Assembly: GCA_022709695.1 (NCBI GenBank)
Contig: JAKLII010000007.1
Location: 62,001-126,000 of the forward strand
Direction: 5' to 3'
Source of the DNA: Bacteroidota bacterium
GTDB lineage: Bacteria; Bacteroidota; Bacteroidia; Bacteroidales; SKPS01
Length of the DNA: 64,000 bases
The notes beneath the pieces were generated by a model. The model was not told the origin of the DNA. It did not search any database and was given only the letters and a program-made list of their open reading frames with translations. How positions within the stretch are numbered: position 1 is the first letter of the stretch; the number at the start of each line of letters is the position of its first letter. A program made the translations under genes and the position numbers. This document shows, piece by piece, positions 1 through 64,000 of this stretch.

Positions 1-45
1 TCTTGGATCCCGCACCTGCGGGAGACCCCCTGATTAACGGTCTGG
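1..45 (-). pseudogene. tRNA-Asn 3'-half remnant (partial copy)
   Basis: Read on the minus strand, positions 45-24 match the anticodon-stem to variable-loop part of the intact tRNA-Asn at 386-459 in 20 of 22 bases, including 15 identical bases (24-38 against 411-425). The copy lacks the D-arm and 5' acceptor half. The place of the T-arm is taken by a 6-bp stem with a 4-base loop (8-23), without the normal T-loop, followed by another short match at 1-7. The rest lies outside the window. It cannot encode a working tRNA as seen. It supplies the stop codon of the GIY-YIG gene. It could be one end of an insertion or a tandem duplication remnant. Confidence 0.6.
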
Positions 46-339
46 CAATGGAATTCTGATCAAACCTGCAAGTTCTCCATCTGGGCTGAATTCCGGATCA
101 ATCAACTTCTCTATCAATAACTTACTCTTCTGTTTTTTAATATATTTTTCCAAACTGGCAACACTGCGCTTTGATTCTGAAGCACTGAATACAGCTTTAA
201 GTTTCCAGTCGGCGAATTTGCTGGTAAAGGTCAAATTCTTTGGATCGTTATGTTGTTCAAGCCTGTTAAAGGGGTTCTTAGATTGCCCTACATAGTATTT
301 GCCAGCTTTCTCTGAAAACAAAATATAGATATAGCACAT
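34..339 (-). CDS. GIY-YIG nuclease family protein
   Basis: Small single-domain protein of the GIY-YIG endonuclease superfamily, about 101 residues from the chosen start. The YIYIL and YYVGQS segments give the two halves of the GIY-YIG motif, followed by the conserved Arg of the NPFNRLEQHN helix and a Lys-rich stretch (SLEKYIKKQKS) typical of the UvrC-like subgroup. An ORF start at 366 would add nine residues; the ATG at 339 puts the first beta strand at the N-terminus as in the family and is preferred. The gene lies between an intact tRNA-Asn and a partial copy of it, on the same strand, and its TAA stop lies inside the copied tRNA sequence. The family cuts or nicks DNA; the substrate here is unknown. 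The placement suggests a small mobile or tRNA-associated element. Confidence 0.8.
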   Translation of the reverse strand: MCYIYILFSEKAGKYYVGQSKNPFNRLEQHNDPKNLTFTSKFADWKLKAVFSASESKRSVASLEKYIKKQKSKLLIEKLIDPEFSPDGELAGLIRIPLPDR

Positions 340-385
340 ATGAAATAAGAAAAAGCCACCGATCATCAGTGGCTTTCATGGTTTG

Positions 386-459
386 CTCCCCCTCTTGGAC
401 TTGAACCAAGGACCCCCTGATTAACAGTCAGGTGCTCTGACCAACTGAGCTAAGGAGGA
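386..459 (-). tRNA. tRNA-Asn (anticodon GTT)
   Basis: A 74-base cloverleaf read on the minus strand: 7-bp acceptor stem (TCCTCCT pairing with AGGGGGA, one T-G pair), D-arm GCTC...GAGC with the AGTTGGTCA loop, anticodon stem CCTGA/TCAGG with loop CTGTTAA giving anticodon GTT, variable loop GGGTC, T-arm CTTGG-TTCAAGT-CCAAG, and discriminator G. No CCA is encoded. A partial copy of its 3' half lies about 387 bases downstream beyond the GIY-YIG gene. Confidence 0.97.
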
Positions 460-573
460 GTATTGCTTTGTTTGAAAAGCGGGGCAAAGGTAAACTATTT
501 TTTGATTCGGGCAAACGGAGCCAGCAAATTTTCGTAATTTCGCCTGCAACAATTTTCAGGGTTGATTGTCTAA

Positions 574-2109
<1,536 letters not shown>

Positions 2110-2120
2110 CAGCGCAGGGC

Positions 2121-2357
2121 ATGCAACTTACCATTATCAGTCCGGACCAGCAGCTCTATGAAGGCACAGTCACGCTGGTGCAATTTCCCGGAACAGAAGG
2201 ATCCTTTGAGGTTTTACCGGGCCACACCCGTATGATCGTTACCCTGGGAGCGGGAGAGATCCGGATTGTACAATCGGATCAGAAGACGATCAAGGTATCT
2301 GTGAAAGGGGGCGTGGTCGAGATCAAGGATGACAGACTGCTGGTGCTGGCTTCCTGA
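2121..2357 (+). CDS. atpC: F1F0 ATP synthase subunit epsilon (short form)
   Basis: Epsilon subunit of F1, 78 residues. It begins with MQLTIISPDQQLYEG and contains GTEGSFEVLPGHTRMIVTL, the conserved beta-sandwich core with the LPGH loop. The C-terminal two-helix inhibitory domain of the E. coli-type subunit is absent, as is usual for Bacteroidia, so inhibition by an extended C-terminus should not occur. It is co-transcribed with atpD. Its TGA stop directly abuts the stop codon of the convergent TauE-like gene, with no spacer and no terminator hairpin. Confidence 0.93.
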   Translation: MQLTIISPDQQLYEGTVTLVQFPGTEGSFEVLPGHTRMIVTLGAGEIRIVQSDQKTIKVSVKGGVVEIKDDRLLVLAS

Positions 2358-3125
2358 TCAGCTTCCGTTTTTTATCAGCATATAGATTGCTGTTGCCAGG
2401 ATCACTGTGTACAGCACAAATTTCAGGAAAGGGGTCCCTTTACGGAATGCCATTCTTGCAGACCACCATGCGCCCCCCATGCTACCGATCCCCATCAGGA
2501 CACCGTAAAAGTAATCGACCTGTTTATGGGCAATGAAAACAGGCAATACTGCAATCGTAAAAATCATGGTAATCAATACTTTAACGGCATTGGCCCGGAG
2601 AAGGGTCATCTCTCCCGAAAGTGAAAAAGCGGCAAGCATCAGGATCCCTACCCCTGCCTGGATAAATCCGCCATACATCCCGATAAAAAAGAAGAGGATC
2701 ATCATCACAAGCGCCCTGCCCGGTGTTTCGACCGGATGTTTTTTTAGATACCGGGCCGGGTTAGCGATCATAACTGCCAGGATCAGCAGCATGACAATGG
2801 CAATGACCTTGTGCATGGCTGCTTCGTCCAGGTCGACAGCTATAAACGCCCCGGGGATGCTGCCGAAAACCGCCGGCAGGATATAGCGCAGGTCGTGGCG
2901 GTACTGGTACTGCCCCTGGCGGTGAAACATCACCACACCGGCAGCACCCTGCATCAGAATGGCAATGCGGTTGGTACCGTTGGCAGTAAGGGGGTCCAGA
3001 CCCAGCCACATCAGGAGCGGGAGGGTGAGGAGCGAACCGCTGCCGGCCAGGGTGTTGATGAATCCCACGATAAAACCAACTGCCAGTACAATGCTGTAGT
3101 TCAGTATGTCATACCAGATCTGCAT
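2358..3125 (-). CDS. TauE/SafE family membrane exporter
   Basis: Predicted sulfite/organosulfonate-type exporter of the TauE/SafE (DUF81) family, 255 residues from the ATG at 3125. The N-terminal helix carries the family motif VGFINTLAGSGSLLTLPLL and the second half repeats the fold (GMYGGFIQAGVGILMLAAF). About eight hydrophobic segments are visible. An upstream ATG at 3197 would add a charged 24-residue stretch overlapping the rsgA promoter region, so the shorter start is chosen. A TAnnTTTG-like box (TACCTTTA, 3164-3171) precedes it. The substrate cannot be told from sequence; family members move sulfite, sulfoacetate or other small anions. Confidence 0.88.
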   Translation of the reverse strand: MQIWYDILNYSIVLAVGFIVGFINTLAGSGSLLTLPLLMWLGLDPLTANGTNRIAILMQGAAGVVMFHRQGQYQYRHDLRYILPAVFGSIPGAFIAVDLDEAAMHKVIAIVMLLILAVMIANPARYLKKHPVETPGRALVMMILFFFIGMYGGFIQAGVGILMLAAFSLSGEMTLLRANAVKVLITMIFTIAVLPVFIAHKQVDYFYGVLMGIGSMGGAWWSARMAFRKGTPFLKFVLYTVILATAIYMLIKNGS

Positions 3126-3219
3126 AGGGTGGGTATTGCGGTTTTTCCATGATTGAAGGGAGGTAAAGGTAGCAAATTGATGATGATATCTGTACATATC
3201 TGTGCCCGCTTCAAAAATG

Positions 3220-3227
3220 TATCTTTG
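3220..3227 (+). promoter_or_regulatory. TAnnTTTG -7 box for rsgA operon
   Basis: TATCTTTG matches the Bacteroidota housekeeping -7 element (TAnnTTTG). It ends 12 bases before the rsgA ATG at 3240, so the leader would be only a few bases. No clear -33 TTTG is seen. It argues against the ORF start at 3153, which lies upstream of the box. Confidence 0.55.
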
Positions 3228-3239
3228 CAGTTGCTCATT

Positions 3240-4202
3240 ATGGCGGAATCAGAAAAAAACAGGCATAACGGAACGGTAATCCGTTCAACCGGAAGCTGGT
3301 ATACGGTTAGGATGGATGATGGCAGCATCATGGAGTGCAGGCTGAGGGGAAAGATTCGCACCAGGGGGCTAAAGGCAACCAATCCCGTTACCGTTGGCGA
3401 CAGGGTTACGGTTTTGGACGGGCATGACAGGGATGCAGCAGTAATCACTGCGATCGGTGAGCGGAAAAACTACATCATCCGCCGCAGCGTTAACCTGTCG
3501 AAGGTAAGCCATATCATTGCCGCCAACATGGATTATGCCTTTGTAGCGGCCTCTCTTACCTCACCAAGAACCTCCACCGGCTTCATTGACCGGTTTCTCG
3601 TGACTGCCCAGATGTATGAGATTCCTGCCGTAGTGATTTTCAATAAGGCGGACCTGTATCAGAAGGAACACTTCGACTTCCTGGGGTATCTGACAGACCA
3701 TTATCAGAGGATCGGATATCCCTGTCTGATTACGAGTGCGGTTACAGGCAGGGGGATTGAGGATCTGAAGGGGATGGTTTATGGCAACACATCACTTTTC
3801 ATGGGGCACAGCGGCGTGGGAAAGTCGGCTTTGATCAACTGTATAGAACCGGGATTGCAGTTAAAGACAGGGGATATTTCGGAAGTGCATTACAAAGGGA
3901 AGCACACCACCACCTTTGCGCAGATGCATCCGCTCACCGCCGGGGGATATATCATAGACACCCCGGGGATTAAGGAGTTTGGACTGATAGACCTGGAGAA
4001 AAGTGAACTTGCCATGTATTTTCCGGAGATGCTGAAGTTGCTGGGACAGTGTCAGTTTTACAACTGCACCCATGATCACGAGCCGGGATGTGCAGTAAAG
4101 GGGGCAGTGGAGAAGGGGGATATCAGCATGGAGCGGTACAGGAATTATCTGAATATGTTATCGGGCAGGGACATCCAGACCAATGCCTGGGAACTTGAAT
4201 AA
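3240..4202 (+). CDS. rsgA: Ribosome small-subunit-dependent GTPase A
   Basis: Circularly permuted GTPase that acts in late 30S ribosome assembly, 320 residues from the ATG at 3240. Domains in order are an OB fold (GTVIRSTGSWYTVRMDDG), the permuted G domain with NKAD (G4) before GHSGVGKS (G1) and DTPGIKEFG (G3), and a C-terminal zinc knuckle with the pattern C-x4-C-x-H-x5-C (QCQFYNCTHDHEPGC). Starting at 3153 would add a 29-residue extension not typical of the family and lies upstream of the promoter box. It leads a run with dtd (6-base gap), mazG-like and a thioredoxin-like gene. Confidence 0.97.
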   Translation: MAESEKNRHNGTVIRSTGSWYTVRMDDGSIMECRLRGKIRTRGLKATNPVTVGDRVTVLDGHDRDAAVITAIGERKNYIIRRSVNLSKVSHIIAANMDYAFVAASLTSPRTSTGFIDRFLVTAQMYEIPAVVIFNKADLYQKEHFDFLGYLTDHYQRIGYPCLITSAVTGRGIEDLKGMVYGNTSLFMGHSGVGKSALINCIEPGLQLKTGDISEVHYKGKHTTTFAQMHPLTAGGYIIDTPGIKEFGLIDLEKSELAMYFPEMLKLLGQCQFYNCTHDHEPGCAVKGAVEKGDISMERYRNYLNMLSGRDIQTNAWELE

Positions 4203-4208
4203 AGCAGT

Positions 4209-4661
4209 ATGCGGGTTGTGATTCAGAGAGTGAGCAAAGCATCCGTAACCATCGAAGGCATGGTGCACGGAGCCATTGGCAGAGGATTGGTTTTACTGGT
4301 CGGGATCGAGGAGGATGACGATATCACGGATGTACAGTGGCTTTGCAGCAAGATTGTGCAGCTCAGGATCTTCAATGATGCTGATGGGAAGATGAACCTG
4401 TCCATGGCAGATGCCGGAGGAGATTTTCTGGTGGTCAGCCAGTTTACCTTACACGCCAGCTATAAAAAAGGGAATCGTCCGTCGTTCATCAGGGCTGCCA
4501 GACCTGAAAAAGCCATTCCGTTATACGAGGCATTTATCCGGGAATTGCACCGGTTATCCGGAAGAAAAGCAGAAACCGGTATCTTTGGGGCCATGATGGA
4601 GGTAAGTCTGGTGAATGACGGTCCGGTAACCCTTTTGTTTGACAGTAAAAACAGAGAATAG
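4209..4661 (+). CDS. dtd: D-aminoacyl-tRNA deacylase
   Basis: Homodimeric deacylase that hydrolyses D-amino acids (and Gly from mischarged tRNA-Ala) from tRNA, preserving protein chirality. The 150-residue length is standard. Family signatures are MRVVIQRVSKASVTI at the N-terminus, SQFTLHASYKKGNRPSF in the middle (the SQFTL and NRPSF motifs of the active site), and a C-terminal NDGPVTLLFDS, matching the NxGPVT cross-subunit Gly-Pro motif. It is translated in a tight run with rsgA and the MazG-like gene (3-base gap). Confidence 0.97.
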   Translation: MRVVIQRVSKASVTIEGMVHGAIGRGLVLLVGIEEDDDITDVQWLCSKIVQLRIFNDADGKMNLSMADAGGDFLVVSQFTLHASYKKGNRPSFIRAARPEKAIPLYEAFIRELHRLSGRKAETGIFGAMMEVSLVNDGPVTLLFDSKNRE

Positions 4662-4664
4662 GAG

Positions 4665-4988
4665 ATGACCCTGCAGGAAGCTCAGGTAAAAGTGGATCAG
4701 TGGATCCAGACCTACGGAGTGAGGTATTTCAATGAGCTCACCAATATGGCCATTCTCACCGAGGAGGTGGGAGAGGTAGCCCGGATCATGGCCAGGAAGT
4801 ATGGGGAGCAGGTGCCCCGGGAAGGTACTGATCCGGGTGATTTATCGGATGAACTGGCCGATGTGCTGTGGGTATTGATTTGTATCGCCAACCAGACCGG
4901 AACGGATCTGACAGAGGCTTTTGAGAAGAACCTGAAAAAAAAGACGGAACGTGACCGTACCCGGCATTCGGGACTAAGTTATACATAG
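4665..4988 (+). CDS. MazG-like nucleotide pyrophosphohydrolase
   Basis: All-alpha NTP pyrophosphohydrolase of the MazG/iMazG superfamily, 107 residues. The metal-binding signature EExxE...ExxD is visible as LTEEVGEVAR and LSDELADVLWVL. Proteins of this size in the family remove pyrophosphate from non-canonical or excess (d)NTPs. The C-terminal KKKTERDRTRHSGL is typical of Bacteroidota members. It sits 3 bases after dtd and 24 before the thioredoxin-like gene. The exact nucleotide substrate is unknown. Confidence 0.9.
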   Translation: MTLQEAQVKVDQWIQTYGVRYFNELTNMAILTEEVGEVARIMARKYGEQVPREGTDPGDLSDELADVLWVLICIANQTGTDLTEAFEKNLKKKTERDRTRHSGLSYT

Positions 4989-5012
4989 AAACCAACTAAA
5001 ATACTTTTCAAG

Positions 5013-6200
5013 ATGAAAAAAACTGTTGTATTGAGTGTGATGATTCTCTTTCTGGCATCTGTGGTTAATGGCCAGGGTGGCATCCGTTTTACCGAAGGAA
5101 GCTGGGCTGAGTTACTGGCTAAGGCAAAGGAAGAGAACCGGATGATTTTTATGGATGCTTATGCCACATGGTGCGGCCCCTGCAAAAAGATGTCGGCTGA
5201 AGTCTTTCCGCAGGAAGAGGTGGGCAATTTCTACAATGCCATGTTTATCCCGGTAAAAATGGATATGGAAAAGGGGGAAGGGATTGCCCTGGCTAAATTG
5301 TATAATGTACGGGCCTATCCTACCTTGTTGTTTATCAACTGGAAAGGCGAGGTGGTGCATAAGTCGGTGGGGGGAAGGCAGGCTGAAGGGCTCATTGAAC
5401 TGGGCAAAGAGGCGCTGGATGACACCCGTAATTTCCGGTCGGTGGAGCGTGCCTACCTTGCAGATCCCCAGAATTCCGAAAAAGTGATGGCATATGCATC
5501 CGCATTAAAGAAGAGCTATGACAAGTCATACAGTGAAATTATCGGAGCTTTTCTGAAGGATAAACCCGCGGATTTTCTCAAGAGCCCCCTGGGTTGGGAA
5601 ATCATTTCAAATTTCATCGAAGATCCTTCATCGGAGGCATTCACCTATTTTGTAAACAACAAAACGGCCTTTGAAACCATCGCAGGAAAGCAGGAGGTGG
5701 AGACCAAGCTGGACAAGATCATACAGGTGATGATCGGGCAGGCCTTGCGGAAGAAAAATGCTGAAGCCATTGAGGAAGTCAAGCAACGCATATCTACCGT
5801 GTATCCTGAAAAGGCCGATTATTATCACAAGATGGCCAACATTCAGTATCAGCGCAGCAGCAATAACTGGGCTGCCTATGGATACGCCGTGATGGATCTT
5901 TTAAAGCTGTATCCTGAGAAGGACGGACAACAGATGAATGCTTATGCCTGGGATTTTTATCAGCATGTGGATGACCAGAAGGTTTTGGCTTTTATGACCA
6001 AACAGGTTGGTGATTTCATCAAAAAGGAGGATTCCTACGCCATTCACGACACCTATGCTGCCTTGTTGTTAAAAACGAAGAAATACAAGGATGCCCTGAA
6101 GGAAGCCAAAGCAGCCATTTCCCTTGCTGAAAAGGAAAAGATCCCCTTTGAAGAGACGCAGGAGCTGATCAGGGAGATAGAAGCCGCGATGAAGAAGTAA
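5013..6200 (+). CDS. Secreted thioredoxin-fold protein with helical C-terminal region
   Basis: A 395-residue protein with a signal peptide (MKKTVVLSVMILFLASVVNGQ) and an N-terminal thioredoxin domain (about residues 22-135) with the redox motif WCGPCKK and the cis-Pro region VRAYPTLLF. The rest (about 140-395) is predicted helical and TPR-like (repeated Y-K-A-L patterns such as KYKDALKEAKAAISLAEKEKI). It probably acts in the periplasm as a disulfide reductase or thiol-disulfide exchange protein; the partner is unknown. It is the last gene of the rsgA run. Similar thioredoxin-plus-TPR proteins are common in Bacteroidota. Confidence 0.88.
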   Translation: MKKTVVLSVMILFLASVVNGQGGIRFTEGSWAELLAKAKEENRMIFMDAYATWCGPCKKMSAEVFPQEEVGNFYNAMFIPVKMDMEKGEGIALAKLYNVRAYPTLLFINWKGEVVHKSVGGRQAEGLIELGKEALDDTRNFRSVERAYLADPQNSEKVMAYASALKKSYDKSYSEIIGAFLKDKPADFLKSPLGWEIISNFIEDPSSEAFTYFVNNKTAFETIAGKQEVETKLDKIIQVMIGQALRKKNAEAIEEVKQRISTVYPEKADYYHKMANIQYQRSSNNWAAYGYAVMDLLKLYPEKDGQQMNAYAWDFYQHVDDQKVLAFMTKQVGDFIKKEDSYAIHDTYAALLLKTKKYKDALKEAKAAISLAEKEKIPFEETQELIREIEAAMKK

Positions 6201-6219
6201 CAGGGGCAGGATACTGCTG

Positions 6220-7359
6220 CTATTCCATTAAACTGACCAGGGTCCGGTAATCTTCACTGCTGAGCTGGTGGTGCATGCCTGAGACCCGGTTTCGGATCAT
6301 CTGATCCACAATTTCAGCGGGTGCCGTGGCTGGCAGGTTTAGTTCACCAAGCCTTACCGGGCAGTTAATGGATTTGAAGAAACCCTCCAGTTTTTGGATT
6401 CCGTCTTCAATATCGGTGGTTTGGAAGAGATGCCCGAGCAGCTTCTGCACCCTGAGCGTCTCCCGGTCTTTCATCAGGCGCAGCCAGGTGGGATACACAA
6501 TGGTCAGGGAAGCTCCATGGGGAACGCCGTACAGCAATGAAAGCACGTGCCCTGCTGCGTGAACGCCCCAGTCGCCGTGAAGGCGGCCGTGCATGGTCGT
6601 CCCGTTGAGTGCCAGCGTTGCAGCGTACATGACCCTTGCGCGGAGGTTGTAATCCTGCAGATGCCCCATCAGCTGAGGGCCTGCTTCCATGGCTTCCTGC
6701 AGGATGCTGACCACGATTTTATCGGCAAGGGGGCTGTCGCCTTTCCCAAACCATGCTTCCATCACGTGGGCCATCAGATCTGCAATGCCATATCCGGTAT
6801 AATGGGAAGGTACTGAAAGGGTAAAGGCAGGATCGAGGAATGAGTGTACAGGGAATGAATAAGGCGATGAAAACGAGGTCTTTATCCCCAGCTGCTGGTT
6901 CTGGACTACGGCAAACGGGTTCATCTCGGTGCCGGTTGCGGCAAGGGTAAGCACGGTTACCACCGGAAGAGCCCCTGTGGGTTTGGTTTTACGGCTTACA
7001 AGATCCCATGCCGAGCATTGTGCCACAATGGCTGCAGCAATAATTTTAACAGAGTCTATCACACTGCCGCCACCCACTGCCAGCACCACCCCCACACCAT
7101 TATGCCTTCCAAGTTCAGCGGCCGCATCCACATCTTCGATGATGGGATTGGATTTGATGCCACCATATTCCCAAACCTCACAGCCGGCATCATGGAGCTG
7201 TTGCATCACAAGATCGTACACCCCATTCTTCCGGATGGCCCCCTGGCCATACACCAGCAGTACTTTCCTGTGAATCGGGGCAATAACCGCCCCCAGTTGT
7301 TCAACCACGCCAGCACCAAAGTGCACTTTGACAGGGTTGTAAATGGTGAAATTTTCCAT
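6220..7359 (-). CDS. Iron-containing alcohol dehydrogenase (BdhA/YqhD type)
   Basis: NAD(P)H-dependent group III alcohol dehydrogenase, 379 residues from the ATG at 7359, preceded by AAGGAAA. It begins MENFTIYNPVKVHFGAG as in butanol dehydrogenases; the nucleotide-binding GGGSVIDS motif is present. Metal ligands are in GIADLMAHVMEAWFG (Asp and His) and HAAGHVLSLLYGVPHG (two His). The ORF could start ten residues earlier at 7389. It likely reduces aldehydes to alcohols during fermentation or detoxification. It stands after the MBOAT gene on the same strand with a 75-base gap. Confidence 0.93.
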   Translation of the reverse strand: MENFTIYNPVKVHFGAGVVEQLGAVIAPIHRKVLLVYGQGAIRKNGVYDLVMQQLHDAGCEVWEYGGIKSNPIIEDVDAAAELGRHNGVGVVLAVGGGSVIDSVKIIAAAIVAQCSAWDLVSRKTKPTGALPVVTVLTLAATGTEMNPFAVVQNQQLGIKTSFSSPYSFPVHSFLDPAFTLSVPSHYTGYGIADLMAHVMEAWFGKGDSPLADKIVVSILQEAMEAGPQLMGHLQDYNLRARVMYAATLALNGTTMHGRLHGDWGVHAAGHVLSLLYGVPHGASLTIVYPTWLRLMKDRETLRVQKLLGHLFQTTDIEDGIQKLEGFFKSINCPVRLGELNLPATAPAEIVDQMIRNRVSGMHHQLSSEDYRTLVSLME

Positions 7360-7434
7360 ATTTCCTTGCATTGGGATAATTACTGACAAACACCCGGTAC
7401 ATCAGCCTAAACAAATCTGAAAACAATCGGTTGA

Positions 7435-9099
7435 TCAGAACTGAAAATAAATAAAGGGTTGCATGTCAGCAGAAATCGACTGGTAGATGACGAATACCAC
7501 CCCCACGGTAATCATGATCTTTGCCCAGAGAGGTGTTCCGATAAACCAGTTCATATATTTCTCCTTCAGTCGTGAGGGCCACCAATGGAGAATAAAACCG
7601 AAAGCCATCATCAGGAAAACCCATTTGTACCCTACAACGATTTCGGGAATCAGGCCCGGCTGGAAGTCATGGCTGATTTGTCTGAGCAGGTCTCTGGTGC
7701 CCTGCATCGATTCGCCCCTGAACCAGATACGGGTGAAGGTGATAAAATTGAACGTGAGGAAGATTTTCCAGAAGGTTGCGATCCAGTGGTTCGATTTTTC
7801 CCAGGGGCTGATCTTTCGCCAGTATTTGTAGGTAATTACCCCGAGGCCGTTAAGGCCTCCCCAGATCACGAACATCCAGCTGGCACCATGCCACAGGCCC
7901 CCTATCAACATGGTAAGCAGGATGTTGATATTGGTGGTGACATGTTTCTTCAGTGAGGGGATCAGCCTGGTGAGGAGCCAGATGAACAGAAAAATACCGC
8001 CAAAGATGGGGAGAAGAAGAAGGTTTTTGGAAATCAGTATAATAAACAGCAGAATGGAAGACAGGCTGATCCAGGTAAAAAGTGACCCCTTCCTGTTTCC
8101 GCCCATCGGGATATACAAATAGTCTTTGAGCCAGGTTGAAAGTGAGATGTGCCATCTTTTCCAGAACTCTCCAGTATTTTTCGCTTTATAGGGAGAATTG
8201 AAATTCTCCCTGAGCCGGAATCCCATCAGCAGGGCTACTCCAATGGCAATATCGGTATATCCGGAAAAGTCGCAGTATACCTGAAGCGAATAGCCATACA
8301 TGGCCATCAGATTTTCGAAACCCGTATAGCTCAGATGGTTGGTGAAGATTCTGTCGATGAAATTCACTGCGATATAGTCTCCGATAAGGATCTTTTTGAC
8401 AAGACCTTTCAGGATCATCCAGACCGCGAAGCCAAATTCTGCTTTCGAAAGGCTGAAATCCTTGTATATCTGAGGGATAAATTCTGAGGCACGCACAATC
8501 GGGCCGGCCACCAGTTGTGGGAAAAAGGATACATAAAAGCCAAAATCGATCAGACTTTTAACCGGTTTCAGCTGGCGTCTGTAAACATCTATCGAGTAGC
8601 TGAGGGTTTGAAACGTATAAAAGCTGATCCCTACCGGCAGAAGTATGGATCCCACATCGAAATGGGTACCGGCTGTACGGTTGGCGATCAGGGCAAGGTG
8701 GTTTATCACCTGGTACTTTTCTCCGAAGAACTGGTTGAAGGAATCCACAAAAAAGTAGGCATATTTAAAATACACCAGCAGTGTCAGGTTGATGACAATA
8801 CTGGTGGCCAGGAGCAGTTTGCGGGTCAGGGATTTCTGGCTGTTAAAGATACCCAACCCAACCAGATAATCCAGCACTGTGGATAGAATCAGTATAAAGA
8901 AGAAGAATCCTGAGGATTTATAGTAAAAGAACAGGCTCACCAGGAACAGGTATCCGCTGCGGATAGTACGGTTACGGTTGTTGGCAATAAATGCATATAT
9001 TGCCATCACGATGAGGAAAAATGCCCAGAAATAGAATTGGGTGAAAATCAGGGGATGCTTCTGGTTATAATAGAAAATGGAATGTAGGGTGCTATTCAT
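7435..9099 (-). CDS. MBOAT family O-acyltransferase (AlgI/DltB-like)
   Basis: Multi-pass membrane acyltransferase of 554 residues that moves acetyl groups across the inner membrane for O-acetylation of extracytoplasmic glycans. Family signatures: GPIVRASEFIPQ, CDFSGYTDIAIGVALLMGFRLRENF, FWKRWHISLSTWLKDYLYIP, and the catalytic-site His in GGLWHGASWMFVIWGGLNG. More than ten hydrophobic segments are seen. It lies immediately downstream of two SGNH proteins (66-base gap), matching the usual pairing of an MBOAT carrier with periplasmic SGNH transferases or esterases as in alginate or peptidoglycan acetylation. The acceptor glycan is unknown. Confidence 0.94.
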   Translation of the reverse strand: MNSTLHSIFYYNQKHPLIFTQFYFWAFFLIVMAIYAFIANNRNRTIRSGYLFLVSLFFYYKSSGFFFFILILSTVLDYLVGLGIFNSQKSLTRKLLLATSIVINLTLLVYFKYAYFFVDSFNQFFGEKYQVINHLALIANRTAGTHFDVGSILLPVGISFYTFQTLSYSIDVYRRQLKPVKSLIDFGFYVSFFPQLVAGPIVRASEFIPQIYKDFSLSKAEFGFAVWMILKGLVKKILIGDYIAVNFIDRIFTNHLSYTGFENLMAMYGYSLQVYCDFSGYTDIAIGVALLMGFRLRENFNSPYKAKNTGEFWKRWHISLSTWLKDYLYIPMGGNRKGSLFTWISLSSILLFIILISKNLLLLPIFGGIFLFIWLLTRLIPSLKKHVTTNINILLTMLIGGLWHGASWMFVIWGGLNGLGVITYKYWRKISPWEKSNHWIATFWKIFLTFNFITFTRIWFRGESMQGTRDLLRQISHDFQPGLIPEIVVGYKWVFLMMAFGFILHWWPSRLKEKYMNWFIGTPLWAKIMITVGVVFVIYQSISADMQPFIYFQF

Positions 9100-9164
9100 G
9101 GCTTTCCGGCTGGCTGATTGGATTTTACTTTAGTGAAATGGCAGGGTGAGGTGTTGAAGGAGTG

Positions 9165-10445
9165 TCAGAGTTGGTTTTGTTTTGCTTTTTCATCCAGATG
9201 GATCGAATAACTTTTCAGAAAGGCTTCCAGCATCAGTTCTCCCTTGATCTGATAACCGGGCACCGTGAAATGAACCCTGTCGCGTTGCATGAGTCCATTG
9301 ATATACCATGAAGGAACAGAATTATGACCTCCCATAACCCTGAAAAAATTCCAGACCCCGCATTCGTACGATGATGCCAGCTGGTAGATCACTTCCTCCT
9401 GGAGCGAGGTGTTTTTATTGCTTCTTTTTTTCTTAATCAGGACATCATTGGGTACTGTAAGGAGGAGATCTGCCTCCGGGCAGGCATTGCGGATAATGGT
9501 TATCAGGCTGACATAGTTCCGTTTATAGATATCCGGATTGAAATCGCGGGTAAATCCGTCGTTTGTGCCCAGTGATATGATGATGAGATCAGGATTCAGG
9601 ATTGAGATCTGTTCCTGCAGGAGGTTACACCGGATGAAGGAGGGGAGGCTGGCTCCGTTTACCCCCAGTGAGCTGTAGGTGATGCCGGGTCCATCGAGCA
9701 GGAGTTCAATACCATAGAGTTCAAAAACCGAATTGGCGGAAGTGGATCTGGAAATCTCGAGCGTAAAGGTATCGACAGGGGTATTGAGGATAATTTCAGA
9801 ATAACCGGCATCGGGGAAATACCGGATGTCGTTGATCAGGTACGGGTCTTCCGTCAGGACGTTGAAGGAATATGCATTCAGCGCATCGAAGTGGTAGATT
9901 CTTATCCGGTTGTGGGCACCTTTCGGGATCCCTGAAAAGCTTCGGAACGATATGGTGGCAAGGCTGTCTGTGGTAGTAACAGCCTGTCCTGTAATGCCAA
10001 GATTGCAATTCCGGTTTCTCTCGGTGTTGCGGCATTTGTCCCAATGGCCGGTCCACGAAACCGAGAAATTCCTCGGGTTGTTCGAACCTGTCATTGCTGT
10101 AGGGAAAATGAGTCCGCGCCCTCCGAAAAGACCCGGCTGGAGATTCTGCAATCCGATTCTGACCACCTGAGGGTACACATCGGATTGAATATGCGATCCC
10201 CCCAAATGCAGGATATGAACCCTTCCTTGTCCGTACAGCAGCAAGGTATCCATTTTTCCGTAAAAATGGCTGAGTGGCGGCTTTTTACTTCCGGGGATGA
10301 AGATGTAGTTCGTGTCATTCTGAATGAACGGATACGACCGGTAACCCTGTGAAAACGCAGAGGGAACCACCAGGCAGAGTGTAACCATTGCCTGAAAGGT
10401 GAACCTTCTGAAAACACTGGATATCCGGTACATCCCCTGGAGCAC
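9165..10445 (-). CDS. Secreted SGNH/GDSL hydrolase-like protein, second copy
   Basis: A 426-residue periplasmic or outer-surface protein with a signal peptide (up to about residue 33, ending SAFSQ). SGNH blocks: ILHLGGSHIQ (Ser84; Gly replaces Asp of the usual GDS), SLGTNDG (block III Gly/Asn) and DRVHFTVPGY (block V Asp-x-x-His). The block I form differs from its upstream paralogue, which keeps GDSQ, yet the Ser, Asn, Asp and His remain. Its first codon follows the stop of the preceding SGNH gene by two bases, so translation is probably coupled. Likely role: O-acetyl transfer or esterase partner of the MBOAT protein. An alternative start is Met5. Confidence 0.85.
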   Translation of the reverse strand: MLQGMYRISSVFRRFTFQAMVTLCLVVPSAFSQGYRSYPFIQNDTNYIFIPGSKKPPLSHFYGKMDTLLLYGQGRVHILHLGGSHIQSDVYPQVVRIGLQNLQPGLFGGRGLIFPTAMTGSNNPRNFSVSWTGHWDKCRNTERNRNCNLGITGQAVTTTDSLATISFRSFSGIPKGAHNRIRIYHFDALNAYSFNVLTEDPYLINDIRYFPDAGYSEIILNTPVDTFTLEISRSTSANSVFELYGIELLLDGPGITYSSLGVNGASLPSFIRCNLLQEQISILNPDLIIISLGTNDGFTRDFNPDIYKRNYVSLITIIRNACPEADLLLTVPNDVLIKKKRSNKNTSLQEEVIYQLASSYECGVWNFFRVMGGHNSVPSWYINGLMQRDRVHFTVPGYQIKGELMLEAFLKSYSIHLDEKAKQNQL

Positions 10446-10447
10446 TT

Positions 10448-11878
10448 TTATTTGGCCGATTTTTTCCAGAGCTGGTATTCCCAGATCAGTGCGTTGTAGA
10501 ACATTTCGCCGATGAGCCTTGAACCACGGGGCGAGAAATGGGTATAGTCGGGGGCTGCAAGCGGCGGAGATGCTGCCACCCAGGATGGCATTGAATTTTT
10601 ACCCCCCATGGCTTCATACATATCCCAATAAGCACCACCTGCCTTGAAGGTGGCTTCCTTCAGGGCGTCTCTCACTTTCTCAAGCATCGGATAGGTAACG
10701 TAATATTCCTTGTCCTTGTAAGACATATCGGAGGGTCCGATCACGATTACGCAGGCAGTAGGCCTTACTTTTTTCAGAAGCATAATCTGGCTGTAAAACC
10801 AGTTGCCGTAAGCCACACATTCCTGTTCCGTTTTGATGTATGGCATTACGTTACCGCCAAACTGCAGTATGAACAATTCCACATTAAGGGCAGTATACAT
10901 CTGCTGCAATTGCGCTGTGTTGAGACGGGTAAAAACAGTGCCTGAACTTCCCCGCATGGGTATGTTATCGACCATAATACCGCTGCCACCGGAAAGGTCA
11001 ACGGCGTATATGTCAGGGCTATCATGCCCTGAAAACTGGATGGTGATTTCACTGCCCGAGGTACTGCATCCGATCACACGCAATGCACTATGCAGGGAAT
11101 CGGTCCTGATATTGCCATTTTTATTGGAAAACTCCACACTCACCGGAGCTTTGGCATTGCCGGCAAAGAGCTTCACCTGGCTAAAAGGGTATGCAGTAGC
11201 CGAGAAAGTGACGGAAGCTTTATGCAGGATAGAGTCGGTGACTACCGAATCACGCAGTACCGGCCTGAACCTGGAGAAGCTTGCCATGGCACCGTACCTC
11301 GCATTTTTTGCAGAAGCGGGATTCCCAAACAGGGTGTATCGCTGCCAGTTGCCGGTCAGTGTTCGCTTTACCGCCTGAGAGTTGTACAGCTCCACTACCG
11401 GTACAATGCCGGGGCCTGACCCGCCGAACTGGGACTGGAATTTTCTTCTGAGGTAATGTGTGATTCGGTCACCTTCGATCTGGGAATCCCCGTAATGGAG
11501 GATCCGGATTTGTTTTCGTGAGGTTCCGAGCGAATCGAGCATCCTGAAGAAGGGATACAGGACATTTCGTTTTCCTTCATGAAATTCAAGGTGCCGGGTA
11601 TTTAATTCTTCAAGGTTTGTTAAAGGCATCAATCCACCGGCAGGAGGAACATCTGCTTCCGGAGAGTCTTCAGTGGCCAGGTGCAGGGTGTCGGCTACCT
11701 CCTCCAGTGCTGAGATATCGGCATAGTCGACGCCCTCGGGTGTGAAGATCTCTTTCAGGGTTGGGAAATGGATGGTAGAAGATCCGATCTTCAATCCTTC
11801 GGCAGGAAAGATTGCTGCGATAATACCAAGAACCATAATGGTGATAAACACAAATACAACAACTGCACGGGGCTTCAT
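10448..11878 (-). CDS. Membrane-anchored SGNH/GDSL hydrolase-like protein, first copy
   Basis: A 476-residue protein from the ATG at 11878, which lies four bases after the stop of the LysM gene. It begins with a single transmembrane anchor (MKPRAVVVFVFITIMVLGII), then a low-complexity linker and a periplasmic SGNH domain: ILHYGDSQIEGD (catalytic Ser), FILQFGGNVM (Gly/Asn), VIGPSDMSY and DYTHFSPRG (Asp-x-x-His). A longer ORF from 11944 overlaps the LysM gene and is not favoured. It resembles the next gene and both probably arose by duplication. Context suggests transfer or removal of O-acetyl groups on a cell-wall or capsule glycan. Confidence 0.86.
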   Translation of the reverse strand: MKPRAVVVFVFITIMVLGIIAAIFPAEGLKIGSSTIHFPTLKEIFTPEGVDYADISALEEVADTLHLATEDSPEADVPPAGGLMPLTNLEELNTRHLEFHEGKRNVLYPFFRMLDSLGTSRKQIRILHYGDSQIEGDRITHYLRRKFQSQFGGSGPGIVPVVELYNSQAVKRTLTGNWQRYTLFGNPASAKNARYGAMASFSRFRPVLRDSVVTDSILHKASVTFSATAYPFSQVKLFAGNAKAPVSVEFSNKNGNIRTDSLHSALRVIGCSTSGSEITIQFSGHDSPDIYAVDLSGGSGIMVDNIPMRGSSGTVFTRLNTAQLQQMYTALNVELFILQFGGNVMPYIKTEQECVAYGNWFYSQIMLLKKVRPTACVIVIGPSDMSYKDKEYYVTYPMLEKVRDALKEATFKAGGAYWDMYEAMGGKNSMPSWVAASPPLAAPDYTHFSPRGSRLIGEMFYNALIWEYQLWKKSAK

Positions 11879-11882
11879 CACG

Positions 11883-13481
11883 TTATTTTTTTGGAATTTT
11901 AATTTTCTGACCAACCTGAAGACTTCGCGGATCTTTGATCCCATTCAGTTTCATAATGTCATCTGCAGATACTCCGGGATATTTGGAGGCAATACCGGAC
12001 AAGGTTTCGCCCCTGGCTACGGTGTGAATGGTATGGGAAGTGGCAGCGGATTTAGAGGGTTGCTGGGTAACTGCATTTCCTTTCTGTTTCTTGTCAGTGG
12101 ATTTGGAATCAATCCCTTTGTACCGGTCGGCTTTTGAGGCTGGGACGTAAATATCAAGTTTCTGCCCAACTTTGATCATATCGTTTCTGATATGGTTCCA
12201 GCTTCTGATATCACTGACCTTCACGTCGTACAATGCAGAGATATGACCGAGATTATCCCCCTCTCTGACTGTATATACAAGCTTGGTTTTATTCTGGGGA
12301 GTAGCTGGCTGGGAGGCTTTTTCAGTTTGGGTCTGCTCGGAGGTGCCGTTGCCGTTATCCGTCTTTTCTGAAGGGGTGTTGGATTGATTATCGGGTTGTA
12401 CCGGTGCTTCCGCAACGATATTGATTCGTCTGGAAGGGGGGAAATACACGGTATCGAGGTACTGGTAGATGGAATCCCCCATCAGGTTGAAGGGCACAAT
12501 TTTGTCAAGCGGCAACTTCACCCACAGGGTTTTGCTGACAACCGGAATGATGCTGCTTTTATATTCGGGGTTCATATCCTGCAACAGGGGAAGAGGGATA
12601 GACAAGGCATCGGCAATCTGTCCCAGATGGAGCCGTTTCTCAACGGGTTCTTTCTGCCTGAAATTAGGTATTTCGATGGGAACAGGCTTCAGGTTTGCCA
12701 GGTCGGGGTGGGTTGACAGGACATAGCAGGCTGTAAATGCAGGAAGAAATTCCCTGGTTTCAGCCGGCAGGAATGGGTAAATTTCTTCGTATTTTCTTGA
12801 ACCACCGGCTTTTCGAATGGCTTTGTTCACGCTTGCCGGCCCACTCGTATAGGCAGCAATGGTAAGCTCCCAGTCCAGGTATACGGCGTACAGGTCTTTC
12901 AGGTAGGCAACTGCTGCCTGGGTGGATTTCTCAGGATCCCTTCGTTCGTCCACATAGGAATCAATCTGAAGGTTATAAAGCTTGCCCGTGGTAAACATGA
13001 GTTGCCACAATCCACTGGCGCCCCATGGTGATACTGCTCGTGGATTGAGGGATGACAGGGCAAGGGGGAGATACATCAGGTCGGTGGGCATCCCTTCTTT
13101 TTTGAGGGTGCTTTCGAACATGGGAAGGTATGCCGGGGCCATGCCAAGCATCATCTCCACATCACGCCTTACTGTATCTGAGGTGTAGAAATCCAGAAGT
13201 TCCTGAACCCTGTCAGAATAATAGATACCTGTGTTTGCAGCGGCATTTTTCACCACTTTCATGGCCTGTCCAGAAGAGATCTTCCCCTGGGTTTGCCGGG
13301 AAGTTTGCGTCGCAATACCCTGTTTCACATACGCAAGTTCCCTGAGCCCCTGAAGCGAACGGGTAAAGGGCTCAAAGGCCGTATTATTCTGGGACACAAT
13401 ACCGGAAGGGTAAAATAGCTGAATTCCTGCAAACAGACAGAAAATCCATATTTTACGTGTTAGAATATTCATAACAGACAT
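11883..13481 (-). CDS. MltD-like LysM protein, probable inactive lytic transglycosylase
   Basis: A 532-residue secreted protein with a signal peptide, an SLT/MltD-like domain (about residues 85-260), and two C-terminal LysM modules (about 400-445 and 485-530: VYTVREGDNLGHIS and HTVARGETLSGIA). In active MltD enzymes the motif is LPLxES with the catalytic Glu; here it reads LPLALS, with Leu142 (codon 13056-13058, CTG) at that place. The later YNAGPG-type motif is also altered (YTSGPAS). It therefore probably binds peptidoglycan without cutting it. It precedes the two SGNH genes and MBOAT with 4-base spacing and may anchor that acetylation machinery to the wall. An alternative start is Met4 (13472). 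Confidence 0.88.
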   Translation of the reverse strand: MSVMNILTRKIWIFCLFAGIQLFYPSGIVSQNNTAFEPFTRSLQGLRELAYVKQGIATQTSRQTQGKISSGQAMKVVKNAAANTGIYYSDRVQELLDFYTSDTVRRDVEMMLGMAPAYLPMFESTLKKEGMPTDLMYLPLALSSLNPRAVSPWGASGLWQLMFTTGKLYNLQIDSYVDERRDPEKSTQAAVAYLKDLYAVYLDWELTIAAYTSGPASVNKAIRKAGGSRKYEEIYPFLPAETREFLPAFTACYVLSTHPDLANLKPVPIEIPNFRQKEPVEKRLHLGQIADALSIPLPLLQDMNPEYKSSIIPVVSKTLWVKLPLDKIVPFNLMGDSIYQYLDTVYFPPSRRINIVAEAPVQPDNQSNTPSEKTDNGNGTSEQTQTEKASQPATPQNKTKLVYTVREGDNLGHISALYDVKVSDIRSWNHIRNDMIKVGQKLDIYVPASKADRYKGIDSKSTDKKQKGNAVTQQPSKSAATSHTIHTVARGETLSGIASKYPGVSADDIMKLNGIKDPRSLQVGQKIKIPKK

Positions 13482-13533
13482 TATTTCAATATAATAGCAT
13501 TAGAATTAACAGAGGAATGCTGCACAGACGGGA

Positions 13534-15354
13534 TTACGGTTTAAGATTTCTTGAGACATCCACCCGGGTTTCAGTTTTGTTCCCGTCTTTATAGATCAGC
13601 TGGTAAACTACCTGTCCCTTGTTATCGTAATAGGTCCATTTGCCGTTACGCAGGGTGTTTTTATAGGACCCTTCGTATTTCTTCTGGCCGTTGGCATGGT
13701 ACTCAGTCACTTTTCCATCCGGTTTCCCATTGGTAAATTGCTGTTTGAGGTAAACCTTTCCAAACTGGTCATAGAATATCCATGATCCTGATTTCTGTCC
13801 ATCTTTATATTTGCCTTTTTCCAGCACATTTCCGGTTTCATACCAGGTAACGGCAAATCCTGTTTTAACGCCATTACTGTAGTTCTCTTCGGATTGCTTT
13901 CTGCCGGTCATATAGTAATGCACCGATTTACCTTCCTTAATACCTTTGCGGTATTGAACCAAATAGCGAGGTGTACCATCTGCATAAAATCCTTTCCAGG
14001 CCCCATCCATTTCGCCGTTTACATATCCGCCTTCATCCTTGATCTGGCCGTTTTCGAACCAGTTGATCCAGTATTCATAAGGTTTCCCGTCGCGGTATAG
14101 CCCTTCCTGAAGCTTCTTTCCGGATTCGTACCAGGTAATCCATAATCCATCACGGATACCTTCCTCAAAGTTCCCTTTCTTCCATTGCTCCCCTGTGGCA
14201 TACCAATAGATCCATTCCCCTTGCTGCAGCCCTTTGCTGAAGGCTCCCCTGCTGGCTTTTCCACCAGTTTCATGGTAGAATATCCAGATGCTGTCCTGCA
14301 GATCATCCAGCAGTTTCCCTTCCATTTCAGGCTTGCCGTTCGGATACCACCAGATAGCGTGACCATTCAGTTTTCCGGAAGCATAGGATCCTTCGAAAGC
14401 TTTCTGTCCGGAATCGAACCATCTGGTAACCGGACCTTCAGGGAGCCCCGATACATAGGTGACTTCTTCGCTTTTAACCCCGTTGGGATGCCATTGGAAT
14501 GCAATACCCTGCCTGAGGTCATCCGCATAGGTCACTTCTTCTTTCTTCTTCCCATCTGTATAATAGGACATCCAGACACCCTGTTTCAGCCCTTTTTCAA
14601 TCATCCCTTCTTCCTTCAGGGCGCCGTCGGGGTACCAGGTTTTGTTCCTGCCGTTTTCGATACAGATCTCACTCATTTTCACCCCGTCGTGGTACCAGCT
14701 TTCCCAAAGGCCGGTTTTCACCCCCTGGTCATAGGTTCCGCGGGTCTGCAGCTGCCCGTTAGGGTAGTACCTCTGCCAGATGCCGCTCTTTTCGCCGTTG
14801 GCAATGTATCCTGATTCTTCGATCTGGCCACTGCTGTACCAGGTTTTTGAGGTGCCGTTATCCACGTGGATTTCACTGATCAGCGCTCCTTTTTTCGACC
14901 AGGCTTTCCAGATGCCGGTTTTTACGCCATGGTTATACTCTCCTTCCACCATCGGCTGACCGTTATCGAACCAGGAAAAGTACCTGCCATGAAACCGGCC
15001 TTCTTCCATTTGCCCTTTCTCCATCAGTTTTCCATTCTGATGCCACACCTGGTAGGTCCCTTCGTCGTACGAAATTTCACTTTTTGCCGTCCCGTCGGGG
15101 TACCAAGCTTTCCAGGTGCCGGTTTTATTTCCGGCATCATCAAAGGTTCCTTCTTCCATCTTTTGACCGTTGTCGAAGAAAAACTCCCACTTTCCGGTCC
15201 GGATCTCTTCTGATCCTTTTTTAATGATGGTCCCGCGGCTGGAGACCTGGCCATTCGACCAACGGGTTTCTGATTTTTGCTGGGCGGTAGAGACACTGCA
15301 GTAGACCACCAGCATCAGAACGACTAGAGCAGTTCTGTACATAGGGAATAGCAT
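13534..15354 (-). CDS. Secreted MORN-like (YwqK-type) repeat protein
   Basis: A 606-residue protein with a signal peptide (to about residue 25, STAQQ) and then about 24 tandem 19-24-residue repeats of the MORN_2/YwqK type, consensus W-x-x-W-Y-x-N-G-x(5)-E-G-x-Y-x-x-G-x-x-x-G. Residues 78-281 form three 68-residue super-repeats. Nothing else is present, so it is a pure beta-repeat scaffold. Database labels such as toxin-antitoxin antitoxin for this family are not supported here; no toxin gene lies nearby. It is the first gene of the minus-strand envelope run (52 bases before the LysM gene). Function unknown; protein- or glycan-binding is likely. Confidence 0.85.
   Translation of the reverse strand: MLFPMYRTALVVLMLVVYCSVSTAQQKSETRWSNGQVSSRGTIIKKGSEEIRTGKWEFFFDNGQKMEEGTFDDAGNKTGTWKAWYPDGTAKSEISYDEGTYQVWHQNGKLMEKGQMEEGRFHGRYFSWFDNGQPMVEGEYNHGVKTGIWKAWSKKGALISEIHVDNGTSKTWYSSGQIEESGYIANGEKSGIWQRYYPNGQLQTRGTYDQGVKTGLWESWYHDGVKMSEICIENGRNKTWYPDGALKEEGMIEKGLKQGVWMSYYTDGKKKEEVTYADDLRQGIAFQWHPNGVKSEEVTYVSGLPEGPVTRWFDSGQKAFEGSYASGKLNGHAIWWYPNGKPEMEGKLLDDLQDSIWIFYHETGGKASRGAFSKGLQQGEWIYWYATGEQWKKGNFEEGIRDGLWITWYESGKKLQEGLYRDGKPYEYWINWFENGQIKDEGGYVNGEMDGAWKGFYADGTPRYLVQYRKGIKEGKSVHYYMTGRKQSEENYSNGVKTGFAVTWYETGNVLEKGKYKDGQKSGSWIFYDQFGKVYLKQQFTNGKPDGKVTEYHANGQKKYEGSYKNTLRNGKWTYYDNKGQVVYQLIYKDGNKTETRVDVSRNLKP
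14512..15123 (-). repeat. Three tandem 204-bp (68-residue) super-repeats in MORN-like gene
   Basis: Residues 78-145, 146-213 and 214-281 of the MORN-like protein are exactly 68 residues each and align without gaps: each starts TG-x-W, contains a SEI segment about 15 residues in, a shorter middle unit ending in a W-x-x-x-G core, and ends with a G-x-x-D/N or related loop. Each super-repeat contains three basic units, one of them shortened. The remaining repeats do not share this order. Confidence 0.75.
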
Positions 15355-15369
15355 TTTTCAGACGAAGGG

Positions 15370-15377
15370 CAAAGATA
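15370..15377 (-). promoter_or_regulatory. TAnnTTTG -7 box for MORN-like gene
   Basis: TATCTTTG on the minus strand, 15 bases before the ATG at 15354. It fits the Bacteroidota -7 consensus. It would drive the MORN-like gene and possibly the whole envelope run down to 7435. Confidence 0.5.
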
Positions 15378-15382
15378 CACCC

Positions 15383-16357
15383 TTAGCGGTTACGGTCGGT
15401 GGAGTATCGCACTAAATTTTGCAGTGCCGTGCCGTAAGGTGATGACGGAAAGCTGTCGATGATCTGAAGGGCCTCATCCCTGTATTCCTGCATTTTGCGG
15501 GTTGCATATTCAACACCCCCCAAGGAGGCTACCTGCTGGTAGAGTTTGGCGGCCCGTTCAGGATCTTTCCGGAAAAGGCGTATTGTATGCATCATTTGAT
15601 GCCGTTCCTGCCATGAACAGGTTCGCAGCGCATAAATAATCGGAAGGGTAAGTTTTTTCTCTTTCAGGTCTGTTCCGGTGGGTTTGCCCGAGGCAATTCC
15701 TTCTGAATAATCAAAAAGGTCATCTTTGATCTGAAAGGCGATGCCTGTTTTTTCGCCGAAATGATACATCCTGCGAATGGCGTCCTGATCTGCACCTGCA
15801 GCTTCTGCTCCCAGAGCGCAGCAGGCAGCAATGAGGGTTGCCGTTTTCTTCCGGATGATTTCAAAGTAGATCTCTTCTGTGATATTGAGCCTGCGGGTTT
15901 TCTCAATCTGAAGCAGTTCCCCTTCGCTCATTTCGCGGGTGGCATCCGAAACAATTTTAAGCTGCCGGAACGCATCATGATCAATTGCCAGCAGCAAGCC
16001 CCTCGAAAGGATATAATCCCCGATGAGTACGGCAATTTTGTTTCTCCATACCGCATTCAGCGAAAACAATCCACGACGTTGCCACGCTTCGTCCACCACA
16101 TCATCATGAATGAGGGTGGCGGTATGGAGCATCTCAATCAGGGCTGCTCCCCTGTGCGCCTTTTCGTCAATCTGACCATGAAGACCGGCTGAGAGAAGCA
16201 CAAAAAGGGGCCTAATCTGTTTCCCTTTTTTGCGCACCATATATTTTGCGATCGTATTCAGCAGCGGAACATTACCCTTTATCCCGGCTTTGAAAATTTC
16301 ATCATAGGCTTTCAGATGAGGAGCCACTAAAGCGGTGATAGCCGAAAGATCTTCCAT
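15383..16357 (-). CDS. Polyprenyl diphosphate synthase
   Basis: Trans-isoprenyl diphosphate synthase of 324 residues, elongating allylic diphosphates with IPP for menaquinone side chains. The first Asp-rich motif is LIHDDVVDEA (DDxxD) with the following RRG, and the second is FQIKDDLFDY (DDxxD). KGKQIRPLFVLLSAG near residue 45 is the IPP-binding region. It resembles IspB-type long-chain (octaprenyl or solanesyl) synthases; chain length cannot be fixed from sequence alone. It lies between the anti-sigma gene and the MORN-like gene, same strand. Confidence 0.93.
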   Translation of the reverse strand: MEDLSAITALVAPHLKAYDEIFKAGIKGNVPLLNTIAKYMVRKKGKQIRPLFVLLSAGLHGQIDEKAHRGAALIEMLHTATLIHDDVVDEAWQRRGLFSLNAVWRNKIAVLIGDYILSRGLLLAIDHDAFRQLKIVSDATREMSEGELLQIEKTRRLNITEEIYFEIIRKKTATLIAACCALGAEAAGADQDAIRRMYHFGEKTGIAFQIKDDLFDYSEGIASGKPTGTDLKEKKLTLPIIYALRTCSWQERHQMMHTIRLFRKDPERAAKLYQQVASLGGVEYATRKMQEYRDEALQIIDSFPSSPYGTALQNLVRYSTDRNR

Positions 16358-16430
16358 GATGTGCGATTTTCAGCCCAAACGTACAAATTATTTCCAAAGA
16401 AAATATGGGATAACCGATTCCGGAAATGAA

Positions 16431-17576
16431 CTATCTGAAAGGGAGGACGGCATCCAGAGTGCTTTCCTTCCACGCTTCCCAGCGCTGATAAAGATTCTGC
16501 CCGGTATTGTTGATGAATTCGTGTGCATGGGTCGCATCAGCAATCTGGGAGAGTGAGAGGTCGGCCAGCAATCCGGGTTTCTGGTTTCCACCTCCGGTAT
16601 AATAGCGGATCTGTTCTACCGGAAATGATACCACAGTCAGGCCGGGATGAGTGAGTGATGAGCCGGCAGGCAGGCTTGAAGCTAAAAGTCTGGATGCATC
16701 GGGGCCAGGAACCGGCATGCCGGGAGATCCGATGCTCCCGGGCAGAGGCCTGGGTGAAAATTTCCCGGGCAGGGGCTCTGTTGGTCGGATCATGGCAACC
16801 GACAGGCTTTCTGTTGCAATATGTTTGTCAGGGGATAATTCCCTGAGGCTGGAAGATCTCTGATGTGTTGCCTTTCCTGCTGCCTCCAACCTGTGAATGT
16901 TCAGCCGGGACGGATCGTCGGGGGTTGGGTCCATTTGCATCAGGGATGCCAGCGGGGAACCGGGGAAATACTCCCTTTTTCCCATATTATCAGGCATTTG
17001 AAGATAGATACCTATAAGCAGGGCAACAGAGGCGGCAATGCTGATACCTGTCAGCCAGACTCTTCTTTGGAACGGGATCATGGGTGCATCCTGTTTCAGT
17101 GCATCCTTGCCGGGGAACACCACTTTCGGATCAGGCGTAAGGTACGCCCGCCGGTATTGTGCGATCCGAAGGTTCATCTCCGGATTAAGGAGCAGGTGTT
17201 CCTTCATTTTGTCGTGTTCTTCCGGCGGAAGGTCCCCTTCGAGAAATGCAACCAACTGCTCTTCAAAGTATTCCGTATCAGATTCTTCGGGCCTGAAGTG
17301 CACCGTCTGATAAAGGGATTCTTTATCCGGAAAGCTGACGGCGGAATCCACAGGGGCAACACAGAGTGACAGAAGCCGGGCTTCTCCTGCATATCCGGGA
17401 TGATCGCTGAGGAAACGGTTCAGGGCTTCTTCCCCTGCCGGGCTCAGTTCACCTTCCATCCGGGCAACCACAAATTCGGTGAAGTTGCTTTCACTGATCG
17501 CCTTATCCTGCACCTGTTTCTTCAGATGGCTGAAGGAGGGTGTACTGTTTTGCGGATTATCAGGTATATTTTTCAT
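16431..17576 (-). CDS. Putative anti-sigma factor with duplicated N-terminal domain
   Basis: A 381-residue inner-membrane protein that starts 13 bases after the ECF sigma gene stops. The N-terminal half holds two copies of a 55-60-residue helical domain: FVVARMEGELSPAGEEALNR and LVAFLEGDLPPEEHDKMKEH, each ending in a FPxKxxL segment. There are no zinc-finger Cys/His ligands. One transmembrane helix follows at about residues 170-191 (LTGISIAASVALLIGIYLQM), then a Pro/Ser-rich periplasmic tail with no known domain. It very likely holds the sigma factor at the membrane and releases it on an envelope signal. The function is inferred from gene position and topology. Confidence 0.78.
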   Translation of the reverse strand: MKNIPDNPQNSTPSFSHLKKQVQDKAISESNFTEFVVARMEGELSPAGEEALNRFLSDHPGYAGEARLLSLCVAPVDSAVSFPDKESLYQTVHFRPEESDTEYFEEQLVAFLEGDLPPEEHDKMKEHLLLNPEMNLRIAQYRRAYLTPDPKVVFPGKDALKQDAPMIPFQRRVWLTGISIAASVALLIGIYLQMPDNMGKREYFPGSPLASLMQMDPTPDDPSRLNIHRLEAAGKATHQRSSSLRELSPDKHIATESLSVAMIRPTEPLPGKFSPRPLPGSIGSPGMPVPGPDASRLLASSLPAGSSLTHPGLTVVSFPVEQIRYYTGGGNQKPGLLADLSLSQIADATHAHEFINNTGQNLYQRWEAWKESTLDAVLPFR

Positions 17577-17589
17577 GACCTTTTTTCAG

Positions 17590-18075
17590 TTATACGATCA
17601 GATCGGCACTTACCAGATAGTCCTTCATGGCCATGCGGGCCCTGTATATATAAACCTTTACCTGTGATTCGTTAAGCGCAAGGATATCGCCGATCTCCTT
17701 GTAGGAATACCCTTCATAGTCACGCAACAACAGGGCCGATCTCTGGGTTTCGGGAAGCCGGGTAACAGCTTCATCCAGAATTTCCTTAAGGTCAGTCCAC
17801 TGACGGTCAGGTGCTTCCGGGCTTCTTCTCACATCATACATGGAAACAGACCTTTGATCTTTCCGGATGGTATCGATCATCAGGTGGTAAGCGGAAGTGA
17901 ACAGGTAGGACCGCGATTTCTCAAAGGAGATGGTGTCTACTTTTTCCCACATCCGGGTGAATGCTTCCTGCACTACATCCCGGGACTTTTCTGAATCCCT
18001 CAGATTTTTCAGGATGAAGCGATATACGCTGTCAGCATGCTGGTCGACGCAGAGATTGTATTCAGCTGTGGTCAT
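17590..18075 (-). CDS. ECF-type RNA polymerase sigma factor
   Basis: Sigma-70 family extracytoplasmic function factor, 161 residues. Region 2 (VYRFILKNLRDSEKSRDVVQEAFTRMWE) and region 4 with the helix-turn-helix (LPETQRSALLLRDYEGYSYKEIGDILALNESQVKVYIYRAR) are both present. It is directly followed by the putative anti-sigma factor. Its regulon is unknown; it could control its neighbours, but no autoregulatory promoter pair is obvious. The upstream 69 bases separate it from the CHU_C protein gene. Confidence 0.95.
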   Translation of the reverse strand: MTTAEYNLCVDQHADSVYRFILKNLRDSEKSRDVVQEAFTRMWEKVDTISFEKSRSYLFTSAYHLMIDTIRKDQRSVSMYDVRRSPEAPDRQWTDLKEILDEAVTRLPETQRSALLLRDYEGYSYKEIGDILALNESQVKVYIYRARMAMKDYLVSADLIV

Positions 18076-18144
18076 GTGTTCGATGAAGGGTTGCTGCGAT
18101 GATGTGACGGGGGGATATCAAAAATGTTACACCTGGATTTTAAT

Positions 18145-20139
18145 TTATTTTCTCAGCAGGGTCACTGTTCCGCTCAGGTTGAGTTTTTTTACCACATCGG
18201 CACCATAGTCAAAGTTAAATTCTGCTTTCCACGCATAAACACCTTCCGCGGCATTGCTGCCTTCAATGGTGCCATCCCATCCTGATAGGGGGTCTGTCGA
18301 ATAAAAAACAGCACGTCCGAACCGGTCGAAGACCATCAAGCTGTATTCTGTAATGTAAATACCGCGCGGCATGAAGAAGTCGTTGAGACCATCCCCGTCA
18401 GGGGTAAAGGCATTCGGGAAAAATGCAGCTGTGATGTCTTTCACCAGGACGGGATGGCTGATCTGGCCTTCACAACCGATCATGTCGGTAACAGTAAGGG
18501 TTACAGGAAAGGTGCCAAGGGAGGTGAATTTGTGCACCGGGTTTTGCTGGGTGGAGGTATTTCCGTCCTTAAAATCCCAGTGCCAGCCGGTCAATGGCCC
18601 GGGTGACAGGTCAATAAAGTTTACAATGCCATCTTCAATATACACTGCCGGAGGGGTTGCCCTGAAATCCGCCACGGGTCCCGGGATAAGCGGGATGACA
18701 ACAGATGCTGTGGAAGTACAGATCCCATCGGTAACGGAAACGGTATAAGTGCCGGAAAAAAGGGAGGTTGCCACAGAATCGGTCTGAACCGGTGTAGTGT
18801 TCCACTGGAATGTGTAAGGAGGATAATCACCGGAAACCACTGCCATGGCAGCTCCTCTGCCGATTCCGCAACTGTCGGGAGAGAGCAGTTGTATGTTCAC
18901 TGCCGGTTCTTTATGATTTTCGATAACGACCGAATCGGTGACTTCGCAGTTATTCTGATCTTTCACATGCACTACCCAGGTACCTGCGGTAAGGGTGGTA
19001 ACCGTAGCAGTATTCAGCGCCGGATTATTGTTCCAAATGTACTGGAACGGTGCTGTGCCTCCTATGACCTGTACCGTGGCTTTTCCATTGCCGGCTGAAC
19101 ATTTTTCATTTTCCACCTGGCTGAACGACAGGGAGGGACCCGGGGCCGAAGGTACTGTAATGGTATCGTAAGTGATCAGGCAGTTGTAGGCATCTACTAC
19201 TTTAACGGTATAGGTGCCGGAAGTGAGGTTTTGAAGGATATTCCCGCCGGCCTGTGCGCTTCCGTTCCAATAGATGGTATAGGGACCGGTACCTCCCGGT
19301 ATCACGGTCAGGGTAATTTTTCCGGTGCCATTCATACAGTAATCCGGCAGGGTCTGAAAGCTCAGGGTTGCCGGCTGGATCGGAGCCCCGTTAGGTCCTC
19401 GCGGTGTGACAGGGACCGGAGTGGTATACCATATCTGTGATCCATCCTGCTGTCGCTGGAAAGAGGTCATGGAACCGGGGTTGATATTTCCCACATATTC
19501 TATTCCGGCGATGGAATTAGCTGCCGGCAGAACCATTGAGCCTCCGCAGGCAGTGGTATTGAGAATGGAATTGGTGTATTCATCTGCAGTAAAAAGGCTT
19601 GCTGCAGTTCCCGGAGAGGCATTCCAGTATACTGCATCCACTGGAGTTCCCTGCGGATTGTATAAGGCTATCCAGCCCCACTGGTCCCTTAAAAACCATC
19701 GTTCGTTATCACCACAAAGGTATTGGATGTTGAAAGTGGTTTGCCGGTAATTAGTGATGTTAAAATCAATCAGCGGGGCGGGTGAATCGTTGCCCCCGAC
19801 GAGGATAAAACCCAATGGCGGTATTTTGGTTCCTGCCGGAAAGGTAAATGCTCCCCAGTTGCTTCCGTTATTGGATGAGCTGGCATTACTGCCCAGCGTA
19901 TAGCAGCTCAGATCGAGGGTGTCACATGGATTGGAGTTGTATAGCTCGATAAATTCACGGTTGTACGGAACCGGTATGTTGGAGGCTGTATTGTACAGGG
20001 AATTGGCATTGGTGGTCGGCTGAGGACTCATATCGTTGGGATTTGCAGGAGGTCCTGCAAACACTTCATTGATGACGACACCCTGAGATTTGCCGAGGAT
20101 CGAAAGGCTGAACAAAGCAATTACCAGAGCAAGTCTCAT
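18145..20139 (-). CDS. Secreted lamin-tail/SprB-repeat/PKD protein with gliding-type C-terminal domain
   Basis: A 664-residue surface or secreted protein with signal peptide (MRLALVIALFSLSILGKSQG). It has an N-terminal lamin-tail-like domain (VVINEVFAG...EFIELYN), then three SprB-type repeats (each near YTVKVVDAYNC, WVVHVKDQNNC, YTVSVTDGIC), one PKD domain (GWHWDFKDGNTST), and a CHU_C/gliding motility-associated C-terminal domain (FFPNAFTPDGDGLNDFF...FDRFGRAVFYS). The last domain is a type B sorting signal for the type IX secretion system. Likely an adhesin or matrix protein; no enzyme domain is seen. Confidence 0.9.
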   Translation of the reverse strand: MRLALVIALFSLSILGKSQGVVINEVFAGPPANPNDMSPQPTTNANSLYNTASNIPVPYNREFIELYNSNPCDTLDLSCYTLGSNASSSNNGSNWGAFTFPAGTKIPPLGFILVGGNDSPAPLIDFNITNYRQTTFNIQYLCGDNERWFLRDQWGWIALYNPQGTPVDAVYWNASPGTAASLFTADEYTNSILNTTACGGSMVLPAANSIAGIEYVGNINPGSMTSFQRQQDGSQIWYTTPVPVTPRGPNGAPIQPATLSFQTLPDYCMNGTGKITLTVIPGGTGPYTIYWNGSAQAGGNILQNLTSGTYTVKVVDAYNCLITYDTITVPSAPGPSLSFSQVENEKCSAGNGKATVQVIGGTAPFQYIWNNNPALNTATVTTLTAGTWVVHVKDQNNCEVTDSVVIENHKEPAVNIQLLSPDSCGIGRGAAMAVVSGDYPPYTFQWNTTPVQTDSVATSLFSGTYTVSVTDGICTSTASVVIPLIPGPVADFRATPPAVYIEDGIVNFIDLSPGPLTGWHWDFKDGNTSTQQNPVHKFTSLGTFPVTLTVTDMIGCEGQISHPVLVKDITAAFFPNAFTPDGDGLNDFFMPRGIYITEYSLMVFDRFGRAVFYSTDPLSGWDGTIEGSNAAEGVYAWKAEFNFDYGADVVKKLNLSGTVTLLRK

Positions 20140-20295
20140 AGTGACATCCTGATATGGATCCGGGTTGGGATTAAAATCAGCTGCTTATAAAGTTTTTATG
20201 ACTGGAAACAAGGTGTAAAGTTACATCATAATGTATCATTCCCTTGTAAATATTCCTAACGAATAAGATAACGGTAAAGTTCATCCGGAAAGATG

Positions 20296-20303
20296 TATAT
20301 TTG
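20296..20303 (+). promoter_or_regulatory. TAnnTTTG -7 box for flavin reductase-rubredoxin gene
   Basis: TATATTTG matches the -7 consensus 38 bases before the ATG at 20342. The surrounding 200-base gap (20140-20341) is AT-rich and also serves as the divergent upstream region of the CHU_C protein gene. I see no other element in it. Confidence 0.5.
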
Positions 20304-20341
20304 ACCGTTCCATCAGAAAATATTTATATAACCTGTTTGTC

Positions 20342-21058
20342 ATGAACCAATCCGAGGCTTTTTTCAAACTTACCTATGGCTTGTATCTGGTAACGAGTTC
20401 CGCCGGAGAGGAACGAAATGCCTACATTGCCAATACGGTATTTCAGGTAACCAGTCAGCCGGCACGGTTGGCCATCAGTTGTCATAAAGAGAATTATTCT
20501 TCCCGACTACTGGAAGAGGGTGGCTCATTTGGTGTTTCCGTGCTGCAGAAGGACACTCCCGTTGAATTCATCCGCAGGTTTGGATATCAGAGTGCGAAGG
20601 ATACCCCAAAATTCCCCGGACTGAATTTCCGGAAAGGGGTTACCGGGGTTCCGGTGGTGTATGACTATTCAATCGCATGGTTCGAATGCCGCATCAATCA
20701 GAAGGTGGATACGGGCACCCATTGGATTTTCATCGGTGAAGTGGTGGATTTCGGAGTGCTCAGCAGTTATGATGAGCCGCTGGATTATGCCTGGTATCGT
20801 GAAACCTACAAGGCGGCCTCGCCCTCGAGAGCACCTACCTATGTGCCAACCGATAGCGGGAACCTTACGACCTCAGCATCATCCGGCTCCCTGTTGCATG
20901 CATGTGCCATTTGCGAATATGTGTACAACCCTGCCAAAGGGGATCCTGCAAACGGAATTCCTCCGGGGACTCCTTTTGAAGAGCTCCCGGAGGATTGGTC
21001 ATGTCCGGTATGTGGAGCAGGGAAGGGGGTTTTCAGTGAAACCTCCGGCCACTATTGA
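20342..21058 (+). CDS. Flavin reductase-rubredoxin fusion (Hrb-like)
   Basis: A 238-residue cytoplasmic two-domain electron carrier. The N-terminal FMN-binding flavin reductase-like domain (about residues 1-165) contains [20 protein letters not shown] and the GEVVDFG segment. A linker leads to a C-terminal rubredoxin domain with two CxxC iron ligands: [14 protein letters not shown] and [11 protein letters not shown]. In anaerobes, high-molecular-weight rubredoxins of this build pass electrons from NAD(P)H to flavodiiron proteins or rubrerythrin for O2 or peroxide reduction. No such partner is in the window. It ends 2 bases from the ackA stop, convergently. Confidence 0.92.
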
Positions 21059-21060
21059 TC

Positions 21061-22269
21061 TTACATCGCCTTGCTGATGATGCTGAGGGTATCCCTGGCA
21101 ATCACCAGCTCTTCATTGGTGGTAACCACCATGGCAGTTGTGCGGCTTTCCGGTTTTGAGATTACCATGTCCTTGCCTCTGAGCCCGTTGTTTTTTTCCA
21201 CATCGAGATCGATCCCCAGGAAGGAAAGGCCTTTAGTTACTTTTTCACGCACTAAGATGTCGTTTTCGCCAATACCTCCGGTAAAGATCAGCAAATCAAT
21301 ACCATCCATCACGGCAGCGTAGGCACCAATGTATTTTTTAACCCTGTGGCAATACATGTCCTGGGCAATTTCAGCACGCTCATTTCCTTCACTAATCGCT
21401 TTATCGATGTCACGCATGTCAAAGGAGAGGCCCGAAATACCCAGCACTCCGCTTTTCTTGTTGAGAATGTTATTGATCTCTTTATAATCGAGGTTTTCCT
21501 TTTCCATCAGGTAGAGCACAACTCCGATATCGAGGTCTCCGGCCCGGGTACCCATCAGCAGCCCTTCGATGGGGGTAAAACCCATGGAGGTTTCAACCGA
21601 CTGGCCCCTGTCGATGGCAGTGATGGAAGCACCGTTCCCCAGATGGCAGGTGATAATTTTCAGATCCTCCCAGTTTTTCCCTAAAAGGTCGCACCCTTTC
21701 TGGGCTACGAATTTATGGCTTGTACCATGGAAACCATACCTTCTGATATTATACTTTTCATAGTATTCATATGGGATTCCGTAAAGATAGGCATGCTTGG
21801 GCATGGTTTGGTGAAAGGAGGTGTCGAAGACTGCCACCTGGGGAACATCAGGCAGAATAGCATCTATGGACAGGATCCCCTTCAGGTTTGCAGGGTTGTG
21901 CAGGGGAGCCAGCTCGATGCATTTTTCGATATCCTGTTTCACCCGGTTGGTGATTCTGACACTGGCTTTAAAGTTCTCGCCTCCATGGGCCACACGGTGA
22001 CCCACTGCAGTGATCTCATCCTTGCTCTTGATAACACCCTGGGCAGGATGTACCAGAATATCAAGGATAAGGTTGATGCCGGTCTGGTGGTCAGGAATGT
22101 CTTTCACCATATTGAATTTGTCGCGGTTTTTGGCACTGTGCGACAACTCAGCACATTTCATTCCGACCCTCTCCACGATTCCCTTTGCCAGGAGGTCGGC
22201 TTCATGAGACATATCAATCAACTGGTACTTAATGGATGAACTTCCGCAGTTCAGCACGAGGATTTTCAT
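21061..22269 (-). CDS. ackA: Acetate kinase
   Basis: Converts acetyl phosphate and ADP to acetate and ATP, 402 residues from the ATG at 22269 (MKILVLNCGSSSIKYQL). The ORF extends 24 residues further upstream but the family starts at MKILVLN. Motifs: NCGSSSIKYQ (phosphate 1), FDTSFHQTMP, RRYGFHGTSHKFV, THLGNGAS-type segment (CHLGNGASITAI) and GGIGEND. It lies 31 bases after pta, forming the pta-ackA operon for acetate production with substrate-level phosphorylation. Confidence 0.98.
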   Translation of the reverse strand: MKILVLNCGSSSIKYQLIDMSHEADLLAKGIVERVGMKCAELSHSAKNRDKFNMVKDIPDHQTGINLILDILVHPAQGVIKSKDEITAVGHRVAHGGENFKASVRITNRVKQDIEKCIELAPLHNPANLKGILSIDAILPDVPQVAVFDTSFHQTMPKHAYLYGIPYEYYEKYNIRRYGFHGTSHKFVAQKGCDLLGKNWEDLKIITCHLGNGASITAIDRGQSVETSMGFTPIEGLLMGTRAGDLDIGVVLYLMEKENLDYKEINNILNKKSGVLGISGLSFDMRDIDKAISEGNERAEIAQDMYCHRVKKYIGAYAAVMDGIDLLIFTGGIGENDILVREKVTKGLSFLGIDLDVEKNNGLRGKDMVISKPESRTTAMVVTTNEELVIARDTLSIISKAM

Positions 22270-22300
22270 TGCGTATGGATTTAATAGGTTTTGGTATAAT

Positions 22301-23305
22301 TTAGAAAGTTCCGGCAGCCTGATTGGCAGTAATGGCAACAAGATTCACGATATCGTCAACGGAGCATCCTCTTGAAAGGTCGTTGATGGGGGCTGCCATT
22401 CCCTGAAGCACAGGGCCTACAGCTTCGGCACCCGCAAGACGCTGTACCAGTTTGTATCCGATATTTCCGGATTGGAGATCGGGGAAAACCAGCACATTGG
22501 CTTTTCCGGCAATGGGACTTCTCGGAGCTTTGCTCTGTCCGATCTTTTCCACAATGGCAGCATCGGCCTGCATTTCGCCGTCAAACATCAGTTCGGGGGC
22601 CATTTGCTGTGCTTTTTTGGTGGCATTTACCACCTTATCAACCAGAGGATGCGCTGCGCTCCCTTTGGTGGAGAAACTCAGGAGGGCTACCCGGGGTTCG
22701 ATGCCTGCAATTGCTTTTGCAGTGCGTGCAGTACTTACGGCGATCTGTGCAAGCTCATCTTCGGTTGGATCTGGATGCACGGCACAATCGGCAAACACCA
22801 GTATCCCATCTTCACCCCATCTGGTGTCATTCATCAGCATAAAAAATGCCCCTGAGACCACACTGATGCCCGGAAGGGTTTTTACGATCTGAAACGCCGG
22901 ACGCAGCACATTACCGGTGGCATTGGCAGCACCTGCAACTTCACCATCGGCATCACCGTTCTTGATAAGGAGGGTGGCAAGGTACAAAGGATCTTCCACC
23001 TGTTTGAAGGCTGCTTCAGGGGTCATCCCTTTCTCTTTCCGGATGGAATAAAGCAGATCGGCATACAGTTGCTTCCGGGGGTGGTCAGCCGGGTCGATAA
23101 TCTCGGCCTGTGCAATATTTTTCAGCCCCCATTCGCCGGCAAGCCTGTGGATTTCCGTGGCATTGCCCAGGAGAATGATTCTGGCAATCCCCTCTCCGAT
23201 CACCTGATCGGCTGCCCTGAGGGTCCTTTCTTCTGTTCCTTCCGGTAATACAATACATTTATTGTACTGCCTGGCTCTGCTTTTAATCTTTTCCAGAAAT
23301 TCCAT
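22301..23305 (-). CDS. pta: Phosphate acetyltransferase
   Basis: Short-form Pta, 334 residues from the ATG at 23305 ([16 protein letters not shown]). It makes acetyl phosphate from acetyl-CoA. Conserved stretches: [39 protein letters not shown], and [25 protein letters not shown] near the C-terminus. The N-terminal DRTGG domain of long Pta enzymes is absent. The ORF runs to 23404 upstream, but that part encodes no family sequence. A long leader of about 120 bases separates a -7 box at 23432-23439 from the start. Confidence 0.97.
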
Positions 23306-23431
23306 ACGTAATCTTTTATCTGTTGGTGCAATCCACAGGAAAATCCGTGTATCGCTGTAACAATGGTTAATAATGTTATTAATTGATTTACAGGGCTTAG
23401 GCACTCAAAATGAGATGGCTTACCTGCGGAG

Positions 23432-23439
23432 CAAAAGTA
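23432..23439 (-). promoter_or_regulatory. TAnnTTTG -7 box for pta-ackA
   Basis: TACTTTTG on the minus strand fits the -7 consensus. It would give a leader of about 120 bases before the pta ATG. The gap 23306-23591 holds this box, a terminator at 23491-23539, and no gene. Confidence 0.45.
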
Positions 23440-23490
23440 GTTTTTCTGGTTGAATGTTCCTAATATTCAACCAAAAACTTACCGCTATAA

Positions 23491-23539
23491 AAGGAAAGTG
23501 CCCCGCGCCTTCCGATATCGGGGCAGCGGGGCTTTCCTT
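23491..23539 (-). terminator. Intrinsic terminator after GIN-barrel gene
   Basis: On the minus strand a 14-bp near-perfect stem (AAGGAAAGCCCCGC pairing with GCGGGGCACTTTCCTT, two-base bulge) with a 19-base loop is followed by TTATAG. It lies about 52 bases after the stop at 23592. The hairpin is nearly symmetrical and could also act on the other strand. Confidence 0.7.
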
Positions 23540-23591
23540 GATCACCAAAAATTACCGAAAACGCGATGAAGGGAGATTATATGGATTCCTG

Positions 23592-25070
23592 TTAATCCCA
23601 GTTGGCTAGAGCAATGCCAAAGTTAACAGGATAGAGTTCAGGGCCTTTGCCTTTGTCAAAAAGGGAGAGGATGTTGTATTCAGCGAAGAAGTTGAGGGGT
23701 CCCCAGCCGATTTTTGCTACGTAAGCCACACGGTAAGGGTTCAGGTAGAATCTGTCCCATTCTTTCTCCTTTACCTCTTTTCCGTTCAGTTCATACATAT
23801 ATTTTGTATGGGAGCGAAGTCTCAGGCCGAGGCTTACACCTCCTGCGATATGGAAGCTGTTCTTCGAAGAACCGCTGTTGGTCTGGTATTCGAGCAGAAA
23901 AGGCACCTTAAGATAGGAGCAGGAGAGTTTACTTTTCTCGAATTCAATGCCTGCGGGGGCTGGTTCAGGAGTGATTTCGCCATTGATTTTGCGGATGAAA
24001 TTGCTCCCTTCGAATTTGTAGTTGTTAAACTCTATCCCCAAACCGGTAACAATTCCGAGGTGATGTTTGATTATAGGCAGATTTGCTTCCAGCAGATTGA
24101 GGTTCACCATGAGGGAATTGGGCATTTTCAATTCCATGTAGTCGGCACCGGCAGGGAGTTCGAAAGCGTTATCCTGGTTCAGGTAGGTGTTGATACCCAG
24201 TTCAACACCGCCAAAATGGCCGTTGAATTTTTTCTTTTTCCCTGTGTTTTTCATCATCTTTTTAATGGATTCTATTTTGATATCTCCATCTTCCACATCA
24301 CGCATTATCTCCTCAGTAATGACAACTGGTTGTTCATCATCCCCGGCAAGGAGGGCCCCTGAGGTTTCCAGCTGGTTCACAGGCGGATCTGTCGTGAATT
24401 TTACCGAAGCAGCTGCTGTTACCTTTCCTGCAACTTTATCCGTAACATTGAGTTTGCCACTGCTGGCACCTGAAGCATTCACCTGGGCATCTTTTGCGGC
24501 AAGGTCCTCGAACCTGCCATTTGCTGCACCGCTCATTTTCAGGATCAATGAGTCGGCAGTACCTGAAAGGGTCATCACAGAAGCACCTGACAGACCTGCA
24601 TCAAGACTCTTCACCTGTACCTCCATCTTCAGGTTTGCTGCTCCTCCGGTTTCAACACTGAAGACATCCTGCACAAAGAGGTTTTTTCCTGTAAGGCCTG
24701 CGGCACCCGACACCCTGATCTTTTCAACCGATGGTGCAGTTACCTTAATCACAAGTCCTTCTGCTGTGCGGGCTGAGATGCGGAGGATGTTGTCTTTGGA
24801 TTTTACCGATACACCTTCCACAGCGGAAGGATTCCCTTTGGCTGCGACTTCAAAGCCGGGACCCTGGGTAAATTCAACAAGGGCAGATCCGCTCACCTCG
24901 AGGGTGCTGAACGCGGTCACCGGATATACCACGCTGGTGTCCTGGGCATAACTCATTCTGGCCGGAAGGAAAGACATAAGCATCAGCAGTACCGGAAATG
25001 TCAGCCGATATGCCGAAGCCTTCATTCTGGAAAACAACAATGGATTTTTCATGGTGTAAAAATTTGGCAT
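23592..25070 (-). CDS. GIN-domain (DUF2807) protein fused to outer-membrane beta-barrel domain
   Basis: A 492-residue envelope protein (486 from Met7 at 25052). After a signal peptide ending SYAQ, residues about 50-235 form a head GIN-type right-handed beta domain with short repeated ASGAA-like turns (VSGAAGLTGK, LSGASVMTLSG, MSGAANGRFED, ASGASSGKLN). From about residue 285 to the end is a PorT-like outer-membrane barrel (FGGVELGINTYLNQDN, GLGIEFNNYKF, and a final beta strand NFGIALANWD). The two parts are joined by an acidic linker (EEIMRDVEDGDIKIE). Function unknown; adhesin or envelope-stress role is possible. Confidence 0.82.
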   Translation of the reverse strand: MPNFYTMKNPLLFSRMKASAYRLTFPVLLMLMSFLPARMSYAQDTSVVYPVTAFSTLEVSGSALVEFTQGPGFEVAAKGNPSAVEGVSVKSKDNILRISARTAEGLVIKVTAPSVEKIRVSGAAGLTGKNLFVQDVFSVETGGAANLKMEVQVKSLDAGLSGASVMTLSGTADSLILKMSGAANGRFEDLAAKDAQVNASGASSGKLNVTDKVAGKVTAAASVKFTTDPPVNQLETSGALLAGDDEQPVVITEEIMRDVEDGDIKIESIKKMMKNTGKKKKFNGHFGGVELGINTYLNQDNAFELPAGADYMELKMPNSLMVNLNLLEANLPIIKHHLGIVTGLGIEFNNYKFEGSNFIRKINGEITPEPAPAGIEFEKSKLSCSYLKVPFLLEYQTNSGSSKNSFHIAGGVSLGLRLRSHTKYMYELNGKEVKEKEWDRFYLNPYRVAYVAKIGWGPLNFFAEYNILSLFDKGKGPELYPVNFGIALANWD

Positions 25071-25095
25071 TTAGTGGTTATTCTTATCATCTCAC

Positions 25096-25113
25096 GAATC
25101 TGATTTCAGATTC
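25096..25113. promoter_or_regulatory. Perfect 18-base palindrome upstream of GIN-barrel gene
   Basis: GAATCTGA-TT-TCAGATTC, an 8-bp perfect inverted repeat with a 2-base centre, 26-43 bases upstream of the ORF start. Two readings are possible: an operator for a dimeric repressor, or a leader hairpin. On the plus strand it is followed by TTTT, but no plus-strand gene ends here. Confidence 0.4.
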
Positions 25114-25184
25114 TTTTAGGCATACGACGCCCTGTTGAAACGAAAAGTTACATGGTTTGAAAAAAAAACAGACAGGGTACAGGA

Positions 25185-26891
25185 TCAGAGTCCAGAACTC
25201 CAGTTGTAGTTGTACAGGCCCTCGATGAGGCGTTTCTTCTTTTCCTCTGCGGGAAGGGAATCAAAGGCTGCTTTTTCTTTCAGGTGGATTTCTATTTTCC
25301 GCATCTCTTCGGCATGCTGCTGATCGCGGAATTCCTGTTCTTTGGTTTCGCGCAGGAATTGTTCGGCCACCTGCGGGAAGAGTTCAAGCAGGAGCTCCTC
25401 TTTTTCATTTTCTGCCAGCTTTCGTCCATCGGCATTCTCGAGCGCAGGATTGGGCTGTGGGGTATATTTGCTCATATTGTAAGGGGTCTCTTCCCTTACG
25501 CCGCAGATCAGCTCACGGAAGTCGGGGTCGATTTCGATGGGAGTTGCCCCATATTCTCCTTTCACCAGGCTGATAAACTGGTTGTTGTTGGTGGTATAGG
25601 GCTTATTCCCTTTGTTTTCATCAAGCACATAATTCACTGCCTGCACTCCGATGATCTGGGAGGTGGGGGTCACAAGGGGGGGGCACCCGGCAGAGACCCG
25701 TACCACCGGCACCACCTCAAGTACTCTGGTAAGGAGATGATCGAGTTTAAGCTGTTTGATCTGGGCCAGCATATTGGTATACATGCCTCCCGGAATTTCG
25801 GCATTTTTCACCGCTTCATCCGGTTCGGGTAAACCAAACCATTTTTCGATGGCCTGGGTTGCTTCCAGCAGTTTCTCCTGATCCATCTGGGTAGCATATT
25901 CAATCGCCTGATCAAACAGTTGATCAATCTCTGCAGGCAGGGTGTCGGTGGTAAGGTCCCATGGCCGGGGCATAGGGTATGCATCCAGTTCAGCATGCTC
26001 TTTCCGGATTTCAGCCAGTTCACGGTTGATTTTTCCGACCACCGCAGGGTTGACACCCGTATCGATACCCAGTTTATTGCAGAAGATCTGGATGATTTCA
26101 AAAGAAGGAGCAGCAGGTCCGCCACTGAAATTCAGGATGGCAGTATCTATTATATCAACCCCGTTGATAATGGCCACCAGTGCTGAGGCAAGGCCATAGC
26201 CGGGAGTACAGTGGGTGTGGAAATCTATCGGAACACCTACTTCTGCTTTGAGCCCCGAAATAAGCTTTGCCGCTTTGGCAGGAGGAACCAGCCCTGCCAT
26301 GTCTTTCACGGTGATCATATCGGCACCCATGCTTTCCAGTTCGCGGGCTTTTTCTATAAAATAGGAGGTGCGGAAGATTTTTCTGGGCAGCTTTTTCATC
26401 TGCCAGAAGGCCCTTGCACGCTCTTTCATGGTAAATTTCGGATCAACCGTATAGCAAATGCAGCAATCGGCAACCCCTCCGCTGGCTTTCACATAGCCAA
26501 TGGTAGACCTGATATTGTTGGTATCGTTCAGTGCATCAAAAATCCTCATGATACCGATACCCGATTGTACAGCATTGCGGTTAAAGCCTTCAATAACCTT
26601 TTCGGGATACGGGCTGTATCCGAAGAGATTCCTTCCCCTCGAAAGTGCTGTGAGCAGGCTTGCGTCACCCATCATGGTTTTAATGGACTCAAGCCGGTTC
26701 CATGGATCCTCTTTCAGAAAGCGCATGATGGCATCCGGCACAGCGCCGCCCCACACTTCCATGGCATAAAAATGTGCATCCCTGAACAGAGGAAGCACAC
26801 GGTCGACCTGCTTCTGATTCATGCGGGTGGCGAAAAGCGACTGTTGTCCGTCGCGCAGGGTAAGGTCCCTGATCCTGAGTGTTTTTTTCAT
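25185..26891 (-). CDS. Pyruvate/oxaloacetate carboxyltransferase (PycB/OadA type)
   Basis: Biotin-dependent carboxyltransferase subunit, 568 residues. It moves CO2 between carboxybiotin and pyruvate/oxaloacetate. Signatures: TLRDGQQSLFATRM at the N-terminus (metal and substrate site), AMEVWGGAVPDAIMRFL, the metal ligand pair in IDFHTHCTPGYG, and the carboxyltransferase lysine in the MITVKDMAGLVPP strand. A C-terminal biotinyl domain is missing, so a separate carrier is needed; the biotin protein at 38894-39310 is one candidate. A -7 box precedes the gene. Whether it works as pyruvate carboxylase or as decarboxylase cannot be decided. Confidence 0.92.
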   Translation of the reverse strand: MKKTLRIRDLTLRDGQQSLFATRMNQKQVDRVLPLFRDAHFYAMEVWGGAVPDAIMRFLKEDPWNRLESIKTMMGDASLLTALSRGRNLFGYSPYPEKVIEGFNRNAVQSGIGIMRIFDALNDTNNIRSTIGYVKASGGVADCCICYTVDPKFTMKERARAFWQMKKLPRKIFRTSYFIEKARELESMGADMITVKDMAGLVPPAKAAKLISGLKAEVGVPIDFHTHCTPGYGLASALVAIINGVDIIDTAILNFSGGPAAPSFEIIQIFCNKLGIDTGVNPAVVGKINRELAEIRKEHAELDAYPMPRPWDLTTDTLPAEIDQLFDQAIEYATQMDQEKLLEATQAIEKWFGLPEPDEAVKNAEIPGGMYTNMLAQIKQLKLDHLLTRVLEVVPVVRVSAGCPPLVTPTSQIIGVQAVNYVLDENKGNKPYTTNNNQFISLVKGEYGATPIEIDPDFRELICGVREETPYNMSKYTPQPNPALENADGRKLAENEKEELLLELFPQVAEQFLRETKEQEFRDQQHAEEMRKIEIHLKEKAAFDSLPAEEKKKRLIEGLYNYNWSSGL

Positions 26892-26919
26892 AGGAGATAA
26901 AAGCTGGAATAATGGGTTG

Positions 26920-26927
26920 CAAAGATA
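26920..26927 (-). promoter_or_regulatory. TAnnTTTG -7 box for carboxyltransferase gene
   Basis: TATCTTTG on the minus strand, 28 bases before the ATG at 26891 and just after the dxs stop at 26947. It implies that the carboxyltransferase gene has its own transcription start. Confidence 0.55.
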
Positions 26928-26946
26928 ACCTATCTGAATGAAATTC

Positions 26947-28857
26947 TCATTTCAGCAGGTCAAAAGCCACTTCAAAGATGGACTGTTCATCAAAGCCACA
27001 TTCTTTATACAATTCGTCAGGTTTCCCTTGTTCAATAAACCGGTCGGGGATGCCCAGGATCGTAATGGAAGCGGTGTACTGATGCTGATTTTTAAACTCA
27101 GTAAGTGCCGAGCCAAGGCCGCCCAGAACGGTTCCATCCTCAACCGAAACGATATGCGGATAGTTACTGAACACCTGGTGGAGCAGTTCCTCATCAAGGG
27201 GTTTCAGGAACCTGATATCTGCATGCCCCGGGTTATATCCTTTCTGGTTGAGCCTTTCGGCGGCTGCTGACACGAAATTGCCGGCATGGCCGATGGAAAC
27301 GAATGCCAGATCTTTCCCTTCGCGCAACATGTGCCCTTTTCCCGGTGTAAGTTCAGAGAAGGGTTGTCTCCACTTCGTGGTAACTCCGCGTCCCCTGGGG
27401 TACCTGATCACCCATGGGCCCTGATCAGGGAGCTGGGCTGTGTACATCAGATTCCGGAGTTCAACCTCATTCATCGGGGCTGCAATAGTGATATTGGGGA
27501 TAGCCCTGAAATAGGCAAGGTCATATGCTCCGTGATGGGTAGCCCCGTCTTCCCCCACGAGTCCTGCCCGATCGAGGCAAAATACCACATGAAGGTTTTG
27601 GAGTGCCACATCGTGGATGGCCTGATCGAAAGCCCGCTGCATAAAACTTGAATAGATGTTGCAGAATGGAATCATACCTGCCGCTGCAAGGCCTGCTGAA
27701 AAAGTGACCGCATGCTGTTCGGCAATGCCCACATCAAAAGTACGTTCAGGCATCACCTGCATCATCATATTCAGTGAACAGCCCGAAGGCATCGCAGGTG
27801 TGATCCCCACAATCTTCGGATTGTTTCTGGCAAGTTCAATGATGGTTTTTCCGAAAACATTCTGATACTTGGGTGTATATACCGCACAGGGTTTCACGAT
27901 CTGATGCCCGGTGGATTTGTCGAAAATCCCCGGCGCATGAAACTTCGTCTGGTTTTTTTCGGCTTTGGGATACCCTTTCCCTTTGATGGTGATACAGTGC
28001 AGGAGTTTTGGCCCCGGAATCTGTTTCAGATCCTCCAGGAGGTGGGTCAGCCGAAGCACATCATGTCCGTCGACAGGGCCGAAATACCTGAAACCCAATG
28101 ACTCAAACAGGTTGCTTTTGTCGAAGATGGAAGTTTTCACCGCCTGCTCAAACTGCTGTGCAATGCGCCGGGTGTTGGGACCATATCTGGAAACCCCGCC
28201 AAGAAGGTTCCATACCTTGTTCCTGAACCGGTTGTAAGTTTTTGAGGTGGTAATGTCGGTAAGATACTCCTTCAGGGCACCCACATTTTCATCGATGGCA
28301 ATCCCGTTGTCGTTTAACACTACCAGCACATTGGCCTTCGATCCGCCGGCATGGTTCATCGCCTCGAATGCCATACCCGCCGTAAGGGAGCCATCCCCGA
28401 TCACAGCCACATGGTGCCGGTCTGATTCCCCCTGCAATGCTGCTGCAGTAGCCATTCCCAGTATGGCAGAAATGGAGGTGGATGAGTGGCCTACCCCAAA
28501 GGCATCGTACGGGCTTTCATCCATCCTGGGAAAACCGCTGATCCCCTTGTATCTGCGGTTCATCTGAAAAACGTCCCTTCTGCCCGTCAGGACCTTGTGT
28601 GCATACGCCTGATGCCCCACATCCCAGATCAGTTTATCGTAAGGGGTATTGAAAGTATAATGCAACGCTACAGCCAGCTCAACAGCTCCCAGGCTGGCTC
28701 CGAAATGACCCGGATTCACAGAAAGGGTGTCAATCAGGAACTCTCTGATCTCGTGGCACAGGGGCACCAACTGCTCGCGATCAAGTAACCTGAGATCTTC
28801 GGGATCGTTAACCCGTTTCAGCAAACTGCTGTCATTCAAATTAGTAACTTCTGCCAT
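26947..28857 (-). CDS. dxs: 1-deoxy-D-xylulose-5-phosphate synthase
   Basis: Thiamine-diphosphate enzyme that opens the non-mevalonate isoprenoid pathway from pyruvate and glyceraldehyde 3-phosphate. 636 residues from the ATG at 28857; the ORF runs 27 residues further but those overlap the promoter. Motifs: HFGASLGAVELAVALHY, GHQAYAHK, the ThDP motif GDGSLTAGMAFEAMNHAG...NDN, DGHD, and the transketolase Pyr segment AEQHAVTFSAGLA. A divergent promoter region separates it from murI. The polyprenyl synthase at 15383 belongs to the same pathway. Confidence 0.98.
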   Translation of the reverse strand: MAEVTNLNDSSLLKRVNDPEDLRLLDREQLVPLCHEIREFLIDTLSVNPGHFGASLGAVELAVALHYTFNTPYDKLIWDVGHQAYAHKVLTGRRDVFQMNRRYKGISGFPRMDESPYDAFGVGHSSTSISAILGMATAAALQGESDRHHVAVIGDGSLTAGMAFEAMNHAGGSKANVLVVLNDNGIAIDENVGALKEYLTDITTSKTYNRFRNKVWNLLGGVSRYGPNTRRIAQQFEQAVKTSIFDKSNLFESLGFRYFGPVDGHDVLRLTHLLEDLKQIPGPKLLHCITIKGKGYPKAEKNQTKFHAPGIFDKSTGHQIVKPCAVYTPKYQNVFGKTIIELARNNPKIVGITPAMPSGCSLNMMMQVMPERTFDVGIAEQHAVTFSAGLAAAGMIPFCNIYSSFMQRAFDQAIHDVALQNLHVVFCLDRAGLVGEDGATHHGAYDLAYFRAIPNITIAAPMNEVELRNLMYTAQLPDQGPWVIRYPRGRGVTTKWRQPFSELTPGKGHMLREGKDLAFVSIGHAGNFVSAAAERLNQKGYNPGHADIRFLKPLDEELLHQVFSNYPHIVSVEDGTVLGGLGSALTEFKNQHQYTASITILGIPDRFIEQGKPDELYKECGFDEQSIFEVAFDLLK

Positions 28858-28877
28858 CCTACTTACCCACTGAACTA

Positions 28878-28905
28878 CAAAGGTAATAAAAACCGGTATT
28901 ACAAA
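28878..28905 (-). promoter_or_regulatory. dxs promoter (TTTG...TAnnTTTG)
   Basis: On the minus strand TTTG (28902-28905) is followed 16 bases later by TACCTTTG (28878-28885), close to the Bacteroidota -33/-7 arrangement. The predicted start lies about 14 bases upstream of the chosen dxs ATG, which supports that start over the ORF limit at 28938. Confidence 0.55.
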
Positions 28906-28924
28906 CAGCAGAGCCTTGTGAATG

Positions 28925-28953
28925 TTGAATCCGGGCACTTATTTATACCTTTG
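28925..28953 (+). promoter_or_regulatory. murI promoter (TTG...TAnnTTTG)
   Basis: TTG (28925-28927), an 18-base spacer and TACCTTTG (28946-28953) form a good Bacteroidota promoter. The last base of the box is the first base of the GTG that opens the ORF, so that GTG cannot lie in the message. Translation should begin further downstream. Confidence 0.6.
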
Positions 28954-28973
28954 TGAACCAAAAAAAGATTTCA

Positions 28974-29765
28974 GTGTCGGCAAGTGATCCCATTGGTATT
29001 TTCGATTCGGGTTTAGGCGGAATTTCGGTACTGTTAAGCCTGATGGCTGAGTTGCCCCATGAGCGGTATGTCTATTTCGCCGATAGCGCCTGGTGTCCTT
29101 ACGGAAGCCGCAGCACCACGGAGATTCAGAACCGAAGCCTTGCCATCACACGGTTTCTGCTCGCTCATGAGGCAAAGGCAATCGTGGTGGCATGCAATAC
29201 GGCTACTGCAGCGGCGATCGATCTCTTGCGCGACACCTTTTCTATCCCGTTTATCGGAATTGAGCCTGCCATCAAACAGGCAGCCCTTCATACCCGGAGT
29301 GGCAAGGTTGGAGTGCTCGCTACCCGTAATACCTTTCAGGGGCGATTGTATCAGGAGACTTCAGCCCGCTATGCAAACGATAAGCAGATTTTTGTGCAGA
29401 TCGGTGATGGACTGGTGGAGATCGTAGAGGAGGACCGAATCGAAACCCCTGAAGCAGAAGAACTACTGCGAAGGTATATTGAGCCGATGATCGCCTCCGG
29501 GGTCGATCAGATAGTGCTTGGATGTACCCACTATCCGTTTCTTATTTCACAGATTCAAAAGATCGTACCACCCGGAGTCATTGTACATAACCCTGCTCCG
29601 GCAGTGGCCCGCCAAACGCACCGGGTACTGGAAAACGAAGCATTGCTGGCAGCAAAAGGGCCGGGCAGATCGAAATTTTTCAGCTCTGGCGACACAACGG
29701 AATTCGATCGCCTGATCAGGCGGTTAGCCCTGGATACCTCCGGAGCCGTTCAGATAAGCCTCTGA
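28974..29765 (+). CDS. murI: Glutamate racemase
   Basis: Interconverts L- and D-glutamate for peptidoglycan, about 264 residues. Motifs: IGIFDSGLGGISVL with the catalytic Asp/Ser, VVACNTATAAAID with the first catalytic Cys, and VLGCTHYPFLI with the second Cys and His. The ORF begins at GTG 28953, but that codon overlaps the -7 box; the next in-frame start is GTG 28974 (reading MSASDPIGIFDS), chosen here. No ATG is available before the conserved domain. The TGA stop abuts the stop of the convergent ChaN-like gene with no spacer. Confidence 0.93.
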   Translation: MSASDPIGIFDSGLGGISVLLSLMAELPHERYVYFADSAWCPYGSRSTTEIQNRSLAITRFLLAHEAKAIVVACNTATAAAIDLLRDTFSIPFIGIEPAIKQAALHTRSGKVGVLATRNTFQGRLYQETSARYANDKQIFVQIGDGLVEIVEEDRIETPEAEELLRRYIEPMIASGVDQIVLGCTHYPFLISQIQKIVPPGVIVHNPAPAVARQTHRVLENEALLAAKGPGRSKFFSSGDTTEFDRLIRRLALDTSGAVQISL

Positions 29766-30650
29766 TCAATAAGATTTGGTGATATTCTCCTGCACCGTCA
29801 TAATGTAGTCGGCTTTGTTGAAAGCTGCTGAATCGAGGGCGTTCAGCGATTCCTGCTCAATGGTAGTGATGGTAACGATTTTCAACCCCGGCTTGTACTG
29901 GTTCAGGTACCACACGATCCCTTCCCTTCCGTCGGAATGATAGCTGCCGTTGAAATGGAGCATTTTTTTCCCCTGGGTCAGATTTTTGGCAATAAACCAT
30001 GCCATGGTTGCATCTTTAATCGCCTGGGCTTTCGGGAGGTTGTTGTTGGCGTGCATGGCACCGCTGCCCATCTGTGCCATGGCTTTGTATCCCGGGAGTT
30101 CAGGATCATAAGGCACCGGAAGGGGAGGAAGGTAAGCCCTGGCACTGGCGGAGAGGTTTTCCAGCGATTCGAACCCTTTCTGATTTACCAGGGCTGCATA
30201 CCTGCGCGGAACATTGGTGGCAATAAACGGGGTTTTCTTTGCAGCAGCGAATGAAACCAACGGTTTATAGTCGGTCTTGTAATTATCCCACAGTTTTGTG
30301 CCGCTTTCGAAATCCCGGTCACGGATCTGTCCGGTAAGGTATTCGTCGAGGATCAACTGTTGGTCGGTTTCAAACATCTCGGCACCGAAAAACCAGGCGG
30401 TACTGTCCTGTTTCCAGAGGTCCATGGCCATTTCAAGTTCCATCCAGTGGCAGATGGGGTTGTTGTGCAACTCACCGAAAAAGACCACATCGGCAGTGGA
30501 GATCAGGGTTATCATTTGCTGGTAACCGATGGGTTTGCCATCAGCAGTATAAAAACGGTAAGCGGGTTTGTCGTCCGAGGTAAAACCCATAAAAACGGGC
30601 AGAAGCAGTAAAATCCATAGTTTACGTTTCAGTCTCAGGAGATTTTTCAT
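29766..30650 (-). CDS. ChaN-like heme-binding family protein
   Basis: A 294-residue exported protein (signal peptide MKNLLRLKRKLWILLLLPVFMGF) of the ChaN/DUF399 family. The family motif FFGELHNNPICHWMELEM, with Glu and two His, is intact, along with HFNGSYHSDGREGIVWYL near residue 230, whose His is conserved. E. coli-type ChaN binds a heme pair and is thought to help iron uptake; a hydrolase role has also been proposed for the fold. It overlaps the 3' end of the O-antigen ligase gene by 29 bases, so it is translated from the same message. Confidence 0.86.
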   Translation of the reverse strand: MKNLLRLKRKLWILLLLPVFMGFTSDDKPAYRFYTADGKPIGYQQMITLISTADVVFFGELHNNPICHWMELEMAMDLWKQDSTAWFFGAEMFETDQQLILDEYLTGQIRDRDFESGTKLWDNYKTDYKPLVSFAAAKKTPFIATNVPRRYAALVNQKGFESLENLSASARAYLPPLPVPYDPELPGYKAMAQMGSGAMHANNNLPKAQAIKDATMAWFIAKNLTQGKKMLHFNGSYHSDGREGIVWYLNQYKPGLKIVTITTIEQESLNALDSAAFNKADYIMTVQENITKSY

Positions 30651-32232
30651 ATTCAGTATTTTTCAGGGTGGGTTGAAACAGATTAAACGCCATGAAGAAA
30701 GAGAACAGGGAAACACCGGCCTGTGTTTCGAGGGTATCTTCAGTAAGGAGGGAAAAGTACAGAATTACTACCGTTGCGGCAAACCACAGGGCCATTTTTC
30801 GGTAATTCAGTATTAGTGGCATTGCAAGGGCAGTCAGAAACAGGAGCAATCCGGGAATTCCAAAGGCAATGAAAATCGTAAGGAACTGATTATGAGCTCT
30901 CAGCGGCGTTCCTGCCAATGGAGAACCGGTGGCTGCAAGATGTTTTGCAAAATCCCTTTTTACATCCCCGGTGCCGACGCCGGTCAGGAGATTGGAACAG
31001 GCAAGGTCAAGGCCTGCATTCCAGAGCTCCAGTCGCTGCATAACCGAATGTCCCCGGGGGTTTCCCATCCCCCTGTAATTCCAGTACTCCCATTTGAGCT
31101 GATCCACCCGCTTCCGCATCCATGAAAACCGGCTGTATTTATAGTTGGTAACCCCTTTTTCAACCAAAGTGACTTCCTCATCCGTCAAAGCTGCAACGCC
31201 GTTGGCATCCTTTCGCAGCCCTCTGGAGCTCAGAAATCTCAGCAGAATATCTCCCGTCCTGTATCCTGATTCGAGTTGATGATCGTAAGGGACACGGCTT
31301 CTGCGGTTCCATGCTGCCCGCATCTCTTCTTCTGCCACGTATATCCAGACCAGGTTTCCATTCTCGTTCAACCATGAAACGGTATCATGAAAGTAGGGAT
31401 TTCCCGATGCGCTGTAACGTTCAAGGTCTTTGGTTTTCTGTTTCATATCGGGCTGAAACTCCGGTTTTAAATACAGAATCAGCCAAATGGCGGAAGCTGC
31501 CACCATGATCATTGCTCCCGCAGCAAGAAGTTTGCTGAAGAGCGGGTATTTTTTCTGAATGATTACCCAGCACAAACCTGTTAAGATCCCCAGCAATAAA
31601 GCCAGTATGCCTGTGAGGCTCTCCAGCAGCAGCAATGATGCAATAAGCCACAGGGAGAGTACGATCCAGCCACCCCTGTTCACGGGTTGTTGTTCAGGAG
31701 GGATAAATCTGAAAACAATCAAAAACAGGGCGATACACACCATCATGCTGTAGCGGATGTGGTTATTGAAGGGAACCAGATCTCTCGGATCGAGAGGGTC
31801 CTTCCACAGCCACACCACCAGTGTGATGAAGGTGCCTGCGGTAACAGCGGCGATAAATACCCTGAAGATCCCGTGGATTTGTTTCTGCGACAGGGCCGGA
31901 GAAGTTGCCATAAAAACCGGAAGTAACAGGAGGGGGAGCTTTATCCGGAGGTCCTTGAGGGCATACGGCAGGTCGGAAGTGTTCCACAATCCTGCCAGAT
32001 GGATAAGCGGAATGAGCAGGAACAGGTAGAAAGCCATCCATTCCCTGGTCCGCACAGCAGGAAAATGTTTCCATCCCTTTGCTAGGAGCCAGTGGATTCC
32101 AAGCAGTCCCAGCGAAAGCGAGAGGGCTGTTTTGGACAATGGGAGACCTGCAGCAAACAGGGCAAGCCCGGCAAGATAGATCTTTTGGAAGCGAAATTCC
32201 GAAAGCCGGCTCCAAAGGGATTTCAGCATCAT
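30622..32232 (-). CDS. O-antigen ligase/Wzy-family membrane protein
   Basis: About 536 residues, with some 11 transmembrane helices, from the ATG at 32232 (32229 is also possible); the ORF reaches 32328, which would overlap the ctp gene by 95 bases. The Wzy_C core is seen as a large periplasmic loop (about residues 240-420) and RAHNQFLTIFIAFGIPGLLLF, carrying the HNxxL motif. It probably joins a polymer to lipid A core, or polymerises glycan units. Loop residues lack a recognisable extra domain. It lies one base after the peptidase stop, inside the hemD-rnpA operon. Confidence 0.86.
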   Translation of the reverse strand: MMLKSLWSRLSEFRFQKIYLAGLALFAAGLPLSKTALSLSLGLLGIHWLLAKGWKHFPAVRTREWMAFYLFLLIPLIHLAGLWNTSDLPYALKDLRIKLPLLLLPVFMATSPALSQKQIHGIFRVFIAAVTAGTFITLVVWLWKDPLDPRDLVPFNNHIRYSMMVCIALFLIVFRFIPPEQQPVNRGGWIVLSLWLIASLLLLESLTGILALLLGILTGLCWVIIQKKYPLFSKLLAAGAMIMVAASAIWLILYLKPEFQPDMKQKTKDLERYSASGNPYFHDTVSWLNENGNLVWIYVAEEEMRAAWNRRSRVPYDHQLESGYRTGDILLRFLSSRGLRKDANGVAALTDEEVTLVEKGVTNYKYSRFSWMRKRVDQLKWEYWNYRGMGNPRGHSVMQRLELWNAGLDLACSNLLTGVGTGDVKRDFAKHLAATGSPLAGTPLRAHNQFLTIFIAFGIPGLLLFLTALAMPLILNYRKMALWFAATVVILYFSLLTEDTLETQAGVSLFSFFMAFNLFQPTLKNTEYEKSPETET

Positions 32233-32233
32233 A

Positions 32234-33913
32234 TCAAAGTGGCCGGTAACCTCCCGCCAGGGTCTCTTTATACAATGTAGAGTTACGAAGGACACGATAG
32301 GCTTCCTGCATCTCGGTATCCCCTGCAAGCCCCATTTTCACCAGGCCGGTATCATAGTAATACCTGTAAACCAGCTCCTTCTTCAATAAACGGGTAATTT
32401 CTTCGCGATGCCGTGTCAGATCGCTCTTTTTTGCTTCCGAAAGCGCTTGCTTCACTGCTGATGTTTCGTTTTTCAGAAGTTCACCATACCCTTCCTGCTC
32501 AAGTTTACGGGTAAATTCCGACAGTTTTTCTTCGGCATCTGACCGGTAGATAAATCCTTGTTTTGTGGCAAAATCCACAAAGGAATCCCAGATGTCGCCG
32601 GTAACCTTAAAGGTCTCAGGTGGGTCAATGGAAGAATGCTGGCTTCTGAACCAGGTGGTAAAATCGAAAATGAGGTAGTTGTTTACCAGCGACCGTACAA
32701 CAGGGCTTTGCGCCGGTTTGGCCACAGGTATGTCGGGCAGGATCCCTTTGCCATCCGGAACCTGTCTTCCGTTGCGGGTTTTAAAATACCTTATCAAACT
32801 GTCGGGGACCTGATGGGAGCCCGACGGATCGAAATAATCGATTGCCTGGATGCATCTTCCGCTGGGGATATAGTATTTGGCAATGGTAACCTTCAGCTGA
32901 GAATTGTAAACAAGGGGCACCACATTCTGCACCAACCCTTTTCCATACGAGCGCTGGCCGATGATGACTGCCCTGTCCAGGTCCTGGAGTGAACCTGCCA
33001 CGATTTCAGAAGCAGAGGCACTCATCTCATCCATCAGCACCACCACAGGCAGACCCATGTCCACCGGCGAGGTAAAAGTTCTGTACACTTTGTTCCTGTC
33101 GGGGATGCGCCCCCTGGTGCTTACGATAATTTCGTTCTGTTTAACGAAAAAGTTGGCAATGCTTACTGCTTCTACCAGCAACCCCCCCCCGTTTCCCCGC
33201 AGGTCAAGCACCAGACCTTTCACCTGATGCTGAGATGTAAGTTTGAGCAATGCTTCCCGAATTTCTGCAGAAGCAGTCTGGGTGAATGATTTCAGGTTGA
33301 TGTACGCAATATCATCTGCCGGCATTCCCGACCAGGGTACGGTTTGCTCCTTGATGAACCTGCGCTCCAGGGCAAAATCAAAGGTTTCGTCCGTGTAGGG
33401 CCGTTTCAGGGTAATTTCAACTTTTGATCCTGCCTGACCGGAAAGCAGCTGGTTCACTTCTTCTGCCGATTTTCCGGCAAGGCCCCTCTTTTCCACCGTG
33501 GTCAGCTCATCTCCAATCCGGATTCCCTGCTCAGCTGCGGCACCCCCATTGTTCATCGCAACCACAATATACCTGCCCTCTCTCAGCATCACCTGAAAAC
33601 CTGCGCTGCCCGATTGACCGGCCTGGGTGATCCTGTAATCTTCAATATCAGATTCCGGCAGATACACGGTAAATGGATCAAGGGACCCCAGCATGGCATC
33701 AATCGCAGTCTTGGTGAGCTTTCCAGGGTTGATTTCATCGGCGTAGTTGGCATTCAGCTGACGGAACACCGTTGCAAAAATGTCGAGGTTCTTGCTGATT
33801 TCAAAGTCGTTTTGCCGGGATCCTCCCGTGAAAAGCCAGAAGACCGGCAGAAGTGCCGTAAGCCACCAGAAATGTTTAGCGCTGCCAAAGATCTTTCCTG
33901 AAAACCGTTTCAT
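32234..33913 (-). CDS. Carboxyl-terminal processing peptidase (S41 family)
   Basis: A 559-residue periplasmic serine protease from the ATG at 33913 (M8 of the ORF). It starts with a signal or anchor segment (FWWLTALLPVFWLFTGG), an N-terminal helical domain with PESDIEDYR, a PDZ domain (IVVAMNNGGAAAEQGIRIGDEL), and the S41 core: SASASEIVAGSLQD with the nucleophile Ser and RSYGKGLVQNV with the catalytic Lys. The C-terminal 130 residues are a helical region typical of Bacteroidota CtpA. It probably trims envelope proteins. It sits 35 bases after yidD. Confidence 0.93.
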   Translation of the reverse strand: MKRFSGKIFGSAKHFWWLTALLPVFWLFTGGSRQNDFEISKNLDIFATVFRQLNANYADEINPGKLTKTAIDAMLGSLDPFTVYLPESDIEDYRITQAGQSGSAGFQVMLREGRYIVVAMNNGGAAAEQGIRIGDELTTVEKRGLAGKSAEEVNQLLSGQAGSKVEITLKRPYTDETFDFALERRFIKEQTVPWSGMPADDIAYINLKSFTQTASAEIREALLKLTSQHQVKGLVLDLRGNGGGLLVEAVSIANFFVKQNEIIVSTRGRIPDRNKVYRTFTSPVDMGLPVVVLMDEMSASASEIVAGSLQDLDRAVIIGQRSYGKGLVQNVVPLVYNSQLKVTIAKYYIPSGRCIQAIDYFDPSGSHQVPDSLIRYFKTRNGRQVPDGKGILPDIPVAKPAQSPVVRSLVNNYLIFDFTTWFRSQHSSIDPPETFKVTGDIWDSFVDFATKQGFIYRSDAEEKLSEFTRKLEQEGYGELLKNETSAVKQALSEAKKSDLTRHREEITRLLKKELVYRYYYDTGLVKMGLAGDTEMQEAYRVLRNSTLYKETLAGGYRPL

Positions 33914-33948
33914 ATTGTCAACATTAGGCATCAATACGATGAGAGATA

Positions 33949-34179
33949 TTATGGTACAGGGTCATACCCGCTCCCTCCCCATGGATTGCAGGAGAGGAAG
34001 CGCTTAAGCGTCATCCATCCCCCCTTGAAAGGCCCGTATTTAACAATCGCTTCAATGCCATATTGCGAACAGGTCGGAGTATACCGGCAGGCGGGGGCCA
34101 GATACGGAGAAATGGCCGACTGGTAAAATCTGATCAGCAGAATGAAGAAAGCAGACAACCAGCCTTTAAGAAGTTTCAT
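33949..34179 (-). CDS. yidD: Membrane protein insertion efficiency factor YidD
   Basis: Small membrane-associated protein helping YidC-type insertion, 76 residues from the ATG at 34179 ([20 protein letters not shown]). It has an N-terminal hydrophobic segment, then the family core [21 protein letters not shown] with three conserved Cys, and [19 protein letters not shown] at the end. The ATG lies one base after the rnpA stop (TAA-C-ATG), so translation is coupled. rnpA-yidD adjacency is widely conserved. Confidence 0.97.
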
Positions 34180-34180
34180 G

Positions 34181-34588
34181 TTAACCAGGGTGTTTGTCAC
34201 CGGTATCCTTAAGGATTTCGGTGGCGATGTGCTGCAAAAGTACGATTAATTTCTGCTCGGTTTCGAGATACGGCAGGGCATCAGGAGCCACCCATACGAG
34301 AGCGATTTCCAGATGAAAGGATTTCTGTTCCGGCAGCAGGTGCAGAATATGCTTGTTCCTGCGGTAGGCCTCCCGCATCCGCCTTCTGATCAGGTTCCGG
34401 TCGACCGACTTTCTGATTCTCCGCTTCGGAACAATAAAAGCGATTCTCACCGGGTCAGAAGACTCAGCAGTTGTTATCCGGTACAAGTAACGAAAAGGGA
34501 ACCTGAGCCCTGATTTTCCTTTGCGGAAAAGTGATTGGATTGCTTTTTCAGAGCGCAGCCTCTCGCCCCGGTGAAAAAACAGCCTCAT
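34181..34588 (-). CDS. rnpA: Ribonuclease P protein component
   Basis: Protein subunit of RNase P, which removes the 5' leader from tRNA precursors. 135 residues from the ATG at 34588 ([21 protein letters not shown]). The RNR motif appears as [23 protein letters not shown]. The ORF continues 64 residues upstream, overlapping hemD, but contains no family sequence. It sits between hemD and yidD. Confidence 0.96.
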
Positions 34589-34643
34589 GGGATGACGGGG
34601 ATGAATGTGGGTCTGGAGACAGGGCAGGATGAACCGGTAAGGC

Positions 34644-35402
34644 TCATTTTTTCTTATGGTTATTACAACCTTCCAGGTATTTGTCGATGGCCATCGACAT
34701 GGAGGGAGCATTGGCTGACGGAGCCTCAATCTGCAACGTGAAACCTGCATCAGTGACCGCCTGACAGGTGGCAGGGCCAAATGCGGCTAAAACTTTTTCC
34801 TCCTGCACAAATCCGGGTACTGCATCCATCAGGGCCTCTATCCCGTAAGGGCTGAAGAATACAAGCATGTCAAACTTATCCATGTCGATATGACTGAAGT
34901 CGCTGGGAAGGGTACGGTACAGGGTGGCTCTGCGGAAATTGATGCTGTTGTTTTCCAGCTCCTCCACAAAATTCCCTTTGTTGACGTCGGTGCAGGGCAA
35001 CAGGTATTTTTCTTCCTTGTGCTTCACCATCAGCTTAATGAGATCTTCGTGCTTCGAGTTGGAGAAAAAAATCTTCCGTTTGCGGTATTGGATATATTTC
35101 TGCAGATAAAGGGCGGTAGATTCGGTGGTGCAAAAATACTTCATGGTGTCAGGAATCTCTACCCTGAGTTCCTTGCTGATCCTGAAAAAATGATCGACTG
35201 CAAGTCTTGAAGTGAAAATGACAGCCGTATGGTCCAGAATGTTGATCCGTTCCTTTCTGAAATCCCTTCCTTCAATCCCTTCGATGCTGATAAACTTGAA
35301 GAAGTGGAAGGTTACTCCGTATTTACGCTGAAGATCACCGTAAGGTGTCTTTTCAATATCGGCAGGTTCCGGCTGTGAAATGAGGATATTTTTAATCTTC
35401 AT
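34644..35402 (-). CDS. hemD: Uroporphyrinogen-III synthase
   Basis: Closes hydroxymethylbilane to uroporphyrinogen III in tetrapyrrole synthesis, 252 residues. The two-domain HemD fold shows as MKIKNILISQPEP, HTAVIFTSRLAVDHFF, YLLPCTDVNKGN and FDMLVFFSPYGIEALMD; the C-terminal AAFGPATCQAVTDAGF is typical. The sequence is divergent, as is common in this family. It follows DUF4271 with a 106-base gap and precedes rnpA. Heme or cobalamin made from this route would serve NrdJ and the methylmalonyl-CoA pathway. Confidence 0.9.
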   Translation of the reverse strand: MKIKNILISQPEPADIEKTPYGDLQRKYGVTFHFFKFISIEGIEGRDFRKERINILDHTAVIFTSRLAVDHFFRISKELRVEIPDTMKYFCTTESTALYLQKYIQYRKRKIFFSNSKHEDLIKLMVKHKEEKYLLPCTDVNKGNFVEELENNSINFRRATLYRTLPSDFSHIDMDKFDMLVFFSPYGIEALMDAVPGFVQEEKVLAAFGPATCQAVTDAGFTLQIEAPSANAPSMSMAIDKYLEGCNNHKKK

Positions 35403-35508
35403 TGCTTCAGTATTACTTCATTTCCGGATCTTCTCAGATTCAGGGGGAACCACTGTGTGAACCCGTCCTCAAACTGAAGAGCATCCCATTTTCTGGTCTT
35501 ACACTGGT

Positions 35509-36384
35509 TCAGAAATTTTGCCGGTCCAGCCACATGAGAACCGTTTTCCCTATGATCAGCACCGGTAGAATTTCAAGGGTGCAAAAGTACAAAATAAAAT
35601 GAAATGCGGAATACCCTGTAACATTAAAACTTAAGATAAAACTCCTTACCCATCGCACCACGGCAATTACAACAAGGATCACCAGCGATGCAATCAGAAA
35701 AGCCTTCGAACCTGAAAAGGCATTGATAACCAGTAATGGAATAACCAGGGTAGCTGAAGTAAAGACAGATGCAAGCAGGTGATCCTGGTACTGTACAGCA
35801 GCTTTTCCCGTGGAAAACACTGAACCTGCAATCCTTACTGACAGGATTTTAAAACCCGTCAGTAAAAGTATAGCTCCGCTGATGCCAAAGAACAGGGAGG
35901 AGGCGGTGGTTGGATTCAGCGAGAGCCAGGGCAGGAAAGCAAACCCTTCAAGGAACGATAACACCAGCAGTCCCATCGAAAGGCTGTTGATCAGCAGGAA
36001 AAGGATCGAGAACAGGTTAAAGCGAAAGTCAAAGATGCGGTTATCCGTTCCCGGTTTGGACGGGAACAACATCGACCTGAGAAGGCGGTTGATATCTCTT
36101 GCGTAAAGAATTCGCAGCAAAACAATCATGATGAGCAGCAGGGCAAATACGCCGTACAGCCAGTCCTTTTCAGGTGGTTTTCTCTCAGAAGGGGAGAGGT
36201 TTGACCGGGCCTGATGGGCGGTGGCATGGAAAAGCGAGAGTGTCGGTGTGTCCACCGCATGCTGGAACGCTGAGTCGGAAAGGCTTAATACAGCACCCGT
36301 ATCCTTTGCCGGATTGATCAGGGAATCAAGCTGAAACCACACAGGATTCCTGTAAGTCAGGGATGTATCAGTTTGGGGTGCCAT
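35509..36384 (-). CDS. DUF4271 membrane protein
   Basis: A 291-residue protein from the ATG at 36384 (MAPQTDTSLTYRNPVWF), of the Bacteroidota-specific DUF4271 family. The N-terminal ~90 residues are soluble, followed by about seven transmembrane helices. No catalytic motif is evident. In many Bacteroidota it is found next to hemD, as here, but its role is unknown. It heads the run leading to hemD, rnpA, yidD, the S41 peptidase, the ligase and chaN-like genes. A longer ORF to 36459 would overlap the yebC promoter. Confidence 0.82.
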   Translation of the reverse strand: MAPQTDTSLTYRNPVWFQLDSLINPAKDTGAVLSLSDSAFQHAVDTPTLSLFHATAHQARSNLSPSERKPPEKDWLYGVFALLLIMIVLLRILYARDINRLLRSMLFPSKPGTDNRIFDFRFNLFSILFLLINSLSMGLLVLSFLEGFAFLPWLSLNPTTASSLFFGISGAILLLTGFKILSVRIAGSVFSTGKAAVQYQDHLLASVFTSATLVIPLLVINAFSGSKAFLIASLVILVVIAVVRWVRSFILSFNVTGYSAFHFILYFCTLEILPVLIIGKTVLMWLDRQNF

Positions 36385-36393
36385 AAGCCGGCA

Positions 36394-36401
36394 CAAAGGT
36401 A
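36394..36401 (-). promoter_or_regulatory. TAnnTTTG -7 box for DUF4271-hemD-rnpA operon
   Basis: TACCTTTG on the minus strand, only 9 bases before the ATG at 36384, predicting an almost leaderless message. It is arranged back-to-back with the yebC promoter 23 bases away. Confidence 0.45.
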
Positions 36402-36424
36402 CAACTCGAATGGTTATTAATATG

Positions 36425-36432
36425 TATTTTTG
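36425..36432 (+). promoter_or_regulatory. TAnnTTTG -7 box for yebC
   Basis: TATTTTTG, 27 bases upstream of the yebC ATG at 36460. It confirms that start, since the ORF opening at 36430 overlaps the box. Confidence 0.55.
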
Positions 36433-36459
36433 CACCCCCGAAATCTCAAACCAAAGCAT

Positions 36460-37200
36460 ATGTCAGGACACAGTAAATGGTCAACCATTAAAAGGAAGAA
36501 AGGTGCCATCGATGCACAACGTTCCAAGCAATTCACCAAAATCATCAAGGAGATCTCCATTGCCGTAAAGGAGGGTGGACCTGAACCCGAAAGCAACCCC
36601 AGGCTCAGGCTCGCCATCGCCAATGCCAAAGGGGTGAATATGCCGAAAGACAATATCCAGCGAAGTATCAGCAAAGCCGGGGAAAAGGATTCCAACTCCC
36701 TGATGGAGGTAACCTACGAAGGGTATGCACCTTACGGTATTGCCGTATTCCTTGAATGTACCACCGATAATCTGCAGCGTACAGTAGCAAATGTGAGGTC
36801 ATACTTCAATAAACACAATGGTGAGCTTGGCAAAAACGGCTCCCTCAGTTTTTTGTTTGAGCGCAAAGGGATGTTCACATTTCCTCAGGCTCAGCTTGAC
36901 CCCGATACCCTTGAACTTGAGCTTATTGAAGCAGGAGCGCAGGATATTGACCTCGATGGCGGATATTACACAGTGACTACTGCGCTTGAAGATTTTGGCG
37001 CAATGATGAAAAAGCTTGAAGAGTTGAAGATTGAGCCCGAGAGTGCCCGCCTTGAACGGGTTCCCAACGACACCAAGGAACTTGGCGTGGAAGAAGCCAA
37101 GAAGGTGATGAAGCTGATTGAGCTTTTTGAGGATGATGATGATGTACAGCAGGTGTACCACAACCTGGAAATGACAGAGGAGCTGGAAGCAGCCCTCTGA
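36460..37200 (+). CDS. yebC: YebC/PmpR family translation/transcription factor
   Basis: 246 residues from the ATG at 36460, MSGHSKWSTIKRKKGAIDAQRSKQFTKI, the invariant N-terminus of the family. The protein contains GYAPYGIAVFLECTTDNLQRTVANVRSYF, also conserved. YebC proteins were named as DNA-binding regulators (PmpR) and later reported to relieve ribosome stalling at proline stretches. It is monocistronic, facing the oadB-like gene tail to tail with a 31-base gap. Confidence 0.97.
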   Translation: MSGHSKWSTIKRKKGAIDAQRSKQFTKIIKEISIAVKEGGPEPESNPRLRLAIANAKGVNMPKDNIQRSISKAGEKDSNSLMEVTYEGYAPYGIAVFLECTTDNLQRTVANVRSYFNKHNGELGKNGSLSFLFERKGMFTFPQAQLDPDTLELELIEAGAQDIDLDGGYYTVTTALEDFGAMMKKLEELKIEPESARLERVPNDTKELGVEEAKKVMKLIELFEDDDDVQQVYHNLEMTEELEAAL

Positions 37201-37231
37201 CCCTGATGATCTGACAGTAAACGGTTTTCTT

Positions 37232-38851
37232 TTACAGCAGATAAGCCAGCAGAATACCTGCAGCCACTGCTGAACCGATAACCCCGGCTACATTGGGTGC
37301 CATGGCATGCATCAGCAGGTGATTCGTGGGATCTTCGCGCAACCCTTCCATCTGCGACACTCTGGCACTGGCGGGAACAGCCGATACCCCGGCCGATCCG
37401 ATCAAAGGATTTACCTTGTTCTCTTTCGACAGGAAGAGGTTCATTACTTTGGCAACAAGTACCCCACCGGCAGTGGCTACCATGAAGCTGATAGCACCGA
37501 GAATGAAAATCATGATGGTCTCTTTGGTGAGGAAAACATCCGCCTGGGTGGAAGCACCCACGGTAACACCTAAAATAATGGTCACAATATCAATCATGGA
37601 AGTACGGGCTGTTTCGGCCAGACGATTGGTCACTCCGCTCTCTTTCAGCAAATTTCCAAAAAAGAGCATACCCAGAAGTGGCAGGGCGCTGGGCGCGATG
37701 AAGGTAGTAAGCAGCAAACCGATGATCGGGAACAGGATCTTTTCCAGCTTCGAAACAGATCTTGGGGGCTTCATACGGATCAGACGTTCCCTTTTTGAAG
37801 TGAGCAGTCTCATGATCGGTGGCTGGATCACCGGCACAAGGGCCATGTAGGAGTAAGCAGCAATGGCAATGGGGCCGATAAGGTTTTTAACATAGATCGG
37901 ATCTCCGGCAGCGGTATAATCCAGGATGTTCAGGCCATTCGCCAGTTTGGAAGCTGTAAAGATCGCAGTAGGCCCGTCGGCACCTCCGATGATACCGATG
38001 GCAGCTGCTTCGGGAGACGCAAATCCCAGGTAGAGTGCACCCAGAAAGGTGGCAAAGATGCCCAGCTGGGCCGCGGCGCCCAGCAACATCAGTTTGGGAT
38101 TTGAAATCAGCGAGGAAAAATCTGTCATCGCCCCGATTCCCAGGAAGATCAGCGGGGGGTAAATCCCCGATCTAACCCCGAAATACAGGATGTTCAATAC
38201 ACTCCCTGGCTCATAGATCCCCAATTCCAGGTCAAATCCTTCGACCTGGAAGAAAGGGATGTTCCCGATAAGAATACCTACACCGATGGGTACAAGCAAC
38301 AGGGGTTCATAGTCGTGTCGTATAGCCAGAAAGATGAAGAACAGACCCACCAGTATCATAATAAAATGCTGCAGCGTGGCATTGGGGAATGCTGAAAATT
38401 CAAAAAACACAAGAATACCAGAGATGGTTGTGCTGTATCGATGATAGGAATCGTATCCTGAAGTAATTTCACCGTCAGCGGTTTGTACCAGAAGCCTCGG
38501 GGGCAGGGGAGCGGTTTTTGACCGGTTGATAAAGGTCATGATCAGGCTGTCGTTCCGTATTTCCCAGGTACCCTGATATGCCTGCTTCGCAGAATCCAGG
38601 GTAAAACTTCCGTCAGGCTCGAACTGAAGGACTTTATACCTGCGGACGGTGGTTTTTGAATCTTTTTTGGTACGGTAGCCGTCGCTGTGATCAACCCATT
38701 TCCCCCGGGTCAAAGCATCTCTGTCGGGTATTCCGGTGATCTCTGTTTCCTGGCTGGCAGGGTCCCGGTCCGCAAACCCGTTGCTCATGAACAGCCATGA
38801 AAGCATTCCCAGCAGCAGAATCACACCAGTGATGGTCAGTAGTCGTTTCAT
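37232..38851 (-). CDS. mmdB: Na+-translocating methylmalonyl-CoA decarboxylase beta subunit with extra N-terminal domain
   Basis: A 539-residue inner-membrane Na+ pump subunit (OadB/MmdB/GcdB family). The pump core (about 150-539) contains the Asp of [10 protein letters not shown] and the [13 protein letters not shown] motif, both linked to Na+ binding. It couples decarboxylation by MmdA/MmdC to sodium export. Residues 1-~145 are unusual: a membrane anchor ([19 protein letters not shown]), then a soluble segment ([14 protein letters not shown]...[16 protein letters not shown]) resembling lipocalin-like small domains. Family members lack this part. It is last in the mce-mmdADCB operon. Confidence 0.9.
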
Positions 38852-38893
38852 TCTTCCCTTTTCTGTTAATATGATAAACTGTGGAGGATGCCT

Positions 38894-39310
38894 CTATTCC
38901 ATTTCCATGATTAGTGCGCCCTGCAACACATTGTCACCAACAGCAACCCTTATGGATTTCACAACGCCGTCCTTTTCAGCCTGGATATTATTCTCCATCT
39001 TCATTGCCTCCATCACAAATAATTTGTCCCCTTTCTGAACAGCATCACCTAGTTTGACATTAATTTTCAGAATGGTACCGGGAAGAGGGGACAATACAGG
39101 GGTGGCATTTCCTGACACCGGAGCTGCAGGAGCTGCCGCAGGCTTAGGCGTCGGCCGCGAAATCTTTGGGGTCTTGGTGAGGGTAACCTGGTGCTCAACT
39201 TCAACTTTGAAAGGTGTGCCGTTGACCTCAAGTTCTGCCAGATTGTTGTTGAAACCCTTGATTTCCACAACATACTGGTTTCCATTTATTATAAACTTGT
39301 ACTGCTTCAT
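38894..39310 (-). CDS. mmdC: Biotin carboxyl carrier subunit of methylmalonyl-CoA decarboxylase
   Basis: 138-residue biotinyl carrier. The N-terminal ~60 residues are a small beta domain (YKFIINGNQYVVEIKG), then a Pro/Ala linker (PTPKPAAAPAAPVSG) and a C-terminal biotinyl domain with EAMKMEN, the Lys being the biotinylation site. It transfers CO2 between the MmdA active site and MmdB. It lies 74 bases from the OadG-like gene and 42 from mmdB. It may also serve the carboxyltransferase at 25185, which lacks its own biotin domain. Confidence 0.93.
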   Translation of the reverse strand: MKQYKFIINGNQYVVEIKGFNNNLAELEVNGTPFKVEVEHQVTLTKTPKISRPTPKPAAAPAAPVSGNATPVLSPLPGTILKINVKLGDAVQKGDKLFVMEAMKMENNIQAEKDGVVKSIRVAVGDNVLQGALIMEME

Positions 39311-39384
39311 GGGTGCTGGATTATCTGGGGGCTGATTAAATCATTTTTTTACCTGAGCTGTGCTGATTTTTCAATCAGGTACGA

Positions 39385-39756
39385 CTACCATAACCGTCTC
39401 CGGGTGCCATTAAGGCCGTATATTTTCGAACTCCATGGCGAATAGGACCGGGATACCTTTTTTATGGTGATCACATTGCTTTCATCATCATGTATCTCAT
39501 TCAGGAACAGATGTACAGCCATGGCAATGGCCGCATTCTCCTCGCCGGTAACAGGAACAGGGTTCCCCTTCGGTATTTCCATCCCTTTTTTCTTCATTCT
39601 GCGAAGTGCAGCCATCTGTACAAATTTGGGTATAGAAAGAAATATCCCGACAAGAATGAAGAGTGCTACAAAAACAATCACATACCCAACCACGGAAATG
39701 ATGATGTTTTCGTTTCCTATATTGCTCATCTGCAATAATATCCAAAGTACATTCAT
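39385..39756 (-). CDS. mmdD: OadG-family gamma/delta subunit
   Basis: 123 residues from the ATG at 39756, one transmembrane helix (ISVVGYVIVFVALFILVGIFL) and a soluble tail. In decarboxylase pumps this subunit links the catalytic subunit to the membrane part and helps assembly. The ORF to 39789 overlaps mmdA and was not used. It lies between mmdA (14-base gap) and mmdC. Sequence similarity is weak in this family; the identification rests on size, topology and position. Confidence 0.8.
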   Translation of the reverse strand: MNVLWILLQMSNIGNENIIISVVGYVIVFVALFILVGIFLSIPKFVQMAALRRMKKKGMEIPKGNPVPVTGEENAAIAMAVHLFLNEIHDDESNVITIKKVSRSYSPWSSKIYGLNGTRRRLW

Positions 39757-39770
39757 GGCCGGTTCAGCAA

Positions 39771-41330
39771 TTAAAGTGGAATATTGCAATGCTTGCGGGG
39801 AGGATTCGTGTCCTTCTTGGTGGCGAGTGCCTGAAGGGCCCTGATCACCCTGAAACGGGTGTTGCGGGGTTCAATTACATCGTCAATATACCCGTATTTT
39901 GCCGCTTCATAGGGATTGGCAAATTTTTCCTTGTATTCGTTTTCCTTCTGGGCAATGAAACGTTTCTTTTCGTCTTCATTCTCAATAAGGCCAAGTTCCC
40001 GGCTCTGTAAAATCTCAATGGCACCTTTGGGCCCCATCACGGCAATTTCAGCAGATGGCCATGCATAGTTGATGTCACCCCTGAGCTGCTTGCTGCTCAT
40101 CACATCATGGGCTCCTCCATATGATTTACGCAGGGTTACAGTAACTTTCGGAACAGTTGCTTCTCCGTAGGCAAACATCAGCTTCGCTCCATGCAGGATG
40201 ATCCCGCCATACTCCTGCTGTGTGCCGGGCAGGAATCCCGGTACATCCACCATGGTGACAAGGGGAATGTTGAATGCGTCGCAGAATCTGACAAACCGGG
40301 CAGCTTTCCGGGATGCATCAATGTCCAGAACCCCTGCCAGATAGTTGGGCTGGTTGGCTACAATCCCTACCGGCATCCCGTTGAACTTGGCAAACCCGGT
40401 AACGATGTTTTTGGCATAGTACTTATGCACCTCCAGGAATTCGTTCTCATCCACCACGGCAAAGATCACATCCTTCACGTCGTAGGGTTTGTTTGGATCG
40501 GCAGGGATGATATGGTTCAGCGCATCTTCAAGCCTGTCAATGGGATCGGTACACTGGGTCAGGGGGGGCTCCTCAAGGTTATTGGAAGGAAGGTATGAAA
40601 GGAGTTTTCTGATCATCAGCAAACCCTCTTCTTCCGATTCGGAAATAAAATGGCTTACCCCTGATTTGCTGGCATGCACATGGGCCCCGCCAAGCTCCTC
40701 AACCGTAACTACCTCACCCGTAACGGTCTTTACCACCTTTGGACCGGTTACAAACATGTAACTGTTCCGTTCACTCATGAAGATGAAGTCGGTAAGGGCC
40801 GGTGAATATACTGCACCTCCGGCACACGGGCCGAAGATGGCCGATATCTGTGGAATTACACCCGAAGCGTTGATGTTGCGCTGAAAGATCTCGGCATATC
40901 CGGCAAGGCTCTTTACCCCTTCCTGGATACGTGCTCCGCCACTGTCGTTGAGCCCAATCACAGGGGCTCCTACCTTCATGGCCTGGTCCATCACTTTACA
41001 GATCTTGCGGGCATAGGCTTCAGAGAGAGAGCCTCCGAAAACGGTGAAGTCCTGCGAAAAGATATACACCAGCCTGCCATCGATGGTACCGTATCCGGTT
41101 ACTACACCGTCAGAAAGCACCAGCTGATCCTCCAGCCCGAAATCGTGGCTGTGATGGGTCACAAACATGTCAAATTCCTCAAAACTGCCTTCATCGAGCA
41201 GAAGATCAATACGCTCACGAGCCGTAAGCTTCCCTTTCTTGTGCTGCGATTCGATCCGGGAAATGCCGCCACCCAGCTTGGCAAGTTCGCGCTTCGCCAG
41301 CAGGGTTTTTATTTTATCCTCAATTGCCAT
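39771..41330 (-). CDS. mmdA: Methylmalonyl-CoA decarboxylase alpha subunit (acyl-CoA carboxyltransferase)
   Basis: 519-residue carboxyltransferase that takes CO2 from methylmalonyl-CoA to biotin, giving propionyl-CoA. Motifs: [52 protein letters not shown] (acyl-CoA oxyanion hole), [13 protein letters not shown], and [17 protein letters not shown] near residue 350. Same fold as propionyl-CoA carboxylase beta. It follows mce with a 14-base gap and precedes the membrane and biotin subunits, which fixes the assignment to the decarboxylase pump rather than a carboxylase. Confidence 0.95.
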
Positions 41331-41344
41331 ATCTGTAATAGATG

Positions 41345-41758
41345 TTATTGATTATTCCTGTTCTCACAGAATTCTGTCAACACCCCAAAGGTGTATTTCG
41401 GATGCAGAAAGGCAATATCCAGCCCCTCGGCACCCCGCCTCGGTGTGCTGTCGATAAGGCCGATCCCTTTTTCCTGTACCACAGACAGGCTCTCTTCAAT
41501 CCCTTCAACGGCAAATGCCAGATGATGGATCCCTTCCCCTTTCTTTTCGATGAACTTGCCCACCGGGCCTTCAGGATCCGTCGACTCCAGCAGTTCAATC
41601 TTCGTCTGACCTACTTTGAAGAATGCCGTTTTTACACGTTGATCTTTCACCTCCTCAATGGCGTAACAAGTAAGCCCAAGTACCTCTTCATAATACCTGA
41701 TGGCCTCGGCAAGATTCCTGACGGCAATGCCAATGTGTTCAATATGAGATATTTTCAT
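41345..41758 (-). CDS. mce: Methylmalonyl-CoA epimerase
   Basis: Converts (R)- to (S)-methylmalonyl-CoA, 137 residues in the VOC/glyoxalase fold. Motifs: [21 protein letters not shown] at the N-terminus and [17 protein letters not shown] in the middle, with the metal His residues; [10 protein letters not shown] follows. First gene of the decarboxylase operon. Together with a mutase (not in window) and MmdABCD, it completes succinate to propionate. A -7 box lies about 140 bases upstream. Confidence 0.95.
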
Positions 41759-41878
41759 CGAAATTTGATATAGTTGATGACCTTTTACTGCAGTTTCCCA
41801 GAATATAAAACCAAAATCCGGAATACAGGCCTTACGGCTGTTATCCGTTTCGGTTCAGTGAAATTAATTGGGTTTTTA

Positions 41879-41904
41879 CCGGATCGAATCCGGGTGCAAA
41901 AGTA
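41879..41904 (-). promoter_or_regulatory. Putative promoter and hairpin upstream of mce operon
   Basis: TACTTTTG (41897-41904, minus strand) fits the -7 consensus. A short perfect hairpin CCGGAT-CGA-ATCCGG (41879-41893) lies right at the predicted transcription start. The resulting leader to the mce ATG is about 130 bases; the gap 41759-41946 holds nothing else that I can name. Confidence 0.4.
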
Positions 41905-41946
41905 GCAGATTCCTATGGGATAAAAAAGAAAAACCAAAACGAAATA

Positions 41947-42609
41947 TTACATCACCGTTGCCACGGAATCACGAAGCTGGAGATATCGTTCGTAAGCACC
42001 CGAAAACGCCATCCGGTATTGTACCACCTGATCAAACAACCCCATCTCAGTCAACATCATCTCGCAGGTTTCACGCAGGGCGCCCTCACCGGCCTGATGG
42101 CCCGGCATATAGTCAAAAAGCCCGTTGGCTACTACCCACTTCCGCGTGGCCATGGCAGAGGGGTGCGCAAAGAAAATTCTCACTCCGGCCAGCTTTGCAG
42201 CCCCCAGATCAATGATATCGTCAAAGAAGAAAGCAATTTCTTCAGGTTCAATATGGTAAGTAGTGCAAAGAGCTTTTAATGCCAGATCTTTCTGCTTGAT
42301 ACCGGTTACCACACTGTGGAAATGCTCCCTGCGTGCATACAATTCGGCCATCTCATTCCTCGCACCGGAAATAATGGCGGCAACCGGCAGCGTTTCCCCA
42401 TCCCTGAGCCAGAATGCAAACCTCAGCAGGTTTACCCCCATGGAATCGGGTTCTGAAAAACCACTGTGTCCGGCCTGGGTTTTCTCCCCTTTGTTGAAAA
42501 CACCGTCCCAATCGAAAACCAGCGCTTTCACCTTTCGCAACGAGTTCCTGAACGCTTCAGGGTCTTTTGCAAAAACACCGGGATAACCGCCCAAACCCGT
42601 TACACTCAT
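41947..42609 (-). CDS. KdsC-like HAD phosphatase, divergent
   Basis: 220-residue HAD-superfamily phosphatase. Motif I FDWDGVF, motif II IISGARN, motif III Lys in GIKQKDLA, motif IV FFDDIIDL; the spacing without a cap resembles KdsC, which removes phosphate from Kdo 8-phosphate. It is longer than usual KdsC (about 170-190) with an insertion after motif I and an extra C-terminal helix pair. Its ATG overlaps the aldolase-CBS stop by four bases (ATGA). Its substrate is probably the phosphorylated 3-deoxy-ulosonate made upstream, but the divergence leaves room for a different sugar. Confidence 0.82.
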   Translation of the reverse strand: MSVTGLGGYPGVFAKDPEAFRNSLRKVKALVFDWDGVFNKGEKTQAGHSGFSEPDSMGVNLLRFAFWLRDGETLPVAAIISGARNEMAELYARREHFHSVVTGIKQKDLALKALCTTYHIEPEEIAFFFDDIIDLGAAKLAGVRIFFAHPSAMATRKWVVANGLFDYMPGHQAGEGALRETCEMMLTEMGLFDQVVQYRMAFSGAYERYLQLRDSVATVM

Positions 42610-43628
42610 ATCCGTGAGGTATTAAAAAGGTCATGTATGTCCATAATGCCAATGGGCTTGTCCTCCTCTGTCACAACGATATTGTCAATCTTCTTCGCTT
42701 TGAACAACAACGAAGCATTGTAGAGCGACTCATCTGCGTCAATACAAACCGGCATTTTAAGCGAAAGCTCGCACAGCTTTTTGTGAAGGATGTGTTCTCC
42801 TTCATGCTCCAGAAGCCTTCTCAGGTCACCGTCGGTGAAGATCCCTTTAAGGTTTCCGGTTTCATCGGTAATGCTGACGGCACCGAATTTCGACCGGGTC
42901 ATGATCATCAGTGCATCCAGAATGGTTTGATCTGCAGGAATCACAGCTGCCATAGGGGAAATAACCTGCCTGACTTTCAGTGTCATCAGCCGGGTGTGCT
43001 CAAAAAACTGCTGCGTGCCGATGTCGGTGAAATGGTTTCTGAACAGCTGTTGCATTACCTTCCAGGGAATGGTGCAGCAATGTGCCCCCAGGTTAAGGGC
43101 GTTTCTGACGTGTTCTGAATTTCTTACCGATGAAAACATGATCTTTGAGGGATACCGGTAACGGTCAACCACTTCCACGCACTGCCGTATCAGTCCAAGG
43201 GCATCATGCCCTTCGTCCTGTAACCTCCCCACCAGCGGACACACATAGGTGGCTCCGGCTGAAAGGGCCATATAGGCCTGCTGTAACGTGTAAACCAGAT
43301 GGATATTCACCTGATACCCTTTGTTGATCAGGATTCTGCAGGCCTTGATGCCCTCCATCGACACCGGGACCTTGAAAACGGTATGGGCAGGATCCAGGCC
43401 GATGGCGATAAGTCTTTCGGCCTCGCGGATAATCTCATCGGTAGTCTCCCCGAGTGCTTCTACCTGTAACACCGGCACCATGCCGGCCAGTTTCAGAATG
43501 AGCTGATCGATATCGGTCACACCATCCCGGTGCATGAAAGTGGGGGTTGTGGTGAGCCCGGCAATAATCCCAAGGGAAGTTGCCTCTTCAATTTCAGCAA
43601 TATTGGCAGAGTCGAGATAAAGTTCCAT
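42606..43628 (-). CDS. F6P-aldolase/transaldolase-like domain fused to KdsD-type CBS pair
   Basis: 340-residue fusion. Residues 1-~212 are a TalC/FSA-type aldolase: Asp6 and the Schiff-base Lys86 (FKVPVSMEG) are kept, and PLVGR matches the PxVGR segment; but TTNP is TTTP (Thr28) and the Tyr/Phe of PYVNR/PFVGR is Leu132. Residues ~215-340 are a CBS pair with IFTDGDLRR and a closing IxDIHDL, as in arabinose-5-phosphate isomerase KdsD, whose SIS domain is absent. It lies 4 bases after kdsA and overlaps the KdsC-like gene by 4. It may make or alter the sugar phosphate used by the KdsA-like enzyme; activity is not established. Confidence 0.85.
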   Translation of the reverse strand: MELYLDSANIAEIEEATSLGIIAGLTTTPTFMHRDGVTDIDQLILKLAGMVPVLQVEALGETTDEIIREAERLIAIGLDPAHTVFKVPVSMEGIKACRILINKGYQVNIHLVYTLQQAYMALSAGATYVCPLVGRLQDEGHDALGLIRQCVEVVDRYRYPSKIMFSSVRNSEHVRNALNLGAHCCTIPWKVMQQLFRNHFTDIGTQQFFEHTRLMTLKVRQVISPMAAVIPADQTILDALMIMTRSKFGAVSITDETGNLKGIFTDGDLRRLLEHEGEHILHKKLCELSLKMPVCIDADESLYNASLLFKAKKIDNIVVTEEDKPIGIMDIHDLFNTSRI

Positions 43629-43632
43629 GTCT

Positions 43633-44466
43633 TTATGATTTGTATTTGATATTTACGGCATGCATCTCAAGTAATGGCTTGAGGAATTCTTCAAGATCAT
43701 ATATGCAAAGCTGACTTGCAGCATCACATAAGGCTTCGCGGGGATTGGGGTGCGTTTCGATGAACAGGCCATCGACGCCGGCGGCTACACCAGCCCGGGC
43801 CAGTACAGGGAGGTACTCTCTGGCACCTCCGTCAGGATCAGCACTGGGAATCCCGTATTTCCTGATGGAGTGGGTGACATCAAAAATTACAGGATAACCG
43901 GTTTCTGCAAGATGGTAAAAGCTTCTGGGGTCCACTACCAGGTCGTTGTAACCAAAGGTATACCCCCTTTCGGTAAGCAGTATCTTCTGGTTGCCGGTAC
44001 TCTCTACCTTGGCAACAGGTTTCTGCATGTTGGCCGGTGCCAGGAACTGCGCATGCTTCAGGTTGATGGCCTTGCCGGAAGCTGCCGCAGTGAGCACAAG
44101 ATGGGTCTGCATCACCAGGTAGGCGGGTATCTGGATCACATCCAGCACCTCCGCAGCCGGTTGCACATGCTCGGGATAATGGATGTCCGACAACAGCGGA
44201 AAGCCATAGGTTTCTCTGATCCTGGCAAGCATCTGAAGCCCTTTGTCAATCCCCGGACCGTTGTAATACCCTGCCGAACTGCGGTTGTCTTTCATGAACG
44301 AAGACTTGAAAATCACCGGAACAGAAAGCCGTTCAGAAATGATTTTGAGCTTTTCGGCAGTTTCGAACATCACCTTTTCATCTTCCACTACACATGGACC
44401 AGATATCAGAAACAAAGGTTCCGCTCCGCATTGTATCCCGTTGATCTCTATGATTTTTCTGCTCAT
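43633..44466 (-). CDS. kdsA: 3-deoxy-8-phosphooctulonate synthase (KdsA-like)
   Basis: 277-residue aldol-type synthase joining PEP to arabinose 5-phosphate in Kdo synthesis. SGPCVVEDE has Cys25 at the metal ligand place, so it is a metal-dependent class II enzyme; FKSSFMKDNRSS, ERGYTFGYNDLVVD, FDVTHS and FIETHP are the family motifs. The usual RQTD segment of the active site reads MQTH (residues 119-122), an unusual change. It opens a three-gene run with the aldolase-CBS and phosphatase genes. Another 3-deoxy-ulosonate product is possible. Confidence 0.9.
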   Translation of the reverse strand: MSRKIIEINGIQCGAEPLFLISGPCVVEDEKVMFETAEKLKIISERLSVPVIFKSSFMKDNRSSAGYYNGPGIDKGLQMLARIRETYGFPLLSDIHYPEHVQPAAEVLDVIQIPAYLVMQTHLVLTAAASGKAINLKHAQFLAPANMQKPVAKVESTGNQKILLTERGYTFGYNDLVVDPRSFYHLAETGYPVIFDVTHSIRKYGIPSADPDGGAREYLPVLARAGVAAGVDGLFIETHPNPREALCDAASQLCIYDLEEFLKPLLEMHAVNIKYKS

Positions 44467-44485
44467 TTGGCCAGTGTGTTGATTG

Positions 44486-46231
44486 TCATTGGTTAAAGTT
44501 CAGGTTCCATTTCATCTCCTCTGTCCAGCCTGCCTTGATCTGGATGGGTTTTTCCATAAGGATGACCGGTTCAGGTTGCTGTCGTTTTGAAAAGTCGCCC
44601 GTATCCCATCTACCGTTGAGGTTGACATCCATGGAAGCTTTCAGCCGGTAATTTCCGGGCTTTAGCGGAAAGAACAACTCCTCACTCCCGGGTTTTACCA
44701 TCCTTTTCTCCAGGATCACCGATCTGTCATCCAGAAGATAGACCAGAATATACGAAAGCGAATCTGTTTCCGGCTCAGCCGTCAGGTTGAGTTTTCCGTA
44801 TTGGTCAGGCCCCTGCAGGGTAAATGCCCAGTCAACGGAATCGTTGGTCGATCCGTCCCATCCTGTGAGGATCCCTGCAGGCATCAGTATTTTGTTTAGC
44901 GAATCCTGCTGCAACGGATTCGTAATCCGGTATGCAAGATAAGGATATGGACCAATCGGTTCAAATATGAGTGGAACGGTGTCGGCTGCTGAAATGAGCA
45001 AGGCCCTGTCATTTTGAAAGTTCGCAAGAGGCTGGGAAAAGATGACCATCGGGGTATCAGCCGGGGAATACTTGCCACCCCTGGCCACGTTCATGGCAAT
45101 GGCAACCCGGGGTGGTTTCTGGGTCCCCCTTGCACCCGCGACAGCCTGCCGGAAAACTATATGCACCGAATCAGAATACCTGAGGCCGGTAACTTTAACC
45201 TTCAGTGAGTCCGTGATGGCCTGCTTCAGCCAGAGGGTGAGGGTGTCGCTGTTTCGGTTCCAGCGGTAAACGATGTTGCTTTGTGGTTCAGGCAAAGGAA
45301 GTTCAACCTCCGGCTTTTCAACAGGGTAGCGAAATGCAATCACGGCTTTGAAGGTCCCGTCGGTTACCACCGACATAACCTTTTGAATGCTGTCGGTACC
45401 GGTGTACATGCGTAACTGAAATTCGGAAGAGGCGGTTTTAGTGGGAATTTGTACCGAATCTGCAGGGTCACTCGTAGCTGCGGTGTCGTGGTATCGGGGA
45501 ATGACCGGAGCCGGGTAAAAGGCAAAGGGTTCCGTGATAAGATCATACATCAGATTGTTATTCTGGTCAGAAACCGCTGCCAGCAGGTAAGAGCCTGCCC
45601 CCAGTTTCGAAAAATGGTACCGGCCATCCTTGTCTGTTTTGGTGATATACAGGGGAAGGGTCCTGGAGATCATGGTATCAGACACCCGTTCAGGATAAAG
45701 CATTACCAGCTGGTTTTCCTCGGTTTTTCCATCCCAGGCATTATACACCTTTCCTTCAAGGGATAAAGAATCAAGGTAAGAACCGGTTGAGAAATAGAAG
45801 CGCATGTCACTGATGGCATTCCCCTCTGTAATATCTTTAATGGCATTGCCGAACTGAAAGGTATAGGTTATATTTTCACGAAGGGTATCATCCCACTGTA
45901 TCTTCAGGCTCTTACCCTGCACTTTGATCACAGGCTTGTACACCAGAGGCGGCGATATCAGAAGTTCCTGCTGCAGGGTGGGCGCCTGGATGTATTCATT
46001 GAAACGGATGGTTATGGACTTTCCCTGAAAAGAAACGGATTCCCTTAAGGGTTCTGAAGTCAGTTCTGCCGGCGGGGTTGTGTCTTTGGGCCCGCCTGCC
46101 GGCGAAACGATATTGGCGCAGCTGAATAAAACCCACATCAGTGCCATTCCCGCGATCATGAGGTATGTTCGGGTTCCTGCAAAAAACGGCCGGATGGTAT
46201 TCACTGCCAGGGGTCTATAGTTTGGTGTCAA
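44486..46231 (-). CDS. Ig-like domain lipoprotein (SbsA/Big_5 type)
   Basis: 581 residues with a lipobox MWVLFSC near residue 38 followed by ANIVSPAGGPKDTTPP, a hallmark of a Bacteroidota lipoprotein family with an N-terminal bacterial Ig-like domain (SVSFQGKSITIRFNEYI...ISPPL). The rest is beta-rich, including a carboxypeptidase-regulatory-like segment (DGRYHFSKLGAGSYLLAAV). No enzyme motif. The first ATG (overlapping the permease by 17 bases) gives a positively charged n-region and is kept; Met25 (46159) is an alternative. It lies between the LolC/E-like permease and kdsA. Function unknown. Confidence 0.8.
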   Translation of the reverse strand: MTPNYRPLAVNTIRPFFAGTRTYLMIAGMALMWVLFSCANIVSPAGGPKDTTPPAELTSEPLRESVSFQGKSITIRFNEYIQAPTLQQELLISPPLVYKPVIKVQGKSLKIQWDDTLRENITYTFQFGNAIKDITEGNAISDMRFYFSTGSYLDSLSLEGKVYNAWDGKTEENQLVMLYPERVSDTMISRTLPLYITKTDKDGRYHFSKLGAGSYLLAAVSDQNNNLMYDLITEPFAFYPAPVIPRYHDTAATSDPADSVQIPTKTASSEFQLRMYTGTDSIQKVMSVVTDGTFKAVIAFRYPVEKPEVELPLPEPQSNIVYRWNRNSDTLTLWLKQAITDSLKVKVTGLRYSDSVHIVFRQAVAGARGTQKPPRVAIAMNVARGGKYSPADTPMVIFSQPLANFQNDRALLISAADTVPLIFEPIGPYPYLAYRITNPLQQDSLNKILMPAGILTGWDGSTNDSVDWAFTLQGPDQYGKLNLTAEPETDSLSYILVYLLDDRSVILEKRMVKPGSEELFFPLKPGNYRLKASMDVNLNGRWDTGDFSKRQQPEPVILMEKPIQIKAGWTEEMKWNLNFNQ

Positions 46232-47438
46232 TGTATTGTTTCGAAAGCCTGCGAACGGGCAGCCATGAAGCGATCAGGCCAATTCCCGTAACGGTGGCAA
46301 AGATCAGCAGAAAATCCGCAGGATTTAACTTTACCGGATAGGCGTCAATGACCAGGGTATCTGCCTGCCCTATCCCAATAATCCCGAAACGCTGCTGTAC
46401 AAAGGCCAGCAGCCCTCCGATCAGCAACCCCGCCAGGTTGCCCCAGAATGAAATTTGTAGCCCCTCGAGGAGGAAGATTTTCCGGATCGTCCGGTTTGTA
46501 GCCCCCATGGTCTGCAGCACTGCAATATCTTTCCGCTTTTCCAGGATCAGCAGGGTAAGGGATCCTACCACATTAAAGATGGCAAGCAAAAGTATGAAAG
46601 CGAGTATGGCAAAGATGGCCCACTTCTCGGAATGGATGATTCTGTAAAGGAGTTCCTGCTGTTCGAATTTATCCTGAATCCGGTACCGGTCTCCGAGGAT
46701 CTCCCTGACGGAACTTTTCACACGCCCGGTCATGGCCTGGTCTGCAACCCCCAGCTCGATGGAGGTCACCTCCGATTCGTAGTGCATCAGGTCTCTGACG
46801 AACCCAACCGGCACAAGAACGTATTTGTTGTCAATGTCCTGCTGGATGGAGAAAATACCGGCGGGATAGATGGGCAGGTGGCTGAATGAAGATGCTACAT
46901 CACCGACAGAAGCAGTTCTGTCGGGAAGGAACACATCTACCGGATGCTCAAAATCATCCAGCTGAATACCCAGTTTGTAGGCAACACCGGCACCAAGAAC
47001 ACCCCTGGTAATCTCATGTTCGTTAAGCTGAAAGGCACCGGCATACATCATGGTGTCAATACCAGTCATCTGCGTATACCCTTCCTCAACACCCTTTAGA
47101 AGGGCAATATGCTGTTTCTCCTTATAGCGGAGCAATGCCATCTCCTCCACAACCTCCTGATATACTGCCACTCCTTTGGTTTCGCGTATCCTTTTCTGTT
47201 CAGTATCAGATAGCCGGAAGGTTTTCCCTTCAACGGCTGTGATCTTCAGGTCGGGCTCAAAGGAACTGAACAGCGAAATCACCACCTGCTCAAATCCGTT
47301 GAATACCGAAAGCACCAGAATGAAGGCAATGCTCCCGCCCATGATCCCTACAGCAGATATGGCGGATACCAGATTGATGGCATGATGCTTCTTGCGTGAA
47401 AACAGGTAACGCCTTGCAATGAAAAGGGGGAGCTGCAT
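46215..47438 (-). CDS. LolC/LolE-like lipoprotein-releasing permease
   Basis: 407-residue inner-membrane ABC permease of the FtsX/LolC-E family. The N-terminal helix and FIARRYLFSRKKHHAINLVSAISAVGI are typical of LolC/E; a large periplasmic domain follows and three C-terminal helices (FAILAFILLLAIFNVVGSLTLLI). It moves outer-membrane lipoproteins from the inner membrane. The ATPase LolD is not nearby. It is 15 bases downstream of rbfA. Confidence 0.93.
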   Translation of the reverse strand: MQLPLFIARRYLFSRKKHHAINLVSAISAVGIMGGSIAFILVLSVFNGFEQVVISLFSSFEPDLKITAVEGKTFRLSDTEQKRIRETKGVAVYQEVVEEMALLRYKEKQHIALLKGVEEGYTQMTGIDTMMYAGAFQLNEHEITRGVLGAGVAYKLGIQLDDFEHPVDVFLPDRTASVGDVASSFSHLPIYPAGIFSIQQDIDNKYVLVPVGFVRDLMHYESEVTSIELGVADQAMTGRVKSSVREILGDRYRIQDKFEQQELLYRIIHSEKWAIFAILAFILLLAIFNVVGSLTLLILEKRKDIAVLQTMGATNRTIRKIFLLEGLQISFWGNLAGLLIGGLLAFVQQRFGIIGIGQADTLVIDAYPVKLNPADFLLIFATVTGIGLIASWLPVRRLSKQYIDTKL

Positions 47439-47453
47439 TGGGCTTTGTATCGG

Positions 47454-47795
47454 TCAGTGGTTCAGAAGGGTGTCTATGTGATCGATATAATCAAGAGAAT
47501 CATCTTCAAAAAATTCCAGCTGGGGGATTACCCTGAGTTGATGCCGCATGGCTTTTCCAAGCTGGAAACGGATATCGTGTCCATGCTCCTTTGCCCGGGC
47601 AACAATTTCCTTCTTGTCGGTTACTCCGAATATACTCAGGTATACCCTGGCGATCTGCAGATCAGGGGTGATGTTTACCCGGGTAACTGTCACCAGTACC
47701 TTCTGCCCCCAATATCCTTTCCCCTCTCTCTGCAGCAGGTCTCCAAGCTCCTTGTGAATCTGCCTTGCCACTTTTTGTTGTCGTACCGAGTCCAT
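47454..47795 (-). CDS. rbfA: 30S ribosome-binding factor A
   Basis: Small KH-type factor for 30S maturation and 16S 5' end processing, 113 residues from the ATG at 47795 (MDSVRQQKVARQIHKELGDLLQ). Conserved VTRVNITPDLQIARVYLSIFG is the KH core. The ORF start at 47822 overlaps the -7 box region and is not used. It heads the run through the permease to the kds genes. Confidence 0.95.
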   Translation of the reverse strand: MDSVRQQKVARQIHKELGDLLQREGKGYWGQKVLVTVTRVNITPDLQIARVYLSIFGVTDKKEIVARAKEHGHDIRFQLGKAMRHQLRVIPQLEFFEDDSLDYIDHIDTLLNH

Positions 47796-47819
47796 AGGGT
47801 GATGCTGTATGATTAACGG

Positions 47820-47827
47820 CAAAGATA
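47820..47827 (-). promoter_or_regulatory. TAnnTTTG -7 box for rbfA operon
   Basis: TATCTTTG on the minus strand, 24 bases before the rbfA ATG. It is divergent from an equally good box at 47841-47848, leaving 13 bases between them. Confidence 0.55.
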
Positions 47828-47840
47828 GGGAATACTGCCA

Positions 47841-47848
47841 TATCTTTG
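47841..47848 (+). promoter_or_regulatory. TAnnTTTG -7 box for YhbP-like gene
   Basis: TATCTTTG on the plus strand, 65 bases before the ATG at 47914. Polymerases at this box and the rbfA box should compete, as the -33 regions overlap. Confidence 0.5.
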
Positions 47849-47913
47849 CACCGGAGGGTATAATCAGTTTATCACTGATGACATCCGCCCTTACTTTGAG
47901 CTGAAAACGTACT

Positions 47914-48366
47914 ATGAACCGTTATATTGAATGTCCCGGACCTTTTCCCGATGAACGGATGGTGAAATTCATCATGGAGCACCATGTGATGACGCTGGCT
48001 ACGGTCTCACAAAATGCCATTCCATGGTGTGCATCATGTTTCTACGCCTATGACCCCGGTACGGCTTCCCTGGTCTTTACTTCTGATGAGACCACCCGGC
48101 ACGGACTGGAGATGACGGGAAATCCGCTGGTTTCGGCAGCCATTGCGCTGGAAACAAGGATTACGGGGCGAATCCGTGGTGTGCAGATATCCGGAAAAGT
48201 ACGCAAGATCCTTGGTGAAGAATCAGGTAATTGGTCTTCACTCTACCTGAAAAACTTCCCGGTGGCGGCTTTGGTGAAAACCACCCTGTGGGTGCTTGAA
48301 TGTGAGTATATTAAGATGACTGACAACCGTCTGGGCTTCGGGAAGAAGCTCGTATGGCACAGATAA
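47914..48366 (+). CDS. YhbP-like pyridoxamine 5'-phosphate oxidase-fold protein
   Basis: 150-residue split-barrel FMN-binding-type protein (UPF0306/YhbP group). FIMEHHVMTLATVSQNAIPWCASCFYAYD and SAAIALETRITGRIRGVQISGKVRKI match the family. Function is unknown; flavin- or heme-linked oxidoreductase roles occur in the wider fold. It stands alone between rbfA (divergent) and nrdJ. Confidence 0.87.
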   Translation: MNRYIECPGPFPDERMVKFIMEHHVMTLATVSQNAIPWCASCFYAYDPGTASLVFTSDETTRHGLEMTGNPLVSAAIALETRITGRIRGVQISGKVRKILGEESGNWSSLYLKNFPVAALVKTTLWVLECEYIKMTDNRLGFGKKLVWHR

Positions 48367-48458
48367 TCAGCATCGTTAATAACTCTTCCCGATTGTTAAA
48401 AAAAAAGTGTTGCTGCCAGCAAGGGCTATACCTATCTTCGTTTTCGGAAAACCAGCCA

Positions 48459-48500
48459 CTTAAGGTTTTTCTTAAGGCCATAAAAACCAACAACTTAGGG
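48459..48500 (+). repeat. CTTAAGG repeats in nrdJ leader
   Basis: Two copies of CTTAAGG (48459-48465 and 48471-48477) lie 12 bases apart around TTTTT; each contains the palindrome CTTAAG, so together they can also form a 6-bp hairpin. A related CTTAGGG follows at 48494-48500. They sit between a weak -7-like box (TATCTTCG, 48433-48440) and the nrdJ ATG at 48538. They may be a regulator site or chance AT-rich repeats. The rest of the 171-base gap shows no conserved riboswitch. Confidence 0.35.
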
Positions 48501-48537
48501 TTAATTATTCTTTTTCAAATTTTATATTCATTACCGG

Positions 48538-51270
48538 ATGGAAGTCAATTCGATTAGCCAGGCAGAAAAGGTGTCAACAAGCCAGGAGAAAGACCATAAA
48601 TTGCTAGAAACCCTGAAAACCAGATCCCGTCCTGAACCGGTTTCCAAAGCTGCCTCATCTTCTGAGGAGGCATTGCATCCTGCCCGTCAGGAGAACGGCC
48701 AGTCAGCTGAGAAGCATGCTCCCAGGAGGTTATACGATGAAGATGATAACAGGATCTACACCTATAAAGAGGCCTTCGAAGCTTCCATGGAGTATTTTGA
48801 GGGAGATAACCTTGCAGCCCAGGTCTGGGTTACGAAATATGCCTTGAAGAACAGTGCCGGAGAGCTTTTTGAATGCACACCCGATGATATGCACAGGAGA
48901 CTGGCAAAGGAGCTGGCCCGTATCGAAAGCACCTATCCGAACCCGATGGGTGAGGAGCAGGTTTTTGATCTGCTCAAAGGCTTCCGGTATGTGGTTCCGC
49001 AGGGGAGCCCTATGGCCGGTATCGGTAATAACTTCCAGACCGGATCCTTGTCAAACTGCTTTGTAATCGGGCATGATGGGCCTTCTGATTCCTATGGCGC
49101 CATCATGAAAACCGATCAGGAACAGGTGCAGCTGATGAAGCGCCGCGGAGGTGTGGGCCATGACCTCAGCCATATCAGACCCAAGGGAAGCCCTGTGCTC
49201 AACAGCGCACTTACCTCCACAGGTATCGTCCCTTTTATGGAGAGGTTTTCCAATTCTACCCGCGAAGTGGCGCAGGACGGTCGCCGGGGTGCCCTGATGC
49301 TGAGCATATCCGTCAAACATCCGGACGCCGGTGATTTCATTGATGCAAAGATGGAAAAGGGGAAAGTAACCGGTGCCAATGTGTCGGTAAAAATCACCCA
49401 TGAGTTCATGGAAGCTGTGAAGAACAACACCACCTTCGTTCAGCAATATCCTATTGATTCACCGAATCCAACCTATACCAAAACAATTGATGCACGGAAA
49501 CTGTGGGAGAAGATTGTGAACAACGCCTGGACATCGGCTGAACCCGGAATCCTTTTCTGGGATACCATTATCAGTGAGTCAGTACCCGACAGCTATGCCG
49601 ATCTGGGCTTCAGAACCGTCTCCACCAACCCTTGTGGCGAAATCCCCCTGTGCCCGTACGACAGCTGTAGGCTCGTTGCTGTAAACCTGCTGAGCTATGT
49701 GGATCAGCCCTTTACAGAGAAAGCATCCTTCAATTTCCCGCTTTTCAAAGAGCATGTGCATCAGGCCATGCGGCTAATGGACGATATCGTCGACCTGGAG
49801 ATCGAAAAAGTAGACAAAATTCTCAGGAAAATTGAGAACGATCCGGAAGATGAGGAACTGAAACGGGTTGAACGCAATCTGTGGCTCAATATACGGAAGA
49901 AGGGGCTCGAAGGACGCAGAACAGGGCTGGGCATCACCGCCGAAGGGGATATGCTTGCAGCACTGGGTATGCGTTACGGGTCACCGGCTGCCATCGAGTT
50001 CACGGTACAGATCCATAAAACCCTGGCCATAGAAGCATACCGCTCTTCGGTTACCATGGCCGCCGAAAGGGGCCCTTTCCCCATTTTTAACGCCGAAAGG
50101 GAAAGCAACAATCCGATGATCCGCAGGATTGCAGCCGAAGATCCTGCCCTGATGGGGGAGATGCTGAAACATGGCCGGAGGAATATCGCCCTGCTTACCA
50201 TCGCCCCAACCGGCACCACCAGCCTCATGACCCAGACTACCTCGGGGATCGAACCTGCATTCCAGCTGATGTATAAACGGCGCCGCAAGGTAAACCCCAA
50301 CGACCAGAATGTTACCATTGCCTTTACCGATGGCGAAGGAGACTCATGGGAAGAGTATCCGGTATTCCACCACAGTTTTTTCCTCTGGCTTAAAAATCAT
50401 GGCTACGACCCGGAAGCTACCATCAAACTTCCCGAAGAGGAGCGCAATGCCATTATCGCTTTGTCACCCTATCACCAGGCCACTGCCAACGACATCGACT
50501 GGGTGGCCAAGGTGAAAATGCAGGGAGCCGTCCAAAAATGGGTCGACCACTCCATCAGCGTTACCGTGAATGTACCGGAATACACCACCAAAGAACTGGT
50601 GGGTGAAATCTACATGACTGCATGGGAAAGCGGGTGTAAAGGGGTTACAGTGTACCGCGACGGCAGCCGCGAAGGGGTGCTGGTCTCTATGAATGACAAA
50701 AAGGAAGAACGCAGTTTCTGTGAAACAAGGGCTCCCAGAAGACCTGGAAGACTTGAGGCTGAGATCGTCAGATTCAGCAACCGCGACGAAAAGTGGATCG
50801 CTGTGGTCGGACTAATGGATGGCAGGCCTTATGAAATCTTTACGGGTCATGCCGATCATTTCTGGATCCCCGGATGGGTGGAGCGCGGTTGGGTCATCAA
50901 ATCAAGAAACAGCGAAGGGATCTCCAGGTACGATTTTCAGTTCCAGGACCTTGACGGATTTAACATCACGATCGAGGGGTTATCCCGCTCCTTCAACAAG
51001 GAGTACTGGAATTACGCAAAACTGATCTCCGGGATCCTGCGCCACGGGATGCCGCTGCAGTTTGCCGTGGATATCATCTCCAAACTCCACTTCGAAGCCG
51101 ATTCCATCAATAACTGGAAGTACGGTATCGTCAGGGCACTGAAGAAATTTATCCCCGATGGCACCAGGGCACAAAAGGAACAGTGCCCCGAATGCAAAGC
51201 TGAAGACAGCATGCAATACAGCGAAGGTTGTCTGACCTGCTCATCCTGCGGCTATTCCAAATGCGGGTAG
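48538..51270 (+). CDS. nrdJ: Class II (adenosylcobalamin-dependent) ribonucleotide reductase
   Basis: 910-residue single-chain reductase making dNTP precursors with coenzyme B12, hence working with or without oxygen. Core motifs: NPCGEIPLCPYDSCRL near residue 364 (active-site Cys and Glu), PTGTTSLMT near 557. The C-terminal part holds the TSCPD-type domain (about 720-850) and a zinc-ribbon-like end with CPEC and CSSCGYSKC, which likely re-reduce the active site. The first ~65 residues are a polar, disordered extension in place of an ATP-cone. Monocistronic. Confidence 0.95.
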   Translation: MEVNSISQAEKVSTSQEKDHKLLETLKTRSRPEPVSKAASSSEEALHPARQENGQSAEKHAPRRLYDEDDNRIYTYKEAFEASMEYFEGDNLAAQVWVTKYALKNSAGELFECTPDDMHRRLAKELARIESTYPNPMGEEQVFDLLKGFRYVVPQGSPMAGIGNNFQTGSLSNCFVIGHDGPSDSYGAIMKTDQEQVQLMKRRGGVGHDLSHIRPKGSPVLNSALTSTGIVPFMERFSNSTREVAQDGRRGALMLSISVKHPDAGDFIDAKMEKGKVTGANVSVKITHEFMEAVKNNTTFVQQYPIDSPNPTYTKTIDARKLWEKIVNNAWTSAEPGILFWDTIISESVPDSYADLGFRTVSTNPCGEIPLCPYDSCRLVAVNLLSYVDQPFTEKASFNFPLFKEHVHQAMRLMDDIVDLEIEKVDKILRKIENDPEDEELKRVERNLWLNIRKKGLEGRRTGLGITAEGDMLAALGMRYGSPAAIEFTVQIHKTLAIEAYRSSVTMAAERGPFPIFNAERESNNPMIRRIAAEDPALMGEMLKHGRRNIALLTIAPTGTTSLMTQTTSGIEPAFQLMYKRRRKVNPNDQNVTIAFTDGEGDSWEEYPVFHHSFFLWLKNHGYDPEATIKLPEEERNAIIALSPYHQATANDIDWVAKVKMQGAVQKWVDHSISVTVNVPEYTTKELVGEIYMTAWESGCKGVTVYRDGSREGVLVSMNDKKEERSFCETRAPRRPGRLEAEIVRFSNRDEKWIAVVGLMDGRPYEIFTGHADHFWIPGWVERGWVIKSRNSEGISRYDFQFQDLDGFNITIEGLSRSFNKEYWNYAKLISGILRHGMPLQFAVDIISKLHFEADSINNWKYGIVRALKKFIPDGTRAQKEQCPECKAEDSMQYSEGCLTCSSCGYSKCG

Positions 51271-51291
51271 CAGCCACAGCACCCTGATCTC

Positions 51292-51912
51292 TTATTTTCT
51301 GCCATAGTCTGCAGGGATTTCCCCCCAATGGGCTGTTTCCCATTTCATTACCACATTGGCATAAGTGTGGGTTTTCAACCATTCCTCTGCCCTTTCGAGA
51401 TATTCAAAAAGGATCCTGTTGTGGTCCGTGAGCTTCAGCTTTGTGTTAGCTTTCCGGTCCTTCACCCATTTCATGGCTGTTTTTGAATCTGAATATACGG
51501 GCCACGTGAGCCCCTCCCGCTGCATCAGGGCAAGGCCGTGTACAATGGCAAGAAACTCTCCGATATTTACGGTACCTTCCGGATAGGGTCCCATCCTGAA
51601 ATATTCCTGCTTCCCCGAAAGCCATACCCCACGGTACTCCATTTCCCCGGGGTTTCCACTGCAGGCAGCATCCACCGTTAAAGCTTCCCCCTTAGGATAA
51701 GGGATTGAACCGGAGGCAGATACCTTTTTGGGCTCCTTTTTCTGCACATATTGCCAGTAATTGGATGAAAAAGCCTTTTTTGCCGCATCCAGATTGTCAA
51801 ATGCCATATACTGAGCTCCGGCGAAACCCTCTACCGAAGCTTTGCAAGCCGCCCAGTCATTAAAAATACCGGACTCTCTCCCCGCCCACACTACATAGAA
51901 CTTTTTCTTCAT
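51292..51912 (-). CDS. rnhA: Ribonuclease H with viroplasmin-type N-terminal domain
   Basis: 206-residue RNase HI cutting RNA in RNA-DNA hybrids. The N-terminal ~50 residues are the viroplasmin-like hybrid-binding domain (KFYVVWAGRESGIFNDW...AFDNLDAAKKAF). The catalytic domain has the acidic set: Asp in LTVDAACSGNPG, Glu in NIGEFLAIVHG, Asp in VYSDSKTAMKWV, and a final Asp in EIPADYGRK. The order matches Bacteroidota rnhA. A -7 box lies 18 bases upstream. It is tail to tail with nrdJ, 21 bases apart. Confidence 0.95.
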   Translation of the reverse strand: MKKKFYVVWAGRESGIFNDWAACKASVEGFAGAQYMAFDNLDAAKKAFSSNYWQYVQKKEPKKVSASGSIPYPKGEALTVDAACSGNPGEMEYRGVWLSGKQEYFRMGPYPEGTVNIGEFLAIVHGLALMQREGLTWPVYSDSKTAMKWVKDRKANTKLKLTDHNRILFEYLERAEEWLKTHTYANVVMKWETAHWGEIPADYGRK

Positions 51913-51929
51913 AATGGTTCAATCGGGGG

Positions 51930-51937
51930 CAAAGATA
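51930..51937 (-). promoter_or_regulatory. TAnnTTTG -7 box for rnhA
   Basis: TATCTTTG on the minus strand, 17 bases before the ATG at 51912. It lies in the 52-base gap after the C10 peptidase stop at 51965. Confidence 0.55.
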
Positions 51938-51964
51938 CCGCTTCTTTACAAAGGGCTGCTGAGA

Positions 51965-54652
51965 TTACAGCTTCACAATTTTAAATACCGGATGATGTTG
52001 GCTTTCCGTCTGAAGCAGCAGAAAACTTACTCCCCGGGGAATTTGCTCAAGCCCGATACTTTCATCAGGATTTACGGTTCCCTGTAGCAAAATGCGGCCT
52101 CCCGGATCTGTGATGATAAACCGGGTAGGGCCGGCGATACCCTGCAACCAGATGCGGTCCCTGACAGGGTTGGGGTATACACCTGCTTCTTTTGCGGTTG
52201 CTACAGCCGTATGCACGCCCGCAGGTTTTACCTGGATGTACCCGGGATAGGTTTTGCTCTGGGACCCTGACCCGTATTGCGCTGTAATTCCTGCATCAAA
52301 GGTGCCCGGGTTGGGATACTTCACCATTGGATGCTTTGCCCCGGGATTAAGCAGAACACCCCCCGGGAAACTCCATGTAACCTGTAATGGATCCCCGGTG
52401 CTGAAATCATAAAAGAGGACTGTGTCACCAGCGGCGATCAGCGTGTCGAAGGAAAAAAGATCTGCGGTAAGCGGGAAGCCGTTGCACGAGGTAATTCTGA
52501 AGTCATCAAAAGCCAGGTAAAACATGTTTGTGGCATAATGGTGTACGCCAATCCAGCACGGTTGTCCTCCGTAAGGTGCAGAAGGTATCTGCAGGTAGTT
52601 CCAGCGCCATACGGTGTCACCTAAGGTATAGGGGTCATTATCCGCCAGGCTGAACAATGGGCTGCCGGTAAAATACTGATGGGTGTACCCCGTGGTACTT
52701 ACCTTGATTTCATAACCGTCCCGCTTGGTATGATCGGGAAATTTATGCCTCCAGCTGAGCTGGGCCCCTCCTGAAGGAAGGGTGACCGGACCGAAAATGT
52801 ACCAGTTGTTTGCAGTTCCGGGTGAGGTGAACAATGAAGTGGCACTCACGAACTGGTTACCCCCGGTTTCGGTATAATATTGCCATCCCGAGGTAATATA
52901 GGTGCTGTGGTAAGGGGTTAACCCGTCCAGATCTTCCTGGTACATCTGGAATGCCGGCTGGTTTACTGGTTGTACATTCCACCCGGGCATGAAAAAATCG
53001 AGCAGGGTGTCACATTGCTGATGTACCGTTATATACTGCAGCACCATTTGGCTATCCGATTGGTTACCACCCGACACCTTCAGAAACACCGCATATTGCC
53101 CGGGCTGTGGATACACAATGCCGGTGGGGTTCTTTTGGGTTGAAACGGTGGGTTGACCCCCGAAAAAGTGCCACTCCCAGGCCTGCATCGGCACACTGCT
53201 TTCTGTGGCATCGGAAAAATCAACAGAGCCTCCGGCTTCTGTGACGGTTCGTGATGCGCTGAATCCGGCAATGGGCAGCACCCTGAGATACCCGATGCGG
53301 TGCATGGTATCGTAGGTGAGGCCGTTACCCGCAATCAGGATGACATCGAAAACCCCTCCCGACGGGTAAGTCACCTTTGGTGTAATAGCCCCCTGCCACG
53401 AAGCTGGCACTCCACCCGGAAAAATCCACTGAAAATTCACAGAGCCTGCCGAGGAGAGGTTTACAAATGAGATACTGTCCCCCTTTTCAAGTATACACTT
53501 GGAAGCACTGAAGGATGCCAGCGGCGGAGTTCCGGCAGGTTCTATGCCTATGATTGCTTCCTGATAGTTCACATAATTGGCACTTCCCAGCGGGTTCAGA
53601 TTGGCAAGGGTGAAATACCCGTTTGCTATGCCGCTCCATCCCCAGTTACAATGAAAAAAGTCGTTGCCGCTGTAACCATCCAGCACCCAGGCATGGCCAC
53701 CCCCGCCGGTTTGCTCGATGCCACTGTAAAATACCGGTCGACCCGCATCAATTTCACTGCGCATCAGCGCTTTCCATGTGGCTTCCGTGTAGGAGCTCTT
53801 TGTTACTACCTGGGCAGTGTTTTTATACCCGAAATAGGAAACCAGGGCATTGTGCGCATCGGTAATGCCGGTACCTGAAGCCAGCGGACCGAAGTTCATC
53901 TGTGAAGCAATCCCGGCATGATACAGCAACCGGGCTATGCCGGCATGAGGGGTGTAAATGGCATCAGGCAGTGATTGGATCTGGTACTGGGTGGCGCCGA
54001 AATTGGCACTCAGAGTTCCGTATTTTATGCTGTAATAGCTTTTCACACCCGTTCCCTGCAGCGGCCATTTGTGGTATTTCATGATCTGCGCCAGCGTGGT
54101 GGCAACACACCCCGCCGGAGCCCTTCCGCAGAAATAGGCGGGAGAAGTGGCATCGGCAGGGCACGAATCATTGTAAAGGCATCGCTGATCCCAGGTTGAG
54201 GTAAGTAAGGGGAATACCTCCAGGGTGCTTTTTGTATCTTCTTCCGGAGTATCAGGTGTTTCAGATGTTATCAGGCTGTTTCCTTCAGCAACCGTTCTGA
54301 AATCCTTCAGATAGGCATCGGTCAGCCACAGAAACCCCGGAGGCAGCTCCTCACCCGAAAGCCTGCCTTCTGTTGCGTATGCCAGAAGTCCTGGCTTCCC
54401 GTTCGGAAAGGACAAAAGCACAAATCCGGCACCCTCCGTGGGAGTATACAGTATGATTGCCGTGTCGGATTCATACATCCAGATTTTCTCCACCCTCATC
54501 TCTTGTATGGGTGGTTTGCCTTCCCTGGCATACAATCCGTTCATCATCCGGAGGGCCTCTTCGCCGGTGCCTGTTGCCTGACCGGCTGCAGTACCATGTA
54601 TTATAACTGCCGTCAGCAAAATCCATATCCATCTGCTGCCATAATTCCCCAT
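51965..54652 (-). CDS. C10-family (streptopain-like) cysteine peptidase, T9SS substrate
   Basis: 895-residue secreted protease from the ATG at 54652 with signal peptide MGNYGSRWIWILLTAVIIHG. Prodomain of the Spi type (about 25-150), then the C10 catalytic domain: Cys in AGCVATTLAQIMKYHKWP and His in GGHAWVLDGYSGNDFFHCNWGWSG. Two PKD-like domains follow, a CUB/jelly-roll-like region and a third PKD, and a type A T9SS sorting domain (VYPNPVRDRIWLQG...). The ORF extends to 54703. It likely degrades extracellular protein. An intrinsic terminator of the upstream gene lies immediately ahead of its start. Confidence 0.9.
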   Translation of the reverse strand: MGNYGSRWIWILLTAVIIHGTAAGQATGTGEEALRMMNGLYAREGKPPIQEMRVEKIWMYESDTAIILYTPTEGAGFVLLSFPNGKPGLLAYATEGRLSGEELPPGFLWLTDAYLKDFRTVAEGNSLITSETPDTPEEDTKSTLEVFPLLTSTWDQRCLYNDSCPADATSPAYFCGRAPAGCVATTLAQIMKYHKWPLQGTGVKSYYSIKYGTLSANFGATQYQIQSLPDAIYTPHAGIARLLYHAGIASQMNFGPLASGTGITDAHNALVSYFGYKNTAQVVTKSSYTEATWKALMRSEIDAGRPVFYSGIEQTGGGGHAWVLDGYSGNDFFHCNWGWSGIANGYFTLANLNPLGSANYVNYQEAIIGIEPAGTPPLASFSASKCILEKGDSISFVNLSSAGSVNFQWIFPGGVPASWQGAITPKVTYPSGGVFDVILIAGNGLTYDTMHRIGYLRVLPIAGFSASRTVTEAGGSVDFSDATESSVPMQAWEWHFFGGQPTVSTQKNPTGIVYPQPGQYAVFLKVSGGNQSDSQMVLQYITVHQQCDTLLDFFMPGWNVQPVNQPAFQMYQEDLDGLTPYHSTYITSGWQYYTETGGNQFVSATSLFTSPGTANNWYIFGPVTLPSGGAQLSWRHKFPDHTKRDGYEIKVSTTGYTHQYFTGSPLFSLADNDPYTLGDTVWRWNYLQIPSAPYGGQPCWIGVHHYATNMFYLAFDDFRITSCNGFPLTADLFSFDTLIAAGDTVLFYDFSTGDPLQVTWSFPGGVLLNPGAKHPMVKYPNPGTFDAGITAQYGSGSQSKTYPGYIQVKPAGVHTAVATAKEAGVYPNPVRDRIWLQGIAGPTRFIITDPGGRILLQGTVNPDESIGLEQIPRGVSFLLLQTESQHHPVFKIVKL

Positions 54653-54663
54653 AGCCGTACCAT

Positions 54664-54718
54664 AAAAAAACTGCCTCAAAAGCTCTGGTACATGTACCGT
54701 CAAGCTTATGAGGCAGTT
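54664..54718 (-). terminator. Terminator/leader hairpin between vWA gene and C10 peptidase
   Basis: On the minus strand AACTGCCTCA (54718-54709) pairs with TGAGGCAGTT (54678-54669), the loop holds a second palindrome GGTACATGTACC (54698-54687), and TTTTT follows (54668-54664). It lies 16 bases after the vWA stop, as a normal intrinsic terminator would, and ends 11 bases before the C10 ATG. No promoter box is visible between them, so it may be a read-through or attenuation site. Confidence 0.7.
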
Positions 54719-54733
54719 CCCTGATTAGTAATT

Positions 54734-55681
54734 TTAATAGAAGATCATCTTTTGTGCTTTAGCTACAAAACCCTTGTACACCACAGTTACACGTATGGTG
54801 GCGTTGGCTTTGCTGCCCCATGGGAAACCTACAACCATGGCACCGGTAAGCTGGCCGTTCACATACTGATAGAGCTGCTGGATATCGTTGGGATTCGGAG
54901 TCCAGTAGTACCTTCCGCCTGTGGTATCAGCAATGTGATGCAGGGTTGCTGTGTCGGGAAGGTAGGTGGGGAGGCCGCCAAATCCAAGGGTATATACAGG
55001 AATCTGCATTTGCAGCGCCTTGGTAATTACCGTGTCCGGATTCAGCGGGGCCTGATTGTTTACACCATCGGTAAATCCCAGAACAGCCGGTAATACACCG
55101 GTTGTGCTGGAAACGGTGGCAGCTGCATCATCAAGCCCGTCGAGGCAGGCCTGATAGAATGCGGTGCTGCCGGCCAGCGACATCACACTGTCAACGGCGG
55201 CATACAGCAGAATGGTGTCTGTGGTAAAGGGCTGAACCACATACACGTTATGGTCGAATTTAATGATCTCCAGCTTGTCGGTGAGCCCCTTCAGACCGAT
55301 AAAGGTCTTAACGGCAGCTTCCATGGCCGGAACAAAAGCAGTGTCATAATACATACTTCCCGAGTAGTCCATTGCCAGGGCTGCAGCAATCGGGGTTGGT
55401 GTACTGGTGGAGGAATACAGATTGAACCCGCTGATTTTGGTCACCTGACCGTCTTTGATGGTTTCAATCATAATGTTACCCTTGGCAAGGTCGGTAATGG
55501 CATTCCCCTTAAGGTCGGTAACAGATACAAACATTGTAATCTTTCCGTCCTTCAGGAGAATCCTGGGAATGGTTACGTCAATGCCGTCGATCTGAACATC
55601 CGGTTCGTCTTTCCGGCACCCGGTAACTACAAACAGGACTGCCAGGACGGCAATCATCAACAATGGAAATAGTTTTTTCAT
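54734..55681 (-). CDS. von Willebrand factor A domain lipoprotein
   Basis: 315-residue lipoprotein: signal peptide with lipobox VVTGC, a short beta N-terminal domain (PRILLKDGKITMFVSVTDLKGN), and a vWA domain with the metal site (MIDAS) residues DYSGSM, Thr in GSTAFYQA and Asp in VLGFTDGVNNQA. Likely an envelope binding protein; partner unknown. A terminator hairpin follows its stop. The adjacent gap 55682-55897 is AT-rich and holds the next gene's terminator. Confidence 0.88.
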   Translation of the reverse strand: MKKLFPLLMIAVLAVLFVVTGCRKDEPDVQIDGIDVTIPRILLKDGKITMFVSVTDLKGNAITDLAKGNIMIETIKDGQVTKISGFNLYSSTSTPTPIAAALAMDYSGSMYYDTAFVPAMEAAVKTFIGLKGLTDKLEIIKFDHNVYVVQPFTTDTILLYAAVDSVMSLAGSTAFYQACLDGLDDAAATVSSTTGVLPAVLGFTDGVNNQAPLNPDTVITKALQMQIPVYTLGFGGLPTYLPDTATLHHIADTTGGRYYWTPNPNDIQQLYQYVNGQLTGAMVVGFPWGSKANATIRVTVVYKGFVAKAQKMIFY

Positions 55682-55839
55682 AGTGTTTTGCTTGGTTTAT
55701 GGTTGGATTTAATACCTGTTACTCCTGTTGAATATTACTCAAAATAAACTAGTTAAACTAATTATACCAATAATTGGCCATAAAGTTACAACATATTTCC
55801 TTAAAGAAATCAAAATAGGAAAGAAATTTATAAAAAAAA

Positions 55840-55870
55840 GCTGGTATACAAATCAAAATTGTATACCAGC
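55840..55870 (-). terminator. Intrinsic terminator after S46 peptidase gene
   Basis: Perfect 12-bp stem GCTGGTATACAA/TTGTATACCAGC with a 7-base loop, followed on the minus strand by TTTTTTTTAT. It begins 27 bases after the stop at 55898. This is the clearest terminator in the window. Confidence 0.88.
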
Positions 55871-55897
55871 CTGAAAAACAGCGTGTAACAAAAAAAT

Positions 55898-58102
55898 CTA
55901 TTCGGTAACTTCTGAGGGCTGCAAACGGGCAGGATACTCCCGTTTTTGTCCCGTGATCGTCATCTCTTTGATGAGATGGCCTGCATTGCCGTACTTTTCG
56001 ATAATGAACAGCACATACCTGATATCTACGCTGATGGTACGCTGGAGTTCATCTTCGAAATGAATATCACCGCTCATGGCCTCCCAGTTCCCGTCAAATG
56101 CCAGTCCGATAAGTTCTCCGTTGCCGTTGATGACGGGGCTTCCGCTGTTTCCGCCTGTAATGTCATGGTTGGTAAGGAATCCTACCGGCATCTTGCCGTT
56201 GGGTGCAGCATAGGCACCAAAATCCTTCTTTTTGTAAAGTTCTTTCAGTTTCTCAGGAACCACAAACTCCCAGTTGTTCGGATCTTCTTTCTCCATAATG
56301 CCATCCATAGTGGTCATGTAAAGATATTCCACGGCATCGGCCGGGCTGTATCCTTTAACGGTACCATAGGTGAGCCTCATGGTTGAGTTGGCGTTCGGGT
56401 AGAAGGTCTTGTCATTTTCCATCTCCATAAGGGCCTCCATGAACAACCGTTTGTTTTCCGAAAGGGATAGATTGATCTCTTCCATCCTTTTCTGCAGGGG
56501 TTCATAGCTCTTTAAAAATGCATCGGCCAGCTGATACAGGGGGTCTTTCTCGAAAACCGACGGATCTCCTTTCCGGAGGGCAGCCATGATTTTTTCAGGA
56601 CAGGTGAAGATGCTCTTTTTAAAGGTTTTAGCTGCATACCTGGTGAAATCTCCTTTGTACTTGTCGCCGAGTTTTCGCAGCATTTCAGGTTGCTGTTCCA
56701 CCGGTACATTTTTGTAGTACATCTCCAGCATAGCAGCCAGCATCTTCTGATCAGTGGGCAGGTTCAGGTCTTTGAACAAAGCATTGATCCTGGGTTCCAG
56801 TCTTTTGATGTTGGCTTCAGTTTTCTCGGCACTCACATCGCTCCCTTTGAGGTAACTTACCCACGACTTGAAAGCGGTTGAAAATGCCAGCAGTTCACTC
56901 CCCGACATGAAGGCTTCGATGTAGTAAAAGCGCGCCACGTTATAGGATGCCATGTCTTTGTAAGCCTGTTCAAGTTCCTGCAGTACCGTTCCGTATTTAT
57001 TCTTACGCTCCAAAGAGGTATTGATCCAGGCAGCCATCCGGTTTTCAAGTTCACGCTTGCGGTCTGCCACTTTCAGCTTCTTCAGGGCTTTACTCATCCC
57101 GATGAAGTTTTTCCAGTAGTTGGCAACACCGGCATATTTTGATGAATATTTGATGCGTACCGCAGCATCTGCCTGCATATCCTCCATCATGATATCGAGT
57201 TTCTTCCTGCGGATCTCGATACGTGTGGGATAGGTGGAATTAAGGTTGAGATCAATGCCGAAGGAGGTGAGATAGCGGTCGGTATTGCCCGGATAACCCA
57301 TGATCATGGAAAAATCCCCTTCATGCACCCCTCCGATGGAAACAGGCAGGTAATGTTTGGGCTTCAGGGGGATGTTTTCTTTGGAATAAGGGGCTGGTTT
57401 GCCATCAGGGCCGGTGTACACACGGAAGATTGAGAAATCTCCGGTGTGGCGGGGCCACATCCAGTTGTCGGTGTCAGCACCAAACTTTCCGATGGATGAA
57501 GGCGGGGCACCTACCAGGCGTACATCCGAATAGACTTCGTACACAAATAGGTAATAGGCATTGCCATCAAAAAACTCCCGCACAACCCCTTCGAATTGGG
57601 TTCCTTCCACACTCTCCTTGCCGATTTTTGCAGCAATCTCCCCGATGATCTTTTGCCTTCCTGCTTCGTCTTTGGCCTCTTTCGCAGCTGCCATCACACG
57701 GGCGGTAACATCCTCAATACGCTGCAGAAACCGGACTGTAAGGCCCGGATTGGGAAGTTCCTCAGCCCTGCTCATAGCCCAGAATCCGTCCGTAAGGTAA
57801 TCATTGGTAGTGGTGCTCAAACTCTGAATGGATCCATACCCGCAATGATGATTGGTAAGAAGCAGCCCTTCACCGGAGACGATCTCACCGGTACACCCTC
57901 TGCCAAAAATTACAATGGCATCCTTCAGCGAGGAGGTGTTTACCGAGTAAATCTCTTCTGCCGTCAGCTTCAGCCCCATCTTCTGCATGTCAGCATAATT
58001 TAACCGCTGTACCAGCAGGGGCAGCCACATCCCCTCATCAGACCTTGCAGGCGACAGAAAGGAAAACAGCGCAATTGCAATGAGTAGTTTTTTCATATCC
58101 AT
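55898..58102 (-). CDS. S46 family dipeptidyl-peptidase (DPP7-like)
   Basis: 734-residue periplasmic dipeptidyl-peptidase. Signal peptide, chymotrypsin-like double barrel with the catalytic His in LLTNHHCGYG (near 85), Ser in TGGNSGSPVING (near 650), and a large helical insert of the family. The specificity residue near the C-terminus is Gly (FDGNWEAMSG), as in DPP7, which cuts after hydrophobic or broad residues; DPP11, cutting after Asp/Glu, has Arg there. It liberates dipeptides for amino-acid fermentation. It follows manC with a 31-base gap. Met3 (58096) is an alternative start. Confidence 0.94.
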   Translation of the reverse strand: MDMKKLLIAIALFSFLSPARSDEGMWLPLLVQRLNYADMQKMGLKLTAEEIYSVNTSSLKDAIVIFGRGCTGEIVSGEGLLLTNHHCGYGSIQSLSTTTNDYLTDGFWAMSRAEELPNPGLTVRFLQRIEDVTARVMAAAKEAKDEAGRQKIIGEIAAKIGKESVEGTQFEGVVREFFDGNAYYLFVYEVYSDVRLVGAPPSSIGKFGADTDNWMWPRHTGDFSIFRVYTGPDGKPAPYSKENIPLKPKHYLPVSIGGVHEGDFSMIMGYPGNTDRYLTSFGIDLNLNSTYPTRIEIRRKKLDIMMEDMQADAAVRIKYSSKYAGVANYWKNFIGMSKALKKLKVADRKRELENRMAAWINTSLERKNKYGTVLQELEQAYKDMASYNVARFYYIEAFMSGSELLAFSTAFKSWVSYLKGSDVSAEKTEANIKRLEPRINALFKDLNLPTDQKMLAAMLEMYYKNVPVEQQPEMLRKLGDKYKGDFTRYAAKTFKKSIFTCPEKIMAALRKGDPSVFEKDPLYQLADAFLKSYEPLQKRMEEINLSLSENKRLFMEALMEMENDKTFYPNANSTMRLTYGTVKGYSPADAVEYLYMTTMDGIMEKEDPNNWEFVVPEKLKELYKKKDFGAYAAPNGKMPVGFLTNHDITGGNSGSPVINGNGELIGLAFDGNWEAMSGDIHFEDELQRTISVDIRYVLFIIEKYGNAGHLIKEMTITGQKREYPARLQPSEVTE

Positions 58103-58133
58103 TCGATTAATAAATTATTGGTATTTAATGATT

Positions 58134-59225
58134 TTAAATGTATTGATCTCCTTTCAGGGACTTCACATCATTAACAAATAACCTGATGTCCTGTTCATCT
58201 TCCTTTCTGCATATCAGCAGCATATCGTTGCTTTCAACCACAATATACCCGTCCAGTTTCTGGATCACAGCCAGTTTCCCTTCCGGAAGGTTTACAATGC
58301 AATTGGCACAATCGTACATGATCACATTGGAAGATACAATCGCATTCTGGTGCTCATTCCTCGGAAGCTGCTCATACAGAGAGCCCCAGGTACCCAGATC
58401 CGACCAGCCAAAATCGGCCATATATACAAGCACATTATCCGCTTTTTCCATTACCCCGTAGTCGATGGAGATATTGGTACACACCCCGTAAGCCTCTCTG
58501 ATGAATTCAGGTTCATCAGGGGTGTTGTAGGAGTTGTTTCCTTCCCGGAAGAGGCTGGAAATCTCAGGCAAATGACGGTCAAAGGCCTCCAGGATCGATT
58601 GGGCACTCCAGATAAAAATACCGGAGTTCCACAGAAAATCACCACTCCGGAGGAAAGTTTCTGCCATCTCAAGCACGGGCTTTTCAGTGAAAGTCTTTAC
58701 CTTACGAATTTCAGGAATTCCTTCAAATACATGATTTTCATTGAATTGAATATAACCATAACCGGTATCCGGGCGGTTCGGACGAATTCCCAGGGTAAAG
58801 AGGTAAGGGCTGCGGGCTGAAACTTCCAGTGCTTTCCTGATTACTGAAAGGAAGTTCTCCTCCTGAAGAATGATGTGGTCACTGGGAGCCACAACAAAGT
58901 TTGCTTCGGGATCCTGCTGACAGATTTTATAACTGGCATAGGCAATACAGGGTGCCGTATTTCTGCGGGCAGGTTCACAAAGCACCTGTTCTTCCGAAAT
59001 TTCCGGGATTTGCTGCAGTACCAGCTCCCTGTACTGAAAGTTTGTAACAATGTAAATATTTTCGGCAGGGATAATTTTTCTGAACCGGTTCCAGGTCATC
59101 TGGATCAGGGTTTGTCCGGTCCCCAGGATATCGATAAACTGTTTGGGCTGGTCGGTGGTGCTGAGTGGCCAGAACCTTACACCAACCCCTCCGGCCATGA
59201 TGATGCAGTAATTATGAGACTTCAT
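58134..59225 (-). CDS. manC: Mannose-1-phosphate guanylyltransferase
   Basis: 363-residue nucleotidyltransferase making GDP-mannose. N-terminal NYCIIMAGGVGVRFWPLSTTDQPKQFIDIL is the GTP-binding loop with the Lys, and FTEKP and GDFLWNSGIFIW are conserved. The C-terminal phosphomannose isomerase domain of type II enzymes is absent. It feeds mannose or fucose units to envelope glycans. A -7 box lies about 40 bases upstream. Confidence 0.95.
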   Translation of the reverse strand: MKSHNYCIIMAGGVGVRFWPLSTTDQPKQFIDILGTGQTLIQMTWNRFRKIIPAENIYIVTNFQYRELVLQQIPEISEEQVLCEPARRNTAPCIAYASYKICQQDPEANFVVAPSDHIILQEENFLSVIRKALEVSARSPYLFTLGIRPNRPDTGYGYIQFNENHVFEGIPEIRKVKTFTEKPVLEMAETFLRSGDFLWNSGIFIWSAQSILEAFDRHLPEISSLFREGNNSYNTPDEPEFIREAYGVCTNISIDYGVMEKADNVLVYMADFGWSDLGTWGSLYEQLPRNEHQNAIVSSNVIMYDCANCIVNLPEGKLAVIQKLDGYIVVESNDMLLICRKEDEQDIRLFVNDVKSLKGDQYI

Positions 59226-59263
59226 ACAGAGGGTCGCTTGATTTTATTGGGTTACTACGGCTG

Positions 59264-59271
59264 CAAAAATA
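59264..59271 (-). promoter_or_regulatory. TAnnTTTG -7 box for manC
   Basis: TATTTTTG on the minus strand, 38 bases before the manC ATG. It would also drive the S46 peptidase gene down to the terminator at 55840-55870. Confidence 0.5.
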
Positions 59272-59359
59272 CCATATATTGTTGATATCAGAAAGAAAGG
59301 TAATGATTGTCAGCTACAAAGAAATGACCTGGGTTAACCATCATGGTCCTGGCGAATTT

Positions 59360-59968
59360 CTATGCTACACGTTTCACAGGAACTGACCCACCGATCAGCC
59401 ACCACGAAGAGGTACCGTCCTTCTGACATTTGTAACGGGTCCGGATCCGTTCCCCCTTTACATATGTCTTTCCGTCAGGGGTCTGAAACCTGGCTCCTTC
59501 CGGCAGATCGCACAACAGCACTTCATGACCGGGATGCAGGCTGTACCGGATTAACACCTGACCTGCTGCTACAGTGGAAAACTGCCGGCTTTTGGGAGAC
59601 TTTGCCATCTGCCGCATCAGACCCCTGATGTCATCGGGCAGGGAGGGTAATGCTGAGGCTTCCATCAGCAACCGGCTGAATGCCTGCTTCCATTCCGGTC
59701 CATGGGGCTGCGGCCTCCCTTTGCAAAAGTTACGGACCTGCATATGGGCAATCTCATGTAAAAATGTAATGAACAGTGAGTAAGGATCCTGAAGTATGTT
59801 TATGAGAATGGTTTGGTGGCCCGAACGATCACGCTGATAGGCACCCAATCGCTGCCCCCGCCTGGCAGTAAGTTTTAGGGCAACCTTGCTGTTCGTCAGC
59901 ATTGGCAGAATCCAGGCAAATGCCCCTTCGGGCAGCAACGATTCCAGCCGTACGGTTCTTTTAGGCAT
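59360..59968 (-). CDS. SprT-like zinc metallopeptidase-domain protein
   Basis: 202-residue protein from the ATG at 59968. SprT-like core with HEIAH (FITFLHEIAHMQV) and the third ligand in PHGPEWKQAF; C-terminal beta region (PEGARFQTPDGKTYVKGE, RYKCQKDGTSSWWLI) that looks like a zinc-ribbon without all Cys. Function unclear: eukaryotic SPRTN repairs DNA-protein crosslinks, bacterial members are little studied. Its start overlaps the stop of the small lipoprotein gene by 8 bases, so the two are translated together. Confidence 0.87.
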   Translation of the reverse strand: MPKRTVRLESLLPEGAFAWILPMLTNSKVALKLTARRGQRLGAYQRDRSGHQTILINILQDPYSLFITFLHEIAHMQVRNFCKGRPQPHGPEWKQAFSRLLMEASALPSLPDDIRGLMRQMAKSPKSRQFSTVAAGQVLIRYSLHPGHEVLLCDLPEGARFQTPDGKTYVKGERIRTRYKCQKDGTSSWWLIGGSVPVKRVA

Positions 59969-60140
59969 GAACCTCCGGTGTCTGTTGAATTTCAGTGGAG
60001 ACCCACTTCGGACAGTCACATTTCTTACGCATTACCCTTTGGGTTTTATTGGATGAGCTGCAGGATGCGAGCAATACCATGCAAAGGAGCAGGATGGCAA
60101 AAAGACTTCTGGCAGATAATTTGGATGAGGGTCGGTTCAT
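59961..60140 (-). CDS. Small Cys-containing lipoprotein
   Basis: 59 residues from the ATG at 60140 (MNRPSSKLSARSLFAILLLCMVLLASC). It has a clear lipobox LLASC, then a short tail with a CDCPKW motif known from small Bacteroidota lipoproteins. Function unknown. The ORF continues to 60215, but that start overlaps the -7 box. It precedes the SprT gene with an 8-base overlap. Confidence 0.75.
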   Translation of the reverse strand: MNRPSSKLSARSLFAILLLCMVLLASCSSSNKTQRVMRKKCDCPKWVSTEIQQTPEVHA

Positions 60141-60158
60141 AACGTTATTCTGATGTTG

Positions 60159-60166
60159 CAAAAATA
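60159..60166 (-). promoter_or_regulatory. TAnnTTTG -7 box for small lipoprotein-SprT pair
   Basis: TATTTTTG on the minus strand, 18 bases before the ATG at 60140. It rules out the longer ORF start at 60215. The gap 60167-60293 behind it is featureless. Confidence 0.5.
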
Positions 60167-60293
60167 ACGGTTTTTTCTGTCTGAATCTTGCAGCGGCAGC
60201 CCTTTTATCCCTCAAAATTATTCACCACTTTGGACTGGAATAAAATACCATGCAGATTTTAATATTATCTGAGTAATATTGGTAAGGAGACCA

Positions 60294-61256
60294 CTATTCT
60301 TTGTCAATGGCCCACCGGCCATGGGCTAAAATATCACCGGCATCCTGTTTCAGCGATTCATAGCTGGTGGTCCGGCTGATGGCATACCAAATTTTTGGGG
60401 GATCGGCGAACCAGTATGAGAAATAGCGCCAGTATTCCTTCAGCCTTGAAGAGAGTCTGTGAGGAGTAATTCCCTGTGCCAGCAGGCTGTCCTCAAGGTG
60501 ATGGTAAAATTGCCGGATGCGATTGATATTTTCTGAATCCGAACCGCTGGTCCTGCCCCGGATCAATTCGGGCAGCAAAGGGTTCTTCAAAACCCCGCGC
60601 CCCAGCATCCATTGATCCACCTCCGGAAATTTATGCTTCAGCTCCAACAGGTCTTTTGGGGTAAGGATATCCCCGTTATATACCACCGGATGTTTTGACA
60701 TGGAGAGGGTTACGGCGAAACTTGCGGGATCGGGTGCCCCTTCGTACATCTGTACCCCGAGTCTGGGGTGATGGATGATGCAACTGAGCGGAAAATCATT
60801 GAGCACGCGTAACATCTCCGGCAATTCAGCGGTGCTGTACATTCCTGAGCGGAGCTTCACCGAAAGCTTCAGTGGCAGGTCGTCCATGATCTCACGAAGT
60901 ATGCTTTGAACTACCATGGGTTTTGGCATCAATCCGCACCCCCTTCCATGGCGGCTTACCACAGCTGACGGGCACCCCAGGTTCCAGTTCATCTCTGTAT
61001 AGCCCAGGCGTACGAACTCCCGGGCCAGTAACATCATCCCTCCGGATTCATTCGCAAGCACCTGTGGTATAAGGTGTAGGTCCGGAGCATTGTGTTCAGG
61101 CAGCACATCGCGTACATGAACCGGCTTCACCCTGCTTCCTGAAACCGCAGGGATGAAAGGGGCAACCATTTCGTCAATTCCGCCAAAGAAACGGCTCCAG
61201 CTGTTTCTGAAATGGTAGTCGGTAACACCCTGCAGCGGGGCCAGAATAAGTTTCAT
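60294..61256 (-). CDS. tRNA-dihydrouridine synthase family protein
   Basis: 320-residue FMN enzyme reducing uridines in the tRNA D-loop. TIM-barrel motifs: LILAPLQGVTDYHFR (FMN), NWNLGCPSAVVSRHGRGCGLM with the catalytic Cys, and LSVKLRSGM. The C-terminal helical tRNA-binding domain is shorter than DusA/B. It groups by eye with DusC-like proteins. It is 23 bases after ribE, suggesting a shared message; flavin synthesis and use are paired. Confidence 0.9.
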   Translation of the reverse strand: MKLILAPLQGVTDYHFRNSWSRFFGGIDEMVAPFIPAVSGSRVKPVHVRDVLPEHNAPDLHLIPQVLANESGGMMLLAREFVRLGYTEMNWNLGCPSAVVSRHGRGCGLMPKPMVVQSILREIMDDLPLKLSVKLRSGMYSTAELPEMLRVLNDFPLSCIIHHPRLGVQMYEGAPDPASFAVTLSMSKHPVVYNGDILTPKDLLELKHKFPEVDQWMLGRGVLKNPLLPELIRGRTSGSDSENINRIRQFYHHLEDSLLAQGITPHRLSSRLKEYWRYFSYWFADPPKIWYAISRTTSYESLKQDAGDILAHGRWAIDKE

Positions 61257-61279
61257 ACAAAAACCGGTCGGGAGCTGCC

Positions 61280-61888
61280 CTATTTACGGGCTTCCATGTA
61301 CTGCTCCAGGAGCCGGGCCACATATTTCCCGAAAACATCAAACTCGATGTTTACCACCGTTCCCTTCCTGAAATTATGAAAGTTGGTAACCTGATAGGTG
61401 TAGGGGATGATGGCAACGGAAAAATGGCCGGGCAGGGAATCCACTACTGTGAGACTCACCCCGTTAACAGATATGGAACCTTTTTCAACGGTAATGTTCC
61501 CCCCTTTCTGGTCGTACCGGAAGGTGAATTTCCAGCTCCCATCGGTCTCCTCCACGGCAGTGCATACTGCGGTCTGGTCAACGTGACCCTGTACAATATG
61601 GCCGTCAAATCTCTCCCCCATGAGCATGCTCCGCTCAAGGTTCACCTCCGTTTCCGTCTCCCACGTGCCCAGGTTGGTTTTTTGTAAAGTCTCATCAATG
61701 GCGGTCACCACATACCGGTTCTTTTCCGGCATTACCTTTACAATGGTGAGGCATACCCCGTCGTGCGACATGCTCTGATCCACTTTAAGCTCATGGGCGA
61801 TGTCGGTTTCCAGCGTAAAATGGATATTCCCCTTATCACGCACTATTTCTGCCACACGGGCAGTTCTTTCTACGATTCCGGTAAACAT
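61280..61888 (-). CDS. ribE: Riboflavin synthase alpha subunit
   Basis: 202-residue lumazine dismutase giving riboflavin. Two internal homologous barrels begin MFTGIVERTARV and MGERFDGHIVQGHVDQTA; SINGVSLTVV-type motif SVNGVSLTVVD and a first-barrel SHDGVCLTIV are the substrate sites. The C-terminal helix (FGKYVARLLEQYM) makes the trimer. No FMN riboswitch is visible upstream. Dus lies directly downstream. Confidence 0.96.
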   Translation of the reverse strand: MFTGIVERTARVAEIVRDKGNIHFTLETDIAHELKVDQSMSHDGVCLTIVKVMPEKNRYVVTAIDETLQKTNLGTWETETEVNLERSMLMGERFDGHIVQGHVDQTAVCTAVEETDGSWKFTFRYDQKGGNITVEKGSISVNGVSLTVVDSLPGHFSVAIIPYTYQVTNFHNFRKGTVVNIEFDVFGKYVARLLEQYMEARK

Positions 61889-61942
61889 ACTGATTCAATG
61901 GATTGGTTCAGGGGCGCAAGATACCAATTTTCCGCCAATTCA

Positions 61943-64000
61943 TCAGTACAACACATGTACGATCCCATTCAGTGACAGCGATCGGGTGCCTTTAAGGGAG
62001 GTAAACAAAACTTCACATACATAATAATATACACCCGCCGAAACAGGTTGTCCGGTTTGCTGGTGGGTGCCGTCCCACAGGATATCCGGGTTTTCAGTCT
62101 GAAACACCTCCGCTCCCCACCGGTTCATGATCCGCAGCTTGATTTTTTCTACCGAGGCATAGGGGAAAGGGGTAAGTTTATCATTGAAGCCGTCACCATT
62201 GGGGGTGAATACATTGGGAATTCTGTATATGATACAATGTTCGCTGTCCATACAGTACATAGCTGAAAATTCCCCTTTGTTACCCACTGTATCGATCCCC
62301 CGTATTTTGTAGCAGCCCACAACAGATGCCGGTTGCATGGCATGCAGATATAAGGTGTCGTTGGGCGAGACGGCGGTATAAATCAGTACGAAATCGGCAT
62401 CCGGATCCGGTGCATACCAGACCTCGTATCCGGCAATATCTGCCCCGCAGTCTGCGGGGGGTCTTCCCCACCTGACCGAATTCTCAAGGCAGTCGGTTTC
62501 CACCATGAAGTCGGGCGGGCAGGGACCTATATTGTCAACCGGAGCATTGCAGGCAGTCTGTGACCAGTTCAGAAGGGGATCGGTGATGTTCGGGGCTCCG
62601 TAGGTGCCGGTACTCATCACCTTGTAGCAGTAATCAGTGCCATTGTTAAGCCCGTGATCGGTGTAGCTCAGCTCCGTAGTGGAGGTGAGGGAGTCGTACA
62701 GCAGGGTTACCGGATTTCGCCGGTAAATAGTGTACAGGTAATTCTCCCAGGGAGTTAAAGGGCTCCAGGCCAGTACCATTTGCTTGTCCTGAGGCTGTGT
62801 GGCAATGAATACGGAGGAGGCGGAGGAGGAGTATCCAACGATAAACCGGTTTCCGGGTTCATCGTTGAGCAGGGCGATCCGGTACGTGTAACCTGTGTCA
62901 ACCGTGTTCAGGTTCTGATCGGTATAGGAGGTGTCGGTGAGGGCTGGGAGGGAATCGATGAGCTGGAAATTGGTGCCTGTGCCAACCGCCCGGTAGATGT
63001 GGTACTTGTAAGGCCCCGGTGCAATCACGGTATCAATTTCGATGGGTTGCACCCAGTCTACCAGCATCATTCCAACGGTGTCATCGGTGCGGGTAACAGA
63101 CACATGGGTGATCACCGGCACATCCCGTTTCAGCTGGCTGCATGCTTCATCGGAGGCAAGGCTTTGTGCCCCGTCGGGGAAGTCTGCGACAATACGGTAA
63201 CAGTAGTTGAGGCCATGTACCAGCCCCTTCCCGTTATTGTCGTCGATAAATATCGTGTTATTCAGGCCGGTGACCGTGGCGATCTTTTTATATCCTGTCC
63301 AGGCAGGTATCCCCGTTATACAGGGCCCGGGAACAAAATTGGAAGGCCCGATTTTCCGGTACACCGAATAGCCGGACGCCCCGCTGCACGGGCTTGCACT
63401 CCAGTCGACCACCATACTGAACCCAACCGGATTTACCTGGAGGGTTTCCGGGGCCGGAGCAATTACGGTTATAAACATCGATTCAAGGTCGAAGAGGTTA
63501 ACCGGAATACCCGGGTCCTGGGCTTTGAAAGTTACCAGATAGGGTTGCTTGCGCACCGCATTACAGGCAGGGGTCCAGTTAAAGGTTCCCGAAACCGATC
63601 CGATGGAAGTAACATCAGGGAAAGTGGCTGGCGAAGGGTTGAGATTGAACGGCCCCCCCTCGGCCGAAAGGGTAATGGCTTCGTTGTTGGGATCGGTGGC
63701 CGAAACGACGAATGTCAGGGTTGTCCCGACAACCACACAGGTATCCTTGGGGGCAGAAATCACAGGAGGTTTGTTGTTGCATGAAGCCACATACACCTGC
63801 ATATCCCTGATAACATAGCCGATTTCAACACCATACCGCCATTCTTCAATCAGCAGGGCAAAGTTGAACTCACCAATCAGCTGGGGGGCATCCCATAAAA
63901 AGTCACCGGTGACAGGATTGATTCCCAGGTATGCAGATGCCCCGGGAAAGGTATAATTGCCGATGTCTTTGCCGTTTTCCCCTTTGCATACGATAAGCTT
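61943..64000 (-). CDS. Large secreted fibronectin-III-like protein with gliding-type C-terminal domain (5' end outside window)
   Basis: At least 685 residues; the frame is open to the window edge (…LIGEFNFALLIEEWRYGVEIGYVIRDM precedes the first internal Met at 63802), so the true start lies beyond 64000. Domains seen: Ig/cadherin-like repeats (PPVISAPKDTCVVVGTTLTF, NPVTGDFLWDAPQ), three or four FN3-like domains (SGYSVYRKIG, YKYHIYRAVG, YLYTIYRRNP, AGYEVWYAPD), and a CHU_C type B T9SS sorting domain (IPNVFTPNGDGFNDK...IMNRWGAEVFQ). Probably a cell-surface adhesin or gliding-related protein. Confidence 0.9.
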   Translation of the reverse strand, partial: KLIVCKGENGKDIGNYTFPGASAYLGINPVTGDFLWDAPQLIGEFNFALLIEEWRYGVEIGYVIRDMQVYVASCNNKPPVISAPKDTCVVVGTTLTFVVSATDPNNEAITLSAEGGPFNLNPSPATFPDVTSIGSVSGTFNWTPACNAVRKQPYLVTFKAQDPGIPVNLFDLESMFITVIAPAPETLQVNPVGFSMVVDWSASPCSGASGYSVYRKIGPSNFVPGPCITGIPAWTGYKKIATVTGLNNTIFIDDNNGKGLVHGLNYCYRIVADFPDGAQSLASDEACSQLKRDVPVITHVSVTRTDDTVGMMLVDWVQPIEIDTVIAPGPYKYHIYRAVGTGTNFQLIDSLPALTDTSYTDQNLNTVDTGYTYRIALLNDEPGNRFIVGYSSSASSVFIATQPQDKQMVLAWSPLTPWENYLYTIYRRNPVTLLYDSLTSTTELSYTDHGLNNGTDYCYKVMSTGTYGAPNITDPLLNWSQTACNAPVDNIGPCPPDFMVETDCLENSVRWGRPPADCGADIAGYEVWYAPDPDADFVLIYTAVSPNDTLYLHAMQPASVVGCYKIRGIDTVGNKGEFSAMYCMDSEHCIIYRIPNVFTPNGDGFNDKLTPFPYASVEKIKLRIMNRWGAEVFQTENPDILWDGTHQQTGQPVSAGVYYYVCEVLFTSLKGTRSLSLNGIVHVLY

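Follow-up and report, generated by a model that had tools for sequence, protein, structure and literature searches.

An aldolase fused to a KdsD-type CBS pair in a kds operon points to a variant route to Kdo

How is the acceptor aldose supplied to KdsA when the protein encoded in the place of KdsD carries an aldolase domain? Kdo is a sugar that the outer membrane cannot do without; almost all Gram-negative bacteria make it, by a pathway regarded as invariant and comprising KdsD, KdsA, KdsC, KdsB and WaaA. The question is raised by a locus in the window, the whole stretch of 64,000 nucleotides analysed here (Bacteroidota bacterium, GCA_022709695.1, contig JAKLII010000007.1, positions 62,001–126,000, forward strand). 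The fusion protein encoded there and its partners point to a hitherto undescribed Kdo route, a variant of the known pathway. The features of the locus, in window positions, are:

43633..44466, minus strand: KdsA' (277 aa), a KDO8P synthase of a distinct clade (PRK05198 331 bits, TIGR01362 310 bits; diagnostic columns; tree).
42606..43628, minus strand: aldolase::CBS fusion (340 aa), proposed to be an aldose-phosphate (arabinose 5-phosphate, A5P) synthase in KdsD's place (Pfam TAL_FSA and two CBS domains; structure model; phylogenetic profile).
42993..43628, minus strand: FSA/transaldolase-type barrel of the fusion, residues 1–212 (86 fusions compared with 24 ordinary TalC; structural matches to TalC).
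42621..42980, minus strand: KdsD-type CBS pair of the fusion, residues ~217–336, with GIFTDGDLRR (the only part matched by TIGR00393/PRK10892; 4o9k; alignment with KdsD CBS).
41947..42609, minus strand: KdsC' (220 aa), a divergent KdsC-like HAD phosphatase (PRK09484 49 bits; motifs in 70 members; neighbourhood).

The three genes are tightly coupled, as an earlier note on this DNA had stated: by their coordinates, a 4-base gap separates kdsA' from the fusion, and the fusion overlaps the kdsC-like gene by 4 bases (ATGA). The architecture given in that note, an F6P-aldolase/transaldolase fold in front of a CBS pair and no SIS domain, is also what Pfam finds: TAL_FSA at residues 3–201 (E 6.9e-35), two CBS domains (E 9.5e-17) and no SIS domain in the protein. 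The KdsD/KpsF models cover only the C-terminal residues ~218–337 (PRK10892 E 6.9e-15, TIGR00393 E 1.5e-14), and the KpsF model positions that align to the fusion, ~156–267, are those of the CBS part only. The fusion scores below the cut-off of every specific (equivalog or subfamily) model, including that of the KdsD/KpsF family (54 vs 203.7 bits) and, by far, that of the TIGR00875 FSA equivalog (166 vs 245.95 bits). A structure model built from 37 relatives has a mean pLDDT of 90.8, and its barrel resembles the TalC transaldolases 1vpx (Thermotoga) and 3r8r (Bacillus) with a TM-score (target) of 0.94; the TAL_FSA fold with the Schiff-base Lys and Asp6 is present according to Pfam, alignment and model. 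More than 80 further loci carry the same fusion, at 55–77% identity, which excludes a chance fusion or an assembly error.

Concerning the C-terminal part, the nearest solved CBS pair is 4o9k (E 1.4e-13), annotated as arabinose 5-phosphate isomerase, which we take to be the CBS pair of KdsD crystallised with CMP-Kdo. Both the models and the alignment with KdsD CBS domains identify the pair with TDGDLRR as KdsD-type. The motif IFTDGDLRR, taken in the earlier note as a mark of KdsD, is common to KdsD; the DIHDL end, named there as a second mark, resembles KdsD only loosely: most relatives of the fusion end in DIQDL, and E. coli KdsD in HMHDL. We propose that the CBS pair is a putative CMP-Kdo sensor, with CMP-Kdo as the presumed ligand. 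The fusion is thus like KdsD/GutQ/KpsF (TIGR00393, PRK10892) in its CBS pair with G(I/V)FTDGDLRR, its location beside kdsA and kdsC in an operon and the presumed supply of A5P to KdsA; unlike them, it lacks the SIS isomerase domain and has a class I aldolase as its catalytic part.

The window genome (G000) is 98% complete. A KdsD protein elsewhere in it, another kdsA or a normal kdsD–kdsA–kdsC set had all been considered in the earlier note; a search with the KpsF model finds no KdsD in this genome, kdsA is present once and no such set exists. The only SIS proteins are, as named from sequence and neighbours, a probable GlmS (613 aa, two domains) and a GmhA-like protein, and since these account for all SIS matches an overlooked kdsD is ruled out. 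The genome has one KdsA, a KdsB over the cut-off and one WaaA, so Kdo synthesis is expected. A gmhA-hddC-gmhB-type cluster (L011:1138-2991; contig C1, 216836-220009) suggests heptose synthesis in this organism.

The same exclusion of KdsD is seen across the phylum. Among 395 Bacteroidota-phylum genomes, six contain the full fusion (the other five are 55–59% identical to the window protein). All six have KdsA and none has KdsD, their weak KpsF matches being to CBS only; of the other KdsA-positive genomes, 278 of 283 have KdsD (Fisher p 6e-10, with kinship ignored). The six carriers span five families, and in four of these (f5, f11, f13 and f18) there are also non-carriers with KdsD. At least two of the five KdsA-positive non-carriers that appear to lack KdsD are doubtful (G358 is 66% complete, and G272 has a weak partial match). 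When 84,980 species genomes were scanned, at least 80 further best loci at 57–77% identity emerged; among the matches listed, the taxa comprise many Bacteroidota families, Desulfobacterales and one bin labelled Proteobacteria. Cultured carriers include Thermonema rossianum DSM 10300 and Flexithrix dorotheae DSM 6795. In an extended set of carrier genomes, KdsD over the cut-off is absent in 45 of 48 (G422, G424 and G426 have it as well), and KdsA is over or just under the cut-off in 47 of 48, the exception being a 1.9-Mb bin. The earlier note had suggested that the fusion may replace KdsD, perhaps through the chemistry discussed below, or may make another aldose phosphate. The replacement is borne out by the missing kdsD of the window genome and the phylum-wide exclusion, and we regard it as highly likely that the fusion supplies the acceptor of KdsA' in place of KdsD; the proposed substrate chemistry agrees with the FsaA literature and with the anatomy of the active site.

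The gene order is widely kept, in line with the arrangement described from the window. Among the 80 listed loci, the gene immediately upstream of the fusion is kdsA' in 53, and in four more kdsA' is no further than 2.5 kb away; the gene immediately downstream is kdsC' in 64, with one more kdsC' at up to 2.5 kb (65/80). In 14 loci, kdsB is found within 2.5 kb. Some listed loci without kdsA end at a contig edge; for a Cytophagales group, in which the fusion stands alone, and for G190, one of the five other carriers of the phylum search, kdsA is found elsewhere in the genome. In the Cytophagales loci (L048, L057, L058, L060, L064 and L098; Thermoflexibacter, Raineya and others), the neighbours of the fusion are unrelated and differ among most genomes. 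At G091 (L014:2606-3114, minus strand), two small genes that appear to be of the HicA/HicB toxin–antitoxin type lie between kdsA' and the fusion, and in several other loci (L088, L111 and L121) 0.7–1.4 kb separates kdsA' from the fusion.

The active-site columns were compared between 86 fusions and 24 ordinary TalC; replaced positions are given in E. coli FSA numbering, and E57 in that of the window protein. D6, E57, K86 (by homology the probable Schiff-base lysine), N108, R135, S167 and R169 are kept in 86/86 fusions. Replaced in all 86 are N28 (Thr), I/L31 (Phe), T109 (His), F/Y131 (Leu), A164 (Phe) and A165 (Ser), and 81 have Cys at position 129; such counts, like those for KdsA' below, come from within one clade and are non-independent. 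The corresponding residues of the window protein are T28, F31, H110, C130, L132, F165 and S166. Thr28 for Asn and Leu132 for Tyr/Phe had been read from the window sequence alone; both are present in every aligned relative, and neither Asn28 nor the Tyr131 of FSA (Phe in TalC) occurs in any fusion. We take the replaced positions to be contacts of the dihydroxyacetone unit and of the catalytic water. As the catalytic residues are kept and those of the pocket replaced, the Schiff-base machinery and the phosphate site are intact and the donor pocket is rebuilt. The changes would fit a two-carbon donor with glyceraldehyde 3-phosphate, and they could also be compatible with other small donors. Compared with FSA/TalC (TIGR00875, PF00923), the fusion has the same fold, Schiff-base Lys, Asp6, Glu57 and phosphate-site arginines, but differs in N28T, T109H, F/Y131L, A165S and A164F in all members, in the fused CBS pair, in its kds operon and in a score under the equivalog cut-off.

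Such substitutions could also mean that the aldolase domain has no catalytic activity, its sole role being that of a scaffold or a CMP-Kdo sensor. We hold this to be the least probable reading and set it aside, given the invariance of D6, E57, K86, R135, S167 and R169 in 86 members and the absence of KdsD from most carriers. It is also very unlikely that we are dealing with an ordinary transaldolase or F6P aldolase whose position in the operon is a coincidence, with A5P coming from an unrecognised isomerase. By count the fusion is indeed the sole TAL_FSA protein, and thus could be the sole housekeeping transaldolase, in the window genome and four others of 32 carriers (G000, G395, G418, G425 and G433, which seem to be without an ordinary transaldolase); however, the other 27 encode an ordinary transaldolase-family protein in addition, so a simple housekeeping role does not account for the fusion. 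The uniquely remodelled pocket, the low FSA equivalog score (166 vs 246 bits) and the restriction of SIS proteins in the window genome to GlmS and the GmhA-like protein also speak against it.

A third possibility is that A5P is formed by transaldolase-type transfer or by retro-aldol cleavage, for example of octulose 8-phosphate to A5P and a dihydroxyacetone unit, with free glycolaldehyde playing no part. The closest family is of the TalC transaldolase type, N108, E57 and R169 are kept, and no free glycolaldehyde would be required. On the other hand, the residues of the dihydroxyacetone pocket and the catalytic water (N28, T109, F/Y131 and A165) are replaced in 86/86 members, and we know of no source of an octulose 8-phosphate-type substrate; we consider this route unlikely.

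The partner KdsA' belongs to the KdsA family (TIGR01362, PRK05198), scoring 331 bits against the PRK05198 cut-off of 242 and, just under the cut-off, 310 against 314 for TIGR01362. It differs from KdsA in forming one distinct clade (support 100/100, long stem) and in having KDNRSS for KANRSS, PAYLxM for PAFLxR and Q205R. A61 is Asp, F117 Tyr, R120 Met and Q205 Arg in all 62 fusion-linked KdsA' sequences, and K139 is His in 61 of them, whereas 25–27 of 27 non-carriers have the canonical residue at these five columns; the changes are one ancestral event on the stem, kept since, not 62 events. The canonical KANRSS and PAFLxR motifs, which belong to A5P recognition, occur in none of the 62. In the window protein, the residues at these columns (canonically A, F, R, K and Q) are D60, Y116, M119, H138 and R202. 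By alignment the arginine of PAFLxR is R106 of A. aeolicus KdsA, which presumably contacts the phosphate of A5P across the subunit interface. In a model of Neisseria KdsA, Phe112 lies within the A5P pocket (PMC6650799), and we equate it with E. coli F117. Judged from these columns, the aldose-binding site of KdsA' is remodelled, with the arginine gained at 205 perhaps making up for the lost R120. KdsC' keeps its HAD motifs in 70 members, namely FDWDGV(FN), TG (SG in the window protein), K and FDD, and scores below both KdsC model cut-offs (49 vs 208 bits and 33 vs 107 bits). KdsC of the canonical type, defined as E below 1e-26, is absent in 10/18 carriers vs 0/15 non-carriers. KdsA' and KdsC' are thus a distinct, co-inherited pair, a point that goes beyond the earlier note.

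These partners give rise to the leading alternative: the fusion replaces KdsD, but the aldose used by KdsA' is not A5P bound as usual, being another aldose, one with a different phosphate position or unphosphorylated arabinose, so that the KdsA'/KdsC' intermediate or the 3-deoxy-ulosonate differs. If the intermediates were A5P and KDO8P, the changes of KdsA', including the lost PAFLxR arginine, and those of KdsC' would not obviously be needed, and both the conserved acceptor-site columns and the frequent lack of a canonical-type KdsC agree with this alternative. Against it stand the R135/R169 phosphate site kept in the aldolase, the usual FSA stereochemistry, which turns glyceraldehyde 3-phosphate and glycolaldehyde into A5P, and the single stem origin of the KdsA' changes, in which one loss may have been balanced by another change (R120M with Q205R). 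The downstream enzymes also speak against it. KdsB is found in 15/15 carriers tested and WaaA in 14/15, and no carrier-specific column, as would be expected for a different end sugar, is present in KdsB (15 carriers, 15 non-carriers) or WaaA (14 and 15) at thresholds of 85% and 70%; the same test on equally small KdsA samples finds 8 columns. Carriers and non-carriers are mixed on the trees: the carrier label changes 6 times for KdsB and 9 times for WaaA (at least 4 each on well-supported branches), and once for KdsA. In the WaaA tree, the carrier G385 groups with non-carriers of its own family.

With KdsA' forming one clade, and KdsB and WaaA having mixed trees and no carrier-specific columns, the end product is very probably Kdo. 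The mixed trees also indicate several transfers of the upstream module into lineages whose own WaaA and, for the most part, KdsB stayed in place, a pattern that an ordinary Kdo end product explains best. So KdsD, KdsA and often KdsC have been displaced more than once by the module of aldolase::CBS, KdsA' and KdsC', the downstream steps being unchanged. That the aldose is not ordinary A5P is accordingly rather doubtful in our view. The same degree of doubt applies to its broader form, in which a mobile three-enzyme module makes Kdo or a Kdo-like sugar through non-textbook intermediates, with a pentose built from two- and three-carbon aldehydes and a KdsA' acceptor other than the usual phosphorylated A5P.

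Our preferred reading is that the fusion makes A5P from glyceraldehyde 3-phosphate and glycolaldehyde, under feedback by CMP-Kdo through the CBS pair. The donor, a small hydroxy-aldehyde and most likely glycolaldehyde, would be bound by Lys86 as a Schiff base. Acid/base catalysis would fall to Asp6 and Glu57, and Arg135 and Arg169 would bind the phosphate group of an acceptor that is most likely glyceraldehyde 3-phosphate. The aldol product, D-arabinose 5-phosphate, would be passed to the co-encoded KdsA', which would add PEP; the phosphatase KdsC' would then yield Kdo, to be activated and transferred by the ordinary KdsB and WaaA of the host. The CBS pair, which KdsD has as well, would most likely bind the end product CMP-Kdo and thus exert feedback on the first committed step. 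A5P as the acceptor handed to KdsA' is probable, and feedback by CMP-Kdo nearly as much so; the complete scheme, whose substrates, product and ligand we infer, is held with a little more belief than doubt.

Since A5P is F6P minus carbon 1, an FSA-type enzyme with the usual stereochemistry and a glycolaldehyde donor would give A5P directly. The earlier note had named this reaction as an in vitro property of FSA-type aldolases, and published activities match: E. coli FsaA converts glycolaldehyde and glyceraldehyde 3-phosphate to Ar5P, with a KM of 0.2 mM and a kcat of 16 per s for glycolaldehyde condensation (PMC6298115), and in engineered cells it performs the Ar5P aldolase step (PMC9947464). 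It is the very reaction that we propose for the fusion. The synthetic Ar5P shunt (FsaA to KdsD) uses it as well, but is man-made and run towards ribulose 5-phosphate, whereas the route of the fusion would be natural and feed Kdo. Among the neighbour genes of loci without an adjacent kdsA there is no hint of a glycolaldehyde source; this counts against the proposal, as do the three carriers that have KdsD as well. In open-access papers we found no earlier description of the fusion or the route, or of CMP-Kdo with CBS domains, which is weak evidence of novelty.

If the proposal is true, FSA-type Ar5P chemistry, so far in vitro or engineered only, would have a natural physiological role, and LPS making in many KdsD-less Bacteroidota and Desulfobacterota would be explained. 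End-product regulation would have moved onto a new catalytic domain. There would also be a bearing on annotation, on drug targeting of KdsD and KdsA, and on the search for a bacterial source of glycolaldehyde.

Some genomes show other combinations. Sphingobacteriales bacterium 44-61 (G426; L087, L131, L156) contains canonical KdsA and KdsD plus the set of KdsA' and the fusion. G023 and G200 are KdsA-positive with neither KdsD nor the fusion, and may have another way to supply the aldose. Intermediate KpsF scores (E 1e-44 to 1e-48) are found in G230, G238, G347 and G351, which belong to the order of the window genome; their arabinose 5-phosphate isomerases possibly consist of the SIS part alone and lack the CBS pair.
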